DNA from: an uncultured Ruminiclostridium sp.
GTDB lineage: Bacteria > Bacillota > Clostridia > Oscillospirales > Ruminococcaceae
NCBI GenBank assembly: GCA_947629925.1
Contig: CANRFO010000007.1
Location: forward strand, 1 to 64,000
Length of the DNA: 64,000 bases
Direction: 5' to 3'
This document shows positions 1-64,000 of this stretch, piece after piece (within the stretch, counting starts at the first letter, position 1; the number at the start of each line of letters is the position of its first letter). Made by a program: the position numbers and the translations under genes. Under the pieces are notes generated by a model. It was not told the DNA's origin. It was given only the letters and a program-made list of their open reading frames with translations, and searched no databases.

Positions 1-268
1 TTTTTCTTTCTCAACTTTCAGTCAGCTTTTTTATTTACTGCCTTTTGGCTTTTTTGTTGAGTTTTGCTCTTATCTAACCTTTTGATATAAAAGCAATATT
101 ATTTTGCGGGATAGGATCGCATTACGCCGTTCTATCCCGCTGTTTTTTGAAATGCCTCCTGCCGCTTAACTTTCGGCTTAACAGCGGCTTTGTTTTGAGG
201 GCATATCATTTATCAGCATTATAACAAGCCTAAAAACTTACGTTTCTGTTTTAAACCTTTTCTGTATC
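1..268. other. leading intergenic region with two hairpins
   Basis: No coding sequence is supported here. The stretch is AT-rich. It holds one clear intrinsic terminator (listed separately) and a second hairpin at about 161-188, with arms GCCGCT and AGCGGC flanked by TTAA on both sides. The terminator implies a + strand gene ending left of the window. The remainder shows no recognisable element. Confidence 0.5.
106..148 (+). terminator. intrinsic terminator of a gene left of the window
   Basis: Perfect 9-bp inverted repeat GCGGGATAG (106-114) and CTATCCCGC (132-140), followed at once by TGTTTTTT. This is the shape of a rho-independent terminator on the + strand. The gene it serves lies outside the window. 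Confidence 0.75.
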
Positions 269-297
269 TTGACAATCCCGCCTGCAAATACTATAAT
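269..297 (+). promoter_or_regulatory. SigA-type promoter for the flavin reductase-like gene
   Basis: -35 box TTGACA (269-274) and -10 box TATAAT (292-297) are both perfect consensus with a 17-base spacer. The start codon at 329 follows a strong AGGAGG ribosome site, leaving a leader of about 25 bases. Confidence 0.85.
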
Positions 298-328
298 TAA
301 ACTATAAATACATCAGGAGGTAATCACA

Positions 329-901
329 ATGAAGAAAAATTTAGGCACAGTCCCCGCCGTCTATCCTATGCCCGTACTTATGGTAGCGGCGTATGACGAA
401 CAGGGAAACGTAAACGTAATGAACGCCGCATGGGGTATGATATGCGGTATGGACAAGATAGCCCTTTTCATTGACGAGGAACACAAGACCACTCAGAATA
501 TCCTTAAAACAAAAGCCTTTACAGTCAGCCTTGCGGACAAAGCAAATATTGTTGCGGCGGACTTTTTCGGAATAGCCACAGGCAACAAAATGCCCGATAA
601 ATTTCAGCGTTCAGGCTGCCACGCTGTAAAAAGCAGTTTTGTGAACGCTCCTGTTATAGAGGAATTTCCCGTTGTAATGGAATGTGAGCTTGCGGAAATA
701 GTAAATACTCCCAATATGTACGCCGTAGTGGGAAAGATACTTAATACCGCCGCCGACGAATCCGTTCTTTCCGACAACGGCAAGGTAGACCCCACAAAGC
801 TGAACGCCCTTATATTTGACCAGTTCCAATCAGGTTATTATGTAACAGGCGAAAAAGCAGGGCAGGCGTGGAACGCAGGCTCTTCCCTTATGAAGAAATG
901 A
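329..901 (+). CDS. flavin reductase-like (FMN-binding split barrel) protein
   Basis: A 190-residue soluble protein. The opening (TVPAVYPMPVLMVAAYDEQG) and the MNAAWGMICGMDK and FTVSLADK stretches match the flavin reductase-like / FMN-binding split-barrel family. Those proteins bind FMN as small dimeric cytosolic redox proteins, often with rubredoxin-type partners. The length is usual for the family. The start follows AGGAGG at 316-321 and a perfect promoter. Rubrerythrin lies directly downstream but behind a terminator, so it is a separate unit. Co-location with rubrerythrin suggests a role in oxygen or peroxide defence, which is inference. The exact substrate cannot be read from the sequence. 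Confidence 0.85.
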   Translation: MKKNLGTVPAVYPMPVLMVAAYDEQGNVNVMNAAWGMICGMDKIALFIDEEHKTTQNILKTKAFTVSLADKANIVAADFFGIATGNKMPDKFQRSGCHAVKSSFVNAPVIEEFPVVMECELAEIVNTPNMYAVVGKILNTAADESVLSDNGKVDPTKLNALIFDQFQSGYYVTGEKAGQAWNAGSSLMKK

Positions 902-915
902 TTTTCAGACAAAAT

Positions 916-951
916 AAAAGCCGATTTTCCTTTGGAAAGATCGGCTTTTTT
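916..951 (+). terminator. terminator after the flavin reductase-like gene
   Basis: The arms AAAAGCCGATTTTCC and GGAAAGATCGGCTTTT form a strong stem with a TTT loop and end in a T-run. The hairpin lies 15 bases after the stop codon at 901. It also rules out a rubrerythrin start at 932, which would lie inside the hairpin. Confidence 0.85.
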
Positions 952-1003
952 GTATAAAATATCATCTTATGGGAAACACTTCCGACGAAAGGAAGGTGTT
1001 ATT

Positions 1004-1546
1004 ATGCAGCTTGCAGGCTCACAAACTCTCCAGAACATCAAGACCGCCTTTTTAGGCGAAAGTCAGGCGACGATAAAATATTACATCTACGGAAATATCG
1101 CCGAAAAGGACGGCTATCAGCAGATCAAAGGCGCTTTCGAGAACATCGCCCACAACGAATACGCCCACGCTCAGACCCTGCTCTCCCTTATCAGCGAGGG
1201 GATACCCGCGAATACCGCCAAAGCCCTTGAGAATGCGGCGGGCGGCGAGCATTACGAATGGGCTGAAGCGTATGCGGGCTTCTCCAAGACCGCCCGCGAC
1301 GAGGGCTTTGACAACATCGCCAACATTTTCGATATGATAGCGGCGATAGAAAAGGACCACGAAGCCCGCTTCCGCTTTCTTCTTGAACAGCTGAACACAG
1401 GCAAGGTCTTTTCCTCCGATGGGGAAACGGTATGGATATGTCGCAACTGCGGTCATATTTATGCGGGAGCTTCCGCTCCGCAGGTATGTCCCGTCTGCAA
1501 AAAGCCGCAGGCTTATTTTGAGCGCAAGGACGGCTATAAGCACTGA
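1004..1546 (+). CDS. rbr: rubrerythrin
   Basis: A 180-residue non-haem iron peroxidase that reduces H2O2 in the cytosol of anaerobes. Residues 1-135 form a ferritin-like four-helix domain with the diiron ligands visible in FLGESQA, HNEYAHA and EKDHEARF. Residues 145-175 form a rubredoxin-like site with two CxxC pairs (CRNCGHIY and CPVCKK). The start at 1004 is chosen because it follows GAAAGGAAGG and gives the standard N-terminus; an in-frame ATG at 932 lies in the upstream terminator. No strong separate promoter is obvious between that terminator and the start, so expression may use a weak promoter overlapping it. Confidence 0.93.
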   Translation: MQLAGSQTLQNIKTAFLGESQATIKYYIYGNIAEKDGYQQIKGAFENIAHNEYAHAQTLLSLISEGIPANTAKALENAAGGEHYEWAEAYAGFSKTARDEGFDNIANIFDMIAAIEKDHEARFRFLLEQLNTGKVFSSDGETVWICRNCGHIYAGASAPQVCPVCKKPQAYFERKDGYKH

Positions 1547-1562
1547 AAAACGCTGAAAAAGA

Positions 1563-1595
1563 AAAAGGATATACGGAAATACCGTATATCCTTTT
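1563..1595. terminator. bidirectional terminator between rubrerythrin and the zinc-ribbon gene
   Basis: Perfect 14-bp inverted repeat AAAAGGATATACGG / CCGTATATCCTTTT with a five-base loop. T-rich on the 3' side of both strands, it sits between convergent genes and can stop transcription from either side. Confidence 0.8.
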
Positions 1596-1679
1596 CTTGC
1601 CCCAAAACCGCGCTATGCGGATACGTTCTCAAGTTAAAAAACCGGATTAAGTATCAAAGTATCGGGGAGAAAGGCGAAA

Positions 1680-1955
1680 TTACTGCTCGCCCTTCTGCTT
1701 TGCGAAGCACTCGCTGCAATAAACAGGTCTGTCATCACGGGGCTGGAAAGGAACCTTAGCCTCGCCGCCGCAAGCTGCGCATACAGCGGTATACATTTCC
1801 TTGTTTCTGCCTGCGCTCTTTCTTGCGTCACGGCAGGCTTTGCAGCGCTGAGGTTCGTTTACGAAACCTTTTTCAGCGTAGAATTCCTGCTCGCCGGCGG
1901 TGAAAACGAATTCCTTACCGCAGTCCTTGCAGACAAGTGTTTTGTCTTCGTACAT
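1680..1955 (-). CDS. zinc-ribbon domain protein
   Basis: A 91-residue protein with four CxxC pairs: VCKDCG near residue 9, RCKACR near 38, VCAACG near 59 and YCSEC near 80. They are arranged as two zinc-ribbon units, each with a basic or aromatic linker. This matches the small probable zinc-ribbon proteins common in Clostridia, whose function is unknown. It lacks a signal peptide, so it is cytosolic. It lies downstream of a SigH-like sigma factor and a tRNA-like sequence in the same direction, so the three may be co-transcribed. RNA or DNA binding is plausible but not shown. Confidence 0.8.
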   Translation of the reverse strand: MYEDKTLVCKDCGKEFVFTAGEQEFYAEKGFVNEPQRCKACRDARKSAGRNKEMYTAVCAACGGEAKVPFQPRDDRPVYCSECFAKQKGEQ

Positions 1956-1982
1956 TTTGTTTTACCTCGCTTAAAAATTTTC

Positions 1983-2047
1983 CGACCCTGGACGGACTTG
2001 AACCGACACCTTTGATAAACAACGCTCTGTCATTAAGCTACCCGGTC
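1983..2047 (-). tRNA. degenerate or truncated tRNA-like sequence (about 65 nt)
   Basis: Read on the minus strand, the sequence begins GACCGGGTAGCTTAATGACA and has tRNA marks. The D-stem is GCTT/GAGC. The T-arm is GTCGG-TTCAAGT-CCGTC (one mismatch), with the invariant TTCAA. The acceptor ends GACC/GGTC pair, with two mismatches further in. The D-loop lacks the usual GG. Only 16 bases lie between the D-stem and T-stem, where about 23 are normal, so no 5-bp anticodon stem forms; at most TTG/CAA pairs around a TTTAT loop. No anticodon can be assigned. It is either a decayed tRNA gene or an unusual tRNA-like RNA, placed between the sigma factor and zinc-ribbon genes. Confidence 0.4.
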
Positions 2048-2072
2048 ATATAAGAAGCGCAAAGCGGGCGCT

Positions 2073-2657
2073 TCATTTTTTATTTTTTTCATTGAACATC
2101 GACTTCCTCAACTTCGATTTTGCCCTTGTAAGCGCGTTATCTACCGATTTTACGCTTATGCCGAGCTTCTGCGCTATCTGAACGTAGCTGTAAGCCGAAA
2201 GATAAAGGGAAAATACCTGCCGTTCCCGCTGCGAGAGCAGCTTCCCGATATTCCGCATTATCTCGTGGTTTTGTTCTTTTTCTATAAGAATGTCCTCTGC
2301 GCCGGGCTGCTCGTCCTGAATTTCTTCAACGTGGAATTCGTCCGGTGAAAGATAAGTAAGATGTCCTGATGCCGCCTTGGCTGCTGCCGATCTCATTCGG
2401 TTGGTTATGCACGCCGAGGCAAATGCGGCAAAAGCGCCTTTTTGCGGGTTATAAGCTCTTATGGCACTCAGAAGCCCCAAAAACCCCTCCGAAACAAGGT
2501 CGTCATTTTCCAGAAGATTGCTTTTGAAATGTGACGCCTTGGCTTTTATCAAAGGGATATATTCGGCGATAATCGTCGCCGTGTATTTGTCATGTTCAGC
2601 CGCATCGCCGTTCTTTTCAGCGAGAGCGGCGTTCAGCAAAAGCTGTTCATCGGTCAT
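2073..2657 (-). CDS. RNA polymerase sigma factor, SigH-like
   Basis: A 194-residue sigma-70 family factor. Region 2 is seen at about residues 40-100 (LIKAKASHFKSNLLENDDLVSEGF through FAAFASACITNRMRSA shows the core-binding and -10 recognition helices). Region 4 is at about 140-185 (LSQRERQVFSLYLSAYSYVQIAQKL then ISVKSVDNALTRAKSKLRK), very close to the SigH pattern KSIDNALQRVKRKL. Regions 1 and 3 are absent, as in SigH. The start at 2657 follows AAGGGGA, whereas an in-frame ATG at 2702 has a poorer site. A sporulation or stationary-phase role is inferred from the family; the genus is not known to sporulate readily. Confidence 0.85.
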   Translation of the reverse strand: MTDEQLLLNAALAEKNGDAAEHDKYTATIIAEYIPLIKAKASHFKSNLLENDDLVSEGFLGLLSAIRAYNPQKGAFAAFASACITNRMRSAAAKAASGHLTYLSPDEFHVEEIQDEQPGAEDILIEKEQNHEIMRNIGKLLSQRERQVFSLYLSAYSYVQIAQKLGISVKSVDNALTRAKSKLRKSMFNEKNKK

Positions 2658-2764
2658 TCCGATTCCCCTTGACAGTGAAGACCAGACGAAAGGCGACCGC
2701 ATTTCGTCCCGCTTCAGCTTGAATTATCCTCTGTCCGAGGCAAATGATGTAATTTTCGCTTTTG

Positions 2765-2794
2765 ATTATAACATTAAAGCTACATGCAAGTCAA
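2765..2794 (-). promoter_or_regulatory. promoter for the sigma factor gene
   Basis: On the minus strand, -35 TTGACT (2789-2794) and -10 TATAAT (2765-2770) with an 18-base spacer. The transcript would carry a leader of about 100 bases before the start at 2657. No other element is seen in 2703-2880. Confidence 0.6.
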
Positions 2795-2880
2795 TGAAAA
2801 ATTACAAACTGATAAAAATTTGTAACAATTATATCAAATCCGTTATCTGAAATTATGTAAAATTGCTTGACAAGCAGGCT

Positions 2881-3435
2881 TCATACAGCTTTTCTTCTGT
2901 CATAGGCGGCGCGGCCGCTTTCAAACAGGTTCCCGCCGTGGCAGTCAATGGTTACGATAAGAGGAAAATCTTTTATATAAAGCCTTTTCACGCTTTCACA
3001 GCCCAGATCCTCAAACGCGATAACTTCGCATTTTTCAATGCATTTGCAGGCGAGCGCCCCTGCGCCTCCGATAGCGCAGAAGTAAACGGCGTTGTTTCTT
3101 TTTATTGCTTCCACAACGTCGGCGTTTCTTTCGCCCTTACCTATCATCGCCTTCATTCCCAGATCAAGCAGCGCGGGAGCGTAAGGGTCCATTCTGCCCG
3201 AGGTGGTAGGACCGCAGGAGCCTATGACCATGCCTTCTTTTGTCCCCGTAGGACCCGCGTAGTAGATTGCCGACCCTTTGACAGGGAAGGGAAGCTCTTT
3301 ACCCTCTTTTATAAGCTGCATGAATCTTTTGTGTGCAGCGTCGCGTCCTGTATAGATTATCCCCGAAAGCTCCACCTTGTCGCCCGCTCTCAGCGTTGGC
3401 GCAAGCTCGTCAAGTCGGGATACGTCCAGCTTCAT
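2881..3435 (-). CDS. Fe-S class I fumarate hydratase, beta (C-terminal) subunit
   Basis: A 184-residue protein matching the beta subunit of two-subunit class I fumarase / L(+)-tartrate dehydratase. Family marks are LSGIIYTGRDAAHKRF, YYAGPTGT, GSCGPTTSGRMD and IGGAGAL. These enzymes interconvert fumarate and malate with an oxygen-sensitive 4Fe-4S cluster held mainly by the alpha subunit. The alpha gene is not adjacent: the upstream neighbour, 12 bases away and co-directional, is a DivIVA-like protein. The start follows AAAGGGGAATA. The partner must be encoded elsewhere, or the protein pairs differently; substrate choice (fumarate or tartrate) is not settled. Confidence 0.87.
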   Translation of the reverse strand: MKLDVSRLDELAPTLRAGDKVELSGIIYTGRDAAHKRFMQLIKEGKELPFPVKGSAIYYAGPTGTKEGMVIGSCGPTTSGRMDPYAPALLDLGMKAMIGKGERNADVVEAIKRNNAVYFCAIGGAGALACKCIEKCEVIAFEDLGCESVKRLYIKDFPLIVTIDCHGGNLFESGRAAYDRRKAV

Positions 3436-3447
3436 ACTTATTCCCCT

Positions 3448-4926
3448 TTAAAGCGAACCCGGGAAGGAAACGTCGGAACTCATGTCCTCGTCGTTTTCCT
3501 CTTCGGAATCGTCGCTCATAAAGGAGAAGTCGAACAAGTCGTCCTCTTTCTTTATAGCGGTCTCGGCGGCGGCTTTTTTCTTTGCTTCAGCTTCGGCTTC
3601 CGCCTGCGCGGCTATCTCCTTTGCGTCTATGGAATCTACATTAAGAGCGTCGCCGCCCTTTACTTCGTATCTTCCGTCGGAAGGCTCAACAGGGAACTCA
3701 TCTCCGCCTACGACTTCCTTTTCGGCGTCGGGAACCACCAAAAGCCCGTCAAGCTCTGCATATTCTTTTTTAGTCTGTTCTTCAATAAGCGCACTCAGAT
3801 CACGGTCGGGTTCTTCGGGAGCTGCCAGAATATCGGCGAACAGATCGGAACCGTCGTCGTTTTGCGCCGCGCCTGTTTTGGGAGGAGCGATCTCCTGAAC
3901 GTTATATTCGCCGTTATCGTCTGTTTCTTCTTCCGACGAATCGGCAAGAAGTGAAGCAAGCTCGTTGTCAAGAACTTCGGGCTCGAATTTTTCGGGGGCT
4001 TCTTCCTCGTCGGAATCGTCCGCCATAAGCGCGCTCAGGTCGTCGCTTACTTCTTCCTTAACATATTTCTTTACTTCGGTCGGTTTTTCATCAGCAAACG
4101 GAACAGCCGAAAGATCGTCTTCTCCCTCGTCTTCATCGTCTGCGCCTGCCATCATGTCTGCAAATTCAGCGTCGAATTCTATCGGCGGAGGAGGCGGAGC
4201 GGCTTTCTTTGCGGGAGCTTTTTCCTTTACGGGAGCAGGAGCCTTTGCTTCCTCTTCCTGAACTCTTATCTCTTCTTTAACAGCTTCTTCTTCCTGAACG
4301 TCTATTTCTTCAGGCGCGATTGCTGCTTCTGTTACTTCGTCAGCAGGCTTCGCGGTATAAGCATCTTCTCCTGCCGCTTCCGCAATTTCCGAAATATCCA
4401 CGTCGTCAAAAGCTCCGCTCCATGTTTCTTTCATGGTGGCGAGAGTTTTCTGAGTGGAATTGGCGATGGACCTGAGCTCGGTGACAAACTGCATATACGC
4501 TTTTGCAGCTCTTGCGTTAGCAGTTGCCTCGGAGCCGTTGGAAGACATGGCAGCGGTAAGCTGCGCATTAAGAGACTCCACCTTCTCGTTGCTTTCGCTG
4601 AGCTGGCGTCTCAGATCGTCTATCTGCCTTTGCTGACTTTTTATTATAGAAGTGCGTTCTCTTATTTTGTCGTTGAAATTGCGCTCAAGCTCGGAGCGAA
4701 TGACCTCGCGTTCGTGCTTGAGAGCCTCGTTGGAGGCGGCGGGGTTGTCGAGAGCATCGGCAAGCTTCTGCTCGAACTCCTCTTCCATTGATTTCATTTT
4801 TTTGCGCAGATTTGCGATATAAAGATTAACGTCGTTTTTGTCGAAACCGAACGCGGCGGTTTTGAATCCGCCCGATTCGTTCGCACTGCTGTTTGATGTG
4901 GTATTATTATTTTTTGTAGAAGCCAT
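3448..4926 (-). CDS. DivIVA-like acidic coiled-coil protein
   Basis: A 492-residue soluble protein. After a Ser/Asn-rich tail, residues 20-50 (FKTAAFGFDKNDVNLYIANL) resemble the DivIVA/GpsB N-terminal membrane-targeting motif. A heptad-rich coiled coil follows to about residue 120 (EEFEQKL, KSQQRQIDDLRRQLSESNEKV). The C-terminal two thirds are very acidic and low complexity (Asp/Glu/Ala runs, a PAPVKEKAPAKKAAPPPPP linker). Such proteins scaffold at poles or septa. The start at 4926 follows GGAGG; an in-frame ATG 18 bases upstream is less well placed. It has its own promoter and leads into the fumarase beta gene. Function in division is inferred from the N-terminal motif only. Confidence 0.7.
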   Translation of the reverse strand: MASTKNNNTTSNSSANESGGFKTAAFGFDKNDVNLYIANLRKKMKSMEEEFEQKLADALDNPAASNEALKHEREVIRSELERNFNDKIRERTSIIKSQQRQIDDLRRQLSESNEKVESLNAQLTAAMSSNGSEATANARAAKAYMQFVTELRSIANSTQKTLATMKETWSGAFDDVDISEIAEAAGEDAYTAKPADEVTEAAIAPEEIDVQEEEAVKEEIRVQEEEAKAPAPVKEKAPAKKAAPPPPPIEFDAEFADMMAGADDEDEGEDDLSAVPFADEKPTEVKKYVKEEVSDDLSALMADDSDEEEAPEKFEPEVLDNELASLLADSSEEETDDNGEYNVQEIAPPKTGAAQNDDGSDLFADILAAPEEPDRDLSALIEEQTKKEYAELDGLLVVPDAEKEVVGGDEFPVEPSDGRYEVKGGDALNVDSIDAKEIAAQAEAEAEAKKKAAAETAIKKEDDLFDFSFMSDDSEEENDEDMSSDVSFPGSL

Positions 4927-4956
4927 AAGAACCTCCGAATACACTAATTCAACAAT

Positions 4957-4985
4957 ATTATATCAGTAAAAAGCCTTAAAAGCAA
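4957..4985 (-). promoter_or_regulatory. promoter for the DivIVA-like gene
   Basis: Minus strand -35 TTGCTT (4980-4985) and -10 TATAAT (4957-4962), 17-base spacer, about 30 bases upstream of the start codon at 4926. Confidence 0.7.
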
Positions 4986-5113
4986 TAGTGATATTTCCTA
5001 AATTATGAAGGCATATTTTGTATTGGACGACTTTTCGGCGGGAAAAACAGCGTCGGCTCAGCTGCCTTATAACATATTTTTTTGTATTTTAAGGGATTTT
5101 TTTGAAAAAATAC

Positions 5114-5142
5114 TTGTCACGGAGCATTATTTAGTGTATAAT
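5114..5142 (+). promoter_or_regulatory. promoter for ireB
   Basis: -35 TTGTCA (5114-5119) and -10 TATAAT (5137-5142), 17-base spacer, about 77 bases before the start at 5220. Confidence 0.75.
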
Positions 5143-5219
5143 CAACAGTAAGGCATCGTGTACATATTTTTCCGCTGACGAGAAACAATGCCTTATTGAA
5201 ACGAACTGGAGTGAGTAAA

Positions 5220-5471
5220 ATGAACGAAAAGACCATGACCTTTTCGGTTCGCGACGAGCGCGAATCCGAGATGAAAGAAATACTCTGCACGGTTTACGGC
5301 GCGTTGAAGGAAAAAGGCTATAACCCCATCAATCAACTCGTAGGTTATATCCTTTCTGAAGACCCTACCTATATAACCACCTATAAAAACGCGCGAAGCC
5401 TTATCAGGCACATCGACCGCGACGAGCTTCTTCAGGCTTTGGTAAGAAATTACCTTGGCGAGGAGCTGTGA
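5220..5471 (+). CDS. ireB: IreB family regulatory phosphoprotein (UPF0297)
   Basis: An 83-residue protein matching the UPF0297/IreB family along its whole length ([52 protein letters not shown]). In Enterococcus, IreB is a small cytosolic protein phosphorylated by the PASTA kinase IreK on N-terminal Thr residues, and it tunes cell-envelope stress responses; Thr5 and Thr7 are present here. The start at 5220 follows GGAGTGAG and gives the family N-terminus. In many Firmicutes this gene sits between alaS and ruvX. Here it stands alone with its own promoter and terminator, which is a departure from the usual arrangement. Confidence 0.9.
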
Positions 5472-5492
5472 TTTAAGATCGTAAAGGAACGA

Positions 5493-5525
5493 AAGGGGAG
5501 TCGCCCGACGGCGGGCTCCTCTTTT
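5493..5525 (+). terminator. terminator after ireB
   Basis: Interrupted stem: AAGGGGA pairs with TCCTCTT and GCCCG pairs with CGGGC around ACGG, followed by TTTTT. It lies about 22 bases after the ireB stop. Confidence 0.7.
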
Positions 5526-5639
5526 TCTTGATAAAAATTGATTTCATAAATTTTACAGCATTTTTCAAGGCATAACGTCCGCATTTTTCAGCAAAATAAT
5601 ACCGACTTGAAAGTCAATAAAGCTGAAAGGACAACTGCA

Positions 5640-6692
5640 ATGAAAATAAAAGCTATAATAATAGCGTCAGCCATGATGTTTGCCTTCCTTGCCTCAGGCT
5701 GCACCGACAATAACAGCGGCAGCGGCGGCGGAAGCGGCAATTCTCAGTCATCTGCGACGGAGGATTCAAACCCCGGCGGCGATTCAAATGAAACAAACAA
5801 CGGCGAATATGAAAACGATGACGGCTTCTTCAATAACAGCGACGATTCATCAAAGGACGGCGAAGCCTCAGGCGAACCGTCCTCGGAAAATTCAGGCGAC
5901 GCTGACAGCTCGGAAAGCTCACAGAGCAGCGATATGTCTACCGCAGACAGCGACGCCACCCGCATAAGTCTGGGAGCGGAGGAACTCCGCTCCACCCTTA
6001 TAGGGTGGGGATTGGGAAAAGACCGTGACGAACTTTCCCGCCCCGTCGACGCCGTAAAAGCGCAGCGTCAGTACGGAAAATATTCTTCTCTTTTCATAGA
6101 CGCTTCGGGAAAGAACACCGTCTGCCTTACCTTTGACGAGGGGTACGAAAACGGCTGTACCGCCGATATTCTGGATACATTGAAAAAAACGGGCGTAAAA
6201 GCCGCTTTTTTTGTGACTTACGATTATTGCGTGAATTCGCCTGAGCTTGTTGAACGTATGATAAAAGAAGGTCATATAGTGGGGAATCATACCTATTCCC
6301 ACCCAAGCCTCCCCGAATGTACTGACGACGAAGTGAAGGAGGAAGTGATGCGCCTTCATGATTACGTCAAGGAAAATTTCGGTTATGAGATGAAGTATTT
6401 CCGCTTCCCAAAAGGCGAGTTCAGTGAAAAGACCCTTTCGCTCCTTCAGTCGATGGGCTATACGAGCGTGTTCTGGAGCTTTGCTTATCAGGACTGGGAC
6501 GTTGACCGTCAGCCTTCTGCCGCCGAAGCCGCAGAAAAGGTCACCTCGGCTACTCATCGCGGAGCAGTGTTCCTCCTCCACGCCGTATCTAAGGCGAACG
6601 CCGACGCTCTTGCCGACATTATCGACTATTGGAACACCGCAGGATATACCGTTGAAACACTTGACGACATAGATTTAAAGGAAAACGCATGA
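5640..6692 (+). CDS. PdaA-like polysaccharide deacetylase lipoprotein
   Basis: A 350-residue secreted lipoprotein. Residues 1-20 are a signal peptide with lipobox LASGC. Residues 21-110 form a low-complexity Ser/Gly/Asp/Asn linker that may span the wall. From about residue 155 comes a NodB-type deacetylase domain: TFDEGYENG holds the first Asp pair, HTYSHPS gives the two metal His, RFPKGEFSE follows, and LLHAVS carries the catalytic His. The TFDEGYENG motif is typical of PdaA, which makes muramic delta-lactam in spore cortex. A peptidoglycan or xylan substrate is equally possible. Start at 5640 follows AAAGGA. It overlaps the next gene by 4 bases (ATGA), so the two are translationally coupled. 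Confidence 0.87.
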   Translation: MKIKAIIIASAMMFAFLASGCTDNNSGSGGGSGNSQSSATEDSNPGGDSNETNNGEYENDDGFFNNSDDSSKDGEASGEPSSENSGDADSSESSQSSDMSTADSDATRISLGAEELRSTLIGWGLGKDRDELSRPVDAVKAQRQYGKYSSLFIDASGKNTVCLTFDEGYENGCTADILDTLKKTGVKAAFFVTYDYCVNSPELVERMIKEGHIVGNHTYSHPSLPECTDDEVKEEVMRLHDYVKENFGYEMKYFRFPKGEFSEKTLSLLQSMGYTSVFWSFAYQDWDVDRQPSAAEAAEKVTSATHRGAVFLLHAVSKANADALADIIDYWNTAGYTVETLDDIDLKENA

Positions 6693-7318
6693 CAAAAATT
6701 TACCTTGCGGAGACCCTCCGCGTTTCCGACGACGAACTGAAAGCGGCTTTGAACAAGCTGCCCCGCTGGCGCAGTGAAAAGCTTTCCAAATACAAAAACG
6801 GCTCCGATAAAGTAAACGGAGCCTTTGCCTATTTGCTTCTGGAAAAGCTTATGCTTGACGCTTACGGAGCGCTTGACAGCGCCCCTTTTACATATAACCT
6901 TTACGGGAAGCCGTTTTTCTCATCTTCCAACATTTTTTTCAGCCTCAGTCATTGCAGGGGCTTTGCGGCGGCGGCAGTCTCGGAATGTGAGATAGGTCTT
7001 GACATAATGGATAAACGTCCCGTAAGCGAAGACCTTGCGAAAAAAATATGCACGGAAAATGAACGGCGTCTTTTTGATTCCGCCGCGGACAAGCAGAGGT
7101 TTCTCCTGCGCCTGTGGTGTGAAAAGGAAAGCCTTGCAAAAAAGCGGGGAACAGGCTTTACAGAAGGATTTAAAGCCTTCGATACCGCCGTTTCCCCCGC
7201 CGAGTTTTTTACTGAAACATCTGAATACTGCCTTGCACTGAGCGGCGACAGCGCTGCCGAGGTGAAAGAGCTTGCCTGCGCGCCGCTTATTCAGTCTCTT
7301 CCCGTTCTTTGTCCATGA
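6689..7318 (+). CDS. 4'-phosphopantetheinyl transferase superfamily protein
   Basis: A 209-residue Sfp-type enzyme that moves the phosphopantetheine arm of CoA to a serine of a carrier protein. Family marks: NLYGKPFF then FSLSHCRGFAAAAVS, GLDIM (the Mg-binding Asp of the GxD motif), and the second motif WCEKESLAKKRGTGF, where the Glu and Lys act. Length is typical of Sfp rather than the short AcpS. No NRPS or PKS gene is in the window, so the carrier partner is unknown. It shares a 4-base overlap with the upstream deacetylase. Its 3' end runs 32 bases into the convergent MntR-like gene. Confidence 0.88.
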   Translation: MTKIYLAETLRVSDDELKAALNKLPRWRSEKLSKYKNGSDKVNGAFAYLLLEKLMLDAYGALDSAPFTYNLYGKPFFSSSNIFFSLSHCRGFAAAAVSECEIGLDIMDKRPVSEDLAKKICTENERRLFDSAADKQRFLLRLWCEKESLAKKRGTGFTEGFKAFDTAVSPAEFFTETSEYCLALSGDSAAEVKELACAPLIQSLPVLCP

Positions 7319-7670
7319 ACTCTTTAAGCCTGAGATATGTTTCCTCGCTTATAACGTGCTCCACCTTGCAGGCATCGTTTTCCGCAGTTATTGCGTTTAC
7401 GCCAAGCTTGCTTATAAAAAATTCCTTTATCAGCTTGTGACGGGAATATACCTCCTGTGCCCTTTTCAGCCCGCTTTTGGTAAGCTTTATCTGCCCGTCG
7501 GTCATCATTGTGATATATCCCAGCTCGCGCAGTATGCTCATTCCCTTGCTTACGCTGGGCTTTGAATAACCCATTTCCGTTGCGATGTCGATGGAGCGCA
7601 CATAACCTGTTCGCTGCTGCAAAATATATATCGTTTCGAGATAATCCTCGCCGGAACGCTGTATATCCAT
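7287..7670 (-). CDS. DtxR/MntR-family metal-dependent repressor
   Basis: A 127-residue DNA-binding regulator. Residues 5-60 form a winged helix-turn-helix (SGEDYLETIYIL, RSIDIATEMGYSKPSVSKGMSILRELGYI). Residues 62-120 form the metal-binding dimerisation domain: KSGLKRAQEVYSRHKLIKEFF, then ENDACKVEHVISEET with the Cys/Glu/His ligand set of this family. It lacks the C-terminal SH3 domain, as in MntR. It probably senses Mn2+ or Fe2+. The start at 7670 follows GGAGG. Its tail overlaps the 3' end of the convergent transferase gene. Regulated genes are not evident nearby; a manganese exporter (mntP) is at 58.7 kb. Confidence 0.88.
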   Translation of the reverse strand: MDIQRSGEDYLETIYILQQRTGYVRSIDIATEMGYSKPSVSKGMSILRELGYITMMTDGQIKLTKSGLKRAQEVYSRHKLIKEFFISKLGVNAITAENDACKVEHVISEETYLRLKEFMDKEREETE

Positions 7671-7725
7671 AACTGACCTCCGTGACAAATAAAAATGGAA
7701 CGTTTTAATTTGATATTATTAACTC

Positions 7726-7754
7726 ATTTTAACATATTTTTTTCATTTTTGCAA
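7726..7754 (-). promoter_or_regulatory. promoter for the MntR-like gene
   Basis: Minus strand -35 TTGCAA (7749-7754) and -10 TAAAAT (7726-7731) with a 17-base spacer. The region between here and the start at 7670 is AT-rich and could hold the repressor's own operator, but no clear palindrome is seen. Confidence 0.6.
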
Positions 7755-7798
7755 GAAAAATTTGTATATTGCCACAATTTTTTTAAAGGAGAACAGCC

Positions 7799-8272
7799 AT
7801 GCCTGACGTAAAAACCAACGCTATGCGTATTCTTGAGCAGCAGAAGATCCCGTATTTCGCCCATTCGTACCCTCACGGAAAGGAACCGCCAGACGGAGCC
7901 GAGGTGGCAAGACTGCTGGGTCAGGATCCTGATAAGGTTTACAAGACCCTTGTTACAAAAGGCGGGAACGAGTATTTTGTTTTTGAAGTCCCTGTGCTCA
8001 AAGAGCTTGACCTGAAAAAAGCCGCAAGGGCTGTCGGGGCAAAATCCGTGGAAATGCTCCATGTGAAGGATATAAACAAAGTCACAGGCTATATACGCGG
8101 CGGATGTTCGCCGATAGGCATGAAAAAGCAGTACAGAACAGTCTTCGCGCAGGAATGTACCCTGTTGGACACCATTATAGTGAGCGCAGGAAAGGTGGGC
8201 TTTCAGATAGAAGCTTCTCCTCATGACCTTGTAAAAGCAGTCGGCGGGATTATTGCCGATATAACTTTGTGA
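7799..8272 (+). CDS. ybaK: Cys-tRNA(Pro) deacylase, YbaK family
   Basis: A 157-residue YbaK/EbsC-type protein that hydrolyses cysteine wrongly attached to tRNA(Pro). Family marks are TNAMRILEQQKIPY, the catalytic-Lys segment DKVYKTLVTKG, VPVLKELDLKKAARAVGAKSVEM, the glycine-rich YIRGGCSPIGMKK and SAGKVGFQIEASPHDL. Length is typical. The start follows AAAGGAGAA. It diverges from the MntR-like gene and is followed by a separate HU unit, so it looks monocistronic. Confidence 0.93.
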   Translation: MPDVKTNAMRILEQQKIPYFAHSYPHGKEPPDGAEVARLLGQDPDKVYKTLVTKGGNEYFVFEVPVLKELDLKKAARAVGAKSVEMLHVKDINKVTGYIRGGCSPIGMKKQYRTVFAQECTLLDTIIVSAGKVGFQIEASPHDLVKAVGGIIADITL

Positions 8273-8345
8273 CTATATTGACCCCCTAAAACTTGTGCAA
8301 TCTGTCAAAAAATTTACAAAATTTGAATTATTTTGTAAATTATCA

Positions 8346-8374
8346 TTGACAAATGCCGTTTACTTCAGTATAAT
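8346..8374 (+). promoter_or_regulatory. strong promoter for the HU gene
   Basis: Perfect -35 TTGACA (8346-8351) and -10 TATAAT (8369-8374), 17-base spacer, about 40 bases before the start at 8414. Confidence 0.9.
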
Positions 8375-8413
8375 GCATATATAAACATCTACTTTAAACG
8401 GAGGATTATTAAA

Positions 8414-8695
8414 ATGACTAAGGCAGAACTTGTTTCAGCTATTGCTGAAAAGACCGGTTTCACCAAGAAGGATTCAGAGGCAGCTCTCACCGCTGTTCTT
8501 GCAAGCGTTACAGACGCTCTCAAGAAGGGCGATAAGATCTCTCTCGTTGGCTTCGGTACATTTGAAGTAAGAGCTCGTGCCGCAAGAAAGGGCATCAACC
8601 CCCAGACCAAGAAGAAAATCAACATCCCTGCAACCAAGGTTCCCGCATTCAAGGCTGGTAAGGCTCTGAAAGAAGCCGTTGCTAAGGTTAAGTAA
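8414..8695 (+). CDS. hup: HU family nucleoid DNA-binding protein
   Basis: A 93-residue basic protein matching HU from end to end: MTKAELVSAIAEKTGFTKKD, the GDKISLVGFGTFEVRARAAR strand, and the DNA-clamping arm GINPQTKKKINIPATKVPAFKAGK. HU bends and packs DNA as a dimer. Codon use is biased to those favoured in highly expressed genes here (such as GTT, CTC and AAG), in line with its perfect promoter. It is followed by a strong terminator, so it is a single-gene unit. Confidence 0.96.
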   Translation: MTKAELVSAIAEKTGFTKKDSEAALTAVLASVTDALKKGDKISLVGFGTFEVRARAARKGINPQTKKKINIPATKVPAFKAGKALKEAVAKVK

Positions 8696-8713
8696 GTTAA
8701 AACCAAAGTCAAG

Positions 8714-8747
8714 AAAACGGGGTGCTTTACGGCACCTCGTTTTTTTA
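8714..8747 (+). terminator. terminator after HU
   Basis: Stem AAAACGGGGTGC with GCACCTCGTTTT around a TTTACG loop, followed by more T, 18 bases after the HU stop. Confidence 0.88.
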
Positions 8748-8748
8748 G

Positions 8749-8777
8749 TTTACATTTTCCTTTGTTTGTGATATACT
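8749..8777 (+). promoter_or_regulatory. promoter for the pyrimidine salvage genes
   Basis: -35 TTTACA (8749-8754) and -10 TATACT (8772-8777), 17-base spacer, just after the HU terminator and about 70 bases before the pdp start. Confidence 0.65.
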
Positions 8778-8845
8778 GTACCTGTAAGACCGTTAAATTT
8801 AAAGGCTTGTTATAAAAATGAGCCTGTATGTCATGGGACGGAAAA

Positions 8846-10168
8846 ATGAACATTATCGGAATTATTGAGAAGAAACGGGACAAAAAGCCGTTGACTGCCG
8901 ATGAGATACGTTTTTTCATCAACGGGTCATGCGACGGTTCTATCCCTGATTATCAGATCTCCGCTTTGCTTATGGCTGTCTGCATAAACGGAATGAGCGA
9001 TGAGGAGACCGCCGTTCTTACCGACTGTATGGCAAAAAGCGGCGATTCGATAGATCTCGGCTTCATTGACGGCATAAAGGTGGATAAACATTCAAGCGGC
9101 GGGGTCGGCGATAAAGTAACCCTTGCGGCAGCGCCTATGGCTGCGGCGTGCGGGCTTACCGTCGCAAAAATGTCGGGCAGAGGTCTGGGCTTCAGCGGCG
9201 GCACCATAGATAAGCTGGAGTCTATCCCGAATTTCAGGACCTCGCTTACCGAAGACGAGTTCAAGACTTTTATAAAACGTGACGGCATCGCGCTTATGAG
9301 TCAGACGAAAAACGTCGCTCCCGCTGATAAAAAGCTGTACGCTCTTCGTGATGTCACAGGAACGGTCCCAAGTATCCCGCTTATCGCCTCAAGTATAATG
9401 AGCAAAAAGCTGGCTTGCGGCTCCGACGCAGTCGTGCTTGACGTGAAATGCGGCTCAGGCGCTTTTATGAAAACCTTTGACATGGCGGTAAAGCTCGCCG
9501 TTGCCATGGAATCTATTGGCAGACATAACGGCAGGGAAGTGACCGCTTTGATAACAAATATGGATCAGCCTTTGGGAAACGCCGTCGGAAACGCTCTTGA
9601 GGTAATTGAAGCGGCGGAGACCCTGAAGGGGAACGGACCTCCCGATTTTACCGAGCTTTGTTATATAACGGCTTCGTTTATGCTCCTCGCGGGCAGGAAA
9701 GCAACTTCTCTTGCACAGGCGCGTGAAATGCTTGAAACTTCTGTAAGAAGCGGCGCCGCTCTTAAAAAATTCAGAAAATTCATTGAAAATCAGGGCGGAG
9801 ATTCTGCTGTTGCCGATAATACGGACCTTCTTCCGAAAGCGAAGGTGATCTACCCGCTCTTTTCTCCCGAAAGCGGCGTGATAACCGCCATAAACGGCGA
9901 AACGGTCGGTTCGGCGGCTCTCACTGTAAAAGCGGGACGCATGACGAAAAACGACGTGATCGACCATTCCGCAGGCTTTGTCCTTAAAGCAAAAGCGGGC
10001 GATAAAGTAAATAAGGGGGATATTCTTGCTGAAATACACGCTTCGTCCGAAGCTTTGGCAGAAGCTGCCGCAGAGCAGCTGCTGACCGCTTACCGATTCG
10101 GCGGAGCTTATGAAAAAAAGCCCATGCTGCTGGCATATGTAGATAAGGAGGGAATACACCATGATTAA
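8846..10168 (+). CDS. pdp: pyrimidine-nucleoside phosphorylase
   Basis: A 440-residue enzyme that splits uridine or thymidine with phosphate to the base and (deoxy)ribose 1-phosphate. The N-terminal helical domain (IIEKKRDKKPLTADEIRFFI, DYQISALLMAVCINGM) is followed by the phosphate-binding signature KVDKHSSGGVGDKVTL and the family block SGRGLGFSGGTIDKLESIP. The C-terminal domain ends in a biotin-carrier-like fold (GFVLKAKAGDKVNKGDIL). The chosen start at 8846 follows GGGACGGA and fits the family N-terminus; an ATG at 8828 adds six residues and is possible. Its last 8 bases overlap the cytidine deaminase gene, showing coupling. Confidence 0.94.
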   Translation: MNIIGIIEKKRDKKPLTADEIRFFINGSCDGSIPDYQISALLMAVCINGMSDEETAVLTDCMAKSGDSIDLGFIDGIKVDKHSSGGVGDKVTLAAAPMAAACGLTVAKMSGRGLGFSGGTIDKLESIPNFRTSLTEDEFKTFIKRDGIALMSQTKNVAPADKKLYALRDVTGTVPSIPLIASSIMSKKLACGSDAVVLDVKCGSGAFMKTFDMAVKLAVAMESIGRHNGREVTALITNMDQPLGNAVGNALEVIEAAETLKGNGPPDFTELCYITASFMLLAGRKATSLAQAREMLETSVRSGAALKKFRKFIENQGGDSAVADNTDLLPKAKVIYPLFSPESGVITAINGETVGSAALTVKAGRMTKNDVIDHSAGFVLKAKAGDKVNKGDILAEIHASSEALAEAAAEQLLTAYRFGGAYEKKPMLLAYVDKEGIHHD

Positions 10169-10580
10169 AACCGACATCTCAGACTGCCGTTTTGCCGACC
10201 TTGTTGAAAAGGCAAGGCAGGCAACGGAAAATTCCTACTGCCCTTATTCATCTTATAAGGTGGGCTCTGCCGTTCTTACCGACGACGGAAGAGTATTTAC
10301 CGGCTGCAACATTGAAAACGGGAGCTATTCCGCTGTTGTCTGTGCCGAGCGGGTTGCCGTGTTTAAGGCGGTGAGCGAGGGAGCAAAGCATATAGCCGCC
10401 GTCGCAGTTGCCTCCGACGAGGGAAGCCCCGTGCCTTTTCCCTGCGGCGTCTGCCGTCAGGTGCTCACCGAGTTCTGCACGCCTGATACGCCTGTGATAG
10501 TCTTTGACGGAGACCATTCGGTATACGATTTTACTCTTGACGAGCTTATTCCGTTCGCGTTTGAAATAGAGAAAGGGTAA
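10161..10580 (+). CDS. cdd: cytidine deaminase
   Basis: A 139-residue small-form (tetrameric) cytidine deaminase that turns cytidine and deoxycytidine into uridine forms, which feed the phosphorylase encoded just upstream. The zinc site is visible: CAERVA supplies one Cys and the catalytic Glu, and PCGVCRQVL supplies the other two Cys. TGCNIENGSYS is the substrate-binding block. The start at 10161 follows AAGGAGGG inside the end of pdp. It lies 3 bases before the GH5 gene, so the three are likely one transcript. Confidence 0.95.
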   Translation: MIKTDISDCRFADLVEKARQATENSYCPYSSYKVGSAVLTDDGRVFTGCNIENGSYSAVVCAERVAVFKAVSEGAKHIAAVAVASDEGSPVPFPCGVCRQVLTEFCTPDTPVIVFDGDHSVYDFTLDELIPFAFEIEKG

Positions 10581-10583
10581 AAT

Positions 10584-11768
10584 ATGAAAAAAACCATATC
10601 AAAAGTTTTATTGCTTTTTATTGACGCTATGATCTTATTGACTGCATGTTCGGACGGCGCCGCAACAAACCTGAAAGGGACAGGCGCCGAGATACCTGTT
10701 ATGGAGAGAGAAGCTTCGGTCCTTCCCGAAAGCGATGGGCTTGATTTCGTAAAGCAGCTTAAATTGGGCTGGAATTTAGGCAACGCTCTTGACGCCGACG
10801 CAAATTATCAGAATGAGGAAGCCTCAGAGACCGCGTGGGGTTCGCCCGTTATAACGGAAGAAATGATCTTGTCCGTAAAGAACGCGGGCTTCAATACCGT
10901 CCGTATTCCTGTGACGTGGCATAACCACATGGACGAAAGCTTCAAAATAAGCGAATACTGGCTGGGAAGAGTCAGGGAAATAGTGGATTACGCTTATAAA
11001 AACGGAATGTACGTCATTCTGAACGCCCACCATGATACAAACGAAGCATACTGCTATCCCACATACGAAACTCTCGACAGCTCCAAAGCGTACCTTACGG
11101 CTCTCTGGACGCAGGTATGCGAGACTTTTAAGGATTACGACGAGCATCTTATTTTTGAGTCGATAAATGAGCCGCGCCTTATCGGAACGGATAACGAGTG
11201 GTGGATAGATACCGCTTCCGACTTGGGCAAGGAAGCGATAGACTGCGTAATGCAGTTTAATCAGACCTTTGTCGATACGGTAAGGGCGAGCGGCGGGAAC
11301 AACGCCGAGCGCTGGCTTATGACGCCGAGCTACTGCGCTTCCTGCAATTATGCCTGCGACGATCTGTTCAGCCTTGCCGACGACCCCGCCTCCCGCACGA
11401 TCGTCTCCGTACATGCTTACGAGCCTCAAAGCTTTGCTTTGGACGGCGGCGGAGCCGATTCCTTTATGATTCGCCGCAATTCCGTCGTTGTAGATGATGT
11501 GATGCAGAAGCTTTACGATAAATTTACCTCAAAAGGTATCCCCGTCGTTATAGGCGAGTTCGGCGCCCGCGATAAGGATAATCTTGAATCCCGCATAACA
11601 TACGGCGCTTATTATGTCGCCGCGGCAAGAGCCGTGGGAATATCCTGCCTCTGGTGGGACAACAACGCCTTTGAAGGAAACGGCGAGCTTTTCGGACTGC
11701 TCGACCGCAAGACGATGGAGTGGAAATTCCCTGACATCGTCCTTGCCATGCTGGAAAATTGCCAATGA
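10584..11768 (+). CDS. GH5 family glucanase lipoprotein
   Basis: A 394-residue surface glycosidase. The signal peptide ends at a lipobox (LLTAC, Cys22). The domain from about residue 55 has the GH5 marks LGWNLGNALDA, TVRIPVTWHNHM, NAHHD, FESINEP with the acid/base Glu196, HAYEP, and VIGEFGA with the nucleophile Glu325, then WWDNN near the end. This pattern fits the GH5_4-type endo-beta-glucanase/xyloglucanase group; exact substrate is uncertain. It follows cdd by 3 bases, an odd pairing of salvage genes with a cellulase. A cassette-like element begins within 3 bases of its stop codon. No dockerin or carbohydrate-binding module is present. Confidence 0.9.
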   Translation: MKKTISKVLLLFIDAMILLTACSDGAATNLKGTGAEIPVMEREASVLPESDGLDFVKQLKLGWNLGNALDADANYQNEEASETAWGSPVITEEMILSVKNAGFNTVRIPVTWHNHMDESFKISEYWLGRVREIVDYAYKNGMYVILNAHHDTNEAYCYPTYETLDSSKAYLTALWTQVCETFKDYDEHLIFESINEPRLIGTDNEWWIDTASDLGKEAIDCVMQFNQTFVDTVRASGGNNAERWLMTPSYCASCNYACDDLFSLADDPASRTIVSVHAYEPQSFALDGGGADSFMIRRNSVVVDDVMQKLYDKFTSKGIPVVIGEFGARDKDNLESRITYGAYYVAAARAVGISCLWWDNNAFEGNGELFGLLDRKTMEWKFPDIVLAMLENCQ

Positions 11769-11812
11769 TGACATAAGCAGCCTGACTATTAGGCATTCCC
11801 GCATAAAATATC

Positions 11813-11842
11813 AAAAGCAGGCGAAGAACCGCCTGCTTTTTG
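11813..11842. terminator. terminator shared by GH5 and the GNAT cassette
   Basis: Arms AAAAGCAGGCG and CGCCTGCTTTT around a short A-rich loop, with T or A runs outside both arms. It can serve GH5 on the + strand and GNAT on the minus strand. A near copy is at 32312-32341. Confidence 0.75.
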
Positions 11843-11890
11843 CGTATAGAAGTGCATATATTGAAATTTATCTTACAGATAAATCAGAGT

Positions 11891-12310
11891 TTAACCCTCA
11901 AATGCGAACAAATTTCCCAGCGGAATCGTAAAGCCTAATGACTGATACATTTTAATATCACAATCCGCACATCCAACTGTGAGAGAAGCTACACCGCTTT
12001 CTCGGTATGCGAATCTGACTAACTGCCTTGCAATTCCCCTGTGCCGATATTCCGGAACAATGTAGAAATCTTCAAGCACGCCTCCCGTTTGGTAGTTAAA
12101 TGTGGAATAGGTTGGTGTGATGGAGCAGCACGCAACCGGTCTACCCTCATCCATACACCCGTAAAAGATGATTTTCCCCTTTTTTATAGCCTCAGAGAGG
12201 CTGTCAAAGTTCTCATCCGTAGGCGCTTCTTCTCCAATTTCCTGTTTGTAACCGAGGTGAAGCACTTTTAGTCCGTCCATATTTCCATTCGTGATACAAA
12301 TATATTCCAT
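11891..12310 (-). CDS. GNAT family N-acetyltransferase
   Basis: A 139-residue acetyl-CoA-dependent acetyltransferase. Residues 75-110 hold the core motif: LEDFYIVPEYRHRGIARQLVRFA, where RHRGIA is the Q/RxxGxG/A acetyl-CoA loop, followed by LTVGCADCDIKMYQSLGF, the usual motif B with YxxxGF. The N-terminus is less conserved, so the substrate is unknown. The start follows GGGGGAG. It is the cargo of cassette-like element A, which suggests acquisition separate from its neighbours. Confidence 0.85.
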   Translation of the reverse strand: MEYICITNGNMDGLKVLHLGYKQEIGEEAPTDENFDSLSEAIKKGKIIFYGCMDEGRPVACCSITPTYSTFNYQTGGVLEDFYIVPEYRHRGIARQLVRFAYRESGVASLTVGCADCDIKMYQSLGFTIPLGNLFAFEG

Positions 12311-12394
12311 TTGTTCTCCCCCTTTTCAAATCCCGATTTATCACATTCCTGTCATATCGGTAATCGGTAAGCCCTTTTTGTCAGGCTGTTTTTA

Positions 12395-13393
12395 TTATAA
12401 TCTGAGGCTTGCGACGGCGTTCAGGTCGCTTCCCGCTGTATTTCCCGCCATATATTCATAGTAGCCCTGGCTCCCTATCATGGCGGCGTTGTCCCCGCAA
12501 AGCGATACAGGTGGAATATAAAGCTTCATGCCCTTTTGCAGGGCTTTTTTCTCCAGCGTTTCCCTGAGCCCGCTGTTTGCGGCAACGCCCCCCGCAAGGG
12601 CTATCGTCTTATAACCGTTGTCCTCGGCAGCTTTTATGAACCGCGAGGTCAGTATTTCGCAAACCGTGTGCTGAAAGCTTGCCGCAAGGTCGTTTACGTT
12701 TATTTTTTCGCCCTTTTGCTCAGCGTTGTGAACTAAGTTTATCACCGCTGTTTTAAGACCCGAAAAGCTGAAATCGTAAGGATTTTCGGTTTTGGGAACG
12801 GGCAGCTTATACCTTGAAGGATCTCCCGATTTTGCCGCTTTATCAATGTGTATCCCGCCGGGGTAGGGAAATCCCATAGACCGCGCCGCCTTGTCAAATG
12901 CTTCTCCCGCCGCGTCGTCAAGCGTTCTTCCTATTGTCTGAAACTCGGTATAGTCGTTGACCTTTATGATATGCGAGTGTCCGCCGCTTGCCACAAGGCA
13001 GATATAAGGCGGCTCCAGCTCAGGGTGAGCGATATAATTTGCGGCGATATGTCCCTTTATGTGATGAACGGGGATAAGCGGCTTTTTTTTCGCAAGAGCC
13101 GCTCCTTTTGCAAAATTCACTCCTACAAGAAGCGCTCCTATAAGTCCCGGTGCATACGTCACCGCTATCGCGTCGCACTCGTCAAGGCTCATGCCTGCCT
13201 GTTCCAGCGCTTCGCTGCAAACTCCAACTATATTTTCGCAGTGCCTTCTCGAAGCTATTTCGGGAACAACTCCTCCGTAAAGCTTATGTTCTTCTATCTG
13301 CGTTGCGACGACATTGGAGATGATCCTTCTTCCGTCCTCGACCACCGCGCAGGCAGTTTCGTCGCAGGATGATTCGACAGCAAGTATCTTCAT
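12395..13393 (-). CDS. tsaD: tRNA N6-threonylcarbamoyladenosine transferase TsaD
   Basis: A 332-residue protein that transfers the threonylcarbamoyl group to A37 of tRNAs reading ANN codons, working with TsaB and TsaE. The ASKHA-type fold is seen in LAVESSCDETACAVVEDG at the start, the metal-binding HHIKGHIAANY (HxxxH), LVASGGHSHI, ALAGGVAANSGLR and CGDNAAMIG. Length is usual. TsaB and TsaE are not next to it. Its stop codon lies inside the outer repeat of element A, so the element abuts the gene end without breaking it. The start is 13393, with an AT-rich upstream region. Confidence 0.96.
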   Translation of the reverse strand: MKILAVESSCDETACAVVEDGRRIISNVVATQIEEHKLYGGVVPEIASRRHCENIVGVCSEALEQAGMSLDECDAIAVTYAPGLIGALLVGVNFAKGAALAKKKPLIPVHHIKGHIAANYIAHPELEPPYICLVASGGHSHIIKVNDYTEFQTIGRTLDDAAGEAFDKAARSMGFPYPGGIHIDKAAKSGDPSRYKLPVPKTENPYDFSFSGLKTAVINLVHNAEQKGEKINVNDLAASFQHTVCEILTSRFIKAAEDNGYKTIALAGGVAANSGLRETLEKKALQKGMKLYIPPVSLCGDNAAMIGSQGYYEYMAGNTAGSDLNAVASLRL

Positions 13394-13463
13394 ATATTTA
13401 AATCCTTACAAGTAAAAAATTCTTTTAATTCATTATACACCCAAATCCGCCAAAAATCAACTG

Positions 13464-13492
13464 TTGACAAAAGACGTGAAAAGTTATATAAT
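13464..13492 (+). promoter_or_regulatory. promoter for tmRNA
   Basis: Perfect -35 TTGACA (13464-13469) and -10 TATAAT (13487-13492), 17-base spacer. It ends about 17 bases before the mature tmRNA 5' end. Confidence 0.88.
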
Positions 13493-13509
13493 AATATTGC
13501 GCCTTAAAA

Positions 13510-13860
13510 GGGACCGTAAAGGTTTCGACGGGGGCTGTGAACCTTGCCAAGCATGCAGAGTTCTCCTAAACTCTTTAATAATGGGTAAATTAAAATTAAA
13601 CGCAGATTACACATCTGAACCCGTAGCTGCCTAATTGCAGCTGCCGTCCTGCCGAAGAGTACTGCGGCTTCGGTTCGGGCGTCATTCAGCAGTGAACGTC
13701 CTCGGCGATAGCCTTGTAACCGTTGATGTACCAAAGGGCTGCCAACTCGCTGTCCCGTCTGTCGGAAAGCGATGAGGGAGATTTTAAAGGCTGACTAAGC
13801 ATGTAGAAAAGTGAGCGGATCGGCTTTCGGACGCGAGTTCGATTCTCGCCGGTTCCACCA
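13510..13860 (+). ncRNA. ssrA: transfer-messenger RNA (tmRNA)
   Basis: One-piece tmRNA of about 351 bases that rescues stalled ribosomes with SmpB. The 5' end GGGACCGTAAAGGTTTCGAC is the family hallmark; its first seven bases pair with CGGTTCC near the 3' end, which carries the encoded CCA. The T-arm GAGTTCGATTCTC is clear. The tag frame starts at GGT 13584-13586 and ends at TAA 13632-13634, giving GKLKLNADYTSEPVAA. This starts like the Bacillus tag (GK) but ends in VAA, not the common LAA. Pseudoknot-forming segments occupy 13640-13800. Confidence 0.95.
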
Positions 13861-14119
13861 GCCGCTGAGCGGCTTCAATGCGCTCCCAATCCACGGGAGC
13901 GTATTTTTACATTTACCGCCCAAAAAACTTTTTGGCAGCGAAACGAAGCGGCTGAGCGGCTTCAATGCGCTCCCAATCCACGGGAGCGTATTTTACATTT
14001 ACCACCCAAAAAACTTTTTGGCAGCGAAACGAAGCGGCTGAGCGGCTTCAATGCGCTCCCACCCCACGGGAGCGCATTTTATATTTACCACCCAAAAACT
14101 TTTTGGCAGCGAAACGCAG
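13861..14119 (+). repeat. three tandem 86-87 base units of terminator-like hairpins
   Basis: Units start at 13861, 13948 and 14034 and are about 95 percent alike. Each holds three hairpins in order: a GC palindrome (GCCGC-TGA-GCGGC type), GCGCTCCC with GGGAGCGT followed by a T-rich run, and CCAAAAA with TTTTTGG. A partial fourth GC palindrome follows at about 14118. The first unit abuts the CCA end of tmRNA, so its middle hairpin is the natural ssrA terminator. No open reading frame is credible here; reading frames through the repeats are by-products of the repetition. It fills the gap to the phosphoesterase gene. Confidence 0.9.
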
Positions 14120-14152
14120 CCGCATGAGCCGCCTACTCACAAAGGATAAAAC

Positions 14153-15031
14153 ATGAAACTATCGAAAAATTCAAGACCCGCTGATTCTCTCGAAGCCGTA
14201 AAGCGCCGTTTTAAGCTTTCCCCTGCAAAAGCCGTCGTTATTTTCCTTGCGGTCATTTTCTGCATTTATCTGGCGATCGGTCTTTACAGCGGTCTTTGCA
14301 TAAGATATTACACCGTGGACAGTGAAAAGATAAATGCGAACATTAGGATCGTCCTTGTAACCGACCTTCATTCCTGCAAATACGGCGAAGGGCAAAGCGA
14401 GCTTATCTCCGCCGTAAAGGAGCAGGACCCCGATATTATAGTCCTCGCAGGTGATATTTTCGACGACCTTCGTCCCAATGACAATACAAAAATTTTTCTT
14501 CAGGGCATATCCTGTGTTTGCCCCTGCTTTTATGTTACGGGAAATCACGAGTTCAGAGTCGACGAGAACACATTTGAGGAAAATATGGATACTCTTGAAA
14601 GCTTAGGCGTCACTGTCCTTTCGGGAGAAGCGATACAAGCGGAAATAAACGGAGTTTCTTTGAACATCTGCGGCGTTGATGATCCTGAGGGAGCAAAAGG
14701 CTTTGCATATCAGCTTGAAAGCGTCGCGAAGCAGGCTGATCCAAAGCTGTTCACACTGCTCCTCTCCCATCGTCCCGAACGGTTTGACAGCTATGTAGGT
14801 TACGGTTTCGACCTTGCCCTTTGCGGACATGCTCACGGTGGACAGTGGCGTGTGCCTTTTCTTATAAACGGCGTTTACGCGCCCGATCAGGGGCTTTTTC
14901 CGAAATACGCAGGCGGTCTTTATCAAAGCGGCGGAACAACTATGATAGTGAGCCGCGGGCTTGCCCGTGAAAACGTACCCATACCGCGTATCTATGACCG
15001 CCCCGAGGTCGTTGTTATCGACATAACATAA
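14153..15031 (+). CDS. membrane-anchored metallophosphoesterase, YkuE/YaeI-type
   Basis: A 292-residue protein with a single N-terminal membrane segment at about residues 24-46 (AVVIFLAVIFCIYLAIGLY). The calcineurin-like domain follows: LVTDLHSCKYG (DxH), LAGDIFDD (GDxxD), YVTGNHEF (GNHE), LLSHRPE and CGHAHGGQWRVP (GHxHGGQ), which give the two-metal site. Related proteins are secreted or surface phosphodiesterases; the true substrate is unknown. The start follows AAAGGATAAA at the end of the tandem repeat array. It likely has a promoter in or near the repeats, but none is clear. Confidence 0.9.
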   Translation: MKLSKNSRPADSLEAVKRRFKLSPAKAVVIFLAVIFCIYLAIGLYSGLCIRYYTVDSEKINANIRIVLVTDLHSCKYGEGQSELISAVKEQDPDIIVLAGDIFDDLRPNDNTKIFLQGISCVCPCFYVTGNHEFRVDENTFEENMDTLESLGVTVLSGEAIQAEINGVSLNICGVDDPEGAKGFAYQLESVAKQADPKLFTLLLSHRPERFDSYVGYGFDLALCGHAHGGQWRVPFLINGVYAPDQGLFPKYAGGLYQSGGTTMIVSRGLARENVPIPRIYDRPEVVVIDIT

Positions 15032-15038
15032 ATAGTAT

Positions 15039-15066
15039 AAAAAGACCTGCCATAAGCAGGTCTTTT
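15039..15066. terminator. bidirectional terminator between phosphoesterase and GH5 operon
   Basis: Perfect 11-bp inverted repeat AAAAGACCTGC / GCAGGTCTTTT with a CATAA loop between convergent genes. Confidence 0.85.
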
Positions 15067-15079
15067 CTTTTTATTCATT

Positions 15080-16576
15080 TTATCTGTGCGCTTCCTTTGA
15101 AGCCATAATGCTCTCCAGCATTTCGGGGAAAAGGAACTTATAACTCATGCGGTTGTAGAAAGCCCCCTGAATGTCCCAGATAACAGGGCATACTCCCGCG
15201 TTGTACATTTCCTCCGTGACCGTTTCCATAAAGTTTACTATCTGTTCTTCGGTCTTGTTTTTCTGCGCGACACCGTATTCGCCGACGATAACGGGGATAC
15301 CCTTATCCACAAAGGTCTCTTTCAGCATATTCATGTATTTTTGCAGTTCCTTTATGTCTTTTTCGTTGCCCCAGGTGCTTTTTGCCTTGCCCCAGCTCGC
15401 GTCCTCCTCAAGTATGCAGAAAGTGGAAGGCGTGTAGTAATGTACCGACACTGCGCAGCGTCCCGCAGGGTCGTTCGGCATTTTGAACATCTCATCGCAG
15501 GTAAGGTCTATGTCCGTGTTGTATCCTGCTATGAGCAGATGGCGTTTTGCGTTGTTGCCGCCTGAATTTCTCACTGTGTCAACAAACCTCTGATTTATCT
15601 CATAAAGCAGCTCGTAAGAATCGGCTTTTCCGTTTGTATTTCCGCTGTACCTGTTCCACATGCTGTCCCAGCCGCCCTCTTCGTTGAGGGATTCAAACAT
15701 CAGCTTGTCGCCGTAATCTTTGAAGGCTTCCGATATCTGCTCCCATATGCGCGTGTATTTTTTCATGCACTCCTCAGTATCGGTAGGAAAATTTGAAAAC
15801 CAGCCGTTATCCCAGTGTATGTTCACGATAGCGTACATACCGCTGTCCAGCGTCCAGTCCACTATCTCCTTTACTCTTGCTGTGTATTCTTCGTTTATGG
15901 TATAGTTTTCGCCCATCATATTTGACCACGCCACAGGTATCCTCAGAACTCCGAACCCGCAGTCTGCGTACCCCTGAATGACCTTTTCGGTGATAACGGG
16001 ACTGCCCCACGCGGTCTCATAGCCTCTCACGCCGCCTGACGGGCTTATCCAGTTCCCGCAGGATTCCATCGTGTTGCCGAGATTTATCCCCTGCCCCATA
16101 TCGTGTACTATTTCCATGGTGGTCATATCCCGTATTTCTTTTACGCCGTCTGATTTATTATGCGTTACCGAAGGAGCGGCAGGCTCCTTTTCGGTTGCGG
16201 AAGTCTGCTTTTCTGTAGCAATGGTCTGTTTTTCCGTAGCAGTAGTCTGCTTTTCGGTGGCGGCAGTCTCTTTTTCAGTGGCAGTGGTCTGCTTTTCGGC
16301 AGCTGTCGTCTGCTCTTTTGTTTCTTCGGGCTTTTCTTCGGAAGCCGTGCTTTCCTTGGCGGAGGTCTCCTCTTCGGAAACGGTGGTCTGCTCATTTACC
16401 GTCGTTGTTTCATTTTCGCTTGCTGTTGTTATTGCGTCATCGGAAACAGTCTGCTCCTGCGAGATGTCCGAGCTTTCGGGAACGTTTTGGCTGTCTGTGC
16501 TGTTGCAGCCGCAAATCAGGATGGAAACGCTGAGAAACAGCGTCGTTAAAATACTTATAAGTCTTGTCTTTTTCAT
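15080..16576 (-). CDS. GH5 family glycosidase lipoprotein with a repetitive Thr/Glu linker
   Basis: A 498-residue surface enzyme. Signal peptide and lipobox end at about Cys24 (LICGC). Residues about 35-135 form a Thr/Glu/Ser/Lys-rich linker with about seven TEKQTTA-like heptads. The GH5 domain follows: GINLGNTMESCGNW, LRIPVAWSNMM, NIHWDNGW, FESLNEEGG with the acid/base Glu, VHYYTPSTF and VIVGEYGVA with the nucleophile. The start at 16576 follows AAAGGTGAT; an in-frame ATG 39 bases upstream overlaps the end of the preceding gene. It is the last gene of a three-gene operon. Endoglucanase, lichenase or mannanase activity is possible. Confidence 0.9.
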   Translation of the reverse strand: MKKTRLISILTTLFLSVSILICGCNSTDSQNVPESSDISQEQTVSDDAITTASENETTTVNEQTTVSEEETSAKESTASEEKPEETKEQTTAAEKQTTATEKETAATEKQTTATEKQTIATEKQTSATEKEPAAPSVTHNKSDGVKEIRDMTTMEIVHDMGQGINLGNTMESCGNWISPSGGVRGYETAWGSPVITEKVIQGYADCGFGVLRIPVAWSNMMGENYTINEEYTARVKEIVDWTLDSGMYAIVNIHWDNGWFSNFPTDTEECMKKYTRIWEQISEAFKDYGDKLMFESLNEEGGWDSMWNRYSGNTNGKADSYELLYEINQRFVDTVRNSGGNNAKRHLLIAGYNTDIDLTCDEMFKMPNDPAGRCAVSVHYYTPSTFCILEEDASWGKAKSTWGNEKDIKELQKYMNMLKETFVDKGIPVIVGEYGVAQKNKTEEQIVNFMETVTEEMYNAGVCPVIWDIQGAFYNRMSYKFLFPEMLESIMASKEAHR

Positions 16577-16589
16577 TTTATCACCTTTC

Positions 16590-17822
16590 TCAGCCGTTTG
16601 CGATTTTCTCTGCAATTTTCCTGATAACTTCGCTGTCGGCGGGATTTTTCATTTTGAATGATGTCCTTGAATAAGCGTTGTCGTTCGTATCCCACAGCAC
16701 CGGGATAAAGCCGTAGTCCGTCGCCCACGTCAGCAGCACCTCAAGACATTCCGATGAAGTGCTGTACTTTGAATCCCCAGCCATATTGCTGCTTGGATAA
16801 ATAGAAGTGGTTTCACCTACAAAAACGGGTATGTTGTTGTCAGTGAATTTGCTTTTCAGCTTGTCGCACTGATCCTTTATATAGTCGAGCCAGTTCTGAT
16901 TGCCTATGCTGTTTGACCAGTAGCAGGCGTTGTCGATGTAATGCACCGAGACCATCAGCCTGTCATCAGCGGTATCTGTGGGCATAATGAACTTATCTCC
17001 CGTTGTCTTGTCGATATTTGTCCAGTACCCCGAAACTATCAGCATTCTGTCGCCGTTGTTCCCGCTTGTTGCTCTCACTGCGTCAACGAAAGTCTGATTG
17101 AGTGCGTTTGTAAGCTCATATGCCTCGTCGTCAGAACGGTCTTTAAGCACTCCCGACTCGTCAAATCGCTGTCCTCCCAGATATTCGTTGAAGCCCTCAA
17201 ATATCAGCTTGTCGCCGTAGTCCTTGAAATGCTCCGCTATCTGAGTCCAAAGCGTGTTGAATATTCTTTTGCAGTCCTCAAGGTCGTTTCTTCTTATAAT
17301 AAATTCGTCAAAATGGTGACAGTTTACCACTACATACAGATCATCATTTACACAGTAGTCTACTATCTCCTGAACTCTGTTCATGTAGTCCTCATTTATG
17401 GTATAAGTCCCGTCGTCCTCCATCATATTTCCCCAGAACACGGGAATGCGCACGGTCCTGAAGCCTTCCGCCTTCATTCCGTCTATGACTGCCTGAGTGG
17501 TTTCCACCGCTCTCCAGCAGGTCTCATAATCCCGCGGGGTATTGCTCCCCACCTTCGGTATCCAGGTGTAGGTGGATTTTTCGCAGTTCGTCGCCTCATA
17601 AGCCTCCATGGTATTGCCCAGATTGAGCCCTATCCCCATATCCTTTGCAATTTCCACAGCGGTCATTCTTTCGGTATTTTCAGCTTCTTCCTCAGTGCTT
17701 TGTGAAGCGTTGTTTTCCGTATCCGCACCGCCGTTTTCAGCCGTGTCCGCACAGCCGCTCAGCAGTGTTGAAATGCCTAAAGCCGCCGCTAAAAGCAGGC
17801 TCAGTAATTTTTTGCTTTTCAT
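16590..17822 (-). CDS. GH5 family glycosidase lipoprotein
   Basis: A 410-residue surface enzyme with lipobox LLSGC (Cys24), a short acidic linker to about residue 50, then a GH5 domain: IGLNLGNTMEAYEAT, VRIPVFWGNMM, VNCHHFDEF, FEGFNEYLGGQ with the acid/base Glu, VHYIDNACYW and VFVGETTSIYPS with the nucleophile. It differs clearly from the GH5 proteins on either side, so the two operon members are not recent copies. The start follows GGAGG. It lies 12 bases after GH43 and 13 bases before the last GH5, which supports a single transcript. Confidence 0.9.
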   Translation of the reverse strand: MKSKKLLSLLLAAALGISTLLSGCADTAENGGADTENNASQSTEEEAENTERMTAVEIAKDMGIGLNLGNTMEAYEATNCEKSTYTWIPKVGSNTPRDYETCWRAVETTQAVIDGMKAEGFRTVRIPVFWGNMMEDDGTYTINEDYMNRVQEIVDYCVNDDLYVVVNCHHFDEFIIRRNDLEDCKRIFNTLWTQIAEHFKDYGDKLIFEGFNEYLGGQRFDESGVLKDRSDDEAYELTNALNQTFVDAVRATSGNNGDRMLIVSGYWTNIDKTTGDKFIMPTDTADDRLMVSVHYIDNACYWSNSIGNQNWLDYIKDQCDKLKSKFTDNNIPVFVGETTSIYPSSNMAGDSKYSTSSECLEVLLTWATDYGFIPVLWDTNDNAYSRTSFKMKNPADSEVIRKIAEKIANG

Positions 17823-17834
17823 TTTGTCCTCCTG

Positions 17835-19157
17835 TTATTTCATAAATACGAATGCCTTTACTCCCAGCAATTCTCTGTCCTTGAACGGCTCCGCTATCCA
17901 GCCGCTGTATGTGTGATTTATTTTAAAGAACACAGCGTGCCGCTCTGTAACGGCTTTCACCCTGCATTTATATTCTCCGTCGGAAAGCCCTGTTTCGCAT
18001 ACGCCTATCTCCTCGCCTTTGTCAGGGTCGTCAAGAAGTATATGTATTTCGCAGGGACAGCCTGTTCCCATAATGTCAACGGCAAATTCCATGGTCTTAC
18101 TGCCAAAATCTTTTCCGAAATCGAAATATTTGTAGCCCAGTACCGTGCCGTTTTTTATTCCGCTTATCATTCTTGTGAAGCTGTCTTTTTCGGTGACAAA
18201 TCCGCCGCCTCTTATCACGCAGGCGATGTCGGCAGGCGTTATTTTGTACGGATCCAGTGACTCCTCAAATCCCAGCGAGGTCATCTCCACCTGCGGTATA
18301 GTCCCGTCGGGGAGAATTTCTATCTTCTCCACACACGCCCGTCTTGAGGTTATCGTTCCGTTTGTCATTCTGTGATAGAAAACATACCACTGACCGTTGA
18401 TACAGCACACCGAGCCGTGGTCGTTGCCCGCAGGATAGTCGATTCCGTTGTCGATTATCGTCCCCATACGCTTGAAAGGACCCTGCGGCTTGTCGGCTAC
18501 GGCATAGTCCAGCCTGCTCCCTTTTCTCGGCGAATATATATAATAATACCGCCCGTTTATCTTTCTGGGAGAGCTTGCCTCAAAAAAGCACTCAGGTTCG
18601 TTTCCTTTCGGAATAAGGTCGGCGATATACGAGCCTTTCTTTATCGTGCGCATCGTCGCGGGATCTATCTCCCCGAAATGGGAACGCTCAAAGCCGTAGT
18701 ATATATAAACTTTTCCGTCGTCGTCCACAAGCACGCCTGCGTCGTTGAAGATACCGCCGTCGCCGCCGTCCGCCTTGTCGTATTCATATCTTCCCAGCAG
18801 CTTGAAAGGGCCCTCAGGCTTGTCGCTCACTCCCACGCACCCGTCCGAACCGAGGATATATGCGAAAAGGTAGTATTTCCCGTCTTTTTCCACCACGTCG
18901 GGAGCGTACAGCTCACGCTCCGTCCACTCAGCCGTATCGGACGGGTGATCCTCATCGGGCAATGTGTGAAAGCTGTCCCCGTGACACTGCCAGTTGTTCA
19001 GGTCATTAAGCGGAGCCGACCACACTTTTAATTTCCAGTCGCAGAAAGCTCCCGAAGCCGCCTTATCGTGTGAGCCGTAAAGATACACTCTGTCCCCGAA
19101 CACGCGCGGTTCGCCGTCGGGAATGTATTCCCAGAGCGGAAGAAAAGGATTTGGCAT
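17835..19157 (-). CDS. GH43 family glycosidase, apparently cytosolic
   Basis: A 440-residue enzyme. The five-blade propeller domain spans about residues 5-310: GEPRVFGDRVYLYGSHD with the base Asp, ELYAPDVVEKDGKYYLF with the pKa-tuning Asp, and FFEASSPRKINGRYYYIYS with the acid Glu. The C-terminal 110 residues look like a beta-sandwich of the CBM6/GH43-associated type (VLGYKYFDFG, ECRVKAV-like strands). Such enzymes are often arabinofuranosidases or xylosidases. There is no signal peptide, so it should act on imported oligosaccharides, unlike the two surface GH5 proteins that follow it. The start follows AAGGAGG. First gene of the operon. Confidence 0.88.
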   Translation of the reverse strand: MPNPFLPLWEYIPDGEPRVFGDRVYLYGSHDKAASGAFCDWKLKVWSAPLNDLNNWQCHGDSFHTLPDEDHPSDTAEWTERELYAPDVVEKDGKYYLFAYILGSDGCVGVSDKPEGPFKLLGRYEYDKADGGDGGIFNDAGVLVDDDGKVYIYYGFERSHFGEIDPATMRTIKKGSYIADLIPKGNEPECFFEASSPRKINGRYYYIYSPRKGSRLDYAVADKPQGPFKRMGTIIDNGIDYPAGNDHGSVCCINGQWYVFYHRMTNGTITSRRACVEKIEILPDGTIPQVEMTSLGFEESLDPYKITPADIACVIRGGGFVTEKDSFTRMISGIKNGTVLGYKYFDFGKDFGSKTMEFAVDIMGTGCPCEIHILLDDPDKGEEIGVCETGLSDGEYKCRVKAVTERHAVFFKINHTYSGWIAEPFKDRELLGVKAFVFMK

Positions 19158-19196
19158 AAAAGACCTCCTTGCCGTAAAAACGATTACATTGTATAT

Positions 19197-19225
19197 ATAA
19201 TAGCATAAACGAAATATTAAATCAA
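19197..19225 (-). promoter_or_regulatory. promoter of the GH43-GH5-GH5 operon
   Basis: Minus strand -35 TTGATT (19220-19225) and -10 TATTAT (19197-19202), 17-base spacer, about 40 bases before the GH43 start. The AT-rich 19226-19346 stretch towards the divergent AraC gene is the likely place for its operator. Confidence 0.7.
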
Positions 19226-19346
19226 TAGCTTTGATTAAATTTCACAAAAGAAAGATACTGAAAAACAACAGCGTTCTCATACCGAAAACGCTGTATAAAT
19301 GACTTTGCATGGATTTTTCTGACGAAATTATTTCTTCTTGATTTTT

Positions 19347-19374
19347 TTGACATTTTATATTATAATTATATCAT
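19347..19374 (+). promoter_or_regulatory. promoter for the AraC-type regulator
   Basis: -35 TTGACA (19347-19352) and -10 TATCAT (19369-19374) with a 16-base spacer, about 80 bases before the start at 19457. Several TATA-like boxes overlap here, so the exact -10 is not certain. Confidence 0.5.
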
Positions 19375-19456
19375 CGTCATTGACTTTTAAATCACTGTCT
19401 TTTTTGACAAAAATAAAAATATAAGCACATAACTGACATGAAAGGATATCAGCACC

Positions 19457-20302
19457 ATGATGACATTTACGCTGAATATGTTCAAGGGCGAGGAAAGCTT
19501 CCCCTTTTTCATACAGAACGGCAGCCATGACGAGCCGCTTTGCGAGCACGATCACAGCGATTTTACCGAGCTTGTGATAGTTACAAGCGGTTCCGCAAGG
19601 CATATCGTGAACGGAGAAAGCGACCGTATAGGCAAAGGCGACGTTTTCGTCATAAACAGCGGAATGTCACACGCTTACGAGGACGTACACCGCCTTCGTT
19701 TATACAACATAATGTTTTCCCCGAAGCTTTTGCCCTTATCGGACATTTCCGACTGCGACGGCTTCAAAGCCATGTTTGTCCCCTCAGGCAGACAAAGCGG
19801 CTTTATTTCCTACCTGAACCTTGATCCCGATGAGCTTGAGCAGATAACTTCCCTGATCCTGCAGCTGAAAAAGGAGTATGCCGAAAAGCGCATAGGCTGG
19901 AAAACCGCTGTTCAGGGCTACCTTTGGAATATTATGATACTGCTGTCCCGCCTTTACGATTTTGAGCGAACCAAGAACAGCGAAGGCGTTGAGCGCATAG
20001 CGGGCGCGGCGGATTATATCAAGCAGAATTACGCCGAGAGCCTTTCCGTAGCCCGTCTTGCCGAAATGTCCAACTATTCTGAAAGACAGTTCATACGCCT
20101 TTTCAAGAAAGCCTTCGGCTGTATCCCCACGGAGTATATAACAAATCTGCGAATGCTGAAGGCAAGGGAAATGCTTCGTGCAAAGAACCACTCTGTCACC
20201 GAGATAGCCACCTTCTGCGGATACAGCGACGGAAACTATTTCAGCCGCATTTTCCGTAAATACAACGGCATGACCCCCACCGAATACCGCTCAATGTTCT
20301 GA
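19457..20302 (+). CDS. AraC family transcriptional regulator
   Basis: A 281-residue regulator. Residues 1-130 form a cupin-type sugar-sensing domain (CEHDHSDFTELVIVTSGSAR, KGDVFVINSGMSHAYED). Residues 180-281 contain two helix-turn-helix motifs: ESLSVARLAEMSNYSERQFI and SVTEIATFCGYSDGNYFSRI, ending in the family FRKYNGMTPTEYRS. It is divergent from the GH43-GH5-GH5 operon across a 300-base gap, so it very probably controls that operon in response to a released oligosaccharide. The start follows AAAGGATAT; the start codon is the first of two ATGs in a row. Confidence 0.92.
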   Translation: MMTFTLNMFKGEESFPFFIQNGSHDEPLCEHDHSDFTELVIVTSGSARHIVNGESDRIGKGDVFVINSGMSHAYEDVHRLRLYNIMFSPKLLPLSDISDCDGFKAMFVPSGRQSGFISYLNLDPDELEQITSLILQLKKEYAEKRIGWKTAVQGYLWNIMILLSRLYDFERTKNSEGVERIAGAADYIKQNYAESLSVARLAEMSNYSERQFIRLFKKAFGCIPTEYITNLRMLKAREMLRAKNHSVTEIATFCGYSDGNYFSRIFRKYNGMTPTEYRSMF

Positions 20303-20337
20303 AAAAAGCCGACATGATTCTTTCATGTCGGCTTTTA
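20303..20337 (+). terminator. terminator after the AraC gene
   Basis: Stem AAAAAGCCGACATGA with TCATGTCGGCTTTT, T-run on the 3' side, directly after the stop codon. Confidence 0.88.
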
Positions 20338-20364
20338 TTGCCCGTTCTGCCGAACGGTGAATCG

Positions 20365-20844
20365 CTATTTCAGTTCAAACAAAGCTTTTTCATAGTCCTT
20401 TACATAGTATCTGATATTTTTGCGCCCTTTTCGGATTATCGTATGCCCCTCCGCTTCAAGCATTTCTTTTTGCTTTTCGATACCGCCCGGGTATTTTGCG
20501 TTCAGCTCACCGTCCGCTTTAAGCGTTCTCCAATACGGCGTTTTGTCCTCGAAACGCTGAAAGCTTGCCCACGCCGCAATTGAAACAAATATCCCTGCGG
20601 TAACAGGCTCCGTGAAATCCGCGCCGCATAATTTTGCAAAATATTCACGGATTTTTCCCACCGTGATTACGCTCCCGCAGGGAATACGCTTCATTATTTT
20701 GTCATAGTCAATGGGCGGCGCAAAATACATTCTGTTCCCGCCGTATTTTTTTATGCTCTTTTCGTCCGTTATTATCTGTATCTTAGGCATATCCTTGCAG
20801 TCGTTCAGCATAGCGTTGAAATCTTTTTTATCCTCGTTAGCCAT
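20365..20844 (-). CDS. MGMT family protein (alkyltransferase-like)
   Basis: A 159-residue protein with the C-terminal DNA-binding fold of O6-alkylguanine alkyltransferases: IPCGSVITVGKIREYFAKLCG, TPYWRTLKADGELNAKYPGG, EKQKEMLEAEGH. The active-site PCHR motif of true alkyltransferases is absent, replaced by the TPYWRTLK stretch seen in ATL-type proteins. It is therefore more likely a lesion-recognition protein than a methyl acceptor. Related ATLs hand lesions to nucleotide excision repair. It has a convergent AraC gene on one side and nfnB on the other and looks monocistronic. Confidence 0.82.
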   Translation of the reverse strand: MANEDKKDFNAMLNDCKDMPKIQIITDEKSIKKYGGNRMYFAPPIDYDKIMKRIPCGSVITVGKIREYFAKLCGADFTEPVTAGIFVSIAAWASFQRFEDKTPYWRTLKADGELNAKYPGGIEKQKEMLEAEGHTIIRKGRKNIRYYVKDYEKALFELK

Positions 20845-20925
20845 AACTGCTGCCTTTCCGAACGCCGCCGTTCAAACACTTGTTTCTCAGCAAGTCCGCC
20901 CTGCCGAATTTTTATCTTATCGCCT

Positions 20926-22314
20926 TTACTTGTCCCCCAGATACTCGTCTATCGCCTTAGCCGCCTGTTTTCCTGCGCCCATAGCGAGAATTACGGTAGC
21001 CGCGCCCGTCACTGCGTCCCCGCCTGCATAAACGCCCTCGCGGGTGGTCTGCATGGTTTCCTCGTTGACTACAAGACAACCCCCGCGGTTAGTTTCAAGC
21101 CCCTTTGTGGTACTTCTTATCAGCGGATTTGGGGAAGTACCTATTGCCATAATGACCGTATCCACGTCAAGCGTGAAATTGCTGTTTTCCTTAACAACAG
21201 GACGTCTTCTGCCGCTGTCGTCAGGCTCACCCAGCTCCATCTCAACGCACTCCATAGCCTTTACACGGCCGTTTTCGTCCCCGATTATCTTCACAGGATT
21301 GTTAAGATTGCGGAAGATGACGCCCTCCTCCATAGCGTGATGTATCTCCTCTTTTCTTGCGGGCATTTCCTCCAGTCCTCTGCGGTAAACTATATATACC
21401 GTTTCAGCGCCCAGTCTTTTTGCGCATCTTGCGGCGTCCATCGCCACGTTGCCGCCGCCCACGACCGCCACGGTCTTACTTTTTATAATAGGAGTGTCGT
21501 ACTCGTCACGGTACGCTTTCATCAGATTTGTTCTTGTGAGATATTCGTTTGCGGAGTATACCCCTATCAGGTCCTCTCCCTCTATTCCCATAAAGGAGGG
21601 AAGTCCTGCGCCTGAGCCGATGAACACCGCCTTGTATCCCATTTCAAAAAGCTCGTCTACCGACAAAGTCTTTCCGATTATCATATTCGTCTTTATCTCA
21701 ACGCCGAGGTCTTCAAGGTTTTTTACTTCCTTTGCGACTATCTCCTTCGGCAGTCTGAACTGAGGGATACCGTACACAAGCACTCCGCCTGCGGTATGGA
21801 ACGCCTCGAAAACAGTCACCTCATATCCTTTTTTAGCAAGGTCCCCCGCGCAGGTGAGCCCCGACGGACCCGCCCCCACGACAGCCACCTTTTTCCCGTT
21901 GGACTGAGGCTTTTCTGCTTTTTCACTGCCGTTTGCCATATGATAGTCTGCACAGAAACGCTCAAGGCGGCCTATGCCCACAGGCTCGCCCTTTATCCCT
22001 CTTACGCATTTCCCCTCGCACTGGCTCTCCTGCGGGCAGACGCGTCCGCATACGGCGGGAAGTCCGTTTGTGGAGGTGATTATCCTATACGCCTCCTCAA
22101 ACTCTCCTGCCGCCACCTTTGCGATAAAATCGGGGATATGTACGTTAACGGGACAGCCGCCCACGCACGGCTTATTTTTGCAGTTAAGGCAGCGCGTTGC
22201 CTCCTCCACCGCCATTTCCGCAGTGTAGCCCTTTGCAACTTCCTCAAAGTTTTTGTTTCTCACGTCCGCCGCCTGCTCAGGCATAGGGACTTTTTTCAGG
22301 CTCATATTCGGCAT
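20926..22314 (-). CDS. nfnB: NADH-dependent ferredoxin:NADP oxidoreductase large subunit NfnB
   Basis: A 462-residue flavoprotein like the small subunit of glutamate synthase (GltD). N-terminal Cys clusters for 4Fe-4S centres are visible: ATRCLNCKNKPCVGGCPVNVHIP and GRVCPQESQCEGKCVRG. FAD binding is at VAVVGAGPSGLTCAGDLA, the NADPH-binding motif at VAVVGGGNVAMDAARCA, and a second FAD block at GVYAGGDAVTGAATVILAMG. It follows the gene for an NfnA-like subunit with a 1-base gap, which identifies it as NfnB rather than a GltD with a GltB partner. The complex bifurcates electrons between NADPH, NAD+ and ferredoxin in the cytosol. Confidence 0.9.
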   Translation of the reverse strand: MPNMSLKKVPMPEQAADVRNKNFEEVAKGYTAEMAVEEATRCLNCKNKPCVGGCPVNVHIPDFIAKVAAGEFEEAYRIITSTNGLPAVCGRVCPQESQCEGKCVRGIKGEPVGIGRLERFCADYHMANGSEKAEKPQSNGKKVAVVGAGPSGLTCAGDLAKKGYEVTVFEAFHTAGGVLVYGIPQFRLPKEIVAKEVKNLEDLGVEIKTNMIIGKTLSVDELFEMGYKAVFIGSGAGLPSFMGIEGEDLIGVYSANEYLTRTNLMKAYRDEYDTPIIKSKTVAVVGGGNVAMDAARCAKRLGAETVYIVYRRGLEEMPARKEEIHHAMEEGVIFRNLNNPVKIIGDENGRVKAMECVEMELGEPDDSGRRRPVVKENSNFTLDVDTVIMAIGTSPNPLIRSTTKGLETNRGGCLVVNEETMQTTREGVYAGGDAVTGAATVILAMGAGKQAAKAIDEYLGDK

Positions 22315-22315
22315 T

Positions 22316-23155
22316 TCACTCCGCCTCCTTCCGATACAAACGGCAATTTTCCCTGCTGTGCGCTTCCTGCTCTTTATAAGCGGAATTGCGCCTCATCAGC
22401 TCGTCAAAATTCACCTGATGTCCGTCAAAATCAGGGCCGTCCACGCAGGCGAACTTTATCTCTCCGCCAACATTTACTCTGCACCCGCCGCACATTCCCG
22501 AACCGTCTATCATTATCGGATTAAGGGATACCAGCGTCTTTATGCCGTAAGGCTCGGTGGTCTTGCTGACAAACTTCATCATGGGAACAGGCCCGATAGC
22601 AAGCACCAGGTCATACTGATTTCCCGCCTCGATAAGCGCCTTCAGCTTGTCGGTGACAAAGCCCTTTTCCCCGTAGCTCCCGTCGTCGGTTGTTATGTAA
22701 AGATTGTGTGAAACTGCCTTGAACTCCTCTTCAAGTATAACGATGTCCTTGTTCCTGAACCCCGCTATAACGTCCACCTGCGCGCCGTTATTGAACAGCG
22801 CCTTTGCGGAGGGGTAAGCGATAGCGCACCCCACACCCCCGCCGATAACGCAGGCTTTTTTAACTCCGTCCAGCTCCGTAGCTTTGCCAAGAGGTCCCGC
22901 AAAATCCTTTAAGCAGTCCCCCTCGTTCAGCGTGGACAGCAGCTTTGTTGTCGCTCCCACTATCTGGAAAATTATCGTCACAGTCCCTTTCTCACGGTCA
23001 TAGTCCGCCACGGTGAGAGGGATCCTCTCTCCGTATTCGTCCACTCTCAGGATGATGAACTGTCCCGCCAGCGCCTTTTTCGCAACGAACGGCGCCTCTA
23101 TCTCCATCAGCACCACGTTTTCGTTGAGCTGACGCTTTTTCACGATTTTATACAT
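22316..23155 (-). CDS. nfnA: NADH-dependent ferredoxin:NADP oxidoreductase small subunit NfnA
   Basis: A 279-residue flavoprotein of the ferredoxin-NADP reductase superfamily (sulfide dehydrogenase beta-like). The N-terminal barrel binds FAD (GQFIILRVDEYGERIPLTVAD), then CVIGGGVGCAIAYPSAKAL binds NAD, and near the C-terminus MCGGCRVNVGGEIKFACVDG holds the Cys ligands of a 2Fe-2S cluster. Together with NfnB it forms the NADPH/NAD/ferredoxin bifurcating enzyme of Clostridia. The start follows GAAAGGAAACAGG, behind a SigA promoter. Gene order nfnA-nfnB and the 1-base gap are typical of a coupled pair. Confidence 0.92.
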   Translation of the reverse strand: MYKIVKKRQLNENVVLMEIEAPFVAKKALAGQFIILRVDEYGERIPLTVADYDREKGTVTIIFQIVGATTKLLSTLNEGDCLKDFAGPLGKATELDGVKKACVIGGGVGCAIAYPSAKALFNNGAQVDVIAGFRNKDIVILEEEFKAVSHNLYITTDDGSYGEKGFVTDKLKALIEAGNQYDLVLAIGPVPMMKFVSKTTEPYGIKTLVSLNPIMIDGSGMCGGCRVNVGGEIKFACVDGPDFDGHQVNFDELMRRNSAYKEQEAHSRENCRLYRKEAE

Positions 23156-23194
23156 TACCCTGTTTCCTTTCTTTAAATAAGAACATATATCAAT

Positions 23195-23223
23195 ATTATA
23201 GCAGAAACTGTTGTTTAAATCAA
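23195..23223 (-). promoter_or_regulatory. promoter for nfnAB
   Basis: Minus strand -35 TTGATT (23218-23223) and -10 TATAAT (23195-23200), 17-base spacer, about 40 bases before the nfnA start. Confidence 0.8.
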
Positions 23224-23358
23224 GCCTGATTTTACTTTCGGGGTCATAAATTTCCTGTTGCTTAACAAAAGTAAATTTTAAGTAAAGGACTTTATTTTAT
23301 TAAGCAGATTTTGTAATTTTTAAACAAAACTGACAGTTGAAATTTTATTCTCAGAATG

Positions 23359-23387
23359 TTGACACTTTATGTGAAAAATGATAAAAT
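23359..23387 (+). promoter_or_regulatory. promoter for the solute-binding lipoprotein gene
   Basis: -35 TTGACA (23359-23364) and -10 TAAAAT (23382-23387), 17-base spacer, leaving a leader of roughly 120 bases that includes the hairpin near 23478-23505. Confidence 0.75.
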
Positions 23388-23517
23388 TACATTATGACAT
23401 ACTATGAAACGAATGTCTTTGCGCTGATTAAAAGCTTTTAGCCTTACCGTCCGCGCCGAAGTGCGTCTGTATGTTTATGAAATCCGAAAAAACGGATCAT
23501 TTCATGAGGAGGAGAAT

Positions 23518-24993
23518 ATGAAAAGAAAACTTAAAATTGCCCTTGCGTCGGTTTTGTGTCTTTCCATGGTCCTTTCTGTTACCGCCTGCAATTCAAGTGA
23601 AGGCGGCTCCGGCAATCAGGAGCCTGAGAGAACCACAAATGCCGAATATGAACCTCTGCTCGAATACGTTTCCGAGCTGCAGGACAAGGTCGATACCAAC
23701 CTGAAAGTTGAGAAGAAGATAAGATGGCTGTCTCACTGGGCTATCGATGAAACTCAGCCTGCCGCCGAACTGTTCAAGTACGTTTACGGTATTCCCGAAG
23801 AGGGCGACACTTCTTACGGCGACGACGCCAACAACATTTTTGACTACATAAATGTAGAGTACAACTCCAGATATGACCAGCTTGGCAAGATGGTCGCGGC
23901 AGGCGACTCCCCCGACATCTTCCAGTTTGAAATCATAAACCACCCCTATGCTGCATACAAAAAGCTGTATCAGCCTGTTGAAGACTATATCGACTTCGAC
24001 GATCCCGTTTGGGACAGGACCAGAGACGCTATGAAGCAGTTTGAGTGGGGGGGACATAACTATTGTCCTATCGTTACCCTGAATCTTGACCAGGTTATGT
24101 GGTACAGACGCGACATAGTAGCTCAGGCAGGTCTGAAAGAGCCTTACGAGTATTACAAAGAAGGCAACTGGACATGGGATACCATGCTTGAAATGCTTGA
24201 TAAATGGCAGAAGTCAGGCGAAGGAAAATGGGGTCTTGACGGCTGGCAGGTTCCCGACAGACTTGTAAGCACCACAGGTAAAGCTATCGTCGCTCTTGAA
24301 GACGGTAAGCTGAAAGACAATCTGTACGATGCCGACATCGAAAGATGCATGACCAACGTTATCGACGTTCTTTACAAGCAGAACTACCGTTACCCCAGAC
24401 ATGAGCTTAACGGCTGGAGCATCAGCATTTCCGAGTGGGTACTGGGCAACACACTGTTCTACTGCGACCTCAGCACCGCTTGGCATGACTCTTTCCAGAG
24501 CTACATAAAGAGATATAAGTGGGATCCCTCTACTATCTTCTGCGTACCTTTCCCCAGAGATCCTCAGTCTGATAAATATTATCAGGTAATGAAGAATGAC
24601 GCATTCGTTCTCTGCTCAGGCTCCAAGAACATAGAAGGCTTCCAGGCATGGACTCAGTGCCTTATTGCGACCGCTTATGATGAAGAGACCATAAGACTCG
24701 GCCGTGAACAGAACAAGGAAAACTACCAGTACACCGACGAGCTGCTTGACTTCTTCGAGGAGCTTCAGTACGGCGGAGTATTCACTCCTGTATTTGAGTT
24801 CAAGGAAGGTATCGGTCAGGACCTTGTAGACCCCAACACCGTTTACAACTGCTGCGCTATCCTTACTCAGATTCCTTATCTGAACTGTGTTGACCAGGAT
24901 AACAACCCTGTTACCTTCACAACTCTGAGAGCTGCCAACGAAGGCACTATCAGAACTCGTATAGATCAGCTCAACGCTTCTCTCGACGCGTGA
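23518..24993 (+). CDS. extracellular solute-binding lipoprotein (sugar ABC-type)
   Basis: A 491-residue surface lipoprotein with lipobox SVTAC (Cys24). The mature part has the family 1 solute-binding fold: VAAGDSPDIFQFEIINHPYA, ITLNLDQVMWYRRD-like hinge segment and EPYEYYKEGNWTWDTMLEML, typical of oligosaccharide-binding proteins. The start at 23518 follows GAGGAGGAG. Codon use is biased to AGA, CTG and GTT, like the highly expressed genes rpsL and tuf here, which suggests strong expression. No permease or ATPase gene is adjacent, and a terminator follows, so it is an orphan binding protein. A partner transporter must be elsewhere. Confidence 0.88.
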   Translation: MKRKLKIALASVLCLSMVLSVTACNSSEGGSGNQEPERTTNAEYEPLLEYVSELQDKVDTNLKVEKKIRWLSHWAIDETQPAAELFKYVYGIPEEGDTSYGDDANNIFDYINVEYNSRYDQLGKMVAAGDSPDIFQFEIINHPYAAYKKLYQPVEDYIDFDDPVWDRTRDAMKQFEWGGHNYCPIVTLNLDQVMWYRRDIVAQAGLKEPYEYYKEGNWTWDTMLEMLDKWQKSGEGKWGLDGWQVPDRLVSTTGKAIVALEDGKLKDNLYDADIERCMTNVIDVLYKQNYRYPRHELNGWSISISEWVLGNTLFYCDLSTAWHDSFQSYIKRYKWDPSTIFCVPFPRDPQSDKYYQVMKNDAFVLCSGSKNIEGFQAWTQCLIATAYDEETIRLGREQNKENYQYTDELLDFFEELQYGGVFTPVFEFKEGIGQDLVDPNTVYNCCAILTQIPYLNCVDQDNNPVTFTTLRAANEGTIRTRIDQLNASLDA

Positions 24994-25015
24994 TCGCTGA
25001 TTAAATGAAAATATA

Positions 25016-25072
25016 GGCTCCCGAAGCCGTGCCGCCGTTGTAAAATGGCAGGTGGCTGTCGGGAGCCTTTTT
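25016..25072 (+). terminator. terminator after the solute-binding gene
   Basis: Outer stem GGCTCCCGA (25016-25024) with TCGGGAGCC (25059-25067), then TTTTT. A GC-rich inner part of 34 bases can form a further hairpin. It overlaps the end of the convergent metallopeptidase gene by a few bases. Confidence 0.8.
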
Positions 25073-25742
25073 ATCTCATCATTTTTCTGATCTCCTTGTG
25101 TTCAGGCATTACGATATTCAGGATCTTGTAAAATCTTTCCGAGTGATCCTGAACGACGAAATGCGCCAGCTCGTGCGCTATGACATACCTTATACATATA
25201 AGCGGCTTTTCTGTCAGCATTGTGTTCAGCGTTATTTTTCCGCAGTCCGCCGTGCAGCTTCCCCAGCGGCTTTTCATCTTCCTGAAGCATATTTTCGGCA
25301 GAGGAACGTCAAATCCTGCCTCTTTGAACAAAGCGTGTTCCTCACGGCAAAGCGGCGGGAACAGCTTTTCGCTCTCCTCTTTCCTCCAGCGGTCGATACC
25401 CGCCTGAACATTGTTTTCGTCTGTTACCGTCAGTAAAAGCTCTCCGCCTCCGACACAGGCGGAAAATTTTTCCCCTTTTACGGCGGACAGCTTAAGCTCC
25501 TCGCCGAGAAAATAAACCGCGCCGTCTTTTTTCGGGCTTCTCATGGCGAATTTTTCCCTTGCCCTTTCCACAAAACGGCAGTTCAAGGCTACGAACCTGT
25601 CTGCCTGCTCGTAGGAAGTATAGTACGGGACCGAAACATGAACGCTTCCGTCCTGCCTCACCCGCAGGTTGAGGTTTTTCACCCTTTTTCTCTCTATTTC
25701 GTATGTGATCTCACCGATCTCGGTGATCGTTTTTCTTTTCAT
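25071..25742 (-). CDS. YgjP-like metallopeptidase (M48-type, DUF45)
   Basis: A 223-residue protein matching the YgjP/DUF45 family: RKRVKNLNLRVRQDGSVHVS at the N-terminus, KICFRKMKSRWGSCTADCGKI in the middle, and the zinc site HELAHFVVQDHSERFY (HExxH with a third His) near residue 190. There is no signal peptide or membrane segment. Family members are putative cytosolic metal proteases of unknown target, often encoded near type I restriction genes, but none is present here. The start codon is at 25742. Confidence 0.88.
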   Translation of the reverse strand: MKRKTITEIGEITYEIERKRVKNLNLRVRQDGSVHVSVPYYTSYEQADRFVALNCRFVERAREKFAMRSPKKDGAVYFLGEELKLSAVKGEKFSACVGGGELLLTVTDENNVQAGIDRWRKEESEKLFPPLCREEHALFKEAGFDVPLPKICFRKMKSRWGSCTADCGKITLNTMLTEKPLICIRYVIAHELAHFVVQDHSERFYKILNIVMPEHKEIRKMMR

Positions 25743-25834
25743 GAAAGAACCTCCGCGATGATTACCGAAGTGCCTGTACTATTATATAACCTCAGCGGCA
25801 GTTTTGTCAATCGCACAAAATATCACATTTTTAT

Positions 25835-25863
25835 TTGACAATCCCGCCGATTAGGTGTATAAT
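25835..25863 (+). promoter_or_regulatory. promoter for secA
   Basis: Perfect -35 TTGACA (25835-25840) and -10 TATAAT (25858-25863), 17-base spacer, with a leader of about 100 bases before secA. Confidence 0.9.
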
Positions 25864-25904
25864 AAAGCAGAATGTACAAAACACAGATCATACGGAACAA
25901 ACGG

Positions 25905-25946
25905 CAGCGCCGTAAAAACAGCGGCAGACGCCTTTACGCGGCGCTG
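25905..25946 (+). other. hairpin in the secA leader
   Basis: Perfect 8-bp arms CAGCGCCG (25905-25912) and CGGCGCTG (25939-25946), with TAAA/TTTA nearby that can extend pairing. It ends about 10 bases before the secA ribosome site (GAAAGGAAG). No T-run follows, so it is not a terminator. A translational control role is possible but unproven. Confidence 0.45.
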
Positions 25947-25969
25947 TATAACTCTGAAAGGAAGATAAC

Positions 25970-28696
25970 ATGGGACTTATTGACAAAATCTTCGGGACTT
26001 ATTCCGAAAAAGAGCTTAAACGCATAGAAGGAAAAAAGCAGGCAACTCTTGATTTAGAGCCGAAATACGCCGCTATGACCGACAAGGAACTTCAGGCGCA
26101 GACCCCTATACTGAAGGAACGCCTTGCCAACGGAGAAACGCTTGACGATATACTTCCCGATGCATTTGCGGTATGCAGAGAGGCGATGTGGCGCGTTATC
26201 GCCATAAAGCCCTATCCCGTTCAGGTCTTGGGCGGAATAGTGCTTCATCAGGGTCGTATCGCCGAGATGAAAACAGGTGAAGGTAAGACCTTTGTTGCTG
26301 CTCTCCCCTCATATCTTAACGCATTGACAGGCAAAGGCGTTCACGTCGTTACCGTCAACGACTATCTGGCAAAGCGCGACAGCGAACAGATAGGACGTGT
26401 TCACCGTTTTCTTGGACTTTCCGTGGGACTTATCGTTCACGAGAAGAACAACGCTGAGCGCCGTCAGGCTTACGCCTGCGACGTGACCTACGGCACGAAC
26501 AACGAATTCGGTTTTGACTACCTGCGTGACAACATGGTAGTAAGAAAGCAGGATCTGGTACAGCGCGGACACAACTTCGCCATCGTGGACGAGGTGGACT
26601 CCATTCTGATAGATGAAGCCAGAACTCCTCTTATAATTTCAGGCAGAGGCGATAAATCCACCGAGCTTTACGAAAAAGCCGACAAGCTTGCAAAAACGCT
26701 GAAAAGCTTCAAAATGGTAGAGACTGACTCCAAGGAGCTTCAGGACGATTACGACGGAGATTATCTGATAGATGAAAAGGCAAAGACCGCCACACTGCTC
26801 CCCAGCGGCGTCAAGAAGGCGGAGCAGTATTTCGGTATCGAAAACCTTATGGATCCTGATAACCTCACCATTCTCCACCATGTCAATCAGGCGATAAAAG
26901 CCAACGGCATAATGCACCTTGACGTTGACTACGTTGTAAAAGACGGCGAAATAGTTATAGTAGACGAATTTACAGGCCGTCTGATGTTCGGACGCCGCTT
27001 CAACGAAGGTCTGCATCAGGCTATCGAAGCAAAGGAAGGCGTAAAGGTAAAGAACGAGAGCAAAACTCTTGCCACCATAACCTTCCAGAACTTCTTCCGT
27101 CTTTACGATAAATTGTCAGGCATGACAGGTACCGCGATGACCGAAGAGGACGAGTTTAAGGGCATTTATAAGCTTGACGTTATCGAGGTACCCACCAATA
27201 AGCCCGTTATCCGCGAAGACCATCAGGATCAAGTATACAAGACCGAAAACGGCAAATTCAGCGCCGTTATCGAGCAGATAAAGAAGTGCCACGAAAAGGG
27301 ACAGCCTGTTCTGGTAGGTACTATTTCTATCGAAAAATCCGAGCATCTCTCCAAGCTGCTGAAAAAAACAGGTATAAAGCACGAGGTGCTGAACGCCAAG
27401 AACCACGAGCGTGAAGCCGAGATCGTCGCTCAGGCAGGCAAAAAGGGCGCAGTTACCATCGCCACCAATATGGCGGGCCGTGGTACTGATATTATGCTGG
27501 GCGGCAACCCCGAATATCTCGCCAAGGCTCAGATGAGAAAAATGGAGATAGACGAGGAGCTTATCAACGAGGCAACAGGCTTCTCCGAGACCGACAACGA
27601 GGAAATACTGAACGCAAGAAAGCTCTTTAAGGAGCTGAACGATAAATTCAAAGATGAGATCGCGCCCGAAGCGGAGGAAGTTAAAAAGGCGGGCGGACTG
27701 TTCATTCTCGGCACAGAGCGCCACGAATCCCGCCGTATCGACAACCAGCTGAGAGGCCGTGCAGGACGTCAGGGCGACCCCGGCGAAAGCTGTTTCTTCA
27801 TCTCAATGGAAGACGACCTTATGAGAATATTCGGCGGCGACCGTATCCAAAGCATGATGGATACGCTGAATATCGACGAGGATATGCCTATTGAAAACAA
27901 AATGCTCACCAAAACGATAGAGTCCTCCCAGAGAAAGATAGAGGGCAGAAACTACTCTATCCGTAAGAACGTGCTTGACTTTGACGACGTTATGTCGCAG
28001 CAGAGAATGACCATCTATTCCCAGCGCGCCAAGGTGCTGAACGGCGAGGACGTAAGCGCAAGCATAAAGTCCATGATGACCGAATACATCACCGAAACGG
28101 TGAACCAGTTCTGCCAAGGCGATATTGCCGACGACTGGAACATTGAGGGACTGCGCGAAAGCCTTATGGGCGTAATAACCACCCCCGAAGACCTGCGCTA
28201 TACGACTGAGGAAAAGAACGACCTTACCAAAGAACAGATAGAGGAATTTCTGCACAACCGTGTAAACGACCTGTATCAGGCTCGTGAAAAGGAGCTTACT
28301 CCCGAAGTTATGCGTGAAGTCGAACGTGTCGTTCTGCTGAGAAACGTAGACATGAAGTGGATGGATCACATCGATGCCATGGACGAGCTGAAAAAGGGTA
28401 TTTACCTCCGCTCCATGGGTCAGCACGACCCCGTTGTTGAGTACCGTTTTGAAGGCTTCGCCATGTTCGACGAGATGATAGCTTCTATCCGTGAGGATAC
28501 GGTGAGAATGGTCCTTACCATTAAGGTAAGAGTGGAACAGCCTCCTCAGCGTGAGCAGGTGATGAAGCCCGACGCTGAGAACGCGGGAGCAAAGACCCCT
28601 GTCAAAAAGCCCGCAAGCAAGAAGGTGGGCAGAAACGATCCCTGCCCCTGCGGAAGCGGCAAAAAATACAAAAAGTGCTGCGGCGCCAACGAATGA
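25970..28696 (+). CDS. secA: protein translocase ATPase SecA
   Basis: A 908-residue motor that drives unfolded preproteins through SecYEG. Visible parts: first nucleotide-binding fold with MKTGEGKT (Walker A) near residue 105 and [16 protein letters not shown] (Walker B), preprotein cross-linking domain at about 230-370, second fold with [13 protein letters not shown] and [12 protein letters not shown], helical scaffold and wing, and a C-terminal zinc motif [14 protein letters not shown] that binds SecB or the ribosome. Full length and intact. The start follows GAAAGGAAG after a perfect promoter. The DUF1015 and epimerase genes follow with gaps of 20 and 12 bases. Confidence 0.98.
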
Positions 28697-28716
28697 TAAT
28701 TGCAAGGAGATAAAAT

Positions 28717-30003
28717 ATGGCTGAAATCAAAGGCTTCAAAGGACTTCGCTACACCGAAAAGGCGGGAGATATAGGACAGCTTTGCTGTCCTCCCTACGAC
28801 ATAATAAACGCCGCTCAGCGTGATGCGCTTATCGCAAAAAATTCCCACAATCTCATAAGGCTGGAGCTTCCCGTCATCGGAGGGAGCGAGGATATGGCGC
28901 CGTATAAGGACGCTGCGTCAACTTTGCGCCAATGGCTTGACGAGGACATTCTCCGCCGTGACGAAAAGGACTGCATTTATATCTACGAAATGGACTTTTC
29001 CGCTTTAGGCGGGAATTACAGCGTAAAAGGCTTTGTTTCCCTTGTAAAGTTAGAGTCCTTCAGCAAAGGCGTTATCCTTCCTCATGAGGAAACTCTCTCC
29101 AAAGCCAAGACCGACCGCTTCAACCTGATGAAAGCCACAGGCTGCAATTTCAGCCAGATATATTCCCTTTATATGGACGGGGACGGCTCGGTGATGAGCC
29201 TGATAAATTCCGCCTCGGCGGGAACTCCCGACAGCGCCTTTACCGATGACGACGGCGTTTCACATAAGCTCTGGTGCGTAGACGACCCTGAGATCATTTC
29301 AGCAGTCGCAGCAAAAATGTCCGACAAAAAGCTGTATATCGCCGACGGACACCACCGCTATGAAACCGCCCTGAACTATCAGAAATACGTCAGTGAAAAC
29401 CTTGACGAAACAGGCACAAGCGACTATGTTACAATGATGCTTGTAAATATGGAGAACGACGGCTTAGTGGTATTTCCCACCCACAGGATAGTTCGTGACC
29501 TGCCTTATTTTGATTACAACGCCGTGTGCGAAAAGTGCGGCGAATACTTCAACGTGACTCCCTATCTCAACCGTGAAAAAGGGGAAAAGGGTCTTGAAAA
29601 AGCCTACGCCGAGGGCAGAAAAGCTTTCGTCCTCTTTACAGGCGACAACAACTACACCCTTCTCGAGCTTAAAGACGTGAGCGTTATGGAGCAGTTTATA
29701 CCAAGCGGCAGCAAGGCTCTCCGTGAGCTTGACGTCAGCGTTTTGCATACCCTTGTTTTAGAGCGTATTTTCGGCATTGACAAGGAAAATATGGCAAATC
29801 AGAAAAACCTTACATACACAAGGAGCACCGACGAGGCTCTCGCCGAAGTTGACGGCAAGCGTGCCAACTGCGCATTCCTCCTCAATCCCACAAGGGTGGA
29901 GGAAATTCGCGACGTGGCGGCGGCAGGGGAAAAAATGCCCCAGAAATCCACATACTTCTATCCCAAGCTCACCACGGGACTTGTGATGAACAAAATCTTT
30001 TAA
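28717..30003 (+). CDS. DUF1015 family protein
   Basis: A 428-residue protein matching DUF1015: FKGLRYTEKAGDIGQLCCPPYDII near the start, EETLSKAKTDRFNLMKATGCNFSQIY in the middle, YIADGHHRYETALNY (the strongest family motif, with the GHHRYE core), and LLNPTRVEEIRDVA with KSTYFYPK near the end. The function is not established; the family is often seen near serine metabolism genes, which are not present here. It lacks a signal peptide. It lies 20 bases after secA and 12 bases before the epimerase and may share the secA transcript. Confidence 0.9.
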   Translation: MAEIKGFKGLRYTEKAGDIGQLCCPPYDIINAAQRDALIAKNSHNLIRLELPVIGGSEDMAPYKDAASTLRQWLDEDILRRDEKDCIYIYEMDFSALGGNYSVKGFVSLVKLESFSKGVILPHEETLSKAKTDRFNLMKATGCNFSQIYSLYMDGDGSVMSLINSASAGTPDSAFTDDDGVSHKLWCVDDPEIISAVAAKMSDKKLYIADGHHRYETALNYQKYVSENLDETGTSDYVTMMLVNMENDGLVVFPTHRIVRDLPYFDYNAVCEKCGEYFNVTPYLNREKGEKGLEKAYAEGRKAFVLFTGDNNYTLLELKDVSVMEQFIPSGSKALRELDVSVLHTLVLERIFGIDKENMANQKNLTYTRSTDEALAEVDGKRANCAFLLNPTRVEEIRDVAAAGEKMPQKSTYFYPKLTTGLVMNKIF

Positions 30004-30015
30004 CGAGGCAATATT

Positions 30016-31179
30016 ATGTTTAAGCAGGAAATACAGCAGGAGCTTGAAAATCACATAATTCCTTTCTGGGACAGCCTTTGCGACTATGAAAATGGCGGCT
30101 TTTACGGCTTTATGGACAGCGACCTTAACCTTGACAAAAACGCACCCAAAGGCGTTATTCTCCACTCCCGCATACTTTGGTTCTATTCCAACTGCTATCT
30201 CACCTTAGGCAGAAAGGACTGCCTTGAAAAAGCAAAGCACGCCTTTGACTTTCTCAGCAGATACTGCGTTGACCGCAAGTACGGCGGCGTATACTGGCTG
30301 ATGAACGCCGACGGCACGGTAAACGACAGTATGAAACACACTTATTGTCAGGCATTTTTCATCTACGCTATGGCAAGCTACTACGACGCCTCCAAGGATA
30401 AAACCGCTTTAGACCTTGCTATGAGCGTGTTTAAAACGGTGGAGGAAAAGTGCGTCGACGACGTTGCGTACCTTGAAGCGCAGAGCAGGGAATTTCACCT
30501 TGTAGAAAACGACGCCCTTTCCGAAAACGGCTTGATGGCGGATAAGACCATGAACACCGTTCTTCACCTTATCGAAGCCTACACCGAGCTTTACCGTGTG
30601 AACCCCGACAAGCGCGTGCTGGAACGCCTTGAATTTCAGCTCCGCCTTACCCTTGACAAAATATACGACAAGGAAAATTCCAAGCTCCTTGTATTTTTCA
30701 ACCGGGAAATGCAGGTCATCGGTGATATTCACTCCTACGGTCACGATATCGAGGCAACATGGCTTTTGGACCGCACCTGTGACATTATAGGCGAAAGCGC
30801 GATTACCAAGGAAATTTCCGCCATGAACAGGAAGATAGTCGCCAACATAGCTGAAATAGCCTTTGAAAACGGCGCTCTCAACAACGAGCGTGAAAATGAT
30901 AAAATAAACAAATGGCGCATCTGGTGGGTGGAGGCGGAAGCGGTAGTAGGTTTCCTCAACGCCTCAAAGCGTTACAACGAGCCGAAATACCGTGAGATCT
31001 CCCAAACCGTATGGCAGTACATCAAAAACAACATTGTAGATAAACGTGAGGGCGGCGAATGGCACTCTCAGGTGGACGAACAGGGGAATTACGCCGTGTT
31101 CAAGCCTGTTGTTGAGCTGTGGAAATGCCCTTACCACAACGGAAGAATGTGCCTTGAAGTTATAAAACGCGAATCATGA
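30016..31179 (+). CDS. cellobiose 2-epimerase
   Basis: A 387-residue AGE-superfamily enzyme close to the Ruminococcus albus cellobiose 2-epimerase, which converts cellobiose to glucosyl-mannose as a step before mannosylglucose phosphorylase. Shared blocks: IIPFWDSLCDYENGGFYGFM, KGVILHSRILWFYSN, LSENGLMADKTMN, GDIHSYGHDIEATWLLDR with catalytic His, and WKCPYHNGRMCLEVI at the C-terminus with the second His. The (alpha/alpha)6 barrel has no signal peptide and acts in the cytosol. This fits intracellular use of mannan- or cellulose-derived disaccharides made by the GH5 enzymes of the window. An adaptor gene follows after 10 bases. Confidence 0.92.
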   Translation: MFKQEIQQELENHIIPFWDSLCDYENGGFYGFMDSDLNLDKNAPKGVILHSRILWFYSNCYLTLGRKDCLEKAKHAFDFLSRYCVDRKYGGVYWLMNADGTVNDSMKHTYCQAFFIYAMASYYDASKDKTALDLAMSVFKTVEEKCVDDVAYLEAQSREFHLVENDALSENGLMADKTMNTVLHLIEAYTELYRVNPDKRVLERLEFQLRLTLDKIYDKENSKLLVFFNREMQVIGDIHSYGHDIEATWLLDRTCDIIGESAITKEISAMNRKIVANIAEIAFENGALNNERENDKINKWRIWWVEAEAVVGFLNASKRYNEPKYREISQTVWQYIKNNIVDKREGGEWHSQVDEQGNYAVFKPVVELWKCPYHNGRMCLEVIKRES

Positions 31180-31189
31180 GGGTAAAATC

Positions 31190-32254
31190 ATGAAAAGTTC
31201 TTTTAAAGCAATTATCGCGGCGTCACTTGCCATGACGCTTGTGGGCTGTTCCGCGGCTGAAGATACGAGCGGCGAGATACAGATACCCATATACGGCGCT
31301 GAGGAGAGCTTTGAAACTGTTGAAGCAAAGTATATGGACCTTGAGGAAACGCAGTCTGTCGGCGCCTCTATCGGATACGCCCTGTCTGACGCGCTTTCCG
31401 CCCCAAAAAACGCCAACCTTATCTCCGTAAACGTACATCAGTATCAGGAGGTAAGCGAAGGCGATGTTATCGCCGTTTTCGACAGCTCCGCCTTGAATTA
31501 TACTTATCTTGCGCAGGAAATAGTCGCCCAAAGCGCCTATGAAGCCTATCGTGCAAGCGGGAGCGAAGCCGACCGCATAACATGGGAGTATGAGCAAAAG
31601 CGCCTCGAAGCTGTTCAGTACGAGATAGACAGCTACACGGTAAAAGCCCCTTATGACGGGATAATCACTGATGTTGCCATGCTTACCGAGGGTGAGGAAA
31701 TGGAGGAAGGAACATATCTCTGCTCCGTCGCCCATACAGAGGATATTTACGTTTACATAAACGTTGACCCCAAATCCGAAGTGCCAAGCCCCTTCCAGCT
31801 TGGGAGCAAGGTGAACGTGACCCTTACAGGCAGCACCTTTGAGGGAACAGTGGTGAGCTACCCGAAAAGCACCTCTTATAAATACGGTGACAGCTACGTC
31901 CTTCAGGATTTAGGCTGGGGCGGATTTGGCGGCGGTTCGATAGCGGGAACGCCTACCTCCGCCGACAGCGATAAATATGCGATAATCGGTTTTGAGCCTG
32001 ACGTTCTTGCCGCTCTCCTTGAAGAAACCCCCAACGCCGCTTCCGCAGGCTGGGCGACCGCAGTAGTCACTGTCAGGAAAATGAACAACGTTCTCTGCGT
32101 CCCCGCCAATGCGGTGACAAGTCGCGAGAACACATATGTATATCTTTACGAAAACGGTCAGAAGCTCAGGCTTCCCATTGACGCAGGCCCTACGATAAAC
32201 GGCTATACCGTTGTCCTGAGCGGACTTAAAGAGGGCGATCAGGTAATAGTTTAA
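31190..32254 (+). CDS. HlyD/MacA-like efflux adaptor lipoprotein
   Basis: A 354-residue lipoprotein, lipobox TLVGC (Cys20). It has the membrane-fusion fold: split lipoyl domain (LISVNVHQYQEVSEGDVIAVF and YTVKAPYDGIITDVAMLTEG), a short helical hairpin of about 45 residues between the halves, a beta-barrel (SKVNVTLTGSTFEGTVVSYP) and a membrane-proximal part (LKEGDQVIV) at the very end. Such adaptors normally work with a MacB-type ABC ATPase-permease, which is missing downstream. The reading frame stops right after QVIV, 14 bases before the outer repeat of element B. The gene may have lost a few C-terminal residues and its partner genes to that insertion. Confidence 0.82.
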   Translation: MKSSFKAIIAASLAMTLVGCSAAEDTSGEIQIPIYGAEESFETVEAKYMDLEETQSVGASIGYALSDALSAPKNANLISVNVHQYQEVSEGDVIAVFDSSALNYTYLAQEIVAQSAYEAYRASGSEADRITWEYEQKRLEAVQYEIDSYTVKAPYDGIITDVAMLTEGEEMEEGTYLCSVAHTEDIYVYINVDPKSEVPSPFQLGSKVNVTLTGSTFEGTVVSYPKSTSYKYGDSYVLQDLGWGGFGGGSIAGTPTSADSDKYAIIGFEPDVLAALLEETPNAASAGWATAVVTVRKMNNVLCVPANAVTSRENTYVYLYENGQKLRLPIDAGPTINGYTVVLSGLKEGDQVIV

Positions 32255-32311
32255 ACTGAGCTTCATTAAAATAAAAGCAGACGCAATTTAGTCAGTCCCG
32301 CATAAAACGGC

Positions 32312-32341
32312 AAAAGCAGACGTAAAAACGTCTGCTTTTTT
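32312..32341. terminator. terminator in element B
   Basis: Arms AAAAGCAGACG and CGTCTGCTTTT around TAAAAA, then TTG. Like the copy at 11813, it can end transcription from both sides (HlyD-like on + and MmcQ/YjbR on -). Confidence 0.75.
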
Positions 32342-32405
32342 GTGTATGTATAGAAGTGCGCATATTAAATTCATCTTACAGATAAATCAGAATTTGTTCT
32401 TACAT

Positions 32406-33065
32406 TCACTTTGTCAGCAAATAGCTTTCATCAACCCTGCGGCATATTTCATACGTCGAAACTGTTCCGTCCAAAATGATCGTGTACCAATGTTTCTTAT
32501 TCATGTGCCAACCGGGGTAAAATTGAGCGTTATCAATGAGACCCTCCATTTCTTCCGGCGCAGTGCGCAGGTCGATAATTTCCACAATTTCATCAGACGG
32601 GATGCCGAGTTTGCGGCGGGAAACAGACAGCAACGCGCCGTACCATTTTTCATTGTCCTTCCGACGCCAGACAGCATTATCGGGGAATTTATCCCAAAGA
32701 TATTCAAGCTCATCACCGTATTTTTCACGGACATAGGCAATGAGTGCAACGGACTGCTCCGCCTTGAAGACTGCCGTTTCATAACAGCGATCGGCGATAT
32801 CCTGCAAGATGTTTGTTACAGCCGTTCTGACCTCGCCGACAAATGTACCAACTGTGTCTGTTTTGTAAAGAACATACTCCTCTCCTGTGGCAATTTCCGT
32901 CAGTTTCGTATCTGGCACAGAATTCTTACCGATGGTGATTTCCAAGTGGAATTCGCCATTTAACATATCCGTGTCGTATTTGCGATGGTTTCGGATTTTC
33001 CGAAAGCCATAGGCATCTAGCTTTTCAAGAACAGCCTTTTTTCGCAGAAAAATATCTTCGAACAT
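32406..33065 (-). CDS. MmcQ/YjbR family protein
   Basis: A 219-residue protein. The C-terminal 120 residues match the MmcQ/YjbR fold: FPDNAVWRRKDNEKWYGALL, VEIIDLRTAPEEMEGLIDN, FYPGWHMNKKHWYTIILDG and ESYLLTK. The N-terminal 90 residues are an added domain seen in longer members of this family. The CyaY-like fold is often called DNA-binding, but the role is unknown. The start follows GGAGATGA. It is the cargo of cassette-like element B, and its codon choice is plainer than its neighbours, which suggests transfer. Confidence 0.8.
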   Translation of the reverse strand: MFEDIFLRKKAVLEKLDAYGFRKIRNHRKYDTDMLNGEFHLEITIGKNSVPDTKLTEIATGEEYVLYKTDTVGTFVGEVRTAVTNILQDIADRCYETAVFKAEQSVALIAYVREKYGDELEYLWDKFPDNAVWRRKDNEKWYGALLSVSRRKLGIPSDEIVEIIDLRTAPEEMEGLIDNAQFYPGWHMNKKHWYTIILDGTVSTYEICRRVDESYLLTK

Positions 33066-33183
33066 TGTATTTTCATCTCCGTAAATCCCGATTTATCACA
33101 ACGCTGTCATATCGGCAAGTTTTCTCACTGTGTCTGCTTTTATTATGTAAGGATCACTTCAAAACACGTTTTCTTCCGCCGCT

Positions 33184-34971
33184 TTAACCCTGCTCCTTCC
33201 CCTTTTTGGGAAGCGCATACTTTCTCGAATAAGCGGCGAAATAATCCAGGAAGAAAGCGTCCTCCGTCTTTTTCAGCTCGTTGATGTATTCGTGAGTATC
33301 GAACGTGCCCTCCTGTATCTGTATAAGGCACACCGCGATATTTGAGCAGTGGTCAGCGATACGCTCAAAGTTCGTCAGCATATCTGACAGGATAAATCCC
33401 GCCTCGATAGTGCATTTTCCCTTGCGCAGACGCTTAACGTGGTGCTTTTTCAGCTCGTTGCGCAGGTTGTCGATGACTTCTTCAAGCGGCTCCACCGTCT
33501 TTGCCTTAACTATATCCCCCGTCTCAAATGCAGTGAACGTAAGGGAAACTATCTCTTTTATAGCGGCGATATATACCCTCAGCTCCTCCTGCGCCTTTTC
33601 GGAGAAGAAAAGCTCTTTTTCGTTCATTTCCTCCGCCGCCTCCATAGTGTTCACGGCGTAGTCGGAAATGCGCTCTATATCGCTTATGCAGTGGAGCAGT
33701 ACGGATATCTGCTTGCTGTCCTTTTCCGTAAGGTTCTGAGAGCTTAGCTTTACCAGATACGTTCCCAACTTGTCCTCATATTCGTCCACCAGGTTTTCGT
33801 TTGCAACGACCTCCTCGCCGTGTTCGCTGTCGTAATTTTTCAGCAGCCCGATAGCGTCGTTCAGCGTCTGCTTTGTAAGCTCCGCCATTTTAAACGCCAG
33901 CGTGCGGCACTGATCTATCGCGAAGGAAGGAGTGGATAAAAATCTTTCGTCCAGCAGGGCGAAAACGTCGTCCTTGTTGTGACTGCCCTCTCTCACCGTC
34001 AGCTTTGCCAGCTTAACGAGCAGATTCGTAAACGGCAGGAGAAGCAAGGTGGTCGCCACATTGAACACAGTGTGGATAACTGCGATCCCCCACATAGATG
34101 CGGGCTGATCCGCTATCGCAAAATCAAATACAGCGTCAAGGCTGTAATACAAGGTCAGGAAAACCACGTTTCCTATGATGTTGACGTACAGACGGACGAA
34201 AGCGGCTCTCTTTGCGTCCTTGTTTGCGCCCACGCTGGAAAGCAGGGTAGTGACGCAGGCGCCGATATTCTCGCCAAGAATTATAGGAATAGCGCTGCTG
34301 TACGGCAGTGAGCCTGTCAGCGACAACGCCTGCAAAATACCTACCGTTGCGGAGGAGCTTTGCATAATGCCCGTCATAGCCGCACCCACCAGAACGCCCA
34401 ACAGCGGGTTTGAGAACATAGTCAGTATATTTGTGAACTCAGGCACCTCCGCCAGCGGCGAAATTGCGGAGGACATACTGTTCATTCCCAGCATAAGCAG
34501 GGCAAAACCGATGAGAATAGTAGCCACGTCCTGCTTTTTGCCCTTTGCCTTTTTCATAAAGGTCATTATGATAACGCCGATTATCGCCATTATAGGAGCA
34601 AATGAGGTAGGCTTCAAAAGCTGTAAGAAAAGGCTTTCCCCGCCTTGTATCCCCGAAAGTGACAGTATCCATGCTGTAACGGTAGTGCCTATGTTCGCGC
34701 CCATTATAACGCTTACCGCCTGTTCAAGCTGCATTATGCCCGAGTTTACGAAGCCCACCACCATAACGGTAGTAGCGGAGGAGGACTGTACCACTGCGGT
34801 AGCGAGCATACCCAGCAGCACGCCCTTTATCTTGTTGCTTGTGAGCTTTTCAAGTATCTTTTCCAGCTTTCCGCCTGACAGCTTTTCAAGCCCGCCGCCC
34901 ATAACGTTCATGCCGTACAGGAACATAGCCAGTCCGCCTACGAACGTTAGAAACATCAAAACGTATTCCAT
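33184..34971 (-). CDS. Na/Pi cotransporter family protein with PhoU domain
   Basis: A 595-residue membrane protein. Residues 1-320 hold about eight to nine membrane segments with the two inverted Na/Pi repeats, each carrying the QSSSAT signature (VVQSSSATTVMVVGFVNSG near residue 62 and IMQSSSATVGILQALSLTG near 207). Residues 350-560 are a cytosolic PhoU-like helical domain (ISDIERISDYAVNTMEAAE, NFERIADHCSNIAVCL). It takes up or balances phosphate with sodium. The start follows AAAGGAAAATAT. It is monocistronic with its own promoter and converges on element B. Confidence 0.92.
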   Translation of the reverse strand: MEYVLMFLTFVGGLAMFLYGMNVMGGGLEKLSGGKLEKILEKLTSNKIKGVLLGMLATAVVQSSSATTVMVVGFVNSGIMQLEQAVSVIMGANIGTTVTAWILSLSGIQGGESLFLQLLKPTSFAPIMAIIGVIIMTFMKKAKGKKQDVATILIGFALLMLGMNSMSSAISPLAEVPEFTNILTMFSNPLLGVLVGAAMTGIMQSSSATVGILQALSLTGSLPYSSAIPIILGENIGACVTTLLSSVGANKDAKRAAFVRLYVNIIGNVVFLTLYYSLDAVFDFAIADQPASMWGIAVIHTVFNVATTLLLLPFTNLLVKLAKLTVREGSHNKDDVFALLDERFLSTPSFAIDQCRTLAFKMAELTKQTLNDAIGLLKNYDSEHGEEVVANENLVDEYEDKLGTYLVKLSSQNLTEKDSKQISVLLHCISDIERISDYAVNTMEAAEEMNEKELFFSEKAQEELRVYIAAIKEIVSLTFTAFETGDIVKAKTVEPLEEVIDNLRNELKKHHVKRLRKGKCTIEAGFILSDMLTNFERIADHCSNIAVCLIQIQEGTFDTHEYINELKKTEDAFFLDYFAAYSRKYALPKKGKEQG

Positions 34972-35011
34972 ATATTTTCCTTTATAAAATATTCATATCG
35001 CATACAAAACA

Positions 35012-35040
35012 ATTATATCAAAAAAATTATCCAAAAACAA
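35012..35040 (-). promoter_or_regulatory. promoter for the Na/Pi transporter gene
   Basis: Minus strand -35 TTGTTT (35035-35040) and -10 TATAAT (35012-35017), 17-base spacer, about 35 bases before the start. Confidence 0.7.
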
Positions 35041-35145
35041 TATGCCTATGTGAAAAATATCAGAAAACTTTTGTCCCGCCGATGTAGAAATTTATCCGTA
35101 AATCCGACTTGATTATGGATAATATACCGATTTTATCAAAGCCGC

Positions 35146-35174
35146 TTGCAAGAAAAGAAAAAAAGTGATATACT
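35146..35174 (+). promoter_or_regulatory. promoter for glgP
   Basis: -35 TTGCAA (35146-35151) and -10 TATACT (35169-35174), 17-base spacer, about 40 bases before the glgP start. Confidence 0.7.
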
Positions 35175-35213
35175 ATATTATTATTCATTCCGTAAAAATT
35201 TCGGAGGACAACT

Positions 35214-37592
35214 ATGGCAACCAGATTTGATAAAGCAAAATTCACCGAGGAATTTACAAAAATACTTTCGGAGGAACACGACGTCACCCCCGCCGCCGCC
35301 ACTCCCCAACAGCTCCACGACGCTGTTTCAAAAGCGGTGATGAACGGCATTTCCGCCGACTGGAAGAAAAGCAGGGAAAAGCACCTTTCCGCCCGCAGAG
35401 CTTGCTACTTCTCAATGGAATTTCTTGTAGGCAGAGCGATATACAATAATCTCCTGTGCTTGGGGATAGAAAAAGAGGTTGAATCCGCCCTTTCCGAAGC
35501 GGGCGCAAGCCTTTCGGATATGGAGGAGATAGAGGACGCCGCTCTCGGCAACGGCGGACTGGGACGCCTTGCTGCCTGCTTCCTTGACAGCGCCGCAACT
35601 CTCGACCTGCCCCTTGACGGCTACGGAATAAGATACAAATACGGCCTGTTCAAGCAGGATTTTGTTGACGGCTTTCAGCACGAGACCGCCGACAACTGGA
35701 CAAAATACGGCGACCCCTGGAGCAAGCGTGCGAACGCCGACGAAATCATCATAGAATACGCCGACCAGACAGTAAAAGCCGTCCCCTACGATATGCCCGT
35801 TATCGGCTATAACACCGATAATATCGGCACTCTCCGCCTTTGGCAGTGCGAGCCTGTTGAGGAATTTGACTTTGATTTGTTCAACGCTCAGAGATATGCA
35901 GACGCTTCCGCCGCCCAGATAGCCGCCGAGAACATCTCCCGTGTGCTTTACCCCAACGACGACGCCAGAGAGGGAAAGATACTCCGCTTAAAGCAGGAAT
36001 ATTTCTTCTCCGCCGCCTCTATCCGTGATATCGTGAAAAAGTACAAGGCGCAGGGCGGCGACATTCGCAAGATTTACGAAAAAATTTCCGTCCAACTCAA
36101 CGACACCCACCCTGTAATAGCTATCCCCGAGCTTATCCGAATCCTTGTGGACGAAGAGGGAATAGCCTTTGACGAAGCCCTTGAGATAGCAAAAAAGACC
36201 TTTAACTACACCAACCACACCGTAATGTCCGAGGCCCTTGAAAAGTGGGGAGCAGACATAATGGAGGAGATACTCCCCCGCATTTACGCAATTATTTTGC
36301 AGTTGAACGAGGCGTTCATAGGCGAAATGTACCGCCTGAAAATGCCGAGGAATAAGATAGACGATATGAAACCTGTCAGCGGCAATACCGTCCATATGGC
36401 GAAAATGGCGTCCTACTGCTCCACAAGGATAAACGGCGTTGCGGCTATCCACACCGAGATACTGAAAAACGACGTTTTAAACGACTGGTACAGACTGTAC
36501 CCTGATAAATTCCTCAACGAAACCAACGGCATAACTCCCCGCCGCTGGATAAGACTGTGTAACCCCGAGCTTTCCGCCCTTGCCACCAAGCTCCTTGGCA
36601 GCGAGGACTGGGTAAACGACCTTGACAAGCTGAAGGAGCTGGACAAATATTCTGATGACGGACCTGCGATACAGTCCTTTATGGAAATAAAAAAGCAGAA
36701 AAAGCAGCAGCTTGCTGACTATATAAAGCAAACCGAGGGCGTAGACATTGACGTGAACAGCATTTATGACGTTCAGATAAAGCGCCTTCACGAGTACAAG
36801 CGCCAGCTTCTCAACGCCTTCAGCATACTTTACATTTACTTCGGCATAAAGGACGGCTCCATAAAGAATTTTTACCCCACCACCTTCATCTTCGGCGCAA
36901 AGTCTGCTCCCGGCTACGCCAGAGCAAAGGGGATAATCAAGTATATCAACGAGATAGGCAAGCTGGTATCCTCCGACCCTGAAACAAAAGACCTGCTCAA
37001 GGTGGTATTCGTCAGCAACTACCGTGTGACCTACGCCGAGCATATCGTCCCCGCCGCCGACGTCTCCGAGCAAATATCCATGGCGGGAACGGAAGCCAGC
37101 GGCACGGGAAATATGAAGCTCTCCCTCAACGGCGCAGTAACTTTGGGAACTTACGACGGCGCAAATATTGAGATAGTTGAGGAAGCTGGCGAGGAAAACA
37201 ACTACATCTTCGGCGCAAGGGTAGAGGAGCTTTCCGACATAATGAGGACCTATGACCCAAGAGAGATAGCCGAAAACAACGAAAAGATAGGCAGAGTTTT
37301 GAGAACGCTGATAGACGGCACCGTAAGCGACGGCGGAACGGGAATTTTCCGTGAGCTTTACTTCGCGCTCCTTGAGGGCGCAAGCTGGCACAGACCCGAC
37401 CATTACTACGTTTTAGGCGATCTTGAAAGCTATGTTGAGGCAAAGCTGAGACTGAACGCCGATTACCGCCGCGACATCACCGAGTTTTCCCGCAAATGCT
37501 GGAAAAACTTCATTACGGCGGGAAAATTCAGCTCCGACCGCACCATCGCCGATTACGCCGAAAACGTATGGCATATCGAAAAGCTGAAATAA
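35214..37592 (+). CDS. glgP: glycogen/alpha-glucan phosphorylase
   Basis: A 792-residue enzyme that removes glucose 1-phosphate from alpha-1,4-glucans in the cytosol. Marks: YFSMEFLVGRAIYNNLL and LGNGGLGRLAACFLDS in the N-terminal domain, QLNDTHPVIAIPELIR, TNGITPRRWI, and the pyridoxal-phosphate block AGTEASGTGNMKLSLNGA whose Lys binds the cofactor. Length is that of the standard bacterial enzyme. The start follows GGAGGACAAC. It has its own promoter and terminator and does not sit with other glg genes. It lies directly upstream of rpoB, where ribosomal protein genes are usual. Confidence 0.96.
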   Translation: MATRFDKAKFTEEFTKILSEEHDVTPAAATPQQLHDAVSKAVMNGISADWKKSREKHLSARRACYFSMEFLVGRAIYNNLLCLGIEKEVESALSEAGASLSDMEEIEDAALGNGGLGRLAACFLDSAATLDLPLDGYGIRYKYGLFKQDFVDGFQHETADNWTKYGDPWSKRANADEIIIEYADQTVKAVPYDMPVIGYNTDNIGTLRLWQCEPVEEFDFDLFNAQRYADASAAQIAAENISRVLYPNDDAREGKILRLKQEYFFSAASIRDIVKKYKAQGGDIRKIYEKISVQLNDTHPVIAIPELIRILVDEEGIAFDEALEIAKKTFNYTNHTVMSEALEKWGADIMEEILPRIYAIILQLNEAFIGEMYRLKMPRNKIDDMKPVSGNTVHMAKMASYCSTRINGVAAIHTEILKNDVLNDWYRLYPDKFLNETNGITPRRWIRLCNPELSALATKLLGSEDWVNDLDKLKELDKYSDDGPAIQSFMEIKKQKKQQLADYIKQTEGVDIDVNSIYDVQIKRLHEYKRQLLNAFSILYIYFGIKDGSIKNFYPTTFIFGAKSAPGYARAKGIIKYINEIGKLVSSDPETKDLLKVVFVSNYRVTYAEHIVPAADVSEQISMAGTEASGTGNMKLSLNGAVTLGTYDGANIEIVEEAGEENNYIFGARVEELSDIMRTYDPREIAENNEKIGRVLRTLIDGTVSDGGTGIFRELYFALLEGASWHRPDHYYVLGDLESYVEAKLRLNADYRRDITEFSRKCWKNFITAGKFSSDRTIADYAENVWHIEKLK

Positions 37593-37600
37593 AATTTTTT

Positions 37601-37632
37601 AAGAGGACTTTGCGATAAAGTCCTCTTTTTTT
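37601..37632 (+). terminator. terminator after glgP
   Basis: Arms AAGAGGACTTT and AAAGTCCTCTT around GCGAT, followed by a T-run. Confidence 0.88.
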
Positions 37633-37701
37633 ACAAAATCCGTCACATCACACAAAACCGTACTTTAAGGAAAATTTTTTCAAAAAAATGTAAAAAACTG
37701 C

Positions 37702-37730
37702 TTGACAACGATATTGATTTGAGGTATACT
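37702..37730 (+). promoter_or_regulatory. promoter for rpoBC
   Basis: -35 TTGACA (37702-37707) and -10 TATACT (37725-37730), 17-base spacer. A leader of about 105 bases precedes rpoB. No L10/L12 leader structure is recognised in it. Confidence 0.85.
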
Positions 37731-37839
37731 AATATACTGTATCATAATGGATATATATGCATTTAAAGCGTTTCGGGACAACGGACAGAACCGCTGTAAA
37801 TGCGTGTTATCGCTGAATTTATAAGGAGTGATCGAGCCA

Positions 37840-40800
37840 ATGGTGAATGTCAAGGATGTACAATTGGGCAGAACTACACGAAAGAGTTTTTCAAAAATTG
37901 ACGAAGTTCTGGATATGCCTAACTTTATCGAGATTCAGAAAAATTCTTACCAGTGGTTTCTGGACGAAGGCATAAAGGAGGTATTCAACGACGTATCCTC
38001 CATAACCGATGCCAACGGAAAGCTTACCCTGAGTTTTGTGGATTATTCCATCGACGAAAACCCAAAGTACACCATAAGCGAATGTAAGGAACGCGACGTT
38101 ACCTATGCCGCGCCCATGCGCGTCACCGCCCGTCTCAAGAACGAGGAGACAGGCGAAATTACGGAAAATAACGTCTTTATGGGCGATTTTCCTTTGATGA
38201 CCGAAAGCGGTACTTTTGTAATAAACGGCGCCGAACGTGTCATAGTTTCTCAGCTTGTCCGTTCTCCAGGCGTTTATTACGGCTTTGATTATGATAAGAC
38301 AGGAAAGAAGCTGTTCCGCTCCACAGTTATACCCAACCGCGGCGCATGGCTGGAGTATGAAATGGACAGCAACGATGTTGTTTATGTAAGAATAGACAAA
38401 AACCGCAAGATCCCTGTGACCACCCTTATCCGTGCATTGGGAAAGGGAACTGACGACGATATTATCGACTTTTTCGGCGAGGACGAACGTCTGCGCCAGA
38501 CCATGAACGATAAGGACTCCACCAAGAACACCGAAGAAGCTCTCCTTGAGGTTTACAAAAAGCTGCGTCCCGGTGAGCCTCCCACAGTGGATTCCGCACA
38601 GAATCACCTGAACGCTCTGTTCTTTGACGCGAAGCGCTACGATCTGTCCCGTTTCGGCAGATATAAGTACAACAAGAAGCTTGGCGTGTCCAACCGCATA
38701 GTCGGGCATAAACTTGCGGCTCCCGTTGTGGATCCCATGACAGGTGAGCTTATTGCGGAAGCAGGCGAATACATCAACAGCAGCAAGGCTGCCGAGATCG
38801 AGCAGGCAGGCGTAATGGAGCTTATCCTTAATGTCGAGGGCAAGGAAGTAAAGGTCGTGGGCAACGGCATGGTAGATATAAAGCCCTACCTTCCCGAAGG
38901 AGTAGACCCGCTTAAATACGGCATAAACGAAAAGGTAAGCTTTAATGTCCTGAAAGAGATACTTGACACAGCGAATTCCGACGAGGAGCTTTGCGAAGCT
39001 TTGGCGCAGAACGCCGACCGCCTTGTTCCCAAGCACATAATCCTTGACGATATTTTTGCCACTGTAAGCTATTTTATCAACCTTTGTGAAAATGTGGGCG
39101 TGACCGACGACATAGACCATCTGGGCAACAGACGTATCCGTTCCGTGGGCGAGCTGCTTCAGAATCAGTTCAGAATAGGTTTTGCCCGCATGGAACGTGT
39201 TATAAGAGAAAGAATGGGGCTTCAGTCTCAGGAAATGGAAAAAGTTTCCCCCGCAACGCTTATAAACATTCGTCCCGTTGTTGCAGCGATAAAGGAATTT
39301 TTCGGTTCATCTCCTCTTTCTCAGTTTATGGACCAGAACAACCCTCTTGCTGAGCTTACTCACAAGAGAAGACTTTCAGCATTGGGTCCCGGCGGTCTTT
39401 CCCGTGACAGAGCGGGATTTGAAGTGCGTGACGTACATTATTCCCACTATGGAAGAATGTGCCCTATCGAGACCCCTGAAGGCCCTAACATCGGACTTAT
39501 CTCCTACCTTGCTTCTTTCGCAAGGATAAACGAATACGGCTTTATCGAAGCGCCCTACCGCAAGGTTGACAAGGAAAAGGGCATAGTTACCGACGAAGTT
39601 GTATATATGACCGCCGACGTGGAGGATATGTATATCGTCGCTCAGGCGAACGAGCCGCTGGACAAGGAGGGACACTTCATGCGTCCTCGTGTTACCGCCC
39701 GTCATCGTGACGAGATACTGGAAGTCCCCAACGAAACGGTAGATTATATGGACGTATCTCCTAAGATGATGGTATCCGTCGCTACCGCTATGATACCCTT
39801 CCTTGAAAACGACGACGCCAACCGTGCCCTTATGGGCGCCAACATGCAGCGTCAGGCTGTGCCTCTTATGGTAACTGAAAATCCTATCGTTGCAACAGGT
39901 ATGGAGTACAAGGCGGCAGTTGATTCAGGCGTATGCGTCCTTGCAAAAGAGGACGGACTTGTCACCAACGTCACCGCCGACTTTATCACCATCGTTTCCA
40001 CCGAGGGCAAGGAGCGCAAGTACGAGCTTATCAAGTTCAAGCGCTCCAACCAAGGTACCTGCATAAATCAGAAGCCTATCGTGAAGAAGGGCGATAAAGT
40101 CAAAAAAGGTGACGTTATCGCTGACGGCCCCGCTACCCACAACGGCGAAATTTCTCTGGGCAAGAACGCCCTTATCGGCTTTATGACATGGGAAGGCTAC
40201 AACTACGAGGACGCCGTTCTGATAAACGAAAAGCTTGTTTACAACGACGTTTACACGTCAATACACATCGAGGAATACGAGCTTGAGTGCCGCGACACCA
40301 AGCTGGGACCCGAAGAGATAACAAGAGAGATCCCCAACGTCAGCGAGGACGCTTTGAAAGACCTTGACGAGCGGGGAATAATCAGAATAGGCGCAGAAGT
40401 TCACGCAGGCGACATTCTGGTAGGAAAAGTCGCTCCCAAGGGCGAAGCTGATCTCACTGCCGAGGAACGTCTGCTCCGTGCAATATTCGGCGAAAAGGCG
40501 AGAGACGTTCGTGATAACTCCTTGAGAGTTCCCCACGGCGAAAGCGGCGTTATAGTAGACGTAAAGGTATTCGACAGAACTAACTGCTCCGAGCTTGCTC
40601 CCGGCGTGAATATGGTAGTGCGCTGCTATATCGCTCAGAAGAGAAAGATAAGCGTAGGCGACAAAATGGCGGGTCGTCACGGAAACAAGGGCGTTGTTTC
40701 CCGCATACTCCCGCAGGAGGATATGCCTTTCCTCCCCGACGGAACGCCTCTTGACATAGTTCTGAACCCCTTGGGCGTTCCTTCCCGTATGAACATCGGT

Positions 40801-41571
40801 CAGGTGCTGGAGGTTCACCTCGGCTACGCCGCAAAAGCATTGGGCTGGCAGGTGATGACCCCAGTATTTGACGGCGCCCGCGAGGAAGATATCCGCGAGT
40901 GCCTGAAGATGGCGAATATCCCAGAGGACGCAAAGACGCAGCTCACCGACGGACGCACAGGCGAAAAGTTCGACAGCCCCGTAACGGTTGGATATATGTA
41001 CTACCTCAAGCTCCACCATCTTGTAGACGATAAGATACACGCCCGCTCCACAGGACCTTACTCGCTGGTAACTCAGCAGCCTCTTGGCGGTAAAGCTCAG
41101 TTCGGCGGTCAGCGCTTCGGTGAGATGGAAGTATGGGCGCTGGAAGCATACGGCGCGGCATATACTCTTCAGGAAATACTCACCGTAAAATCCGACGATA
41201 TCGTAGGACGTGTAAAGACTTACGAAGCGATAGTAAAGGGCGACAATGTGCCTAAGCCCGGCGTTCCCGAATCCTTCAAGGTACTTGTGAAGGAGCTTCA
41301 GTCTCTGGGACTTGATGTTAAGGTATTGGACAAGAATGATGAAGAAATAGATCTGAAACAGACCTTCGACGATGATAACGAAGTGGGAATGGTCAACGCG
41401 GACGATTTCGAGTACATCGCCAATGAAAACGAGCTGGATTCTTCATTCATAACCGAAGAAGAACCTGAAGATGAAGATTATTACGACGATGAAAACGAAT
41501 ACGACGAGGACGACGACATTTTCCCCGGCGACGAGGATTTTGAAGATAACATTCCCGACGAGGACGAGTAA
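37840..41571 (+). CDS. rpoB: RNA polymerase beta subunit
   Basis: A 1243-residue core polymerase subunit. Landmarks: [13 protein letters not shown], the rifampicin region [20 protein letters not shown] with [33 protein letters not shown]-like active-site block, and [19 protein letters not shown]. The Asp at the PLSQFMDQ site and the His/Arg of HKRRLSALG are the sensitive type. The last 60 residues are an acidic tail (Asp/Glu/Tyr-rich). The ATG at 37840 follows AAGGAG with an 11-base gap; an in-frame GTG at 37828 lies within the ribosome site. rpoC follows after 47 bases. The usual upstream rplJ-rplL genes are absent. Confidence 0.98.
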
Positions 41572-41618
41572 ACCCGCCTCATTACGCAGTAAAAATAAAG
41601 AATCGAGGTAAAACATAA

Positions 41619-44600
41619 GTGTCAGATAGTGTTTTCGAGTCAATAAAAATCGGTCTTGCTTCTCCCGAACAGATAAGAAAGTGGAGCCACGGCGTTGTTA
41701 CCCGCCCTGAAACCATAAATTACCGCACACAAAAGCCCGAACGCGACGGATTGTTCTGCGAGCGCATATTCGGACCTACCAAGGACTGGGAGTGCGCCTG
41801 CGGAAAGTACAAGAAGATCCGCTTCAAGGGCAAGACCTGTGAAAAGTGCGGCGTTGAAGTTACCAGAAGCAAGGTAAGACGTGAGCGCATGGGAAGTATT
41901 GAGCTTGCCGCCCCCGTTTCCCACATCTGGTATTTCAGAGGAACTCCTTCCCGCATAGGACAGGTGCTGGACATTTCTCCCAAAAGGCTTGAAGAGGTCC
42001 TTTACTTTACGAAGTATATAGTTACCGACCCCGGCGAGGCTTCCGACGTCCTCACCAAGGGGCAACTCCTTTCTGAAAAGGAATACAACGACATGCGCGA
42101 GCGCTATGAGGACGACTTCAGCGCAGGTATGGGCGCAGAAGCGATAAAGCTCCTTCTTCAGGAGATCGACCTTGACGCTCTTTCGGCGCAGCTCAAGGAA
42201 GAGCTTGAGACTACTCAGGGTCAGAAGCGCATGAAGATACTCAAAAGGCTTGACGTTATCGAAGCCTTCAGATTGAGCGGTAACCGTCCCGAATGGATGA
42301 TACTGGACGTTATCCCCGTTATCCCTCCCGACATCAGACCTATGGTCCTGCTGGACGGCGGACGTTTTGCCACCTCAGACCTGAACGACCTTTACAGACG
42401 TGTTATCAACAGAAATAACCGTCTTAAAAGAATGATGGAGCTTAAAGCTCCCGACATAATAATCAGAAACGAAAAGCGCATGCTTCAGGAGGCTGTTGAC
42501 GCCCTTATCGACAACGGCCGCCACGGAAGAGCCGTTACAGGACCTTCCAACCGCCCGCTGAAATCCCTGTCCGATATGCTCAAAGGTAAGCAGGGTCGTT
42601 TCAGACAGAACCTTCTGGGTAAGCGTGTCGACTATTCGGGCCGTTCCGTTATCGTTGTAGGACCCGACCTGAAAATGGATCAGTGCGGTCTGCCCAAGGA
42701 AATGGCTATCGAGCTGTTCAAGCCCTTTGTGATGAAAGAGCTTGTGGAACGCGGCAAGGCAAACAACATCAAGAGCGCCCGCAAAATGGTAGACAGAGCC
42801 AACGACGACGTATGGGACGTTCTTGAAGACGTGATAAAGGATCACCCCGTTCTGCTGAACCGTGCGCCTACTCTGCACAGACTGGGTATCCAGGCGTTTT
42901 CTCCAGTGCTTGTAGAGGGTCGTGCTTTAAAGCTTCACCCCCTTGTTTGTACCGCATATAACGCCGACTTCGACGGTGACCAGATGGCAGTCCATCTCCC
43001 CCTGTCCAACGAAGCGATAGATGAGGCGAAAAACCTCATGCTTGCGGCAAATAACCTGCTGAAGCCCTCAGACGGACGTCCTGTCACCGTTCCTACACAG
43101 GACATGGTTTTGGGTTCATATTACCTTACCATAACCAAAGACGGCGAACCGGGTGAAGGCAGCGCATACCGCGACTTCAACGAAGCCCTTATGGCATATC
43201 AGGACGGCGTCATAACCCTTCATTCCAAGATAAAAGCCCGTTCCACCCGTATCGTGAACGATACTCCCGTAACTCAGCTCATAGATACAACCGTGGGCAA
43301 GATAATCTTCAACGAGCATATCCCTCAGGATCTGGGATTTGTTGACCGTTCCAAGCCCGAAAACGTCGCTAAGCTTGAGATTGACTTCAAGGTGGGCAAG
43401 AAGGAGCTGGGAAAGATCATCGAGCGCTGCATAAAGGTACACGGCACCGTAGTCACCGCTCAGGTCCTTGACAAGATAAAAGCTCAGGGCTTTAAATATT
43501 CCACCAAATCAGCCATCACCGTCGCCGTCTGCGACGCTTCCATTCCTCCTCAGAAAAAGGAGCTTCTGGAAAAAGCGGACGAAGAGGTACTGGCTATCAA
43601 TAAGCATTATTCCCGCGGTTTTATTTCCAATACCGAGCGTAAAAACGCTGTTCTTGCCGTCTGGAACAGGACTACCAACGAAGTTTCCGACGCGCTGACC
43701 GAGAACCTTGACCAGTACAACCCCATCTTTATGATGGCGGATTCAGGCGCCCGCGGCAGCACGAACCAGATAAGACAGCTTGCAGGTATGAGAGGACTTA
43801 TCGCCAACACATCGGGCGAAACTATCGAGATCCCTATCAGAGCCAACTATCGTGAAGGTCTTAACGTACTTGAATACTTCATCTCCTCAAGAGGTGCAAG
43901 AAAGGGACTTGCCGATACCGCGCTGAGAACTGCGGACTCAGGTTATCTTACCCGCCGTCTTGTAGACGTATCTCAGGAAGTCATCATCAGAATGGACGAC
44001 TGCCATACCGACGAGGGAATTGAGGTCTACGAGATAAAAGAGGGCAAGGAGCTTATTGAGCCTTTGTCTGAAAGACTTGTGGGCAGGTATCTGCTCAACG
44101 ACCTGTACGACAGCAACGGCGACCTTGTTATCTCCAAGGATAAGCTTCTCAACGACGCTGACGCCCAGAAGATAATAAGCATGGGCATCGACCGCATAAA
44201 GATCCGTTCCGTATTGGGCTGTAAGGCTGAACACGGCGTATGCGCAAAGTGCTACGGTCACTCCCTTGCCAACGGCGAGCCTATAAAGATAGGCGAAGCG
44301 GTGGGAATTATCGCCGCTCAGTCCATAGGCGAGCCCGGTACTCAGCTTACCATGAGAACCTTCCACACAGGCGGTATTGCCTCTGCCGAGGACATCACAC
44401 AGGGTCTTCCCCGTGTAGTTGAACTGTTTGAAAGCAGACAGCCCAAGTCCAGCGCCATAATCTCCCGTATCGCAGGCACTGTTCAGATCGAAGAGGTCAA
44501 GAAGGCAAGACACGTTATCGTTACCGCTGAAGACGGTGAGGTGGAGGATTACACCATTCCTTTCGGATACAGGATGAAGGTGGAGGACGGCGACTTCATT

Positions 44601-45152
44601 GAAAAGGGCGCGCCCATCACCGAAGGCTCCATCAATCCTCACGATATTCTTGCGGTGAACGGCGAGCAGGCCGTACAGAACTATATCATCTCCGAAGTCC
44701 AGAAGGTTTACCGTCTGCAAGGTGTTGATATCAACGACAAGCATATCGAAGTCATCGTCCGTCAGATGATGAGAAAAGTGAAGATAGAAACTCCGGGCAG
44801 CTCTTACCTGCTTCCCGGAGCAAATGTTGACAAGAACGAGCTTGCGGACATAATCCGCGGTCTTGAGGAACGCAGGGCAAACGGCGAAGACATTGAGCTT
44901 CCCACCTATGTTCCCGTTCTGCTGGGTATAACCAAGGCGTCCCTTGCCACCGACAGCTTCCTTTCCGCAGCGTCGTTCCAGGAAACCACCAGAGTGCTTA
45001 CCGACGCCGCTATCCACGGAAAGGTCGATCCTTTGCTGGGACTCAAAGAAAATGTCATCATCGGTAAGCTTATCCCCGCAGGAACAGGAATGAGCAGCGG
45101 TGAAGAAACGGCGGAAGAAGTGGCTGAACAGCCCGAAGCAGTTCAGGTATAA
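41619..45152 (+). CDS. rpoC: RNA polymerase beta' subunit
   Basis: An 1177-residue catalytic subunit. N-terminal zinc site [20 protein letters not shown] near residue 55, catalytic Mg motif [12 protein letters not shown] near residue 450, bridge-helix and trigger-loop segments ([34 protein letters not shown]), and a second zinc site [13 protein letters not shown] near 870. The insertions of the Gram-negative enzyme are absent, as in Firmicutes. It starts with GTG at 41619, 9 bases after GAGGT. It is co-transcribed with rpoB and ends at a palindromic terminator. Confidence 0.98.
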
Positions 45153-45202
45153 GCCTCATATATGGTGATTTTCCACAAATTCCCGCACAAATAAACAAAT
45201 TA

Positions 45203-45266
45203 TACGGCAAAATCAACGATATTTTTATCTGTAAGATAGAAAATATTGACTTTTGCCGTATTTTTG
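45203..45266 (+). terminator. long palindromic hairpin acting as rpoC terminator
   Basis: Arms TACGGCAAAA (45203-45212) and TTTTGCCGTA (45251-45260) are perfect. Pairing continues inwards: TCAA with TTGA, ATATTTT with AAAATAT and ATCT with AGAT around GTA. TTTTT follows. The right arm contains the -35 box of the rpsL promoter, so terminator and promoter share DNA. The inner ATCTGTAAGAT is the exact reverse complement of an 11-mer found in elements A and B. Confidence 0.75.
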
Positions 45267-45274
45267 TGTATAAT
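45246..45274 (+). promoter_or_regulatory. promoter for rpsL-rpsG-fusA
   Basis: -35 TTGACT (45246-45251) and -10 TATAAT (45269-45274), 17-base spacer. The -35 box lies within the 3' arm of the rpoC hairpin. The leader to rpsL is about 60 bases. Confidence 0.85.
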
Positions 45275-45343
45275 AATTAAGCCTGCGTAAAGCGTTTAAG
45301 CCGCTTTATACAGGGAAAAAATCAAACAGGAGGTGTAAACGAA

Positions 45344-45766
45344 TTGCCAACCTTTAATCAGCTTGTAAGAAAAGGCAGAGAGCTGTCCACGAAGAAGTCC
45401 AAGGCTCCCGCACTGCAAAAGAGCCTGAACACTCTGAAGAAGGAAACCAACGATATGTCCTCTCCTCAGAAGCGCGGAGTATGCACTGCCGTACGTACTT
45501 CCACCCCCAAGAAGCCTAACTCGGCAATGAGAAAGATCGCCAGAGTAAGACTTTCCAACGGTTACGAAGTTACAGCTTACATTCCCGGCATCGGACACAA
45601 GCTTCAGGAGCACAGCGTCGTTCTTATCAGAGGCGGACGTGTAAGAGATCTCCCCGGTGTGCGTTACCACATCATAAGAGGAACTCTTGACGCTCAGGGC
45701 GTTGACGGAAGAATGCAGGGCAGATCAAAGTACGGAGCCAAGCGCCCCAAAGCCGGTAAGAAGTAA
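45344..45766 (+). CDS. rpsL: 30S ribosomal protein S12
   Basis: A 140-residue protein of the decoding centre. Family blocks: [33 protein letters not shown] with the Lys that governs streptomycin response, and [16 protein letters not shown] with the second resistance site. It starts with TTG at 45344, preceded by GGAGGTG; no ATG or GTG gives the standard start. It heads the rpsL-rpsG-fusA group and is separated from rpsG by 157 bases with hairpins. Confidence 0.97.
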
Positions 45767-45784
45767 ACGAAATGCATTAAACTG

Positions 45785-45898
45785 CCGCATTTGCGGAGGT
45801 ATTATCATATATAAGCCTCTGAAATGGACGGCGGGAGAAAGCGGGACAACCCGCTGCGCTTTCGAGTACCGATGATTTCATTGCCGTAAAAATACGGC
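45785..45898 (+). other. rpsL-rpsG intercistronic region with three hairpins
   Basis: Three stem-loops stand in a row: CCGCA-TT-TGCGG (45785-45796), AGCGGG-ACAA-CCCGCT (45840-45855) and GCCGTA-AAAA-TACGGC (45883-45898). In Escherichia coli, S7 binds the rpsL-rpsG gap to repress translation. The 157-base gap here may serve the same end, but the structures are not obviously alike. No gene is seen. Confidence 0.4.
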
Positions 45899-45923
45899 GA
45901 AAATTTATGAAGGAGGGAATAAA

Positions 45924-46394
45924 GTGCCAAGAAGAGGTAATGTACCCAAGCGTGAAGTGCTGCCCGATCCTATGTACAATTCGGAGCTGGTAACAAGACT
46001 TATCAATAATATCATGCTTGACGGTAAAAAGGGTGTAGCCCAGAAGATAGTATATGGCGCGTTTGAGATCGTCAATGAAAAAACAGGCAAGGATCCCCTT
46101 GAAGTTTTTGAACAGGCGATGGAGAACATCATGCCGCAGCTGGAGGTAAAGGCTCGTCGTGTCGGCGGCTCTACCTATCAGGTACCTATGGAGGTTCGCC
46201 CTGACAGACGCAGAACACTGGGTCTGAGATGGCTGACGCAGTTCAGCAGAAAAAGAAATGAAAAGACCATGAAAGAAAGACTTGCAAACGAGATCCTCGA
46301 CGCTGTGAACGGACAGGGCGCGTCCTGCAAGAAGCGCGATGATACCCACAGAATGGCTGAAGCTAACAAGGCGTTCGCGCATTACAAGTGGTAA
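45924..46394 (+). CDS. rpsG: 30S ribosomal protein S7
   Basis: A 156-residue primary 16S rRNA-binding protein that nucleates the 30S head. Family blocks: [81 protein letters not shown]. It starts with GTG at 45924 after GAAGGAGGG. fusA follows after 17 bases. Confidence 0.98.
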
Positions 46395-46411
46395 GGTAGA
46401 ACGGAGGAATT

Positions 46412-48490
46412 ATGGCCAGAGATGTATCTCTTGAAATGACCCGTAATATCGGTATCATGGCGCACATCGACGCAGGTAAGACCACCACTACCGAACGTAT
46501 CCTGTTTTATACAGGTATAAACCATAAAATAGGTGAAGTTCACGAAGGCGCTGCAACGATGGACTGGATGGAGCAGGAGCAGGAGAGAGGTATTACGATA
46601 ACCTCCGCCGCTACTACTGCATACTGGAATAAGCACAGAATAAATATAATCGATACTCCGGGTCACGTTGACTTTACCGTTGAGGTAGAGCGTTCACTCA
46701 GAGTGCTTGACGGTTCAGTTACCGTTTTCTGCGCAAAGGGCGGCGTTGAGCCCCAGTCGGAAACGGTATGGCGTCAGGCTGATAAATATCACGTTCCCAG
46801 AATGGCTTATGTAAATAAGATGGACATTATGGGCGCGGACTTTTTCAACGTAGTAAAAATGATGAAGGAACGTCTGAAAACAAATGCGATCCCCATTCAG
46901 CTCCCTATCGGCGCTGAGGACACCTTCAGAGGCATAGTTGACCTTGTGGAAATGAACGCCGACATTTACTACGACGACCTCGGCAAGGATATGAGAGTCG
47001 AGGATATCCCCGAAGATATGAAGGAGCTTGCTGCTCAGTACAGAGAGCAGCTTCTCGAAGCAGTAGCCGAACAGGACGAGGAAATAATGAACAAGTACCT
47101 GGAAGGCGAAGAGATAACCAAAGAGGAGATTAAGAGATGCCTGCGCAAGGCTACTATCGCAAACGAGATAGTTCCCGTTATCTGCGGCACCTCCTACAAG
47201 AACAAGGGCGTACAGAAGCTCCTTGACGCAGTTGTAGACTATATGCCTTCTCCTTTGGACATTCCCGCTATCAAGGGCGTAAATCCCGAAACAGGCGAGG
47301 AATGTGAAAGACACGCAGGCGACGATCAGCCTTTCTCCGCACTGGCGTTCAAGATCGCTACCGACCCCTTTGTCGGTAAGCTTTGCTTCTTCAGAGTTTA
47401 CTCAGGCATAGTTGAGGCAGGTTCTTCCATGCTCAACGCCACCAAGGGCAAGAAGGAGCGTATGGGTCGTATCCTGCAAATGCATGCAAACCACAGACAA
47501 GACCTTGAAGTCTGCTACTGCGGTGACATCGCAGCGGCGGTAGGTCTTAAAAATACCACCACGGGCGATACCCTTTGTGATGAAAACAACCCTGTTATAT
47601 TGGAATCAATGGAATTCCCCGATCCCGTTATCGACCTTGCTATCGAGCCCAAGACCAAAGCAGGTCAGGAAAAGATGGCTCTTGCTCTTGCAAAGCTTGC
47701 GGAGGAAGACCCCACTTTCAAGACATGGACGGACGAGGAAACAGGTCAGACCATCATCGCAGGTATGGGCGAGCTTCACCTGGAGATAATCGTAGACAGA
47801 CTTCTCCGTGAATTTAAGGTGGAAGCAAACGTAGGCGCACCTCAGGTCGCTTATAAGGAGACCATAACTGCTTCTACCGACGTTGACACCAAATACGCCC
47901 GTCAGTCAGGCGGTAAAGGTCAGTACGGTCACGTTAAGCTCCACGTTGAGCCTAACGAGAGCGGCAAGGGCTATGAGTTCATCAATAACGTTGTGGGCGG
48001 CGCTATCCCGAAGGAATATATTCCTGCTGTTGACGCAGGTATCCAGGGCGCGATGCAGTCAGGCGTACTTGCAGGCTTCCCCACAGTCGATCTGAAGGTA
48101 ACTCTTTACGACGGCTCTTACCACGAGGTAGACTCCTCGGAAATGGCGTTCAAGATCGCAGGTTCAATGGCTATCAAGGAAGCCTGCCGCAAAGCAAATC
48201 CTGTAATTCTTGAACCTATCATGAAGGTAGTTGTTATCGTTCCCGAGGATTATATGGGCGACGTAATCGGCGACCTTAACTCCCGCAGAGGTCTTGTACA
48301 AGGCTTTGAGGACAGAAACGGCGCCAAGCAGATAGAGGCTCTCGTTCCTCTGTCGGAAATGTTCGGCTACTCCAACGACCTGCGTTCAAAGACTCAGGGC
48401 CGCGGACAGTATGTAATGGAACCCCACAGCTATGTTCAGGTTCCCAAGAATATTGCGGACGGTATAATGAAGTCCAGAAGCAAGGACTAA
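46412..48490 (+). CDS. fusA: translation elongation factor G
   Basis: A 692-residue GTPase that moves tRNAs through the ribosome. G-domain motifs: [15 protein letters not shown] (G1), [10 protein letters not shown] (G2), DTPGHVDFT (G3), NKMD (G4). Domains II to V follow, with domain IV block [15 protein letters not shown] and the C-terminal [13 protein letters not shown]-type segment. Start follows CGGAGGAAT. It is the last gene of the rpsL transcript; tuf behind it has its own promoter. Confidence 0.98.
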
Positions 48491-48519
48491 AATATATTTA
48501 AAATTTTTACAAAAAACCC

Positions 48520-48548
48520 TTGTATTTTTCAATAAAATTTGGTAAAAT
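48520..48548 (+). promoter_or_regulatory. promoter for tuf
   Basis: -35 TTGTAT (48520-48525) and -10 TAAAAT (48543-48548), 17-base spacer, about 40 bases before the tuf start. Confidence 0.7.
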
Positions 48549-48590
48549 GAAATGCAAGGAACCACCAAAACGTTTAGGAGGATTATTCTA

Positions 48591-49793
48591 ATGGCAAAAC
48601 AAAAGTTTGAACGTACCAAACCCCATGTAAACATTGGTACAATCGGTCACGTTGACCACGGCAAGACCACTCTTACCGCAGCTATCACCAAGGTTCTGGC
48701 TTTCAAGGGTCAGGCTCAGTTCGAAGCATATGATATGATCGACAAGGCTCCCGAAGAAAGAGAACGTGGTATCACCATCAACACCGCTCACGTTGAGTAT
48801 GAAACTGACAAGCGTCACTATGCTCACGTTGACTGCCCGGGCCATGCTGACTATATCAAGAACATGATCACCGGCGCAGCTCAGATGGACGGCGCTATCC
48901 TTGTTGTTGCAGGTACTGACGGTCCTATGGCTCAGACCAAGGAACACATTCTGCTTGCTCACCAGGTAGGCGTTCCCGCTATGGTAGTATTCATCAACAA
49001 GTGCGACGACGTAGACGACCCCGAGCTGCTCGACCTTGTTGAAATGGACATCAGAGACATTCTGAACAACCATGACTTCCCTGGCGACGATATCCCTGTA
49101 ATCAGAGGCTCCGCTAAGGTTGCTCTTGATTCCACCAGCACCGACATCAACGCTCCCGAATACAAGTGCATTCTCGAGCTTATGGACGCTGTTGACAACT
49201 ATATCCCCACTCCTGACCGTAAGGCAGATCAGCCTTTCCTGATGCCTGTTGAGGACACTATGACCATCACAGGTCGTGGTACCGTTGCAACCGGTCGTGT
49301 AGAGCGTGGCGTACTGAAGATGAACGACCCCGTTGAGATCACCGGTCTGACTGAAGAACCCAAGTCCACCGTTGTTACCGGTATCGAAATGTTCCACAAG
49401 CTCCTTGACTACGCTGAAGCAGGCGACAACATCGGCGTTCTGCTCCGTGGTATCCAGAGAAGCGAGATCGAGCGCGGTCAGGTTCTCTGCAAGCCCGGCT
49501 CAATTCATCCCCACACCAAGTTCACAGGTCAGGTTTATGTACTGAAAAAGGACGAGGGCGGCCGTCATAAGCCCTTCTTCAGCAATTACAGACCTCAGTT
49601 CTTCTTCAGAACCACCGACGTTACCGGCGTTATCACTCTTCCTCCCGACAAGGAAATGTGCATGCCCGGCGATAACGTACTGATGGACGTTGAGCTTATC
49701 ACTCCTATCGCAGTTGAAGAGGGTCTGCGTTTCGCTATCCGTGAAGGCGGCAAGACCGTAGGCTCAGGCGTTGTTACCAAGATCAACGCATAA
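48591..49793 (+). CDS. tuf: translation elongation factor Tu
   Basis: A 400-residue GTPase that brings aminoacyl-tRNA to the ribosome. [15 protein letters not shown] (G1), [14 protein letters not shown] (G2), [21 protein letters not shown] (G3 region, with the usual Cys) and NKCDDVDD (G4) are intact, as are domains II and III ([16 protein letters not shown]). The start at 48591 follows TAGGAGGAT; an in-frame ATG at 48552 lies upstream of the ribosome site. Codon use is strongly biased, as expected of a highly expressed gene. Confidence 0.98.
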
Positions 49794-49832
49794 TTATTTA
49801 GCAAGCCGTTTGATCAAATAGCATAGAAAAAA

Positions 49833-49945
49833 TTCCACCTGCATGGCGCTGAGGAAACTAACCGTTTGAGATGGACAACGGTTCTCCCCCGAATGGGACC
49901 TTTCCTTGACAACGTGAGCAACAGGCGGGATTTTTCTTTTTGGAA
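49833..49945 (+). ncRNA. candidate structured RNA after tuf
   Basis: A compact multi-stem fold can be drawn. The closing stem CCACCTG (49835-49841) pairs with CAGGCGG (49922-49928), one mismatch. GGAAA (49853-49857) pairs with TTTCC (49901-49905). AACCGTT (49860-49866) pairs with AACGGTT (49877-49883), and CCC pairs with GGG in a short inner hairpin. TTG and CAA flank the last segment. The closing stem is followed by ATTTTTCTTTTT, like a terminator. It matches no riboswitch or ribozyme class that I recognise. It could be the tuf terminator region, a small RNA, or a leader for the gene at 50087. Confidence 0.35.
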
Positions 49946-50086
49946 TAAAAAACAATATAACATATTTGTAAAAAATTTGATCAACCGTTTCAGCGGGCAG
50001 TAGATTTTTTTACATTTGAATGATATAATATTAAATGTTGAATGGACGGTTAGCCGACAAATCGACGTTTGTAAGGAGGGATTCCT

Positions 50087-50794
50087 GTGAAAATATTCTG
50101 CGTATGGGAGCACAACGGCGGCGACAGTCTTTTATTTGCAGATACCTGTGTCGGAGCTTTTACACGAGGTGCCTCCAAGAATTCGGTTCTTGAGAAAATG
50201 CCAACTGAAATAAGGTCTTATATCAGCTGGAAAGGCGGTTTGATGCCCGATGCTTTTGAATGCGAAATCATTCAGGAAAAGCAATCTGATCTGACTGTTT
50301 CCGATGCCGATTCTGATGTCATATTTGATTCGGAAAGGAAAGGACTAAGCCTGGCCGAATATGTGGAATTGAAAGCGCTCACCCTAAAATCAGCGCAGGA
50401 TTTTTTGGCACTGTATCAAGCCATTCCCGATAAAAGTAAAAGCTGCCTGCCAAGCCGAAAAACTTTTTACGGGCAGGTTCCGCGGACAGCACAGGAAATG
50501 TATGAGCACACAAAAAACGTCAACCAGTATTATTTTGGAGAAATTGACGTTCCTGCGGACAATGAAGGTACGATTCTGGAATGCAGAGAGCGTGGATTTG
50601 CGGCTCTTGAAAACCGGGCGGATTTTTTGAAACGTGCAGTCTGCCTTGGCAGCTATAACGAAGAATGGTCGTTGCGAAAGGTACTTAGACGTTTTGTCTG
50701 GCATGACAGGATCCATGCAAAGGCTATGTACCGAATGGCTGTAAAGACTTTTGGCGACAAATCTGTGCCAAACGTGTTTCGGTTTATTATATAA
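50087..50794 (+). CDS. DinB-superfamily-like hypothetical protein
   Basis: A 235-residue protein of uncertain function. The N-terminal 70 residues are unfamiliar. The rest resembles DinB-like four-helix proteins: RTAQEMYEHTKNVNQYYFGEI is the usual helix 1 pattern, and EEWSLRKVLRRFVWHDRIHAKAMYRMA carries the paired His of the metal site near the C-terminus. DinB-like proteins include bacillithiol transferases and many unknowns. Start is GTG at 50087 after AAGGAGGG. It sits between convergent tuf and ACT genes, and its 3' flank shares GCGCACTTCTATAC with elements A and B. Confidence 0.6.
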   Translation: MKIFCVWEHNGGDSLLFADTCVGAFTRGASKNSVLEKMPTEIRSYISWKGGLMPDAFECEIIQEKQSDLTVSDADSDVIFDSERKGLSLAEYVELKALTLKSAQDFLALYQAIPDKSKSCLPSRKTFYGQVPRTAQEMYEHTKNVNQYYFGEIDVPADNEGTILECRERGFAALENRADFLKRAVCLGSYNEEWSLRKVLRRFVWHDRIHAKAMYRMAVKTFGDKSVPNVFRFII

Positions 50795-50858
50795 TTATGT
50801 TCATGAGTTAAAAGTATAGCTTCAAATTCCCATTTATCAAGCCGCCGCAAACCCATTG

Positions 50859-50921
50859 GCGCACTTCTATACATAAAGACCGTTGACACACCGATTTTCC
50901 GATACGTCAACGGTCTTTTAT
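50859..50921 (+). other. cassette-type 3' motif and terminator (third copy, element C)
   Basis: GCGCACTTCTATAC (50859-50872) is the reverse complement of the motif in element B (32348-32361) and nearly that of element A. It is followed by a 13-bp hairpin AAAGACCGTTGAC / GTCAACGGTCTTT (50875-50918) with T-run, in the same relative place as the terminators of A and B. Possible outer inverted repeats are GTTGAATGGACGGTTAGCC (near 50039) and GGTAACACCATTCAAC (near 50934). The leader block of A and B is not clearly present, so this copy is weaker. Confidence 0.4.
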
Positions 50922-50956
50922 TCGTTATTATTGGTAACACCATTCAACGCCATTTT

Positions 50957-51397
50957 TCAGGAAAACATCTCCCTCAGCGTCTTTTCTGCCTCCGCTCCTT
51001 CGCTGTCCCTCACCAGCAGGGAAATTTCATTTATTCCCGTTGTGACTATCAAAGGCATACAGCTTTTGCTTTGCAGCGCAGTGAATATCCTTGCCGCAAA
51101 GCCGGGGCAGCCCACCATTTCCTCTGATTTTATCAGAAACTTCACGTTTCCGCAGTTTATAACGGGAGTAGTTATCTTTTCCGATTTTATCAGCGGCAGC
51201 AGCTTCGGCAGATCGTCGTCGTTCAGCGTAAATCCTACGCTGAGAGTATCTCCTGCGGTTATCTCCATTGACACCATATCGATGTCGATACCGCCTTTTC
51301 CTATCCTTTCAAATATCCCGCAGGAATCTATCCCATCGGAAACCTTTTCCCTGAACGCCACCGAGGAAACTCCCTCAAAAACTTTTATCTCAACCAT
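50957..51397 (-). CDS. stand-alone tandem ACT-domain protein (aspartokinase regulatory type)
   Basis: A 146-residue protein resembling the regulatory half of aspartate kinase without the catalytic part. It has two ACT units: the first (GIDIDMVSMEITAGDTLSVGF then a PKLLPLIKSEK helix) and the second (VKFLIKSEEMVGCPGFAARIF through LIVTTGINEISLLV). Such modules bind amino acids, often lysine or threonine. It ends the asd-dapA-dapB operon, 3 bases after dapB, with its ribosome site AAAGGGTAAG overlapping the dapB end. A role in sensing a pathway amino acid or binding aspartokinase is inferred. Confidence 0.82.
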   Translation of the reverse strand: MVEIKVFEGVSSVAFREKVSDGIDSCGIFERIGKGGIDIDMVSMEITAGDTLSVGFTLNDDDLPKLLPLIKSEKITTPVINCGNVKFLIKSEEMVGCPGFAARIFTALQSKSCMPLIVTTGINEISLLVRDSEGAEAEKTLREMFS

Positions 51398-51400
51398 TTC

Positions 51401-52165
51401 TTACCCTTTCAGCAAATCTGACATATCGTACAGCCCCGCAGGCTTGCCTATGAGGAACATCGCCGCATTGACCGATCCCACAGCAAAGACCTCTTTCGAC
51501 TGAGCGGAGTGTGAAAGGGTTATCACCTCGTCATGCCCCGCAAAAATTATCTCGTGTTCGCCTACGATAGTGCCGCCCCTGACGGAATGAATACCTATCT
51601 CTTCCTTATCTCTCGGCTTTCTCACGCTGTGACGGTCATAAACGTATCTTGACTTGCGTGGAAGCTCTTCGCTCACCGCCTCCGCCAGCATTATCGCCGT
51701 TCCCGAGGGAGCGTCTTTTTTGAGATTATGATGTTTTTCCACTATCTCCACGTCAAACTGACCGCCCAGCACCTTTGCCGCTCTCTTTGCAAGGTCTGCC
51801 AGCAGATTTATCCCCAGCGACAGATTAAAGGTAAAGAACAGCGGTATCTGCTGCGCCGCCAGCTTGATTTTTCCGAGCTGCTCCTCGTCATATCCCGTTG
51901 TCGCAATAACGGCGGGAACATTCTTCATCTTGCAGTAGCTCAGCAGGTCCTCCAGCGCCGACGGGTGAGAAAAGTCGATGATAACATCAGGCTTTTCAGG
52001 CAGGTCGAACACCTTTTTCACAACGGGAAAATTATCATACTGCTCTCCTGCAATATCTATCCCCCCGCAAACCTCGCAGTCCTCACGCTGAGCGATAAGC
52101 CCTGCGATAACTCTGCCCATTTTTCCGCAGGCGCCTGTTATAGCTATCCTTACCATAATTTTCAC
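51401..52165 (-). CDS. dapB: 4-hydroxy-tetrahydrodipicolinate reductase
   Basis: A 254-residue NAD(P)H enzyme of the lysine/diaminopimelate pathway. NAD-binding loop ITGACGKMGRVIAGLI at the N-terminus, DFSHPSALEDLL, ATTGYDEEQL, and the family signature VEKHHNLKKDAPSGTA with the catalytic His pair and Lys, then HSVRGGTIVGEHEIIFAG. Start follows AGGAAGTGA. It is third in the asd-dapA-dapB-ACT operon, but a 233-base gap with a five-hairpin array separates it from dapA. Confidence 0.97.
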   Translation of the reverse strand: MKIMVRIAITGACGKMGRVIAGLIAQREDCEVCGGIDIAGEQYDNFPVVKKVFDLPEKPDVIIDFSHPSALEDLLSYCKMKNVPAVIATTGYDEEQLGKIKLAAQQIPLFFTFNLSLGINLLADLAKRAAKVLGGQFDVEIVEKHHNLKKDAPSGTAIMLAEAVSEELPRKSRYVYDRHSVRKPRDKEEIGIHSVRGGTIVGEHEIIFAGHDEVITLSHSAQSKEVFAVGSVNAAMFLIGKPAGLYDMSDLLKG

Positions 52166-52253
52166 TTCCTGATAGAATTATTGTTATTGCGCATTTCGTA
52201 GAAGGTAAGCTCCCGCGTCCTGACAGCAGGGAACTGCTCCTCATTTTATGCCT

Positions 52254-52357
52254 GCCGCGGCTCAGCCGCGGCACCCCCTTCGGGGGCGCCTGCCGCTTGT
52301 CTTCGACAAGCGGCACTTTGGCTTGGCATACGCCAAGCCAAAGGCGGCTTCGCCGCC
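52254..52357. repeat. array of five consecutive perfect hairpins between dapA and dapB
   Basis: Five stem-loops lie back to back: GCCGCGGC-TCA-GCCGCGGC (52254-52272), CCCCC-TTC-GGGGG (52274-52286), GCCGCTTGTC-TTC-GACAAGCGGC (52292-52314), CTTTGGCTTGGC with GCCAAGCCAAAG (52316-52343) and GGCGGC-TTC-GCCGCC (52343-52357). They share TTC-type loops but not one sequence. Lying inside the operon, they would form in the mRNA and could stabilise dapA mRNA or lower dapB expression. No reading frame is credible in the gap. Confidence 0.85.
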
Positions 52358-52398
52358 CGCCAGCACTCTCTTAAACCTTACCCAACAGCGTCAAAATG

Positions 52399-53280
52399 TC
52401 ACACCAGCCCATACTTCTCCAGCACCTTTTTCAGCGCCTCTATCTTCTTATCCTCCATCTTCACCAGCGGCAGCCTGCACTCTCCCACGTCTTTTCCCAT
52501 AAGGTTCATAGCCTCTTTCACGGGAATAGGATTCACGTCGCAGAACAAAGCGTTCATCAGCTCAAGATATTTAAGCTGCAGCTCCGCCGCCCCCTTGAAA
52601 TCTCCGTTCAGCGCAAGGCTCGTCATCTCGTGTACTTCCTTGGGAATAACGTTTGACGCCACCGAAATAACGCCCTTTCCGCCAAGCGACATTATCGGCA
52701 CCGTCTGTTCATCGTTGCCTGAGTAAATATCAAGATCAGTTTCCGCCGCTATCTTCACCACTAGACCGATGTCCCCGCTTGCTTCCTTTGCGGCAACAAT
52801 GTTGGGGTGCTTTGCAAGCTCCTTGTAAGTTTCAAGCTCTATCTTACATCCCGTCCTTGAGGGCACATTATACAGTATTATGGGAATATCAACAGCGTTC
52901 GCCGTATGGAGAAAATGCTGCACCAAGCCCCTTTGTGAGGTCTTGTTGTAGTAAGGAGTCACCAGCAGCAAAGCGTCCGCTCCCGCGTGCTGAGCGTCAA
53001 GGGACATTGACGTGGCGTAAGCGGTATCGTTGCTCCCCGTTCCCGCAATAACGGGAACACGCTTGTTTACTTTCTTTATGGCGTATCTTATACATTCGAT
53101 ATGCTCGTCGTCGTCAAGGGTGGAGGCTTCGCCTGTCGTTCCGCAGATGATTATTGCGTCAGTGCCGCCTGCTATCTGCTCCTCTATCATTTCCCCCAGC
53201 TTGTCGTAATTTACGCTTCCGTCGCTGAACATCGGCGTTATTATGGCAACGCCCGCCCCTGTAAAAACAGTCTTTTTCAT
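52399..53280 (-). CDS. dapA: 4-hydroxy-tetrahydrodipicolinate synthase
   Basis: A 293-residue TIM-barrel lyase that condenses pyruvate with aspartate semialdehyde, the first committed step to lysine and diaminopimelate. Marks: GAGVAIITPMFSDGSVNYDKL, GTTGEASTLDDDEH (substrate-binding TT pair), VTPYYNKTSQRGL with the catalytic Tyr, LYNVPSRTG and VAAKEASGD with the Schiff-base Lys. The start at 53280 follows AAAGGAATAT; longer in-frame starts overlap asd. It lies 16 bases after asd. Confidence 0.97.
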   Translation of the reverse strand: MKKTVFTGAGVAIITPMFSDGSVNYDKLGEMIEEQIAGGTDAIIICGTTGEASTLDDDEHIECIRYAIKKVNKRVPVIAGTGSNDTAYATSMSLDAQHAGADALLLVTPYYNKTSQRGLVQHFLHTANAVDIPIILYNVPSRTGCKIELETYKELAKHPNIVAAKEASGDIGLVVKIAAETDLDIYSGNDEQTVPIMSLGGKGVISVASNVIPKEVHEMTSLALNGDFKGAAELQLKYLELMNALFCDVNPIPVKEAMNLMGKDVGECRLPLVKMEDKKIEALKKVLEKYGLV

Positions 53281-53296
53281 AAGTATATTCCTTTCG

Positions 53297-54376
53297 TCAG
53301 TCAAAATAACCCTTAGCCGCATACAGCTCCGCCATAAGCACACCGCCGCCCGCAGCGCCTCTCAGCGTGTTGTGGGACAGGCATACGAACTTGTAGTCGT
53401 ACTGCGAATCCTCTCTCAGGCGTCCCACGGAGATAGCCATACCGTTCTCCAGATTGCGGTGGAGCTTAGCCTGCGGCATATTGTCCTCTTCAAAGTAGTT
53501 GATGAACTGCTTAGGCGCAGAGGGCAGCTCCAACTCCTGCGGAACGCCGCTGAATTCCTTCCAGATATTCAGTATCTCCTCTTTTGAGGGCTTATTTTCA
53601 AAGCTCACGAACACCGCCGCAAAATGTCCGTCCGAAACGGGCACGCGCAAGCACTGAGTAGTGATAGAGGGCGACTGCGCTTTAACTATCTTGTCTCCCT
53701 CGATATGACCCCATACCTTAAGAGGCTCCTGCTCCGACTTTTCCTCCTCGCCGCCGATATAGGGGATAAGGTTATCCACCATTTCGGGCCATGTCTCAAA
53801 ATTCTTTCCCGCCCCCGAAATAGCCTGATAAGTGCAGGCAAGGACTTTTGTGATGCCGAATTTCCTCAAAGGGCTGAGTGCAGGCACATAGCTTTGTATC
53901 GAGCAGTTGGACTTTACGGAAATAAATCCTCTCTTCGTGCCGAGACGTTTTTTCTGCGCCTCAACGATAGCCATATGTGCGTCGTTTATCTCAGGGATTA
54001 TCATAGGAACGTCGTCTGTAAAGCGGTTTGCGGAGTTGTTTGACATAACAGGTATCTCGTGCTTTGCATAAGCCTCCTCCAGCGCTTTTATCTCGTCCTT
54101 TTTCATATCCACGGCGCAGAACACGAAATCCACCTTTTCAGCGATTTTATCAATATCCGCCGTTGCGTCAAAAATGACCATATCCTTCATCTTTTCAGGC
54201 ATAGGCTTGTCGATGAGCCACCTGCTTCCCGCCGCCTCGGCATAGGTCTTTCCTGCCGAACGAGGAGAAGCCGCCAGCGCCGTGACGGTGAACCAGGGGT
54301 GATTTTCCAGCAGGACCGCAAAGCGCTGTCCCACCATTCCCGTTGCTCCTATAATTCCCACTCTGTAATTTTTCAT
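53297..54376 (-). CDS. asd: aspartate-semialdehyde dehydrogenase
   Basis: A 359-residue NADPH enzyme giving aspartate semialdehyde from aspartyl phosphate. GATGMVGQRFAVLLENHPWF is the nucleotide-binding start, SNCSIQSYVPALSPL contains the catalytic Cys, and VSDGHFAAVFVSFE carries the catalytic His. The sequence is of the archaeal/fungal-like subclass rather than the short Gram-negative form. Its start follows AGGAAGGAAC. First gene of the lysine operon, directly behind a lysine riboswitch. Confidence 0.95.
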   Translation of the reverse strand: MKNYRVGIIGATGMVGQRFAVLLENHPWFTVTALAASPRSAGKTYAEAAGSRWLIDKPMPEKMKDMVIFDATADIDKIAEKVDFVFCAVDMKKDEIKALEEAYAKHEIPVMSNNSANRFTDDVPMIIPEINDAHMAIVEAQKKRLGTKRGFISVKSNCSIQSYVPALSPLRKFGITKVLACTYQAISGAGKNFETWPEMVDNLIPYIGGEEEKSEQEPLKVWGHIEGDKIVKAQSPSITTQCLRVPVSDGHFAAVFVSFENKPSKEEILNIWKEFSGVPQELELPSAPKQFINYFEEDNMPQAKLHRNLENGMAISVGRLREDSQYDYKFVCLSHNTLRGAAGGGVLMAELYAAKGYFD

Positions 54377-54413
54377 AGTCGTTCCTTCCTTTTATGTATA
54401 TTTTATTTTTTCA

Positions 54414-54438
54414 ATAAAAAAACCGACACAACGTCGGC
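54414..54438 (-). terminator. riboswitch-controlled terminator upstream of asd
   Basis: On the minus strand GCCGAC-GTTGT-GTCGGT is followed by a run of seven T. It lies between the aptamer and asd, where the lysine riboswitch expression platform is expected. The stem is short (5 to 6 bp), so an alternative pairing with the aptamer 3' part may set the switch. Confidence 0.65.
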
Positions 54439-54473
54439 AAAGAATATCGCAGCCGCATAAAAATGCGTTACGC

Positions 54474-54646
54474 CGCCGATAGCTCTCCACCGCTTTTACG
54501 ATGACAGTCGCAGCCCTGTTCGGAACTGCGCCCGAAAGCCGTCTGTCTGCAAACGGACTTCCTCGGCGGTATCTGCCTTTCGCCGCCGCAACACACAGAC
54601 ATGTTACCGCAGGGGTTACTTATCAGCACCGCGCCTCTATCTCACT
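54474..54646 (-). promoter_or_regulatory. lysine riboswitch (L-box)
   Basis: Read on the minus strand, the aptamer shows the family blocks in order: GTGAGATAGAGGCGCGG at the 5' side, GATAAGTAA, GGCAGATACCGCCGAGGAAGT, GACTGTCATCG and GGTGGAGAGCTATC closing the P1 stem with GATAG. These match the lysine riboswitch core (AGAGG, AGUA, GCCGA, CUGUCA, GGAGAGCUAUC). It lies between a strong promoter and a terminator ahead of asd-dapA-dapB-ACT. High lysine should stop transcription. Confidence 0.93.
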
Positions 54647-54652
54647 TTTCCA

Positions 54653-54681
54653 ATGATAGCACAATTATTATCCTTTGTCAA
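54653..54681 (-). promoter_or_regulatory. promoter of the lysine operon
   Basis: Minus strand -35 TTGACA (54676-54681) and -10 TATCAT (54653-54658), 17-base spacer, about 8 bases upstream of the aptamer. Confidence 0.85.
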
Positions 54682-54742
54682 TAGATAATTGATTTTTTAA
54701 GCATTTTGGGACTGTTAAAGCTTTCGTAAGGAAGAGGAGGTT

Positions 54743-54774
54743 CGGAGGGGGAACCATCAGGGTTCCCCTCTCCG
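54743..54774. other. 13-bp hairpin upstream of queA
   Basis: CGGAG plus GGGGAACC pairs with GGTTCCCC plus CTCCG with one bulged T and loop ATCAG. There is no long T-run on either strand, so it is not a clear terminator. It lies between the divergent lysine and queA promoters. Confidence 0.5.
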
Positions 54775-54787
54775 TTTCCAATCAGTC

Positions 54788-54828
54788 GGCATATGAAAAT
54801 ATCCGTATAAAGGATATTTTCATATGCC
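54788..54828. repeat. perfect 17-bp inverted repeat next to the queA promoter
   Basis: GGCATATGAAAATATCC (54788-54804) and GGATATTTTCATATGCC (54812-54828) are exact complements around GTATAAA. It ends 5 bases before the queA -35 box. The size and symmetry fit either an operator for a dimeric regulator or a cruciform/terminator element. It has no partner elsewhere in the window. Confidence 0.85.
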
Positions 54829-54832
54829 GCAA

Positions 54833-54861
54833 TTGCTTTTTTAACCATTTTGTGCTACAAT
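54833..54861 (+). promoter_or_regulatory. promoter for queA
   Basis: -35 TTGCTT (54833-54838) and -10 TACAAT (54856-54861), 17-base spacer, 28 bases before the queA start. Confidence 0.7.
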
Positions 54862-54889
54862 AATAAAAAACAACACAGGAACAAACAAA

Positions 54890-55912
54890 ATGAAAAGATC
54901 CGACTTTTACTATGAACTCCCCGAGGAGCTTATCGCCCAGACTCCCGTAGAGCCCCGCGACAGCTCCCGCCTTATGAAGATAGACAGACAAAGCGGCGGT
55001 ATAACTCACGACCGCTTTTATAATCTATGCAATTACCTTAACAAAGGTGACCTGCTGGTGCTGAACGACTCCAAGGTCTTTCCCGCCCGAATTTACGGCA
55101 TAAAGCAGAAAACAGGCGTCCCCGTGGAATTTCTCCTTTTAAAGCACTTAGAGCTTGACTTGTGGGAAGTTATCGTCCGTCCCGGACGCCGCCTTAAAAA
55201 AGGCGCGAGGGTGGACTTTTCCCCTGAGCTTTCCGCCGAGGTGACCGAGGTAAAGGACGACGGCAACAGGATAGTGAAATTCAGCTACGACGGCGTTTTC
55301 TTTGACATTCTCGACAGGATAGGACAAATGCCCCTGCCGCCTTATATAAAGGAAAAGCTGAAGGACAAGGACCGCTACAACACAGTTTACTGCCGTGAGG
55401 AGGGCTCCGCCGCCGCCCCCACCGCAGGACTTCACTTTACTGAAAACGTCTTTTCCTCCCTGAAAGAAAAGGGCGTTGATACCGCCTTTGTGACCCTCCA
55501 CGTCGGCTTAGGCACCTTCCGCCCCGTAAAAGAGGACAACATTCTCGACCACAAAATGCACGTTGAGCATTACTCTGTCCCGCAGGAAACTGTGGACAAA
55601 ATAAAGCAGTGCAAAGCAAGCGGCGGCAGAGTTATTTCCGTCGGCACCACAAGCTGCCGCACTCTCGAATCCGCTGCCGACGACAGCGGGAACCTTACAG
55701 CAGGCAGCGCCGACACAGGAATTTTCATCTACCCGGGCTATAAATTCAAGGTGATAGACGGACTGATAACCAACTTCCACCTTCCCGAAAGCACGCTGAT
55801 AATGCTTGTAAGCGCCTTTCTCGGCAGAGAAAAGACCCTTGCGGCATATCAGACTGCGATACAGGAAAAATACCGATTTTTCAGCTTCGGCGACAGCATG
55901 ATGATCTTGTAA
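54890..55912 (+). CDS. queA: S-adenosylmethionine:tRNA ribosyltransferase-isomerase
   Basis: A 340-residue enzyme that adds epoxyqueuosine from SAM onto preQ1 in tRNA. Marks: FYYELPEELIAQTPVEPRDSS, VLNDSKVFPARIYG, LWEVIVRPGRRLKKG, GSAAAPTAGLHFTE, VTLHVGLGTFRPV and TNFHLPESTLIMLVSAFLG. Length is usual. Start follows AGGAACAA. The tgt gene, next in the queuosine pathway, is 1.6 kb downstream in the same direction, with a Nudix and a phosphoesterase gene between. Confidence 0.97.
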   Translation: MKRSDFYYELPEELIAQTPVEPRDSSRLMKIDRQSGGITHDRFYNLCNYLNKGDLLVLNDSKVFPARIYGIKQKTGVPVEFLLLKHLELDLWEVIVRPGRRLKKGARVDFSPELSAEVTEVKDDGNRIVKFSYDGVFFDILDRIGQMPLPPYIKEKLKDKDRYNTVYCREEGSAAAPTAGLHFTENVFSSLKEKGVDTAFVTLHVGLGTFRPVKEDNILDHKMHVEHYSVPQETVDKIKQCKASGGRVISVGTTSCRTLESAADDSGNLTAGSADTGIFIYPGYKFKVIDGLITNFHLPESTLIMLVSAFLGREKTLAAYQTAIQEKYRFFSFGDSMMIL

Positions 55913-56008
55913 TGAACAGATCGATTGCAAAGTCAGATCGCATTTTGATTATTTTGTTTATATTACATGACCTTAAACAACATTCTGAAACCAAAAAAGG
56001 AGGCTTTT

Positions 56009-56473
56009 ATGGACTGCACCTTCACGACCGACCAAGGCACATTCAACTACCGCGTAGGAGCGATAATTCTTGACGAAAACCTCCTGCTTATGGCCCATGA
56101 CCGCCGCTGTGATCAGTATTACACCGTAGGCGGCAGGGTACATCTCCACGAAACCTCCGAGGAAGCTATGCTCCGTGAGATTTACGAGGAAACAGGCGTA
56201 ACAGCCGAGATAGACCGTCTCGGCTTTATCAGAGAGGTTTTTTTCAAGGAGAAGGGCACATCTTATCATGAATTTTCACTTATATTTTACATAAAGCCCT
56301 TTGATTACAGCCTTATCGACCCTGAAAAAATAAAATGCGACGGCGATACGGAGGAGCTTTGCTGGCTTGACCTGAACCGCCTGCCCCAAGGCGCGCTTTA
56401 CCCCGAATTTTTCCGCACCGAGCTTTTTGACCCGTCAAAGGAAATAAAACACATTATCACGAGGGAATACTGA
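56009..56473 (+). CDS. Nudix hydrolase
   Basis: A 154-residue protein with a full Nudix box: GGRVHLHETSEEAMLREIYE then ETGV (GX5EX7REUXEEXGU) near residues 45-67. It cleaves nucleoside diphosphates linked to another group; the exact substrate is unknown. The start at 56009 follows AAAAGGAGG. Its stop codon overlaps the start of the next gene (TGATG), so it is coupled to the phosphoesterase, which hints at a common nucleotide-clearing role. Confidence 0.9.
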   Translation: MDCTFTTDQGTFNYRVGAIILDENLLLMAHDRRCDQYYTVGGRVHLHETSEEAMLREIYEETGVTAEIDRLGFIREVFFKEKGTSYHEFSLIFYIKPFDYSLIDPEKIKCDGDTEELCWLDLNRLPQGALYPEFFRTELFDPSKEIKHIITREY

Positions 56474-57564
56474 TGAACATAGTGCGACCATCTCTCCCCG
56501 ACCCCTGCCGAATAATATGCGTCAGCGACGTACACGGCTCGCTTGAACATTTCAGAAAGCTGCTGGACAAGTGCGGCTACGCCCCTGATACCGACTATCT
56601 TTTTATTCTTGGCGACATAGTGGAAAAGGGAACGGAAAATCTTGAAACTCTGCAATACGTCAGGGAGCTTTGCAAAAACCCAAAAACCCTTTTTATCAAA
56701 GGCAACAACGACACAATGCCGTACCATATGGCTTACAAAGACGGCAAAGAGCAATTTCTCCACCGCATACAGCACCGCTCTGTCAACACCTTTCTCCAAA
56801 TGGCACAGACCCTGGGCATAACCGATTTCAGCGAAGATTTTGAAACAAAGCGGCAAAAGGTGATAGCCGCATATAAGCCTGACCTTGACTTTCTTCAGAA
56901 CGCTCCCATGGCGATAGAGACCCCGCATTTCATCTTTGTCCATGCGGGGATAGAGGACCGTCCCGACTGGGAAAACGGTAAAGACGAATGGTTCGCTCTC
57001 ACAACTCCGTGGTATTTGCGCCTTAAGCACCAGCAAAGCAAAACCGTTATCTGCGGACATTATCCCACCTACAACTTCCGCCGCGGAAACTTCACCAATC
57101 TCCCCATTTTCGACAGGGAAAAGCGTATCATAGACATAGACGGCGGTATGAACACCAAATACGCAGGGCAGATAAATGCCCTTATAATAAACGTCAACGG
57201 CGGCAATTACGATTTTGACGTAACGTACGTTCCCGCAGGCGAGGAAACAAAAATAATCTCAGACTTCTCCTCGGACAAGTCCCCCAAATACGTTGACTGG
57301 GAAAACCACATAATAAAATTCATTGAACCGCAGGGGGATTTTATGCTTGCCGAAAACGTGACGACAGGCGAAAAAGGGCTTGTCCCCGCCTCCTTCACAG
57401 GGGAGTGGAACGGACTTCACTCCTGGATACACCTTGACAGCTTTCCCACCGTCAGGGCGGGTGAAAAATTTTTCGTCGTCTCCAAAACAGAAAATTACCT
57501 TTTCGGCACCGCACAAAGCGGAAAAGTTGGCTTTATCCCGCGCTCCTGCATAAAAAACAGTTAA
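56473..57564 (+). CDS. Ser/Thr phosphatase-type metallophosphoesterase with SH3-like tail
   Basis: A 363-residue protein. Residues 10-235 form the catalytic domain: CVSDVHGSLEHFRKLL (DxH), LGDIVEKGTENLE (GDxxxxG), KGNNDTMPY (GNND in place of GNHE), FVHAGIEDRPDW and VICGHYPTYNFRRG (GHxPT), the pattern of PPP-type and diadenosine tetraphosphatases. Residues 270-363 hold two SH3-like repeats (FMLAENVTTGEKGLVPASF and TVRAGEKFFVVSK...GKVGFIPRS), an uncommon addition. It overlaps the Nudix stop by one base. Substrate, nucleotide or phosphoprotein, is not known. Confidence 0.85.
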   Translation: MNIVRPSLPDPCRIICVSDVHGSLEHFRKLLDKCGYAPDTDYLFILGDIVEKGTENLETLQYVRELCKNPKTLFIKGNNDTMPYHMAYKDGKEQFLHRIQHRSVNTFLQMAQTLGITDFSEDFETKRQKVIAAYKPDLDFLQNAPMAIETPHFIFVHAGIEDRPDWENGKDEWFALTTPWYLRLKHQQSKTVICGHYPTYNFRRGNFTNLPIFDREKRIIDIDGGMNTKYAGQINALIINVNGGNYDFDVTYVPAGEETKIISDFSSDKSPKYVDWENHIIKFIEPQGDFMLAENVTTGEKGLVPASFTGEWNGLHSWIHLDSFPTVRAGEKFFVVSKTENYLFGTAQSGKVGFIPRSCIKNS

Positions 57565-57575
57565 AGGAAAGAAAT

Positions 57576-58706
57576 ATGTTTAAGCTGATAAAAACCGAAA
57601 ACCTCGCAAGGCGAGGGGAGTTTATCACCCCTCACGGCGTTATACAGACCCCGTTTTTTATGAACGTGGGGACCTCCGCCGCAATAAAGGGAGGGATCTC
57701 CTCCCCCGAGCTTGCAGACCTTAAATGCCAGGTGGAGCTTTGCAACACCTATCACCTGCACCTGCGCCCCGGCGACGACGTTATCTACCAGATGGGCGGA
57801 CTTCATAAGTTTATGAACTGGCATAAGCCCATTCTCACCGACAGCGGCGGATTTCAGGTCTTTTCTCTTGCCAAGCTGCGTAAAATCAAAGAGGAGGGCG
57901 TGTACTTCAGCAGTCACATCGACGGCAGAAAGATATTTATGGGACCAGAGCAGAGTATGCAGATACAGTCCCACCTTGCCTCCACGATAGCTATGGCGTT
58001 TGACGAGTGCATTGAAAATCCCGCCCCTTACGATTACGTCAAGGCGTCCACCGAACGCACCACCCGCTGGCTTATCCGCTGTAAGGAGGAGATGAAACGG
58101 CTCAATTCCCTTGAAAGCACCATAAACCGTTCTCAGCTCCTTTTCGCCATAAATCAGGGCGGAACTTACGACGATATAAGGATACAGCATATGAAGGACA
58201 TAGCGGAGCTTGACACCGACGGCTACGCCGTGGGCGGACTTGCGGTGGGAGAGCCGACGGAGGTCATGTACCACATTCTTGACGTCCTTACCGAGCATAT
58301 GCCTGTAAACAAGCCCCGCTACCTTATGGGCGTGGGAACTCCCTCCAACATAATCGAGGGAGTTGCGAGAGGGATCGATATGTTCGACTGCGTTATGCCC
58401 AGCCGAAACGCCCGCCATGCCACCGTTTTCACTTGGCGGGGAATAACTCATATGACCAATGAATGTTACCGCCTTGACGACAGACCTATCGACGAGGAGT
58501 GCGACTGCCCCACCTGCCGCCAATTCTCCCGCTCCTATATCCGCCACCTGTTCAAAAGCGGGGAAATGCTGGGCGGACGCCTTGCGGTACAGCACAATCT
58601 TTATTTTTACAACACTCTCCTTGAAAGGATAAGAAACGCCCTTGACAACGGCACCTTTGAGGAATTCCGCAAAGAATACTCAGAGCTTTTGTCGCAAAAG
58701 GCGTAA
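57576..58706 (+). CDS. tgt: queuine/preQ1 tRNA-guanine transglycosylase
   Basis: A 376-residue TIM-barrel enzyme that swaps guanine 34 of tRNAs with GUN anticodons for preQ1. Marks: ARRGEFITPHGVIQTPFFM, LCNTYHLHLRPGDD, TDSGGFQVFSL with catalytic Asp, YAVGGLAVGEP, GVGTPSNIIEGVARGIDMFDC with the nucleophile Asp, and the zinc site CDCPTCRQFSRSYIRHLF. Start follows AAAGGAAAGAA, 11 bases after the phosphoesterase. It pairs functionally with queA upstream. Confidence 0.97.
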   Translation: MFKLIKTENLARRGEFITPHGVIQTPFFMNVGTSAAIKGGISSPELADLKCQVELCNTYHLHLRPGDDVIYQMGGLHKFMNWHKPILTDSGGFQVFSLAKLRKIKEEGVYFSSHIDGRKIFMGPEQSMQIQSHLASTIAMAFDECIENPAPYDYVKASTERTTRWLIRCKEEMKRLNSLESTINRSQLLFAINQGGTYDDIRIQHMKDIAELDTDGYAVGGLAVGEPTEVMYHILDVLTEHMPVNKPRYLMGVGTPSNIIEGVARGIDMFDCVMPSRNARHATVFTWRGITHMTNECYRLDDRPIDEECDCPTCRQFSRSYIRHLFKSGEMLGGRLAVQHNLYFYNTLLERIRNALDNGTFEEFRKEYSELLSQKA

Positions 58707-58726
58707 ATTTTCGGAAAGGAATTTTT

Positions 58727-59314
58727 ATGGGAATCATCGAGCTGCTCCTCATCGCCGTAGGGCTTTCAATGGACGCTTTCGCCGTTTCTATCGGAAACGG
58801 TCTTGCGATGAAAAAGCTGAACGTAAAGGTGGCGCTTGCCACCGCCTTTTCTTTCGGACTTTTTCAGGCGCTTATGCCCACTCTGGGCTATTTTCTGGGA
58901 ACAGCCTTTGAAAGCGTCATAAGACGGTTCGACCATTATATCGCCTTAATTTTTCTGGGATTTATCGGCGGGAAGATGATATTCGACGGCATAAAGGAGC
59001 TTCATGCCAAGAAGAAAGGTGAAGAACCGCCCGCCGAGTTTAAACTCACCCTCCCCGCCCTGCTGATACAGGCGATAGCCACCAGCATAGACGCCCTGAT
59101 AGTGGGAGTCAGCTTTGCCGCCCTGCCCGACGTGAACATCTGGACTGCGGTATCTCTTATAGGACTCACCACCTTTGTCATCAGTCTTGCGGGAGTATTT
59201 TTCGGCAAGAAGTTCGGCCAGCTTTTAGGAAGCAGGGCGGAGATATTAGGCGGCGTGATACTTGTGGCTATCGGATTAAAGGTATTTATCGAGCACACCT
59301 TTTTCGGCGGCTGA
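58727..59314 (+). CDS. mntP: manganese efflux pump MntP
   Basis: A 195-residue membrane protein with six predicted segments and the two DUF204 repeats: LLIAVGLSMDAFAVSIGNGL near the start and IATSIDALIVGVSFAALPD near residue 120, each with the conserved metal Asp. It exports Mn2+. The yybP-ykoY manganese riboswitch often found before mntP is absent; only 20 bases separate it from tgt, so it is probably transcribed with tgt. Its start follows GGAAAGGAAT. The MntR-like gene at 7.3 kb might act on it, though no site is seen. Confidence 0.93.
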   Translation: MGIIELLLIAVGLSMDAFAVSIGNGLAMKKLNVKVALATAFSFGLFQALMPTLGYFLGTAFESVIRRFDHYIALIFLGFIGGKMIFDGIKELHAKKKGEEPPAEFKLTLPALLIQAIATSIDALIVGVSFAALPDVNIWTAVSLIGLTTFVISLAGVFFGKKFGQLLGSRAEILGGVILVAIGLKVFIEHTFFGG

Positions 59315-59316
59315 CC

Positions 59317-59345
59317 TTGATTTATTAAGTGAAAAATGCTATAAT
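59317..59345 (+). promoter_or_regulatory. promoter for remA-gmk-priA
   Basis: -35 TTGATT (59317-59322) and -10 TATAAT (59340-59345), 17-base spacer, about 40 bases before the remA start. Confidence 0.8.
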
Positions 59346-59384
59346 ATTATGATAAACTTTTTATTTTCAATATGAGGACAAGCA

Positions 59385-59633
59385 ATGATATTACTTGACA
59401 TAGGCTTCGGTAACCTTGTGAACGCCGACAGGATAATAGCCGTCACCGCGGCGGACGCGGCTCCCGCCAAAAGAATGATATCTGCGGCTAAGGAAAAAAA
59501 TCTGGCGGTGGACGCCACCTGCGGCAGAAAGACAAAATCCGTTATCGTAATGGACAGCGGTCACATAATACTTTCCGCCAAGGAAACGGACAGGCTTGCC
59601 CGAAGCGCGGAGAAAGACGAGGAACAGGAATGA
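59385..59633 (+). CDS. remA: RemA family regulator (DUF370)
   Basis: An 82-residue protein matching RemA/YlzA: LDIGFGNLVNADRIIAV and KRMISAAKEKNLAVDATCGR, then TKSVIVMDSGHIILSA. In Bacillus, RemA is a DNA-binding activator of matrix and osmoprotection genes that forms rings. The C-terminus is a short charged tail. The stop overlaps the gmk start by 4 bases (ATGA), the usual remA-gmk order in Firmicutes. The start follows GAGGACA. Confidence 0.93.
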   Translation: MILLDIGFGNLVNADRIIAVTAADAAPAKRMISAAKEKNLAVDATCGRKTKSVIVMDSGHIILSAKETDRLARSAEKDEEQE

Positions 59634-60235
59634 AAAGAGGAATTTTGTTCGTGGTATCCGCCCCCGCAGGCTGCGGCAAGGACACCATTCTGGAGCAGGC
59701 GTTAAAGCGCGACATAAACCTGCATTATTCCGTTTCCGCCACCACAAGGGCGATGAGAGCGGGAGAAGTTGACGGGGTGAGCTATCACTTCAGGACCCGC
59801 GATGAATTTCAGCAGATGATAGCTGAAAACCAGCTTTTGGAGCATACCGAATACTGCGGTAACTTTTACGGCACTCCCCGCAAGGCAGTTGAAGATATGC
59901 TTTCTGAGGGAAAAAACGTTGTGCTGAAAATCGAGATAGAGGGTGCCGCCAACGTGAAAAAAATGTTTCCCGAAGCCGTTCTGATATTCATTCTACCTCC
60001 CTCAATGGAGGAGCTTTCCCGCCGCCTGCACAAGCGGGGAACAGAGGACGAGGAAACCATACAAAAGCGCCTTTTGCAGGCAAGAACCGAGCTTTCCCAC
60101 GCCAAGGAATATGATTACGTTATCGTAAACGGCGAGCTTGAAAAGGCGGTGGACGACCTTGCGGCGATAGTTTCCGCCGAGGGCTTTAAAGAGAGCCGCA
60201 ACAAAGAACTGATAGATTTGGTCATAGAAAACTGA
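59630..60235 (+). CDS. gmk: guanylate kinase
   Basis: A 201-residue enzyme making GDP from GMP and ATP. P-loop SAPAGCGKDTILEQAL near residue 8, where the usual Lys-Gly/Ser-Thr is Lys-Asp-Thr as in a number of clostridial members. GMP-binding segments are SATTRAMRAGEVDGVSYHF and LLEHTEYCGNFYGTPRKAV, and the lid is RLHKRGTEDEETIQKRL. Intact length. It overlaps remA by 4 bases and precedes priA by 22 bases. Confidence 0.96.
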   Translation: MKRGILFVVSAPAGCGKDTILEQALKRDINLHYSVSATTRAMRAGEVDGVSYHFRTRDEFQQMIAENQLLEHTEYCGNFYGTPRKAVEDMLSEGKNVVLKIEIEGAANVKKMFPEAVLIFILPPSMEELSRRLHKRGTEDEETIQKRLLQARTELSHAKEYDYVIVNGELEKAVDDLAAIVSAEGFKESRNKELIDLVIEN

Positions 60236-60257
60236 TAACAAAAAGGGGAAGGGCAAA

Positions 60258-62711
60258 ATGAACGAAATACTGCTTACGGCGTCTGTCGCCGTCGATAAAT
60301 GCCTTTATCCCTTTGATAAGCTTTACGATTACCTTGTGCCTCCTTTTCTTGAGGAAAGGATAAAAGTCGGGATACTTGTTATGGTCCCTTTCGGAAGCGG
60401 CAATAAAAAACGCATAGCGATGGTCTATTCCGTAAAGAAAAAGGAATGTGACCCACTGAAGCTGAAACCTGTTTCGGGAATTGCCGACAACGGCGTTGTC
60501 ATGAACAGCGAGCTTCTTGACCTGTCTGTATGGCTGAAAGAAAACACCTTCTGCACATATTTTGACGCGATACGCACTATTCTCCCCCCCGGGCTGAATT
60601 TCAGGATAAGAGCCGAATATTCCCTCGCCGACTGTGATGAGATTTCTCTTGACAGTAATGAAAAAGCGCTTTACGATATGCTTCGCGGCGCTGAGAACGA
60701 AAAAGAACTCAACCGTCTTATAGATTCTATTGCGCCCGAACAGGAAAAAGCCCTCAAAAGCCTTATCGCGAAAGATTTTGTACAAAAAAACGATTATATG
60801 AAGCGCAGAATAGGCGACGAGACCGAAACCATGGTGCGCCTTGCGGAAGATTTTGAGCTGAACGAGCGTATCGGAAAGCTCACTCCTAAGCAAAAATCCG
60901 TTATAGACGCAGTTGTGAATTACGAAAGCGCCTCCGTGAAAGAACTTTGTTATATCTGTAATATAACTCCCGTTGTGATAAAGACGCTGATAAAGCACGG
61001 GATCCTTGAGGAATTTACCTACACTGTTTCAAGAAGCGATCTTACCGCCGCAGAAGCAGAGGAAAGCATAAAGGACATGACCCTTTCCGACGGGCAGAAA
61101 AAAGCATATGAGGACATGAAGAGCCTTATGGACGGCAAAGAGCCGCACTGTGCCTTGCTTCACGGAGTTACGGGAAGCGGAAAGACAAGCGTTTTCATGA
61201 AGCTTATCGCTTACGCTTTGGAGCAGGGAAGAACAGCTCTTATGCTTGTCCCCGAAATATCCCTGACGCCGCAGACTGTGGGTCGTTTTCAGCGCCTTTT
61301 CGGAAGCAGCGTCGCCATAATCCACAGTAACCTGTCTATGGGAAGACGGGCTGACGAATACAAGCGCATAAGCAGCGGCGAAGCAAAAATAGTTATAGGT
61401 ACAAGAAGCGCTGTTTTCGCGCCGCTTGATAATATCGGCATAATCGTGATAGACGAGGAAGGCGAACACACATATAAATCCGACCGCTCTCCCCGCTATC
61501 ATGCCAGAAACGTAGCGAAGCAGCGTGCCTTCAGACACGGCTCACTGCTTGTCCTTGCTTCTGCCACCCCGTCTATCGACAGCTTTTATAATGCCGAGCG
61601 CGGCAGATACAGCCTTTTTTCTCTTAACGAGCGGTACAACAATGCCGCCCTCCCCGAAGTATATATCATTGATATGAAAAGCGAGCAGGAAAACGGGAAC
61701 CGCGGAAATTTCAGCGAACCTCTGCTCCATGAGATAGGAAGAAATCTCCAAAAAGGTGAGCAGACACTTCTCCTCCTGAACCGCCGCGGATACTATACAT
61801 ATATAAGCTGCATAAACTGCGGCAGCGTCATGGAATGTCCTAACTGCGGCGTTCCTCTTACCTATCATAAAGCGAACGATTCCGTCTGCTGCCATTATTG
61901 CGGCTACACCGCGCCTATGCCCGACCTTTGCCCTCACTGCAAAAGCAGATACATCTCCCGCACAGGAACAGGGACTCAGCGCATAGAGGACGAGATACAT
62001 GAATATTTTCCTTCCGCCCGCATACTTCGTATGGACGCGGACACGACCATGGCGAAAAACGCGTTTTCCGACCGCTTCACCGCCTTCGGGAACGGCGAGT
62101 ATGACATCATGGTGGGAACGCAGATGATAGCGAAAGGCCTTGATTTTGAAAACGTCACTCTTGTGGGAGTGCTTATGATAGACAGATCCCTGTATTCGGG
62201 GGATTATCTCGGTTACGAGCGCACCTTCTCCCTCGTAACGCAGGTAGTGGGACGCTCAGGCAGAGGGAGCAAGACGGGCAGAGCCTATATCCAGACCTTT
62301 TCTCCCGACCATTATGTTCTGGAGCTTGCCGCAAGACAGGATTATCCCGAATTTTACCGTCAGGAGATAGAAATACGGAAAGCCCTGCTGTTCCCGCCTT
62401 TCTGCGACATATGCCTTGTGGGGTTTTCTTCCGTCAACGAAAAGCTCTCGCTGAACGCCGCCCGCCGTTTTTTGGAAATATTGCGCAGATCCTCCGCAAG
62501 CGAGACTGAGCCGCTTCCACTCCGCGCGCTTGGCCCCACCAAAATGGGAACGGGAAAGCTTGGCGGCAGATACAGGCATAAGCTTGTGCTCAAATGCCGC
62601 TTCAACAAAACCTTCCGCCGTTTTATGGACAATGTGCTCATGCAGGCGTATAAGGACGAAGCCTTTGCAAATGTAAGCTTTTTTGTTGACATAAACGGTG
62701 AAATGCTCTGA
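60258..62711 (+). CDS. priA: primosomal protein N' (replication restart helicase)
   Basis: An 817-residue superfamily 2 helicase that reloads the replisome at stalled forks. The N-terminal 3'-DNA-binding domain (residues 5-105, PFDKLYDYLVP) is followed by the winged helix and the helicase core with LLHGVTGSGKTSVFM (Walker A), IIVIDEEGEHTYKSDR (DEEH-like box), and VVGRSGRGSKTG. Two zinc clusters lie between the lobes: CINCGSVMECPNCG and CCHYCGYTAPMPDLCPHC. Full length. The start follows AAAGGGGAAGGG. Confidence 0.97.
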   Translation: MNEILLTASVAVDKCLYPFDKLYDYLVPPFLEERIKVGILVMVPFGSGNKKRIAMVYSVKKKECDPLKLKPVSGIADNGVVMNSELLDLSVWLKENTFCTYFDAIRTILPPGLNFRIRAEYSLADCDEISLDSNEKALYDMLRGAENEKELNRLIDSIAPEQEKALKSLIAKDFVQKNDYMKRRIGDETETMVRLAEDFELNERIGKLTPKQKSVIDAVVNYESASVKELCYICNITPVVIKTLIKHGILEEFTYTVSRSDLTAAEAEESIKDMTLSDGQKKAYEDMKSLMDGKEPHCALLHGVTGSGKTSVFMKLIAYALEQGRTALMLVPEISLTPQTVGRFQRLFGSSVAIIHSNLSMGRRADEYKRISSGEAKIVIGTRSAVFAPLDNIGIIVIDEEGEHTYKSDRSPRYHARNVAKQRAFRHGSLLVLASATPSIDSFYNAERGRYSLFSLNERYNNAALPEVYIIDMKSEQENGNRGNFSEPLLHEIGRNLQKGEQTLLLLNRRGYYTYISCINCGSVMECPNCGVPLTYHKANDSVCCHYCGYTAPMPDLCPHCKSRYISRTGTGTQRIEDEIHEYFPSARILRMDADTTMAKNAFSDRFTAFGNGEYDIMVGTQMIAKGLDFENVTLVGVLMIDRSLYSGDYLGYERTFSLVTQVVGRSGRGSKTGRAYIQTFSPDHYVLELAARQDYPEFYRQEIEIRKALLFPPFCDICLVGFSSVNEKLSLNAARRFLEILRRSSASETEPLPLRALGPTKMGTGKLGGRYRHKLVLKCRFNKTFRRFMDNVLMQAYKDEAFANVSFFVDINGEML

Positions 62712-62801
62712 TAAAATTTTCATGATTTTCATATAAATTACACTTAAAGATTGTAAACTTTTATTCGGGAAAGACGAAACGAAAAGAAAGGAATAATAAA
62801 A

Positions 62802-63266
62802 ATGGCAACAAGAAACATAGTAAAATTCGGAGATGACATTCTCCGCAAAAAAAGCCGCGAGGTGACGAATTTCGACGATAAGCTGTGGGTGCTGCTGGAC
62901 GATATGTACGAAACAATGCAGACGGCAGGCGGCGTAGGTCTTGCCGCGCCTCAGGTGGGAATATTAAAGCGCGTTGTTGTCATAGACGTAGGCGAGGGAA
63001 AAATCGAGCTTGTCAACCCTGTGATAACCTATGCCAAAGGCAAGCAGCGCGAGGTGGAAGGCTGCCTCTCCTGCCCCGACACATGGGGATATGTCGAGCG
63101 CCCCGCCAAGGTGAAAGTGACGGCACAGAACCGCTACGGCAAGGAAGTGAAATTCGAGGGGACCGAGCTTCTTGCCCGCGCTTTCTGCCATGAGATAGAC
63201 CACCTTAACGGAATAATCTTTACCGACCTTGCAGATGAAATGGTGGACAAGAAGGAAAAGAACTGA
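62802..63266 (+). CDS. def: peptide deformylase
   Basis: A 154-residue metal enzyme that removes the formyl group from new proteins. The three motifs are clear: [11 protein letters not shown] near residue 45, EGCLSCP near 90 with the metal Cys, and [12 protein letters not shown] near 132 with the metal His pair and catalytic Glu. The start follows GAAAGGAATAA after a 90-base AT-rich gap from priA, and fmt follows after 27 bases, the classical def-fmt pair. Confidence 0.97.
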
Positions 63267-63293
63267 CATTTTCTGAAAGGAGCATAAGCGCTG

Positions 63294-64000
63294 ATGAAAA
63301 TAGTTTTTATGGGAACTCCCGACTTTGCCGTTCCCTGCCTTGACGCTCTTGTAAAGGCAGGACACGGAATAGAAGCGGTATTCACACAGCCCGACCGCCC
63401 CAAGAACCGCGGTCATAAGCTGCAAATGCCGCCTATAAAGGAATATGCGCTGGAAAATAACATACCTGTATATCAGCCCGCGTCGCTTCGCAAGGGCGAG
63501 GACGCCGAAGCCTCTCTTGAAGAACTGCGGAGCATCGCTCCCGACTGCATAGTTGTTGCGGCTTACGGGCAGATACTTCCGAAAGCCGTTCTCGACCTGC
63601 CAAAATACGGCTGTATAAATATACACGCGTCTTTGCTTCCCCGCTACCGCGGAGCTGCCCCTATAAACCGCTGCATAATGAACGGTGAAAAGGAAAGCGG
63701 CGTTACGATAATGCATATGGCTGAGGGCTTGGACACAGGCGATATGATAATAAGCGAAACCGTTCCCATATCTGAAGAAACGACCGCTTCACAGCTTCAC
63801 GACATTCTTGCGCAGGCAGGCGGAAAGCTTATAGTAAAAGCTCTTTCCATGATAGAAGACGGAATCGCTCCGAGAATACCTCAGACAGATGAAAATACCT
63901 GCTACGCGGCAATGCTTACCAAAGAAGAATGCCGCATAGATTTTAACGATACCGCCGATAATATATACAACAAAATACGCGGACTTTCCCAAAGCCCATG
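63294..64000 (+). CDS. fmt: methionyl-tRNA formyltransferase (cut by window end)
   Basis: The first 235 residues of a protein of about 310. It formylates initiator Met-tRNA with 10-formyl-tetrahydrofolate. MKIVFMGTPDFAVPCLDAL is the N-terminal Rossmann start, and INIHASLLPRYRGAAPINRC carries the catalytic Asn and His with the SLLP signature; TGVTIM-like GVTIMHMAEGLDTGD follows. The start ATG at 63294 follows GAAAGGAGC. The frame stays open to base 64000, so the C-terminal tRNA-binding domain lies outside the window. Confidence 0.96.
   Translation, partial: MKIVFMGTPDFAVPCLDALVKAGHGIEAVFTQPDRPKNRGHKLQMPPIKEYALENNIPVYQPASLRKGEDAEASLEELRSIAPDCIVVAAYGQILPKAVLDLPKYGCINIHASLLPRYRGAAPINRCIMNGEKESGVTIMHMAEGLDTGDMIISETVPISEETTASQLHDILAQAGGKLIVKALSMIEDGIAPRIPQTDENTCYAAMLTKEECRIDFNDTADNIYNKIRGLSQSP

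Follow-up and report, generated by a model that had tools for sequence, protein, structure and literature searches.

A dispersed family of single-gene cassettes, probably mobile, seated in the loops of intrinsic terminators in Clostridia

Element B and other features of the window

The window (the whole stretch of 64,000 nt that was analysed) carries a reverse-strand gene for a YjbR-domain protein between two outer 15-nt repeats, a unit referred to here as element B. Its features were located by direct reading, with Pfam and with two covariance models, R1 for the conserved 5' block and R2 for the conserved 3' block:

32270-32284 (+): left repeat AATAAAAGCAGACGC, read directly; it lies outside element B
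33130-33144 (+): right repeat GTGTCTGCTTTTATT, an inverse match to AATAAAAGCAGACGC at 14 of 15 positions
about 32288-33126 (-): element B proper, in the terminator loop; the ends are those of fading conservation across copies (about +-4 nt)
33081-33119 (-): conserved 5' block CTTGCCGATATGAC...GATAAATCGGGATTT; R1, E 5.8e-20, B being in the build set of the model
32406-33065 (-): cargo gene for a 219-aa YjbR-domain (MmcQ/YjbR-like) protein; PF04237, E 1e-15
32282-32387 (-): conserved 3' block with core CACTTCTATAC and its own terminator; R2, E 2.4e-20, B being one of the sequences used to build R2 and the match extending a few bases into the host arm
32312-32339 (-): own bidirectional terminator hairpin AAAAGCAGACG...CGTCTGCTTTT, within the 3' block
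32381-32395 (+): inner inverted repeat GATAAATCAGAATTT, adjoining the cargo; weak R1 match on the opposite strand, E 0.0067
33083-33097 (+): its partner AAATCCCGATTTATC, read directly; direct-repeat comparison

An earlier note on this DNA had described the two repeats with their 14/15 inverse match, an internal terminator hairpin, an MmcQ/YjbR gene, and a second unit (element A) with the same parts in the same order and spacing around an unrelated gene. Direct reading bore out the repeats and the hairpin, Pfam agreed on the identity of the gene, and the direct-repeat families D5, D6 and D14 placed the parts of A and B in the same order and spacing; the cargo proteins (a GNAT acetyltransferase in A, YjbR in B) are unrelated by Pfam. 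On the cargo strand both elements read CTTGCCGATATGAC..GATAAATCGGGATTT, gene, ATTTATCTGTAAGATGAATTTAATATGCGCACTTCTATAC, hairpin AAAAGCAGACG/CGTCTGCTTTT and TTTTATGCGGGACTGCCTAA, with the gene lying between the inner inverted repeats GATAAATCGGGATTT / AAATTCTGATTTATC. The putative cassette ends, which would face each other at a possible circle joint, are ...CTGCCTAA / AAAGGGGCTTGCC.... With up to 1 mismatch allowed, the motif AAAAGCAGAC was counted 25 times in the window, where 6.15 matches were expected; 0 of 100 shuffles gave so many. Five of the 25 matches belong to a coding 21-nt repeat near 16.2 kb, which is present in six copies (16187-16314).

The features of element A are:

11778-11786 (+): left host terminator arm CAGCCTGAC; duplex -28.4, best of 27
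11783-11884 (-): 3' block; R2, E 5.8e-22
11891-12310 (-): cargo gene for a GNAT acetyltransferase (139 aa); PF13508, E 2e-11
12326-12364 (-): 5' block; R1, E 5.6e-20
12380-12388 (+): right host terminator arm GTCAGGCTG, from the arm-pairing test

In the congeneric genome G005 the element A site has no clean empty counterpart, as tsaD there precedes a different terminator and a different neighbour. A possible third cassette of the window, copy E, would be a decayed one, to judge from a single conserved part:

50832-50948 (+): 3' block only; R2 with an E of only 0.04, CACTTCTATAC exact

This block follows a 235-aa ORF (50087-50794, +), to which Pfam assigned no family, and has a different terminator (AAAGACCGTTGAC/GTCAACGGTCTTT). 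Elsewhere in the window, the tmRNA gene (13510-13860) is directly followed by three tandem copies of an 86-nt unit (13860-14129), each containing a terminator-like hairpin, and a lysine riboswitch (Rfam RF00168) was found at 54472-54647.

Outer repeats and the host terminator

The 14/15 repeats had been taken for the ends of the element. Comparison with the congener identifies them as the two arms of a bidirectional intrinsic terminator of the host, which are site-specific and present there without the element. At the B site of G005 (L025) the sequence AATAAAAGCAGACGTAACATTACGTCTGCTTTTTGTTTATT makes up one intact bidirectional terminator with no cassette, and the neighbouring NaPi-type protein is 98% identical to that beside B in the genome that carries it (G000). 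Empty sites were found for three copies (B, copy C and G000:C18). The copy C site holds an intact terminator in G005 and is filled in G061 (L020), where both arms are kept; in G000 one arm has been lost. The site of G000:C18 is empty in both G061 and G005, each with a flank 98% identical. No target-site duplication longer than about 4 nt was seen in the three filled/empty comparisons, which do not place the insertion to the exact base. At the site of L153 the terminator is intact in G005, the site is occupied and the left arm lost in G000, and G061 has a decayed 3' block (L212, G061:C21). The site of L166, checked for an empty counterpart, was not clean.

When copies are compared, conservation sets in about 11 nt ahead of CCGAT on the 5' side (31 copies) and fades about 13 nt beyond TTTTAT on the 3' side (38 copies). 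Beyond the conserved part there is a poorly conserved arm stretch and then A-rich sequence on the left and T-rich sequence on the right, the pattern of a split terminator. When the flanks were paired in 27 of the 52 loci (some of which are one site in two species), arms had a mean duplex energy of -18.0 with their own partners versus -13.6 when mismatched (0/20,000 permutations); the 25 loci that were dropped comprise 24 without a 5' block within 2 kb upstream and one without the TTTTAT anchor. The left flank of B pairs better with its own right arm (duplex -24.9) than with any of the 26 other right flanks. The true partner ranked first in 5/27 loci and first or second in 11/27, and in 13 of the 27 at least 10 other right flanks paired better, which suggests that many sites are eroded or are not terminators.

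Terminal inverted repeats common to the copies, as would be expected of MITEs, were not found, as the arms differ from site to site and conservation fades before the arms are reached. A caution for annotation follows: apparent 'terminal inverted repeats' on either side of a gene can be a single split host terminator.

Distribution, cargo and orientation of the family

Element B is one copy of a dispersed family whose members consist of a 5' block, usually one gene, and a 3' block with its own terminator. In 10 genomes R1 gave 42 matches and R2 gave 68 (E up to 0.01), of which the weaker R2 ones, at E above about 1e-5, grade into ordinary terminators; G000, which is 99.75% complete, has six R1 and 12 R2 matches. 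An exact pattern scan of the genome contigs returned 16 loci. Twelve of these, all with 29-base spacing, are in eight Clostridia bins whose isolate names start with 'Lapin', and which, going by that name (French for rabbit), would come from rabbit. A 3' block lies behind eight of the twelve (L012, L013, L014, L016, L017, L018, L020 and L022); L009, L019 and L021 reach the contig end, and L008 had none behind it. The remaining four loci, spaced 27 or 30, belong to other phyla; their flanks are unlike, and they were put down to chance.

At the level of the order, 8/394 genomes from four genera and three families matched R2 at E up to 1e-7, a list in which G029 and G286 share coordinates and scores with G061 and G062 and 366 unmatched genomes are not itemised. 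Among the same-genus genomes listed, two match R2 and 11 do not under strict filters. An early pattern search of 60 genomes with a fixed 4-nt gap found matches in the genome of B only; the fixed gap missed the 5-nt form, and G029 (= G061) scored 0, so this negative means little. The comparisons were made mostly on assembled MAGs, with one genome per species. The profile scan of the ends with a listing of cargo that the earlier note had proposed yielded conserved blocks that recur with varied cargo in a group of Clostridia. Its refuting alternative, that the repeats belong to common terminators with no link to cargo, survives in its first half: the repeats are terminator arms, but their link to the presence or absence of cargo holds.

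In an alignment of 49 matches that had been fitted to the structure, covariation of the 3' hairpin exceeded that of shuffles on three of five measures, with 19 two-sided cells vs 6.4 in shuffles (0/500), and was within the shuffles on the remaining two (26/500 and 132/500). For the hairpin of the 5' block no convincing covariation was found. An identity as a known Rfam RNA was disfavoured, the matches to such RNAs all lying below the gathering score. Neither B nor the GNAT cassette had a match in plasmid and phage collections, and a scan of IMG/VR with the 5' pattern gave 0 matches; the one IMG/VR match to the 3' pattern lay in a coding frame of a phage-like contig from which the other parts were absent, and was set aside as chance.

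Several copies depart from the usual layout. L139:1467-1602 (about 136 bp) is cargo-less and MITE-like, its 5' block being joined straight to a 3' block, and L126, L133 and L129 have the same acetyltransferase cargo and a 3' block, without a 5' block. Copy D (L003:1501-2700, G000:C8) contains S51-peptidase-like cargo with an early stop, then a ribbon-helix-helix gene; its 3' end has CACTTCTATAC and a different hairpin, and an adjoining ORF at the contig end looks acetyltransferase-like. From this arrangement, copy D is perhaps a small array. Between copy C and the host gene that follows lies a short ORF (L007:2940-3120), a putative GrpB-like fragment and perhaps the remnant of another cassette.

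The cargo scan with Pfam covered 38 proteins, of which 29 were assigned to a family and 9 were not:

Transferases and kinases: GNAT acetyltransferases (several unrelated), nucleotidyltransferase, APH-like kinase, methyltransferase
Peptidase and lactamase folds: CAAX protease-like, beta-lactamase fold, metallo-beta-lactamase fold, peptidase S51, S66C
DNA-binding types: HTH, ribbon-helix-helix
Others: YjbR, HAD, NUDIX, TfoX_N, flavin reductase, polyketide cyclase-like, HIT, glyoxalase

The D-Ala-D-Ala ligase gene of L132 is probably a host gene and not cargo. Among the 49 ORFs listed, which include copies of one cargo, 16 have their stop codon 5-7 nt upstream of the 3'-block model start and four have it 10 nt upstream, and in nine it falls at one fixed stop inside the block.

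Different cargo at one site was observed twice, so that one gene per site with exchangeable content, as in integrons, is found here as well. The B site contains YjbR in G000 and a GNAT acetyltransferase in G061 (L012) and is empty in G005; a second site is occupied in G061 by L156, with a beta-lactamase fold, and in G005 by L102, with a nucleotidyltransferase. At the second site both genomes have the same 3'-block variant, kept by the site despite the change of cargo, whereas the 3' block of L012 resembles that of the same cargo elsewhere and its 5' side resembles that of B. The 3' block thus stayed with the site in one case yet seems to have gone with the cargo in the other, two patterns that point to different moving units.

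Copy C, at another site, carries a nucleotidyltransferase with 95.1% identity to the one in L102. Core genes compared between the two species are about as close (94.4-94.9%), so the pair alone is no sign of recent transfer. The GNAT cargo recurs at different sites, in G061, G000, G005, G063, G064 and G079, with a DNA identity of 86-99%. Between G061 and G079, a genome of another family, the identity is 97.2%, and the G079 cassette sits between host arms (AAAAAAGCAGGCCC / GGGCCTGCTTTTTT) quite unlike those of G061. Among G000, G005 and G061 the GNAT cargo is 98.3-98.8% identical vs 94.4-95.7% for the NaPi gene. At the SDR locus it is present in G000 and G005 and absent from G061, which has a weak 3'-block match there (E 2e-4).

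In 27 two-ended copies, called with a simple open-frame rule and counted as copies, not sites, the upstream gene is on the strand of the cargo in 15, on the opposite strand in three and undecided in nine. The downstream neighbour is oriented convergently in 17 copies, shares the strand in five and is undecided in five. This pattern is consistent with terminators as the sites of insertion, most of them bidirectional and flanked by convergent genes. The agreement of cargo and upstream strand in 15 of the 18 decided copies points to expression by read-through: judged by position and orientation, the cargo would be promoterless and transcribed from the upstream gene. By splitting the terminator of that gene the cassette would let transcription continue into the cargo, and its own terminator would then stop transcription for both neighbours. 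With a split terminator and read-through, a cassette should need no promoter.

Possible means of movement

Element B is probably a copy of a mobile single-gene cassette family seated in the loops of host intrinsic terminators, a reading whose support is entirely comparative, no movement having been observed. Comparison shows that the cassette splits an existing host terminator into two arms. Under the mechanism proposed, an enzyme acting in trans may recognise the hairpin, as extruded DNA or as a single strand, as its target, and the same enzyme may recognise the structured 3' block as the cassette end. Homologous recombination in the conserved blocks may help in the exchange of cargo at an occupied site. 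That the family represents a distinct gene-capture system of Clostridia, in which single genes are taken up between a 5' block and a 3' block with a terminator, and an undescribed hairpin-recognising enzyme inserts them into terminator loops in trans, is put forward tentatively, as a possibility somewhat short of even odds. The earlier note had suggested looking for a recombinase gene with matching ends; none was found by the searches made (IntI-type, Y1 and the Pfam scan of cargo), and the 29 proteins with a Pfam family among the 38 scanned include no transposase, recombinase or reverse transcriptase. It had also likened element B to a MITE-like or integron-like cassette, and of this the constant ends around unrelated genes and the integron-like behaviour stand, whereas the 14/15 repeats as terminal inverted repeats do not. 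MITEs are likewise short, dispersed and non-autonomous, and the cargo-less L139 recalls them; the cassettes differ in that they themselves lack terminal inverted repeats, those seen around them being arms of the host terminator.

Unlikely, yet the best placed of the alternatives, is that these are ordinary genes with similar terminators, swapped at shared sites by homologous recombination with no dedicated transposition. One site kept its 3'-block variant and another its 5' side through a swap of cargo, several loci have a 3' block without a 5' block, and the tail of R2 matches merges with plain terminators, all of which would suit such swapping. Recombination leaves unexplained, however, the conserved 5' and 3' blocks at unrelated loci in the loops of different terminators, and the 97% identical cassette between other arms in another family; nor is this a genus-wide type of terminator, with R2 matches in the 8/394 genomes of the order mentioned above (E 1e-7). 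The minimal mobile elements of Neisseria, which occur in naturally transformable bacteria, similarly have alternative genes at a single site flanked by conserved neighbours, but here constant blocks recur at unrelated sites and in other families.

An enzyme with a preference for palindromes, acting in trans and either of the IS110/IS1111 (bridge-RNA) or of the IS3 type, is an improbable mover: TG...CA ends, an IS3 feature, were not seen, and no transposase family was among the 29 of 38 scanned proteins with a Pfam match. For such an enzyme speaks the insertion of IS1397, ISKpn1 and IS621 into REP palindromes, and targeting of REP is reported for five IS families, both according to PMC1525189. 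Insertion into a palindrome is the trait shared with these elements; they carry their own transposase and target REP, whereas no transposase was recognised here and the targets are varied intrinsic terminators.

Quite improbable is an origin as non-autonomous IS200/IS605 relatives that a Y1 transposase moves in trans as single-stranded DNA. A hairpin near the 3' end and a putative one near the 5' end, the absence of terminal inverted repeats and of a clear target duplication, and a hairpin target, which would suit a single-strand enzyme, agree with it. Against it, Y1_Tnp (PF01797) is absent from G000 (with its 12 3'-block matches) and from G005, on which ground a resident transposase was disfavoured as the mover; the domain occurs in 5/13 carriers and in 3/8 genomes without R2 matches, and the 5' hairpin is without convincing covariation support.

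True integron cassettes, including CALINs, whose IntI integrase is encoded in the genome but not nearby, are the closest in behaviour, and yet the identification of the 3' block as an attC site moved by an IntI-type tyrosine recombinase is disfavoured as highly improbable. The likeness consists of single exchangeable genes, each with a 3' palindromic (hairpin) site and a stop codon near it, typical accessory cargo (acetyltransferase, nucleotidyltransferase, NUDIX), expression from outside, which is inferred for the present cassettes, and what may be a small array in L003. In addition, 21/21 genomes gave matches to tyrosine recombinases that fall short of the IntI cut-off. TIGR02249, however, exceeded its 265-bit cut-off in 0/21 genomes, 13 of them carriers, with a best score of 87.8 bits, in a test that 0/14 control genomes passed and that thus has no positive control. 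The consensus of the attC R''/R' boxes is RYYYAAC / GTTRRRY, and the pair RYYYAAC...GTTRRRY was found in 0/49 3' blocks (with 30-nt flanks, boxes 30-150 nt apart, one strand). The copies moreover occupy different terminators with no common platform and possess an extra 5' block. Their 3' hairpin is a T-tailed terminator, whereas attC sites reportedly do not count among T-rich terminators (PMC8876359). A tyrosine recombinase-like gene of G064 is followed by a weak 3'-block match (L236, E 0.005) and was set aside: the match barely differs from an ordinary terminator, and the gene is presumably an Xer-type host gene.

Least credible of all are products of group IIC introns. These do insert at intrinsic terminators and attC sites (PMC4424553), but after the terminator stem-loop and not in the loop (PMC4424553 and PMC7923331), and they are ribozymes with a reverse transcriptase. 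Rfam, applied to the window and to L012, L017 and L022, gave no group II intron RNA at gathering score.

A literature search of titles and abstract openings, with subscription journals mostly outside its scope, returned no description of such cassettes, and their novelty is provisional. Integrons, which went unrecognised here, are the best-known setting for exchangeable single-gene cassettes, and the family of element B is a concrete target for finding the recombinase. If the tentative reading of a gene-capture system is true, each insertion would turn a terminator into an expression site and supply a replacement terminator, and any terminator would be a possible attachment site, in the manner of an integron without a platform. 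A cassette family that docks at intrinsic terminators would explain how accessory genes (acetyltransferases, nucleotidyltransferases, NUDIX, HAD, CAAX protease-like and beta-lactamase-fold proteins) pass among these Clostridia, where they may be expressed at once without a promoter.
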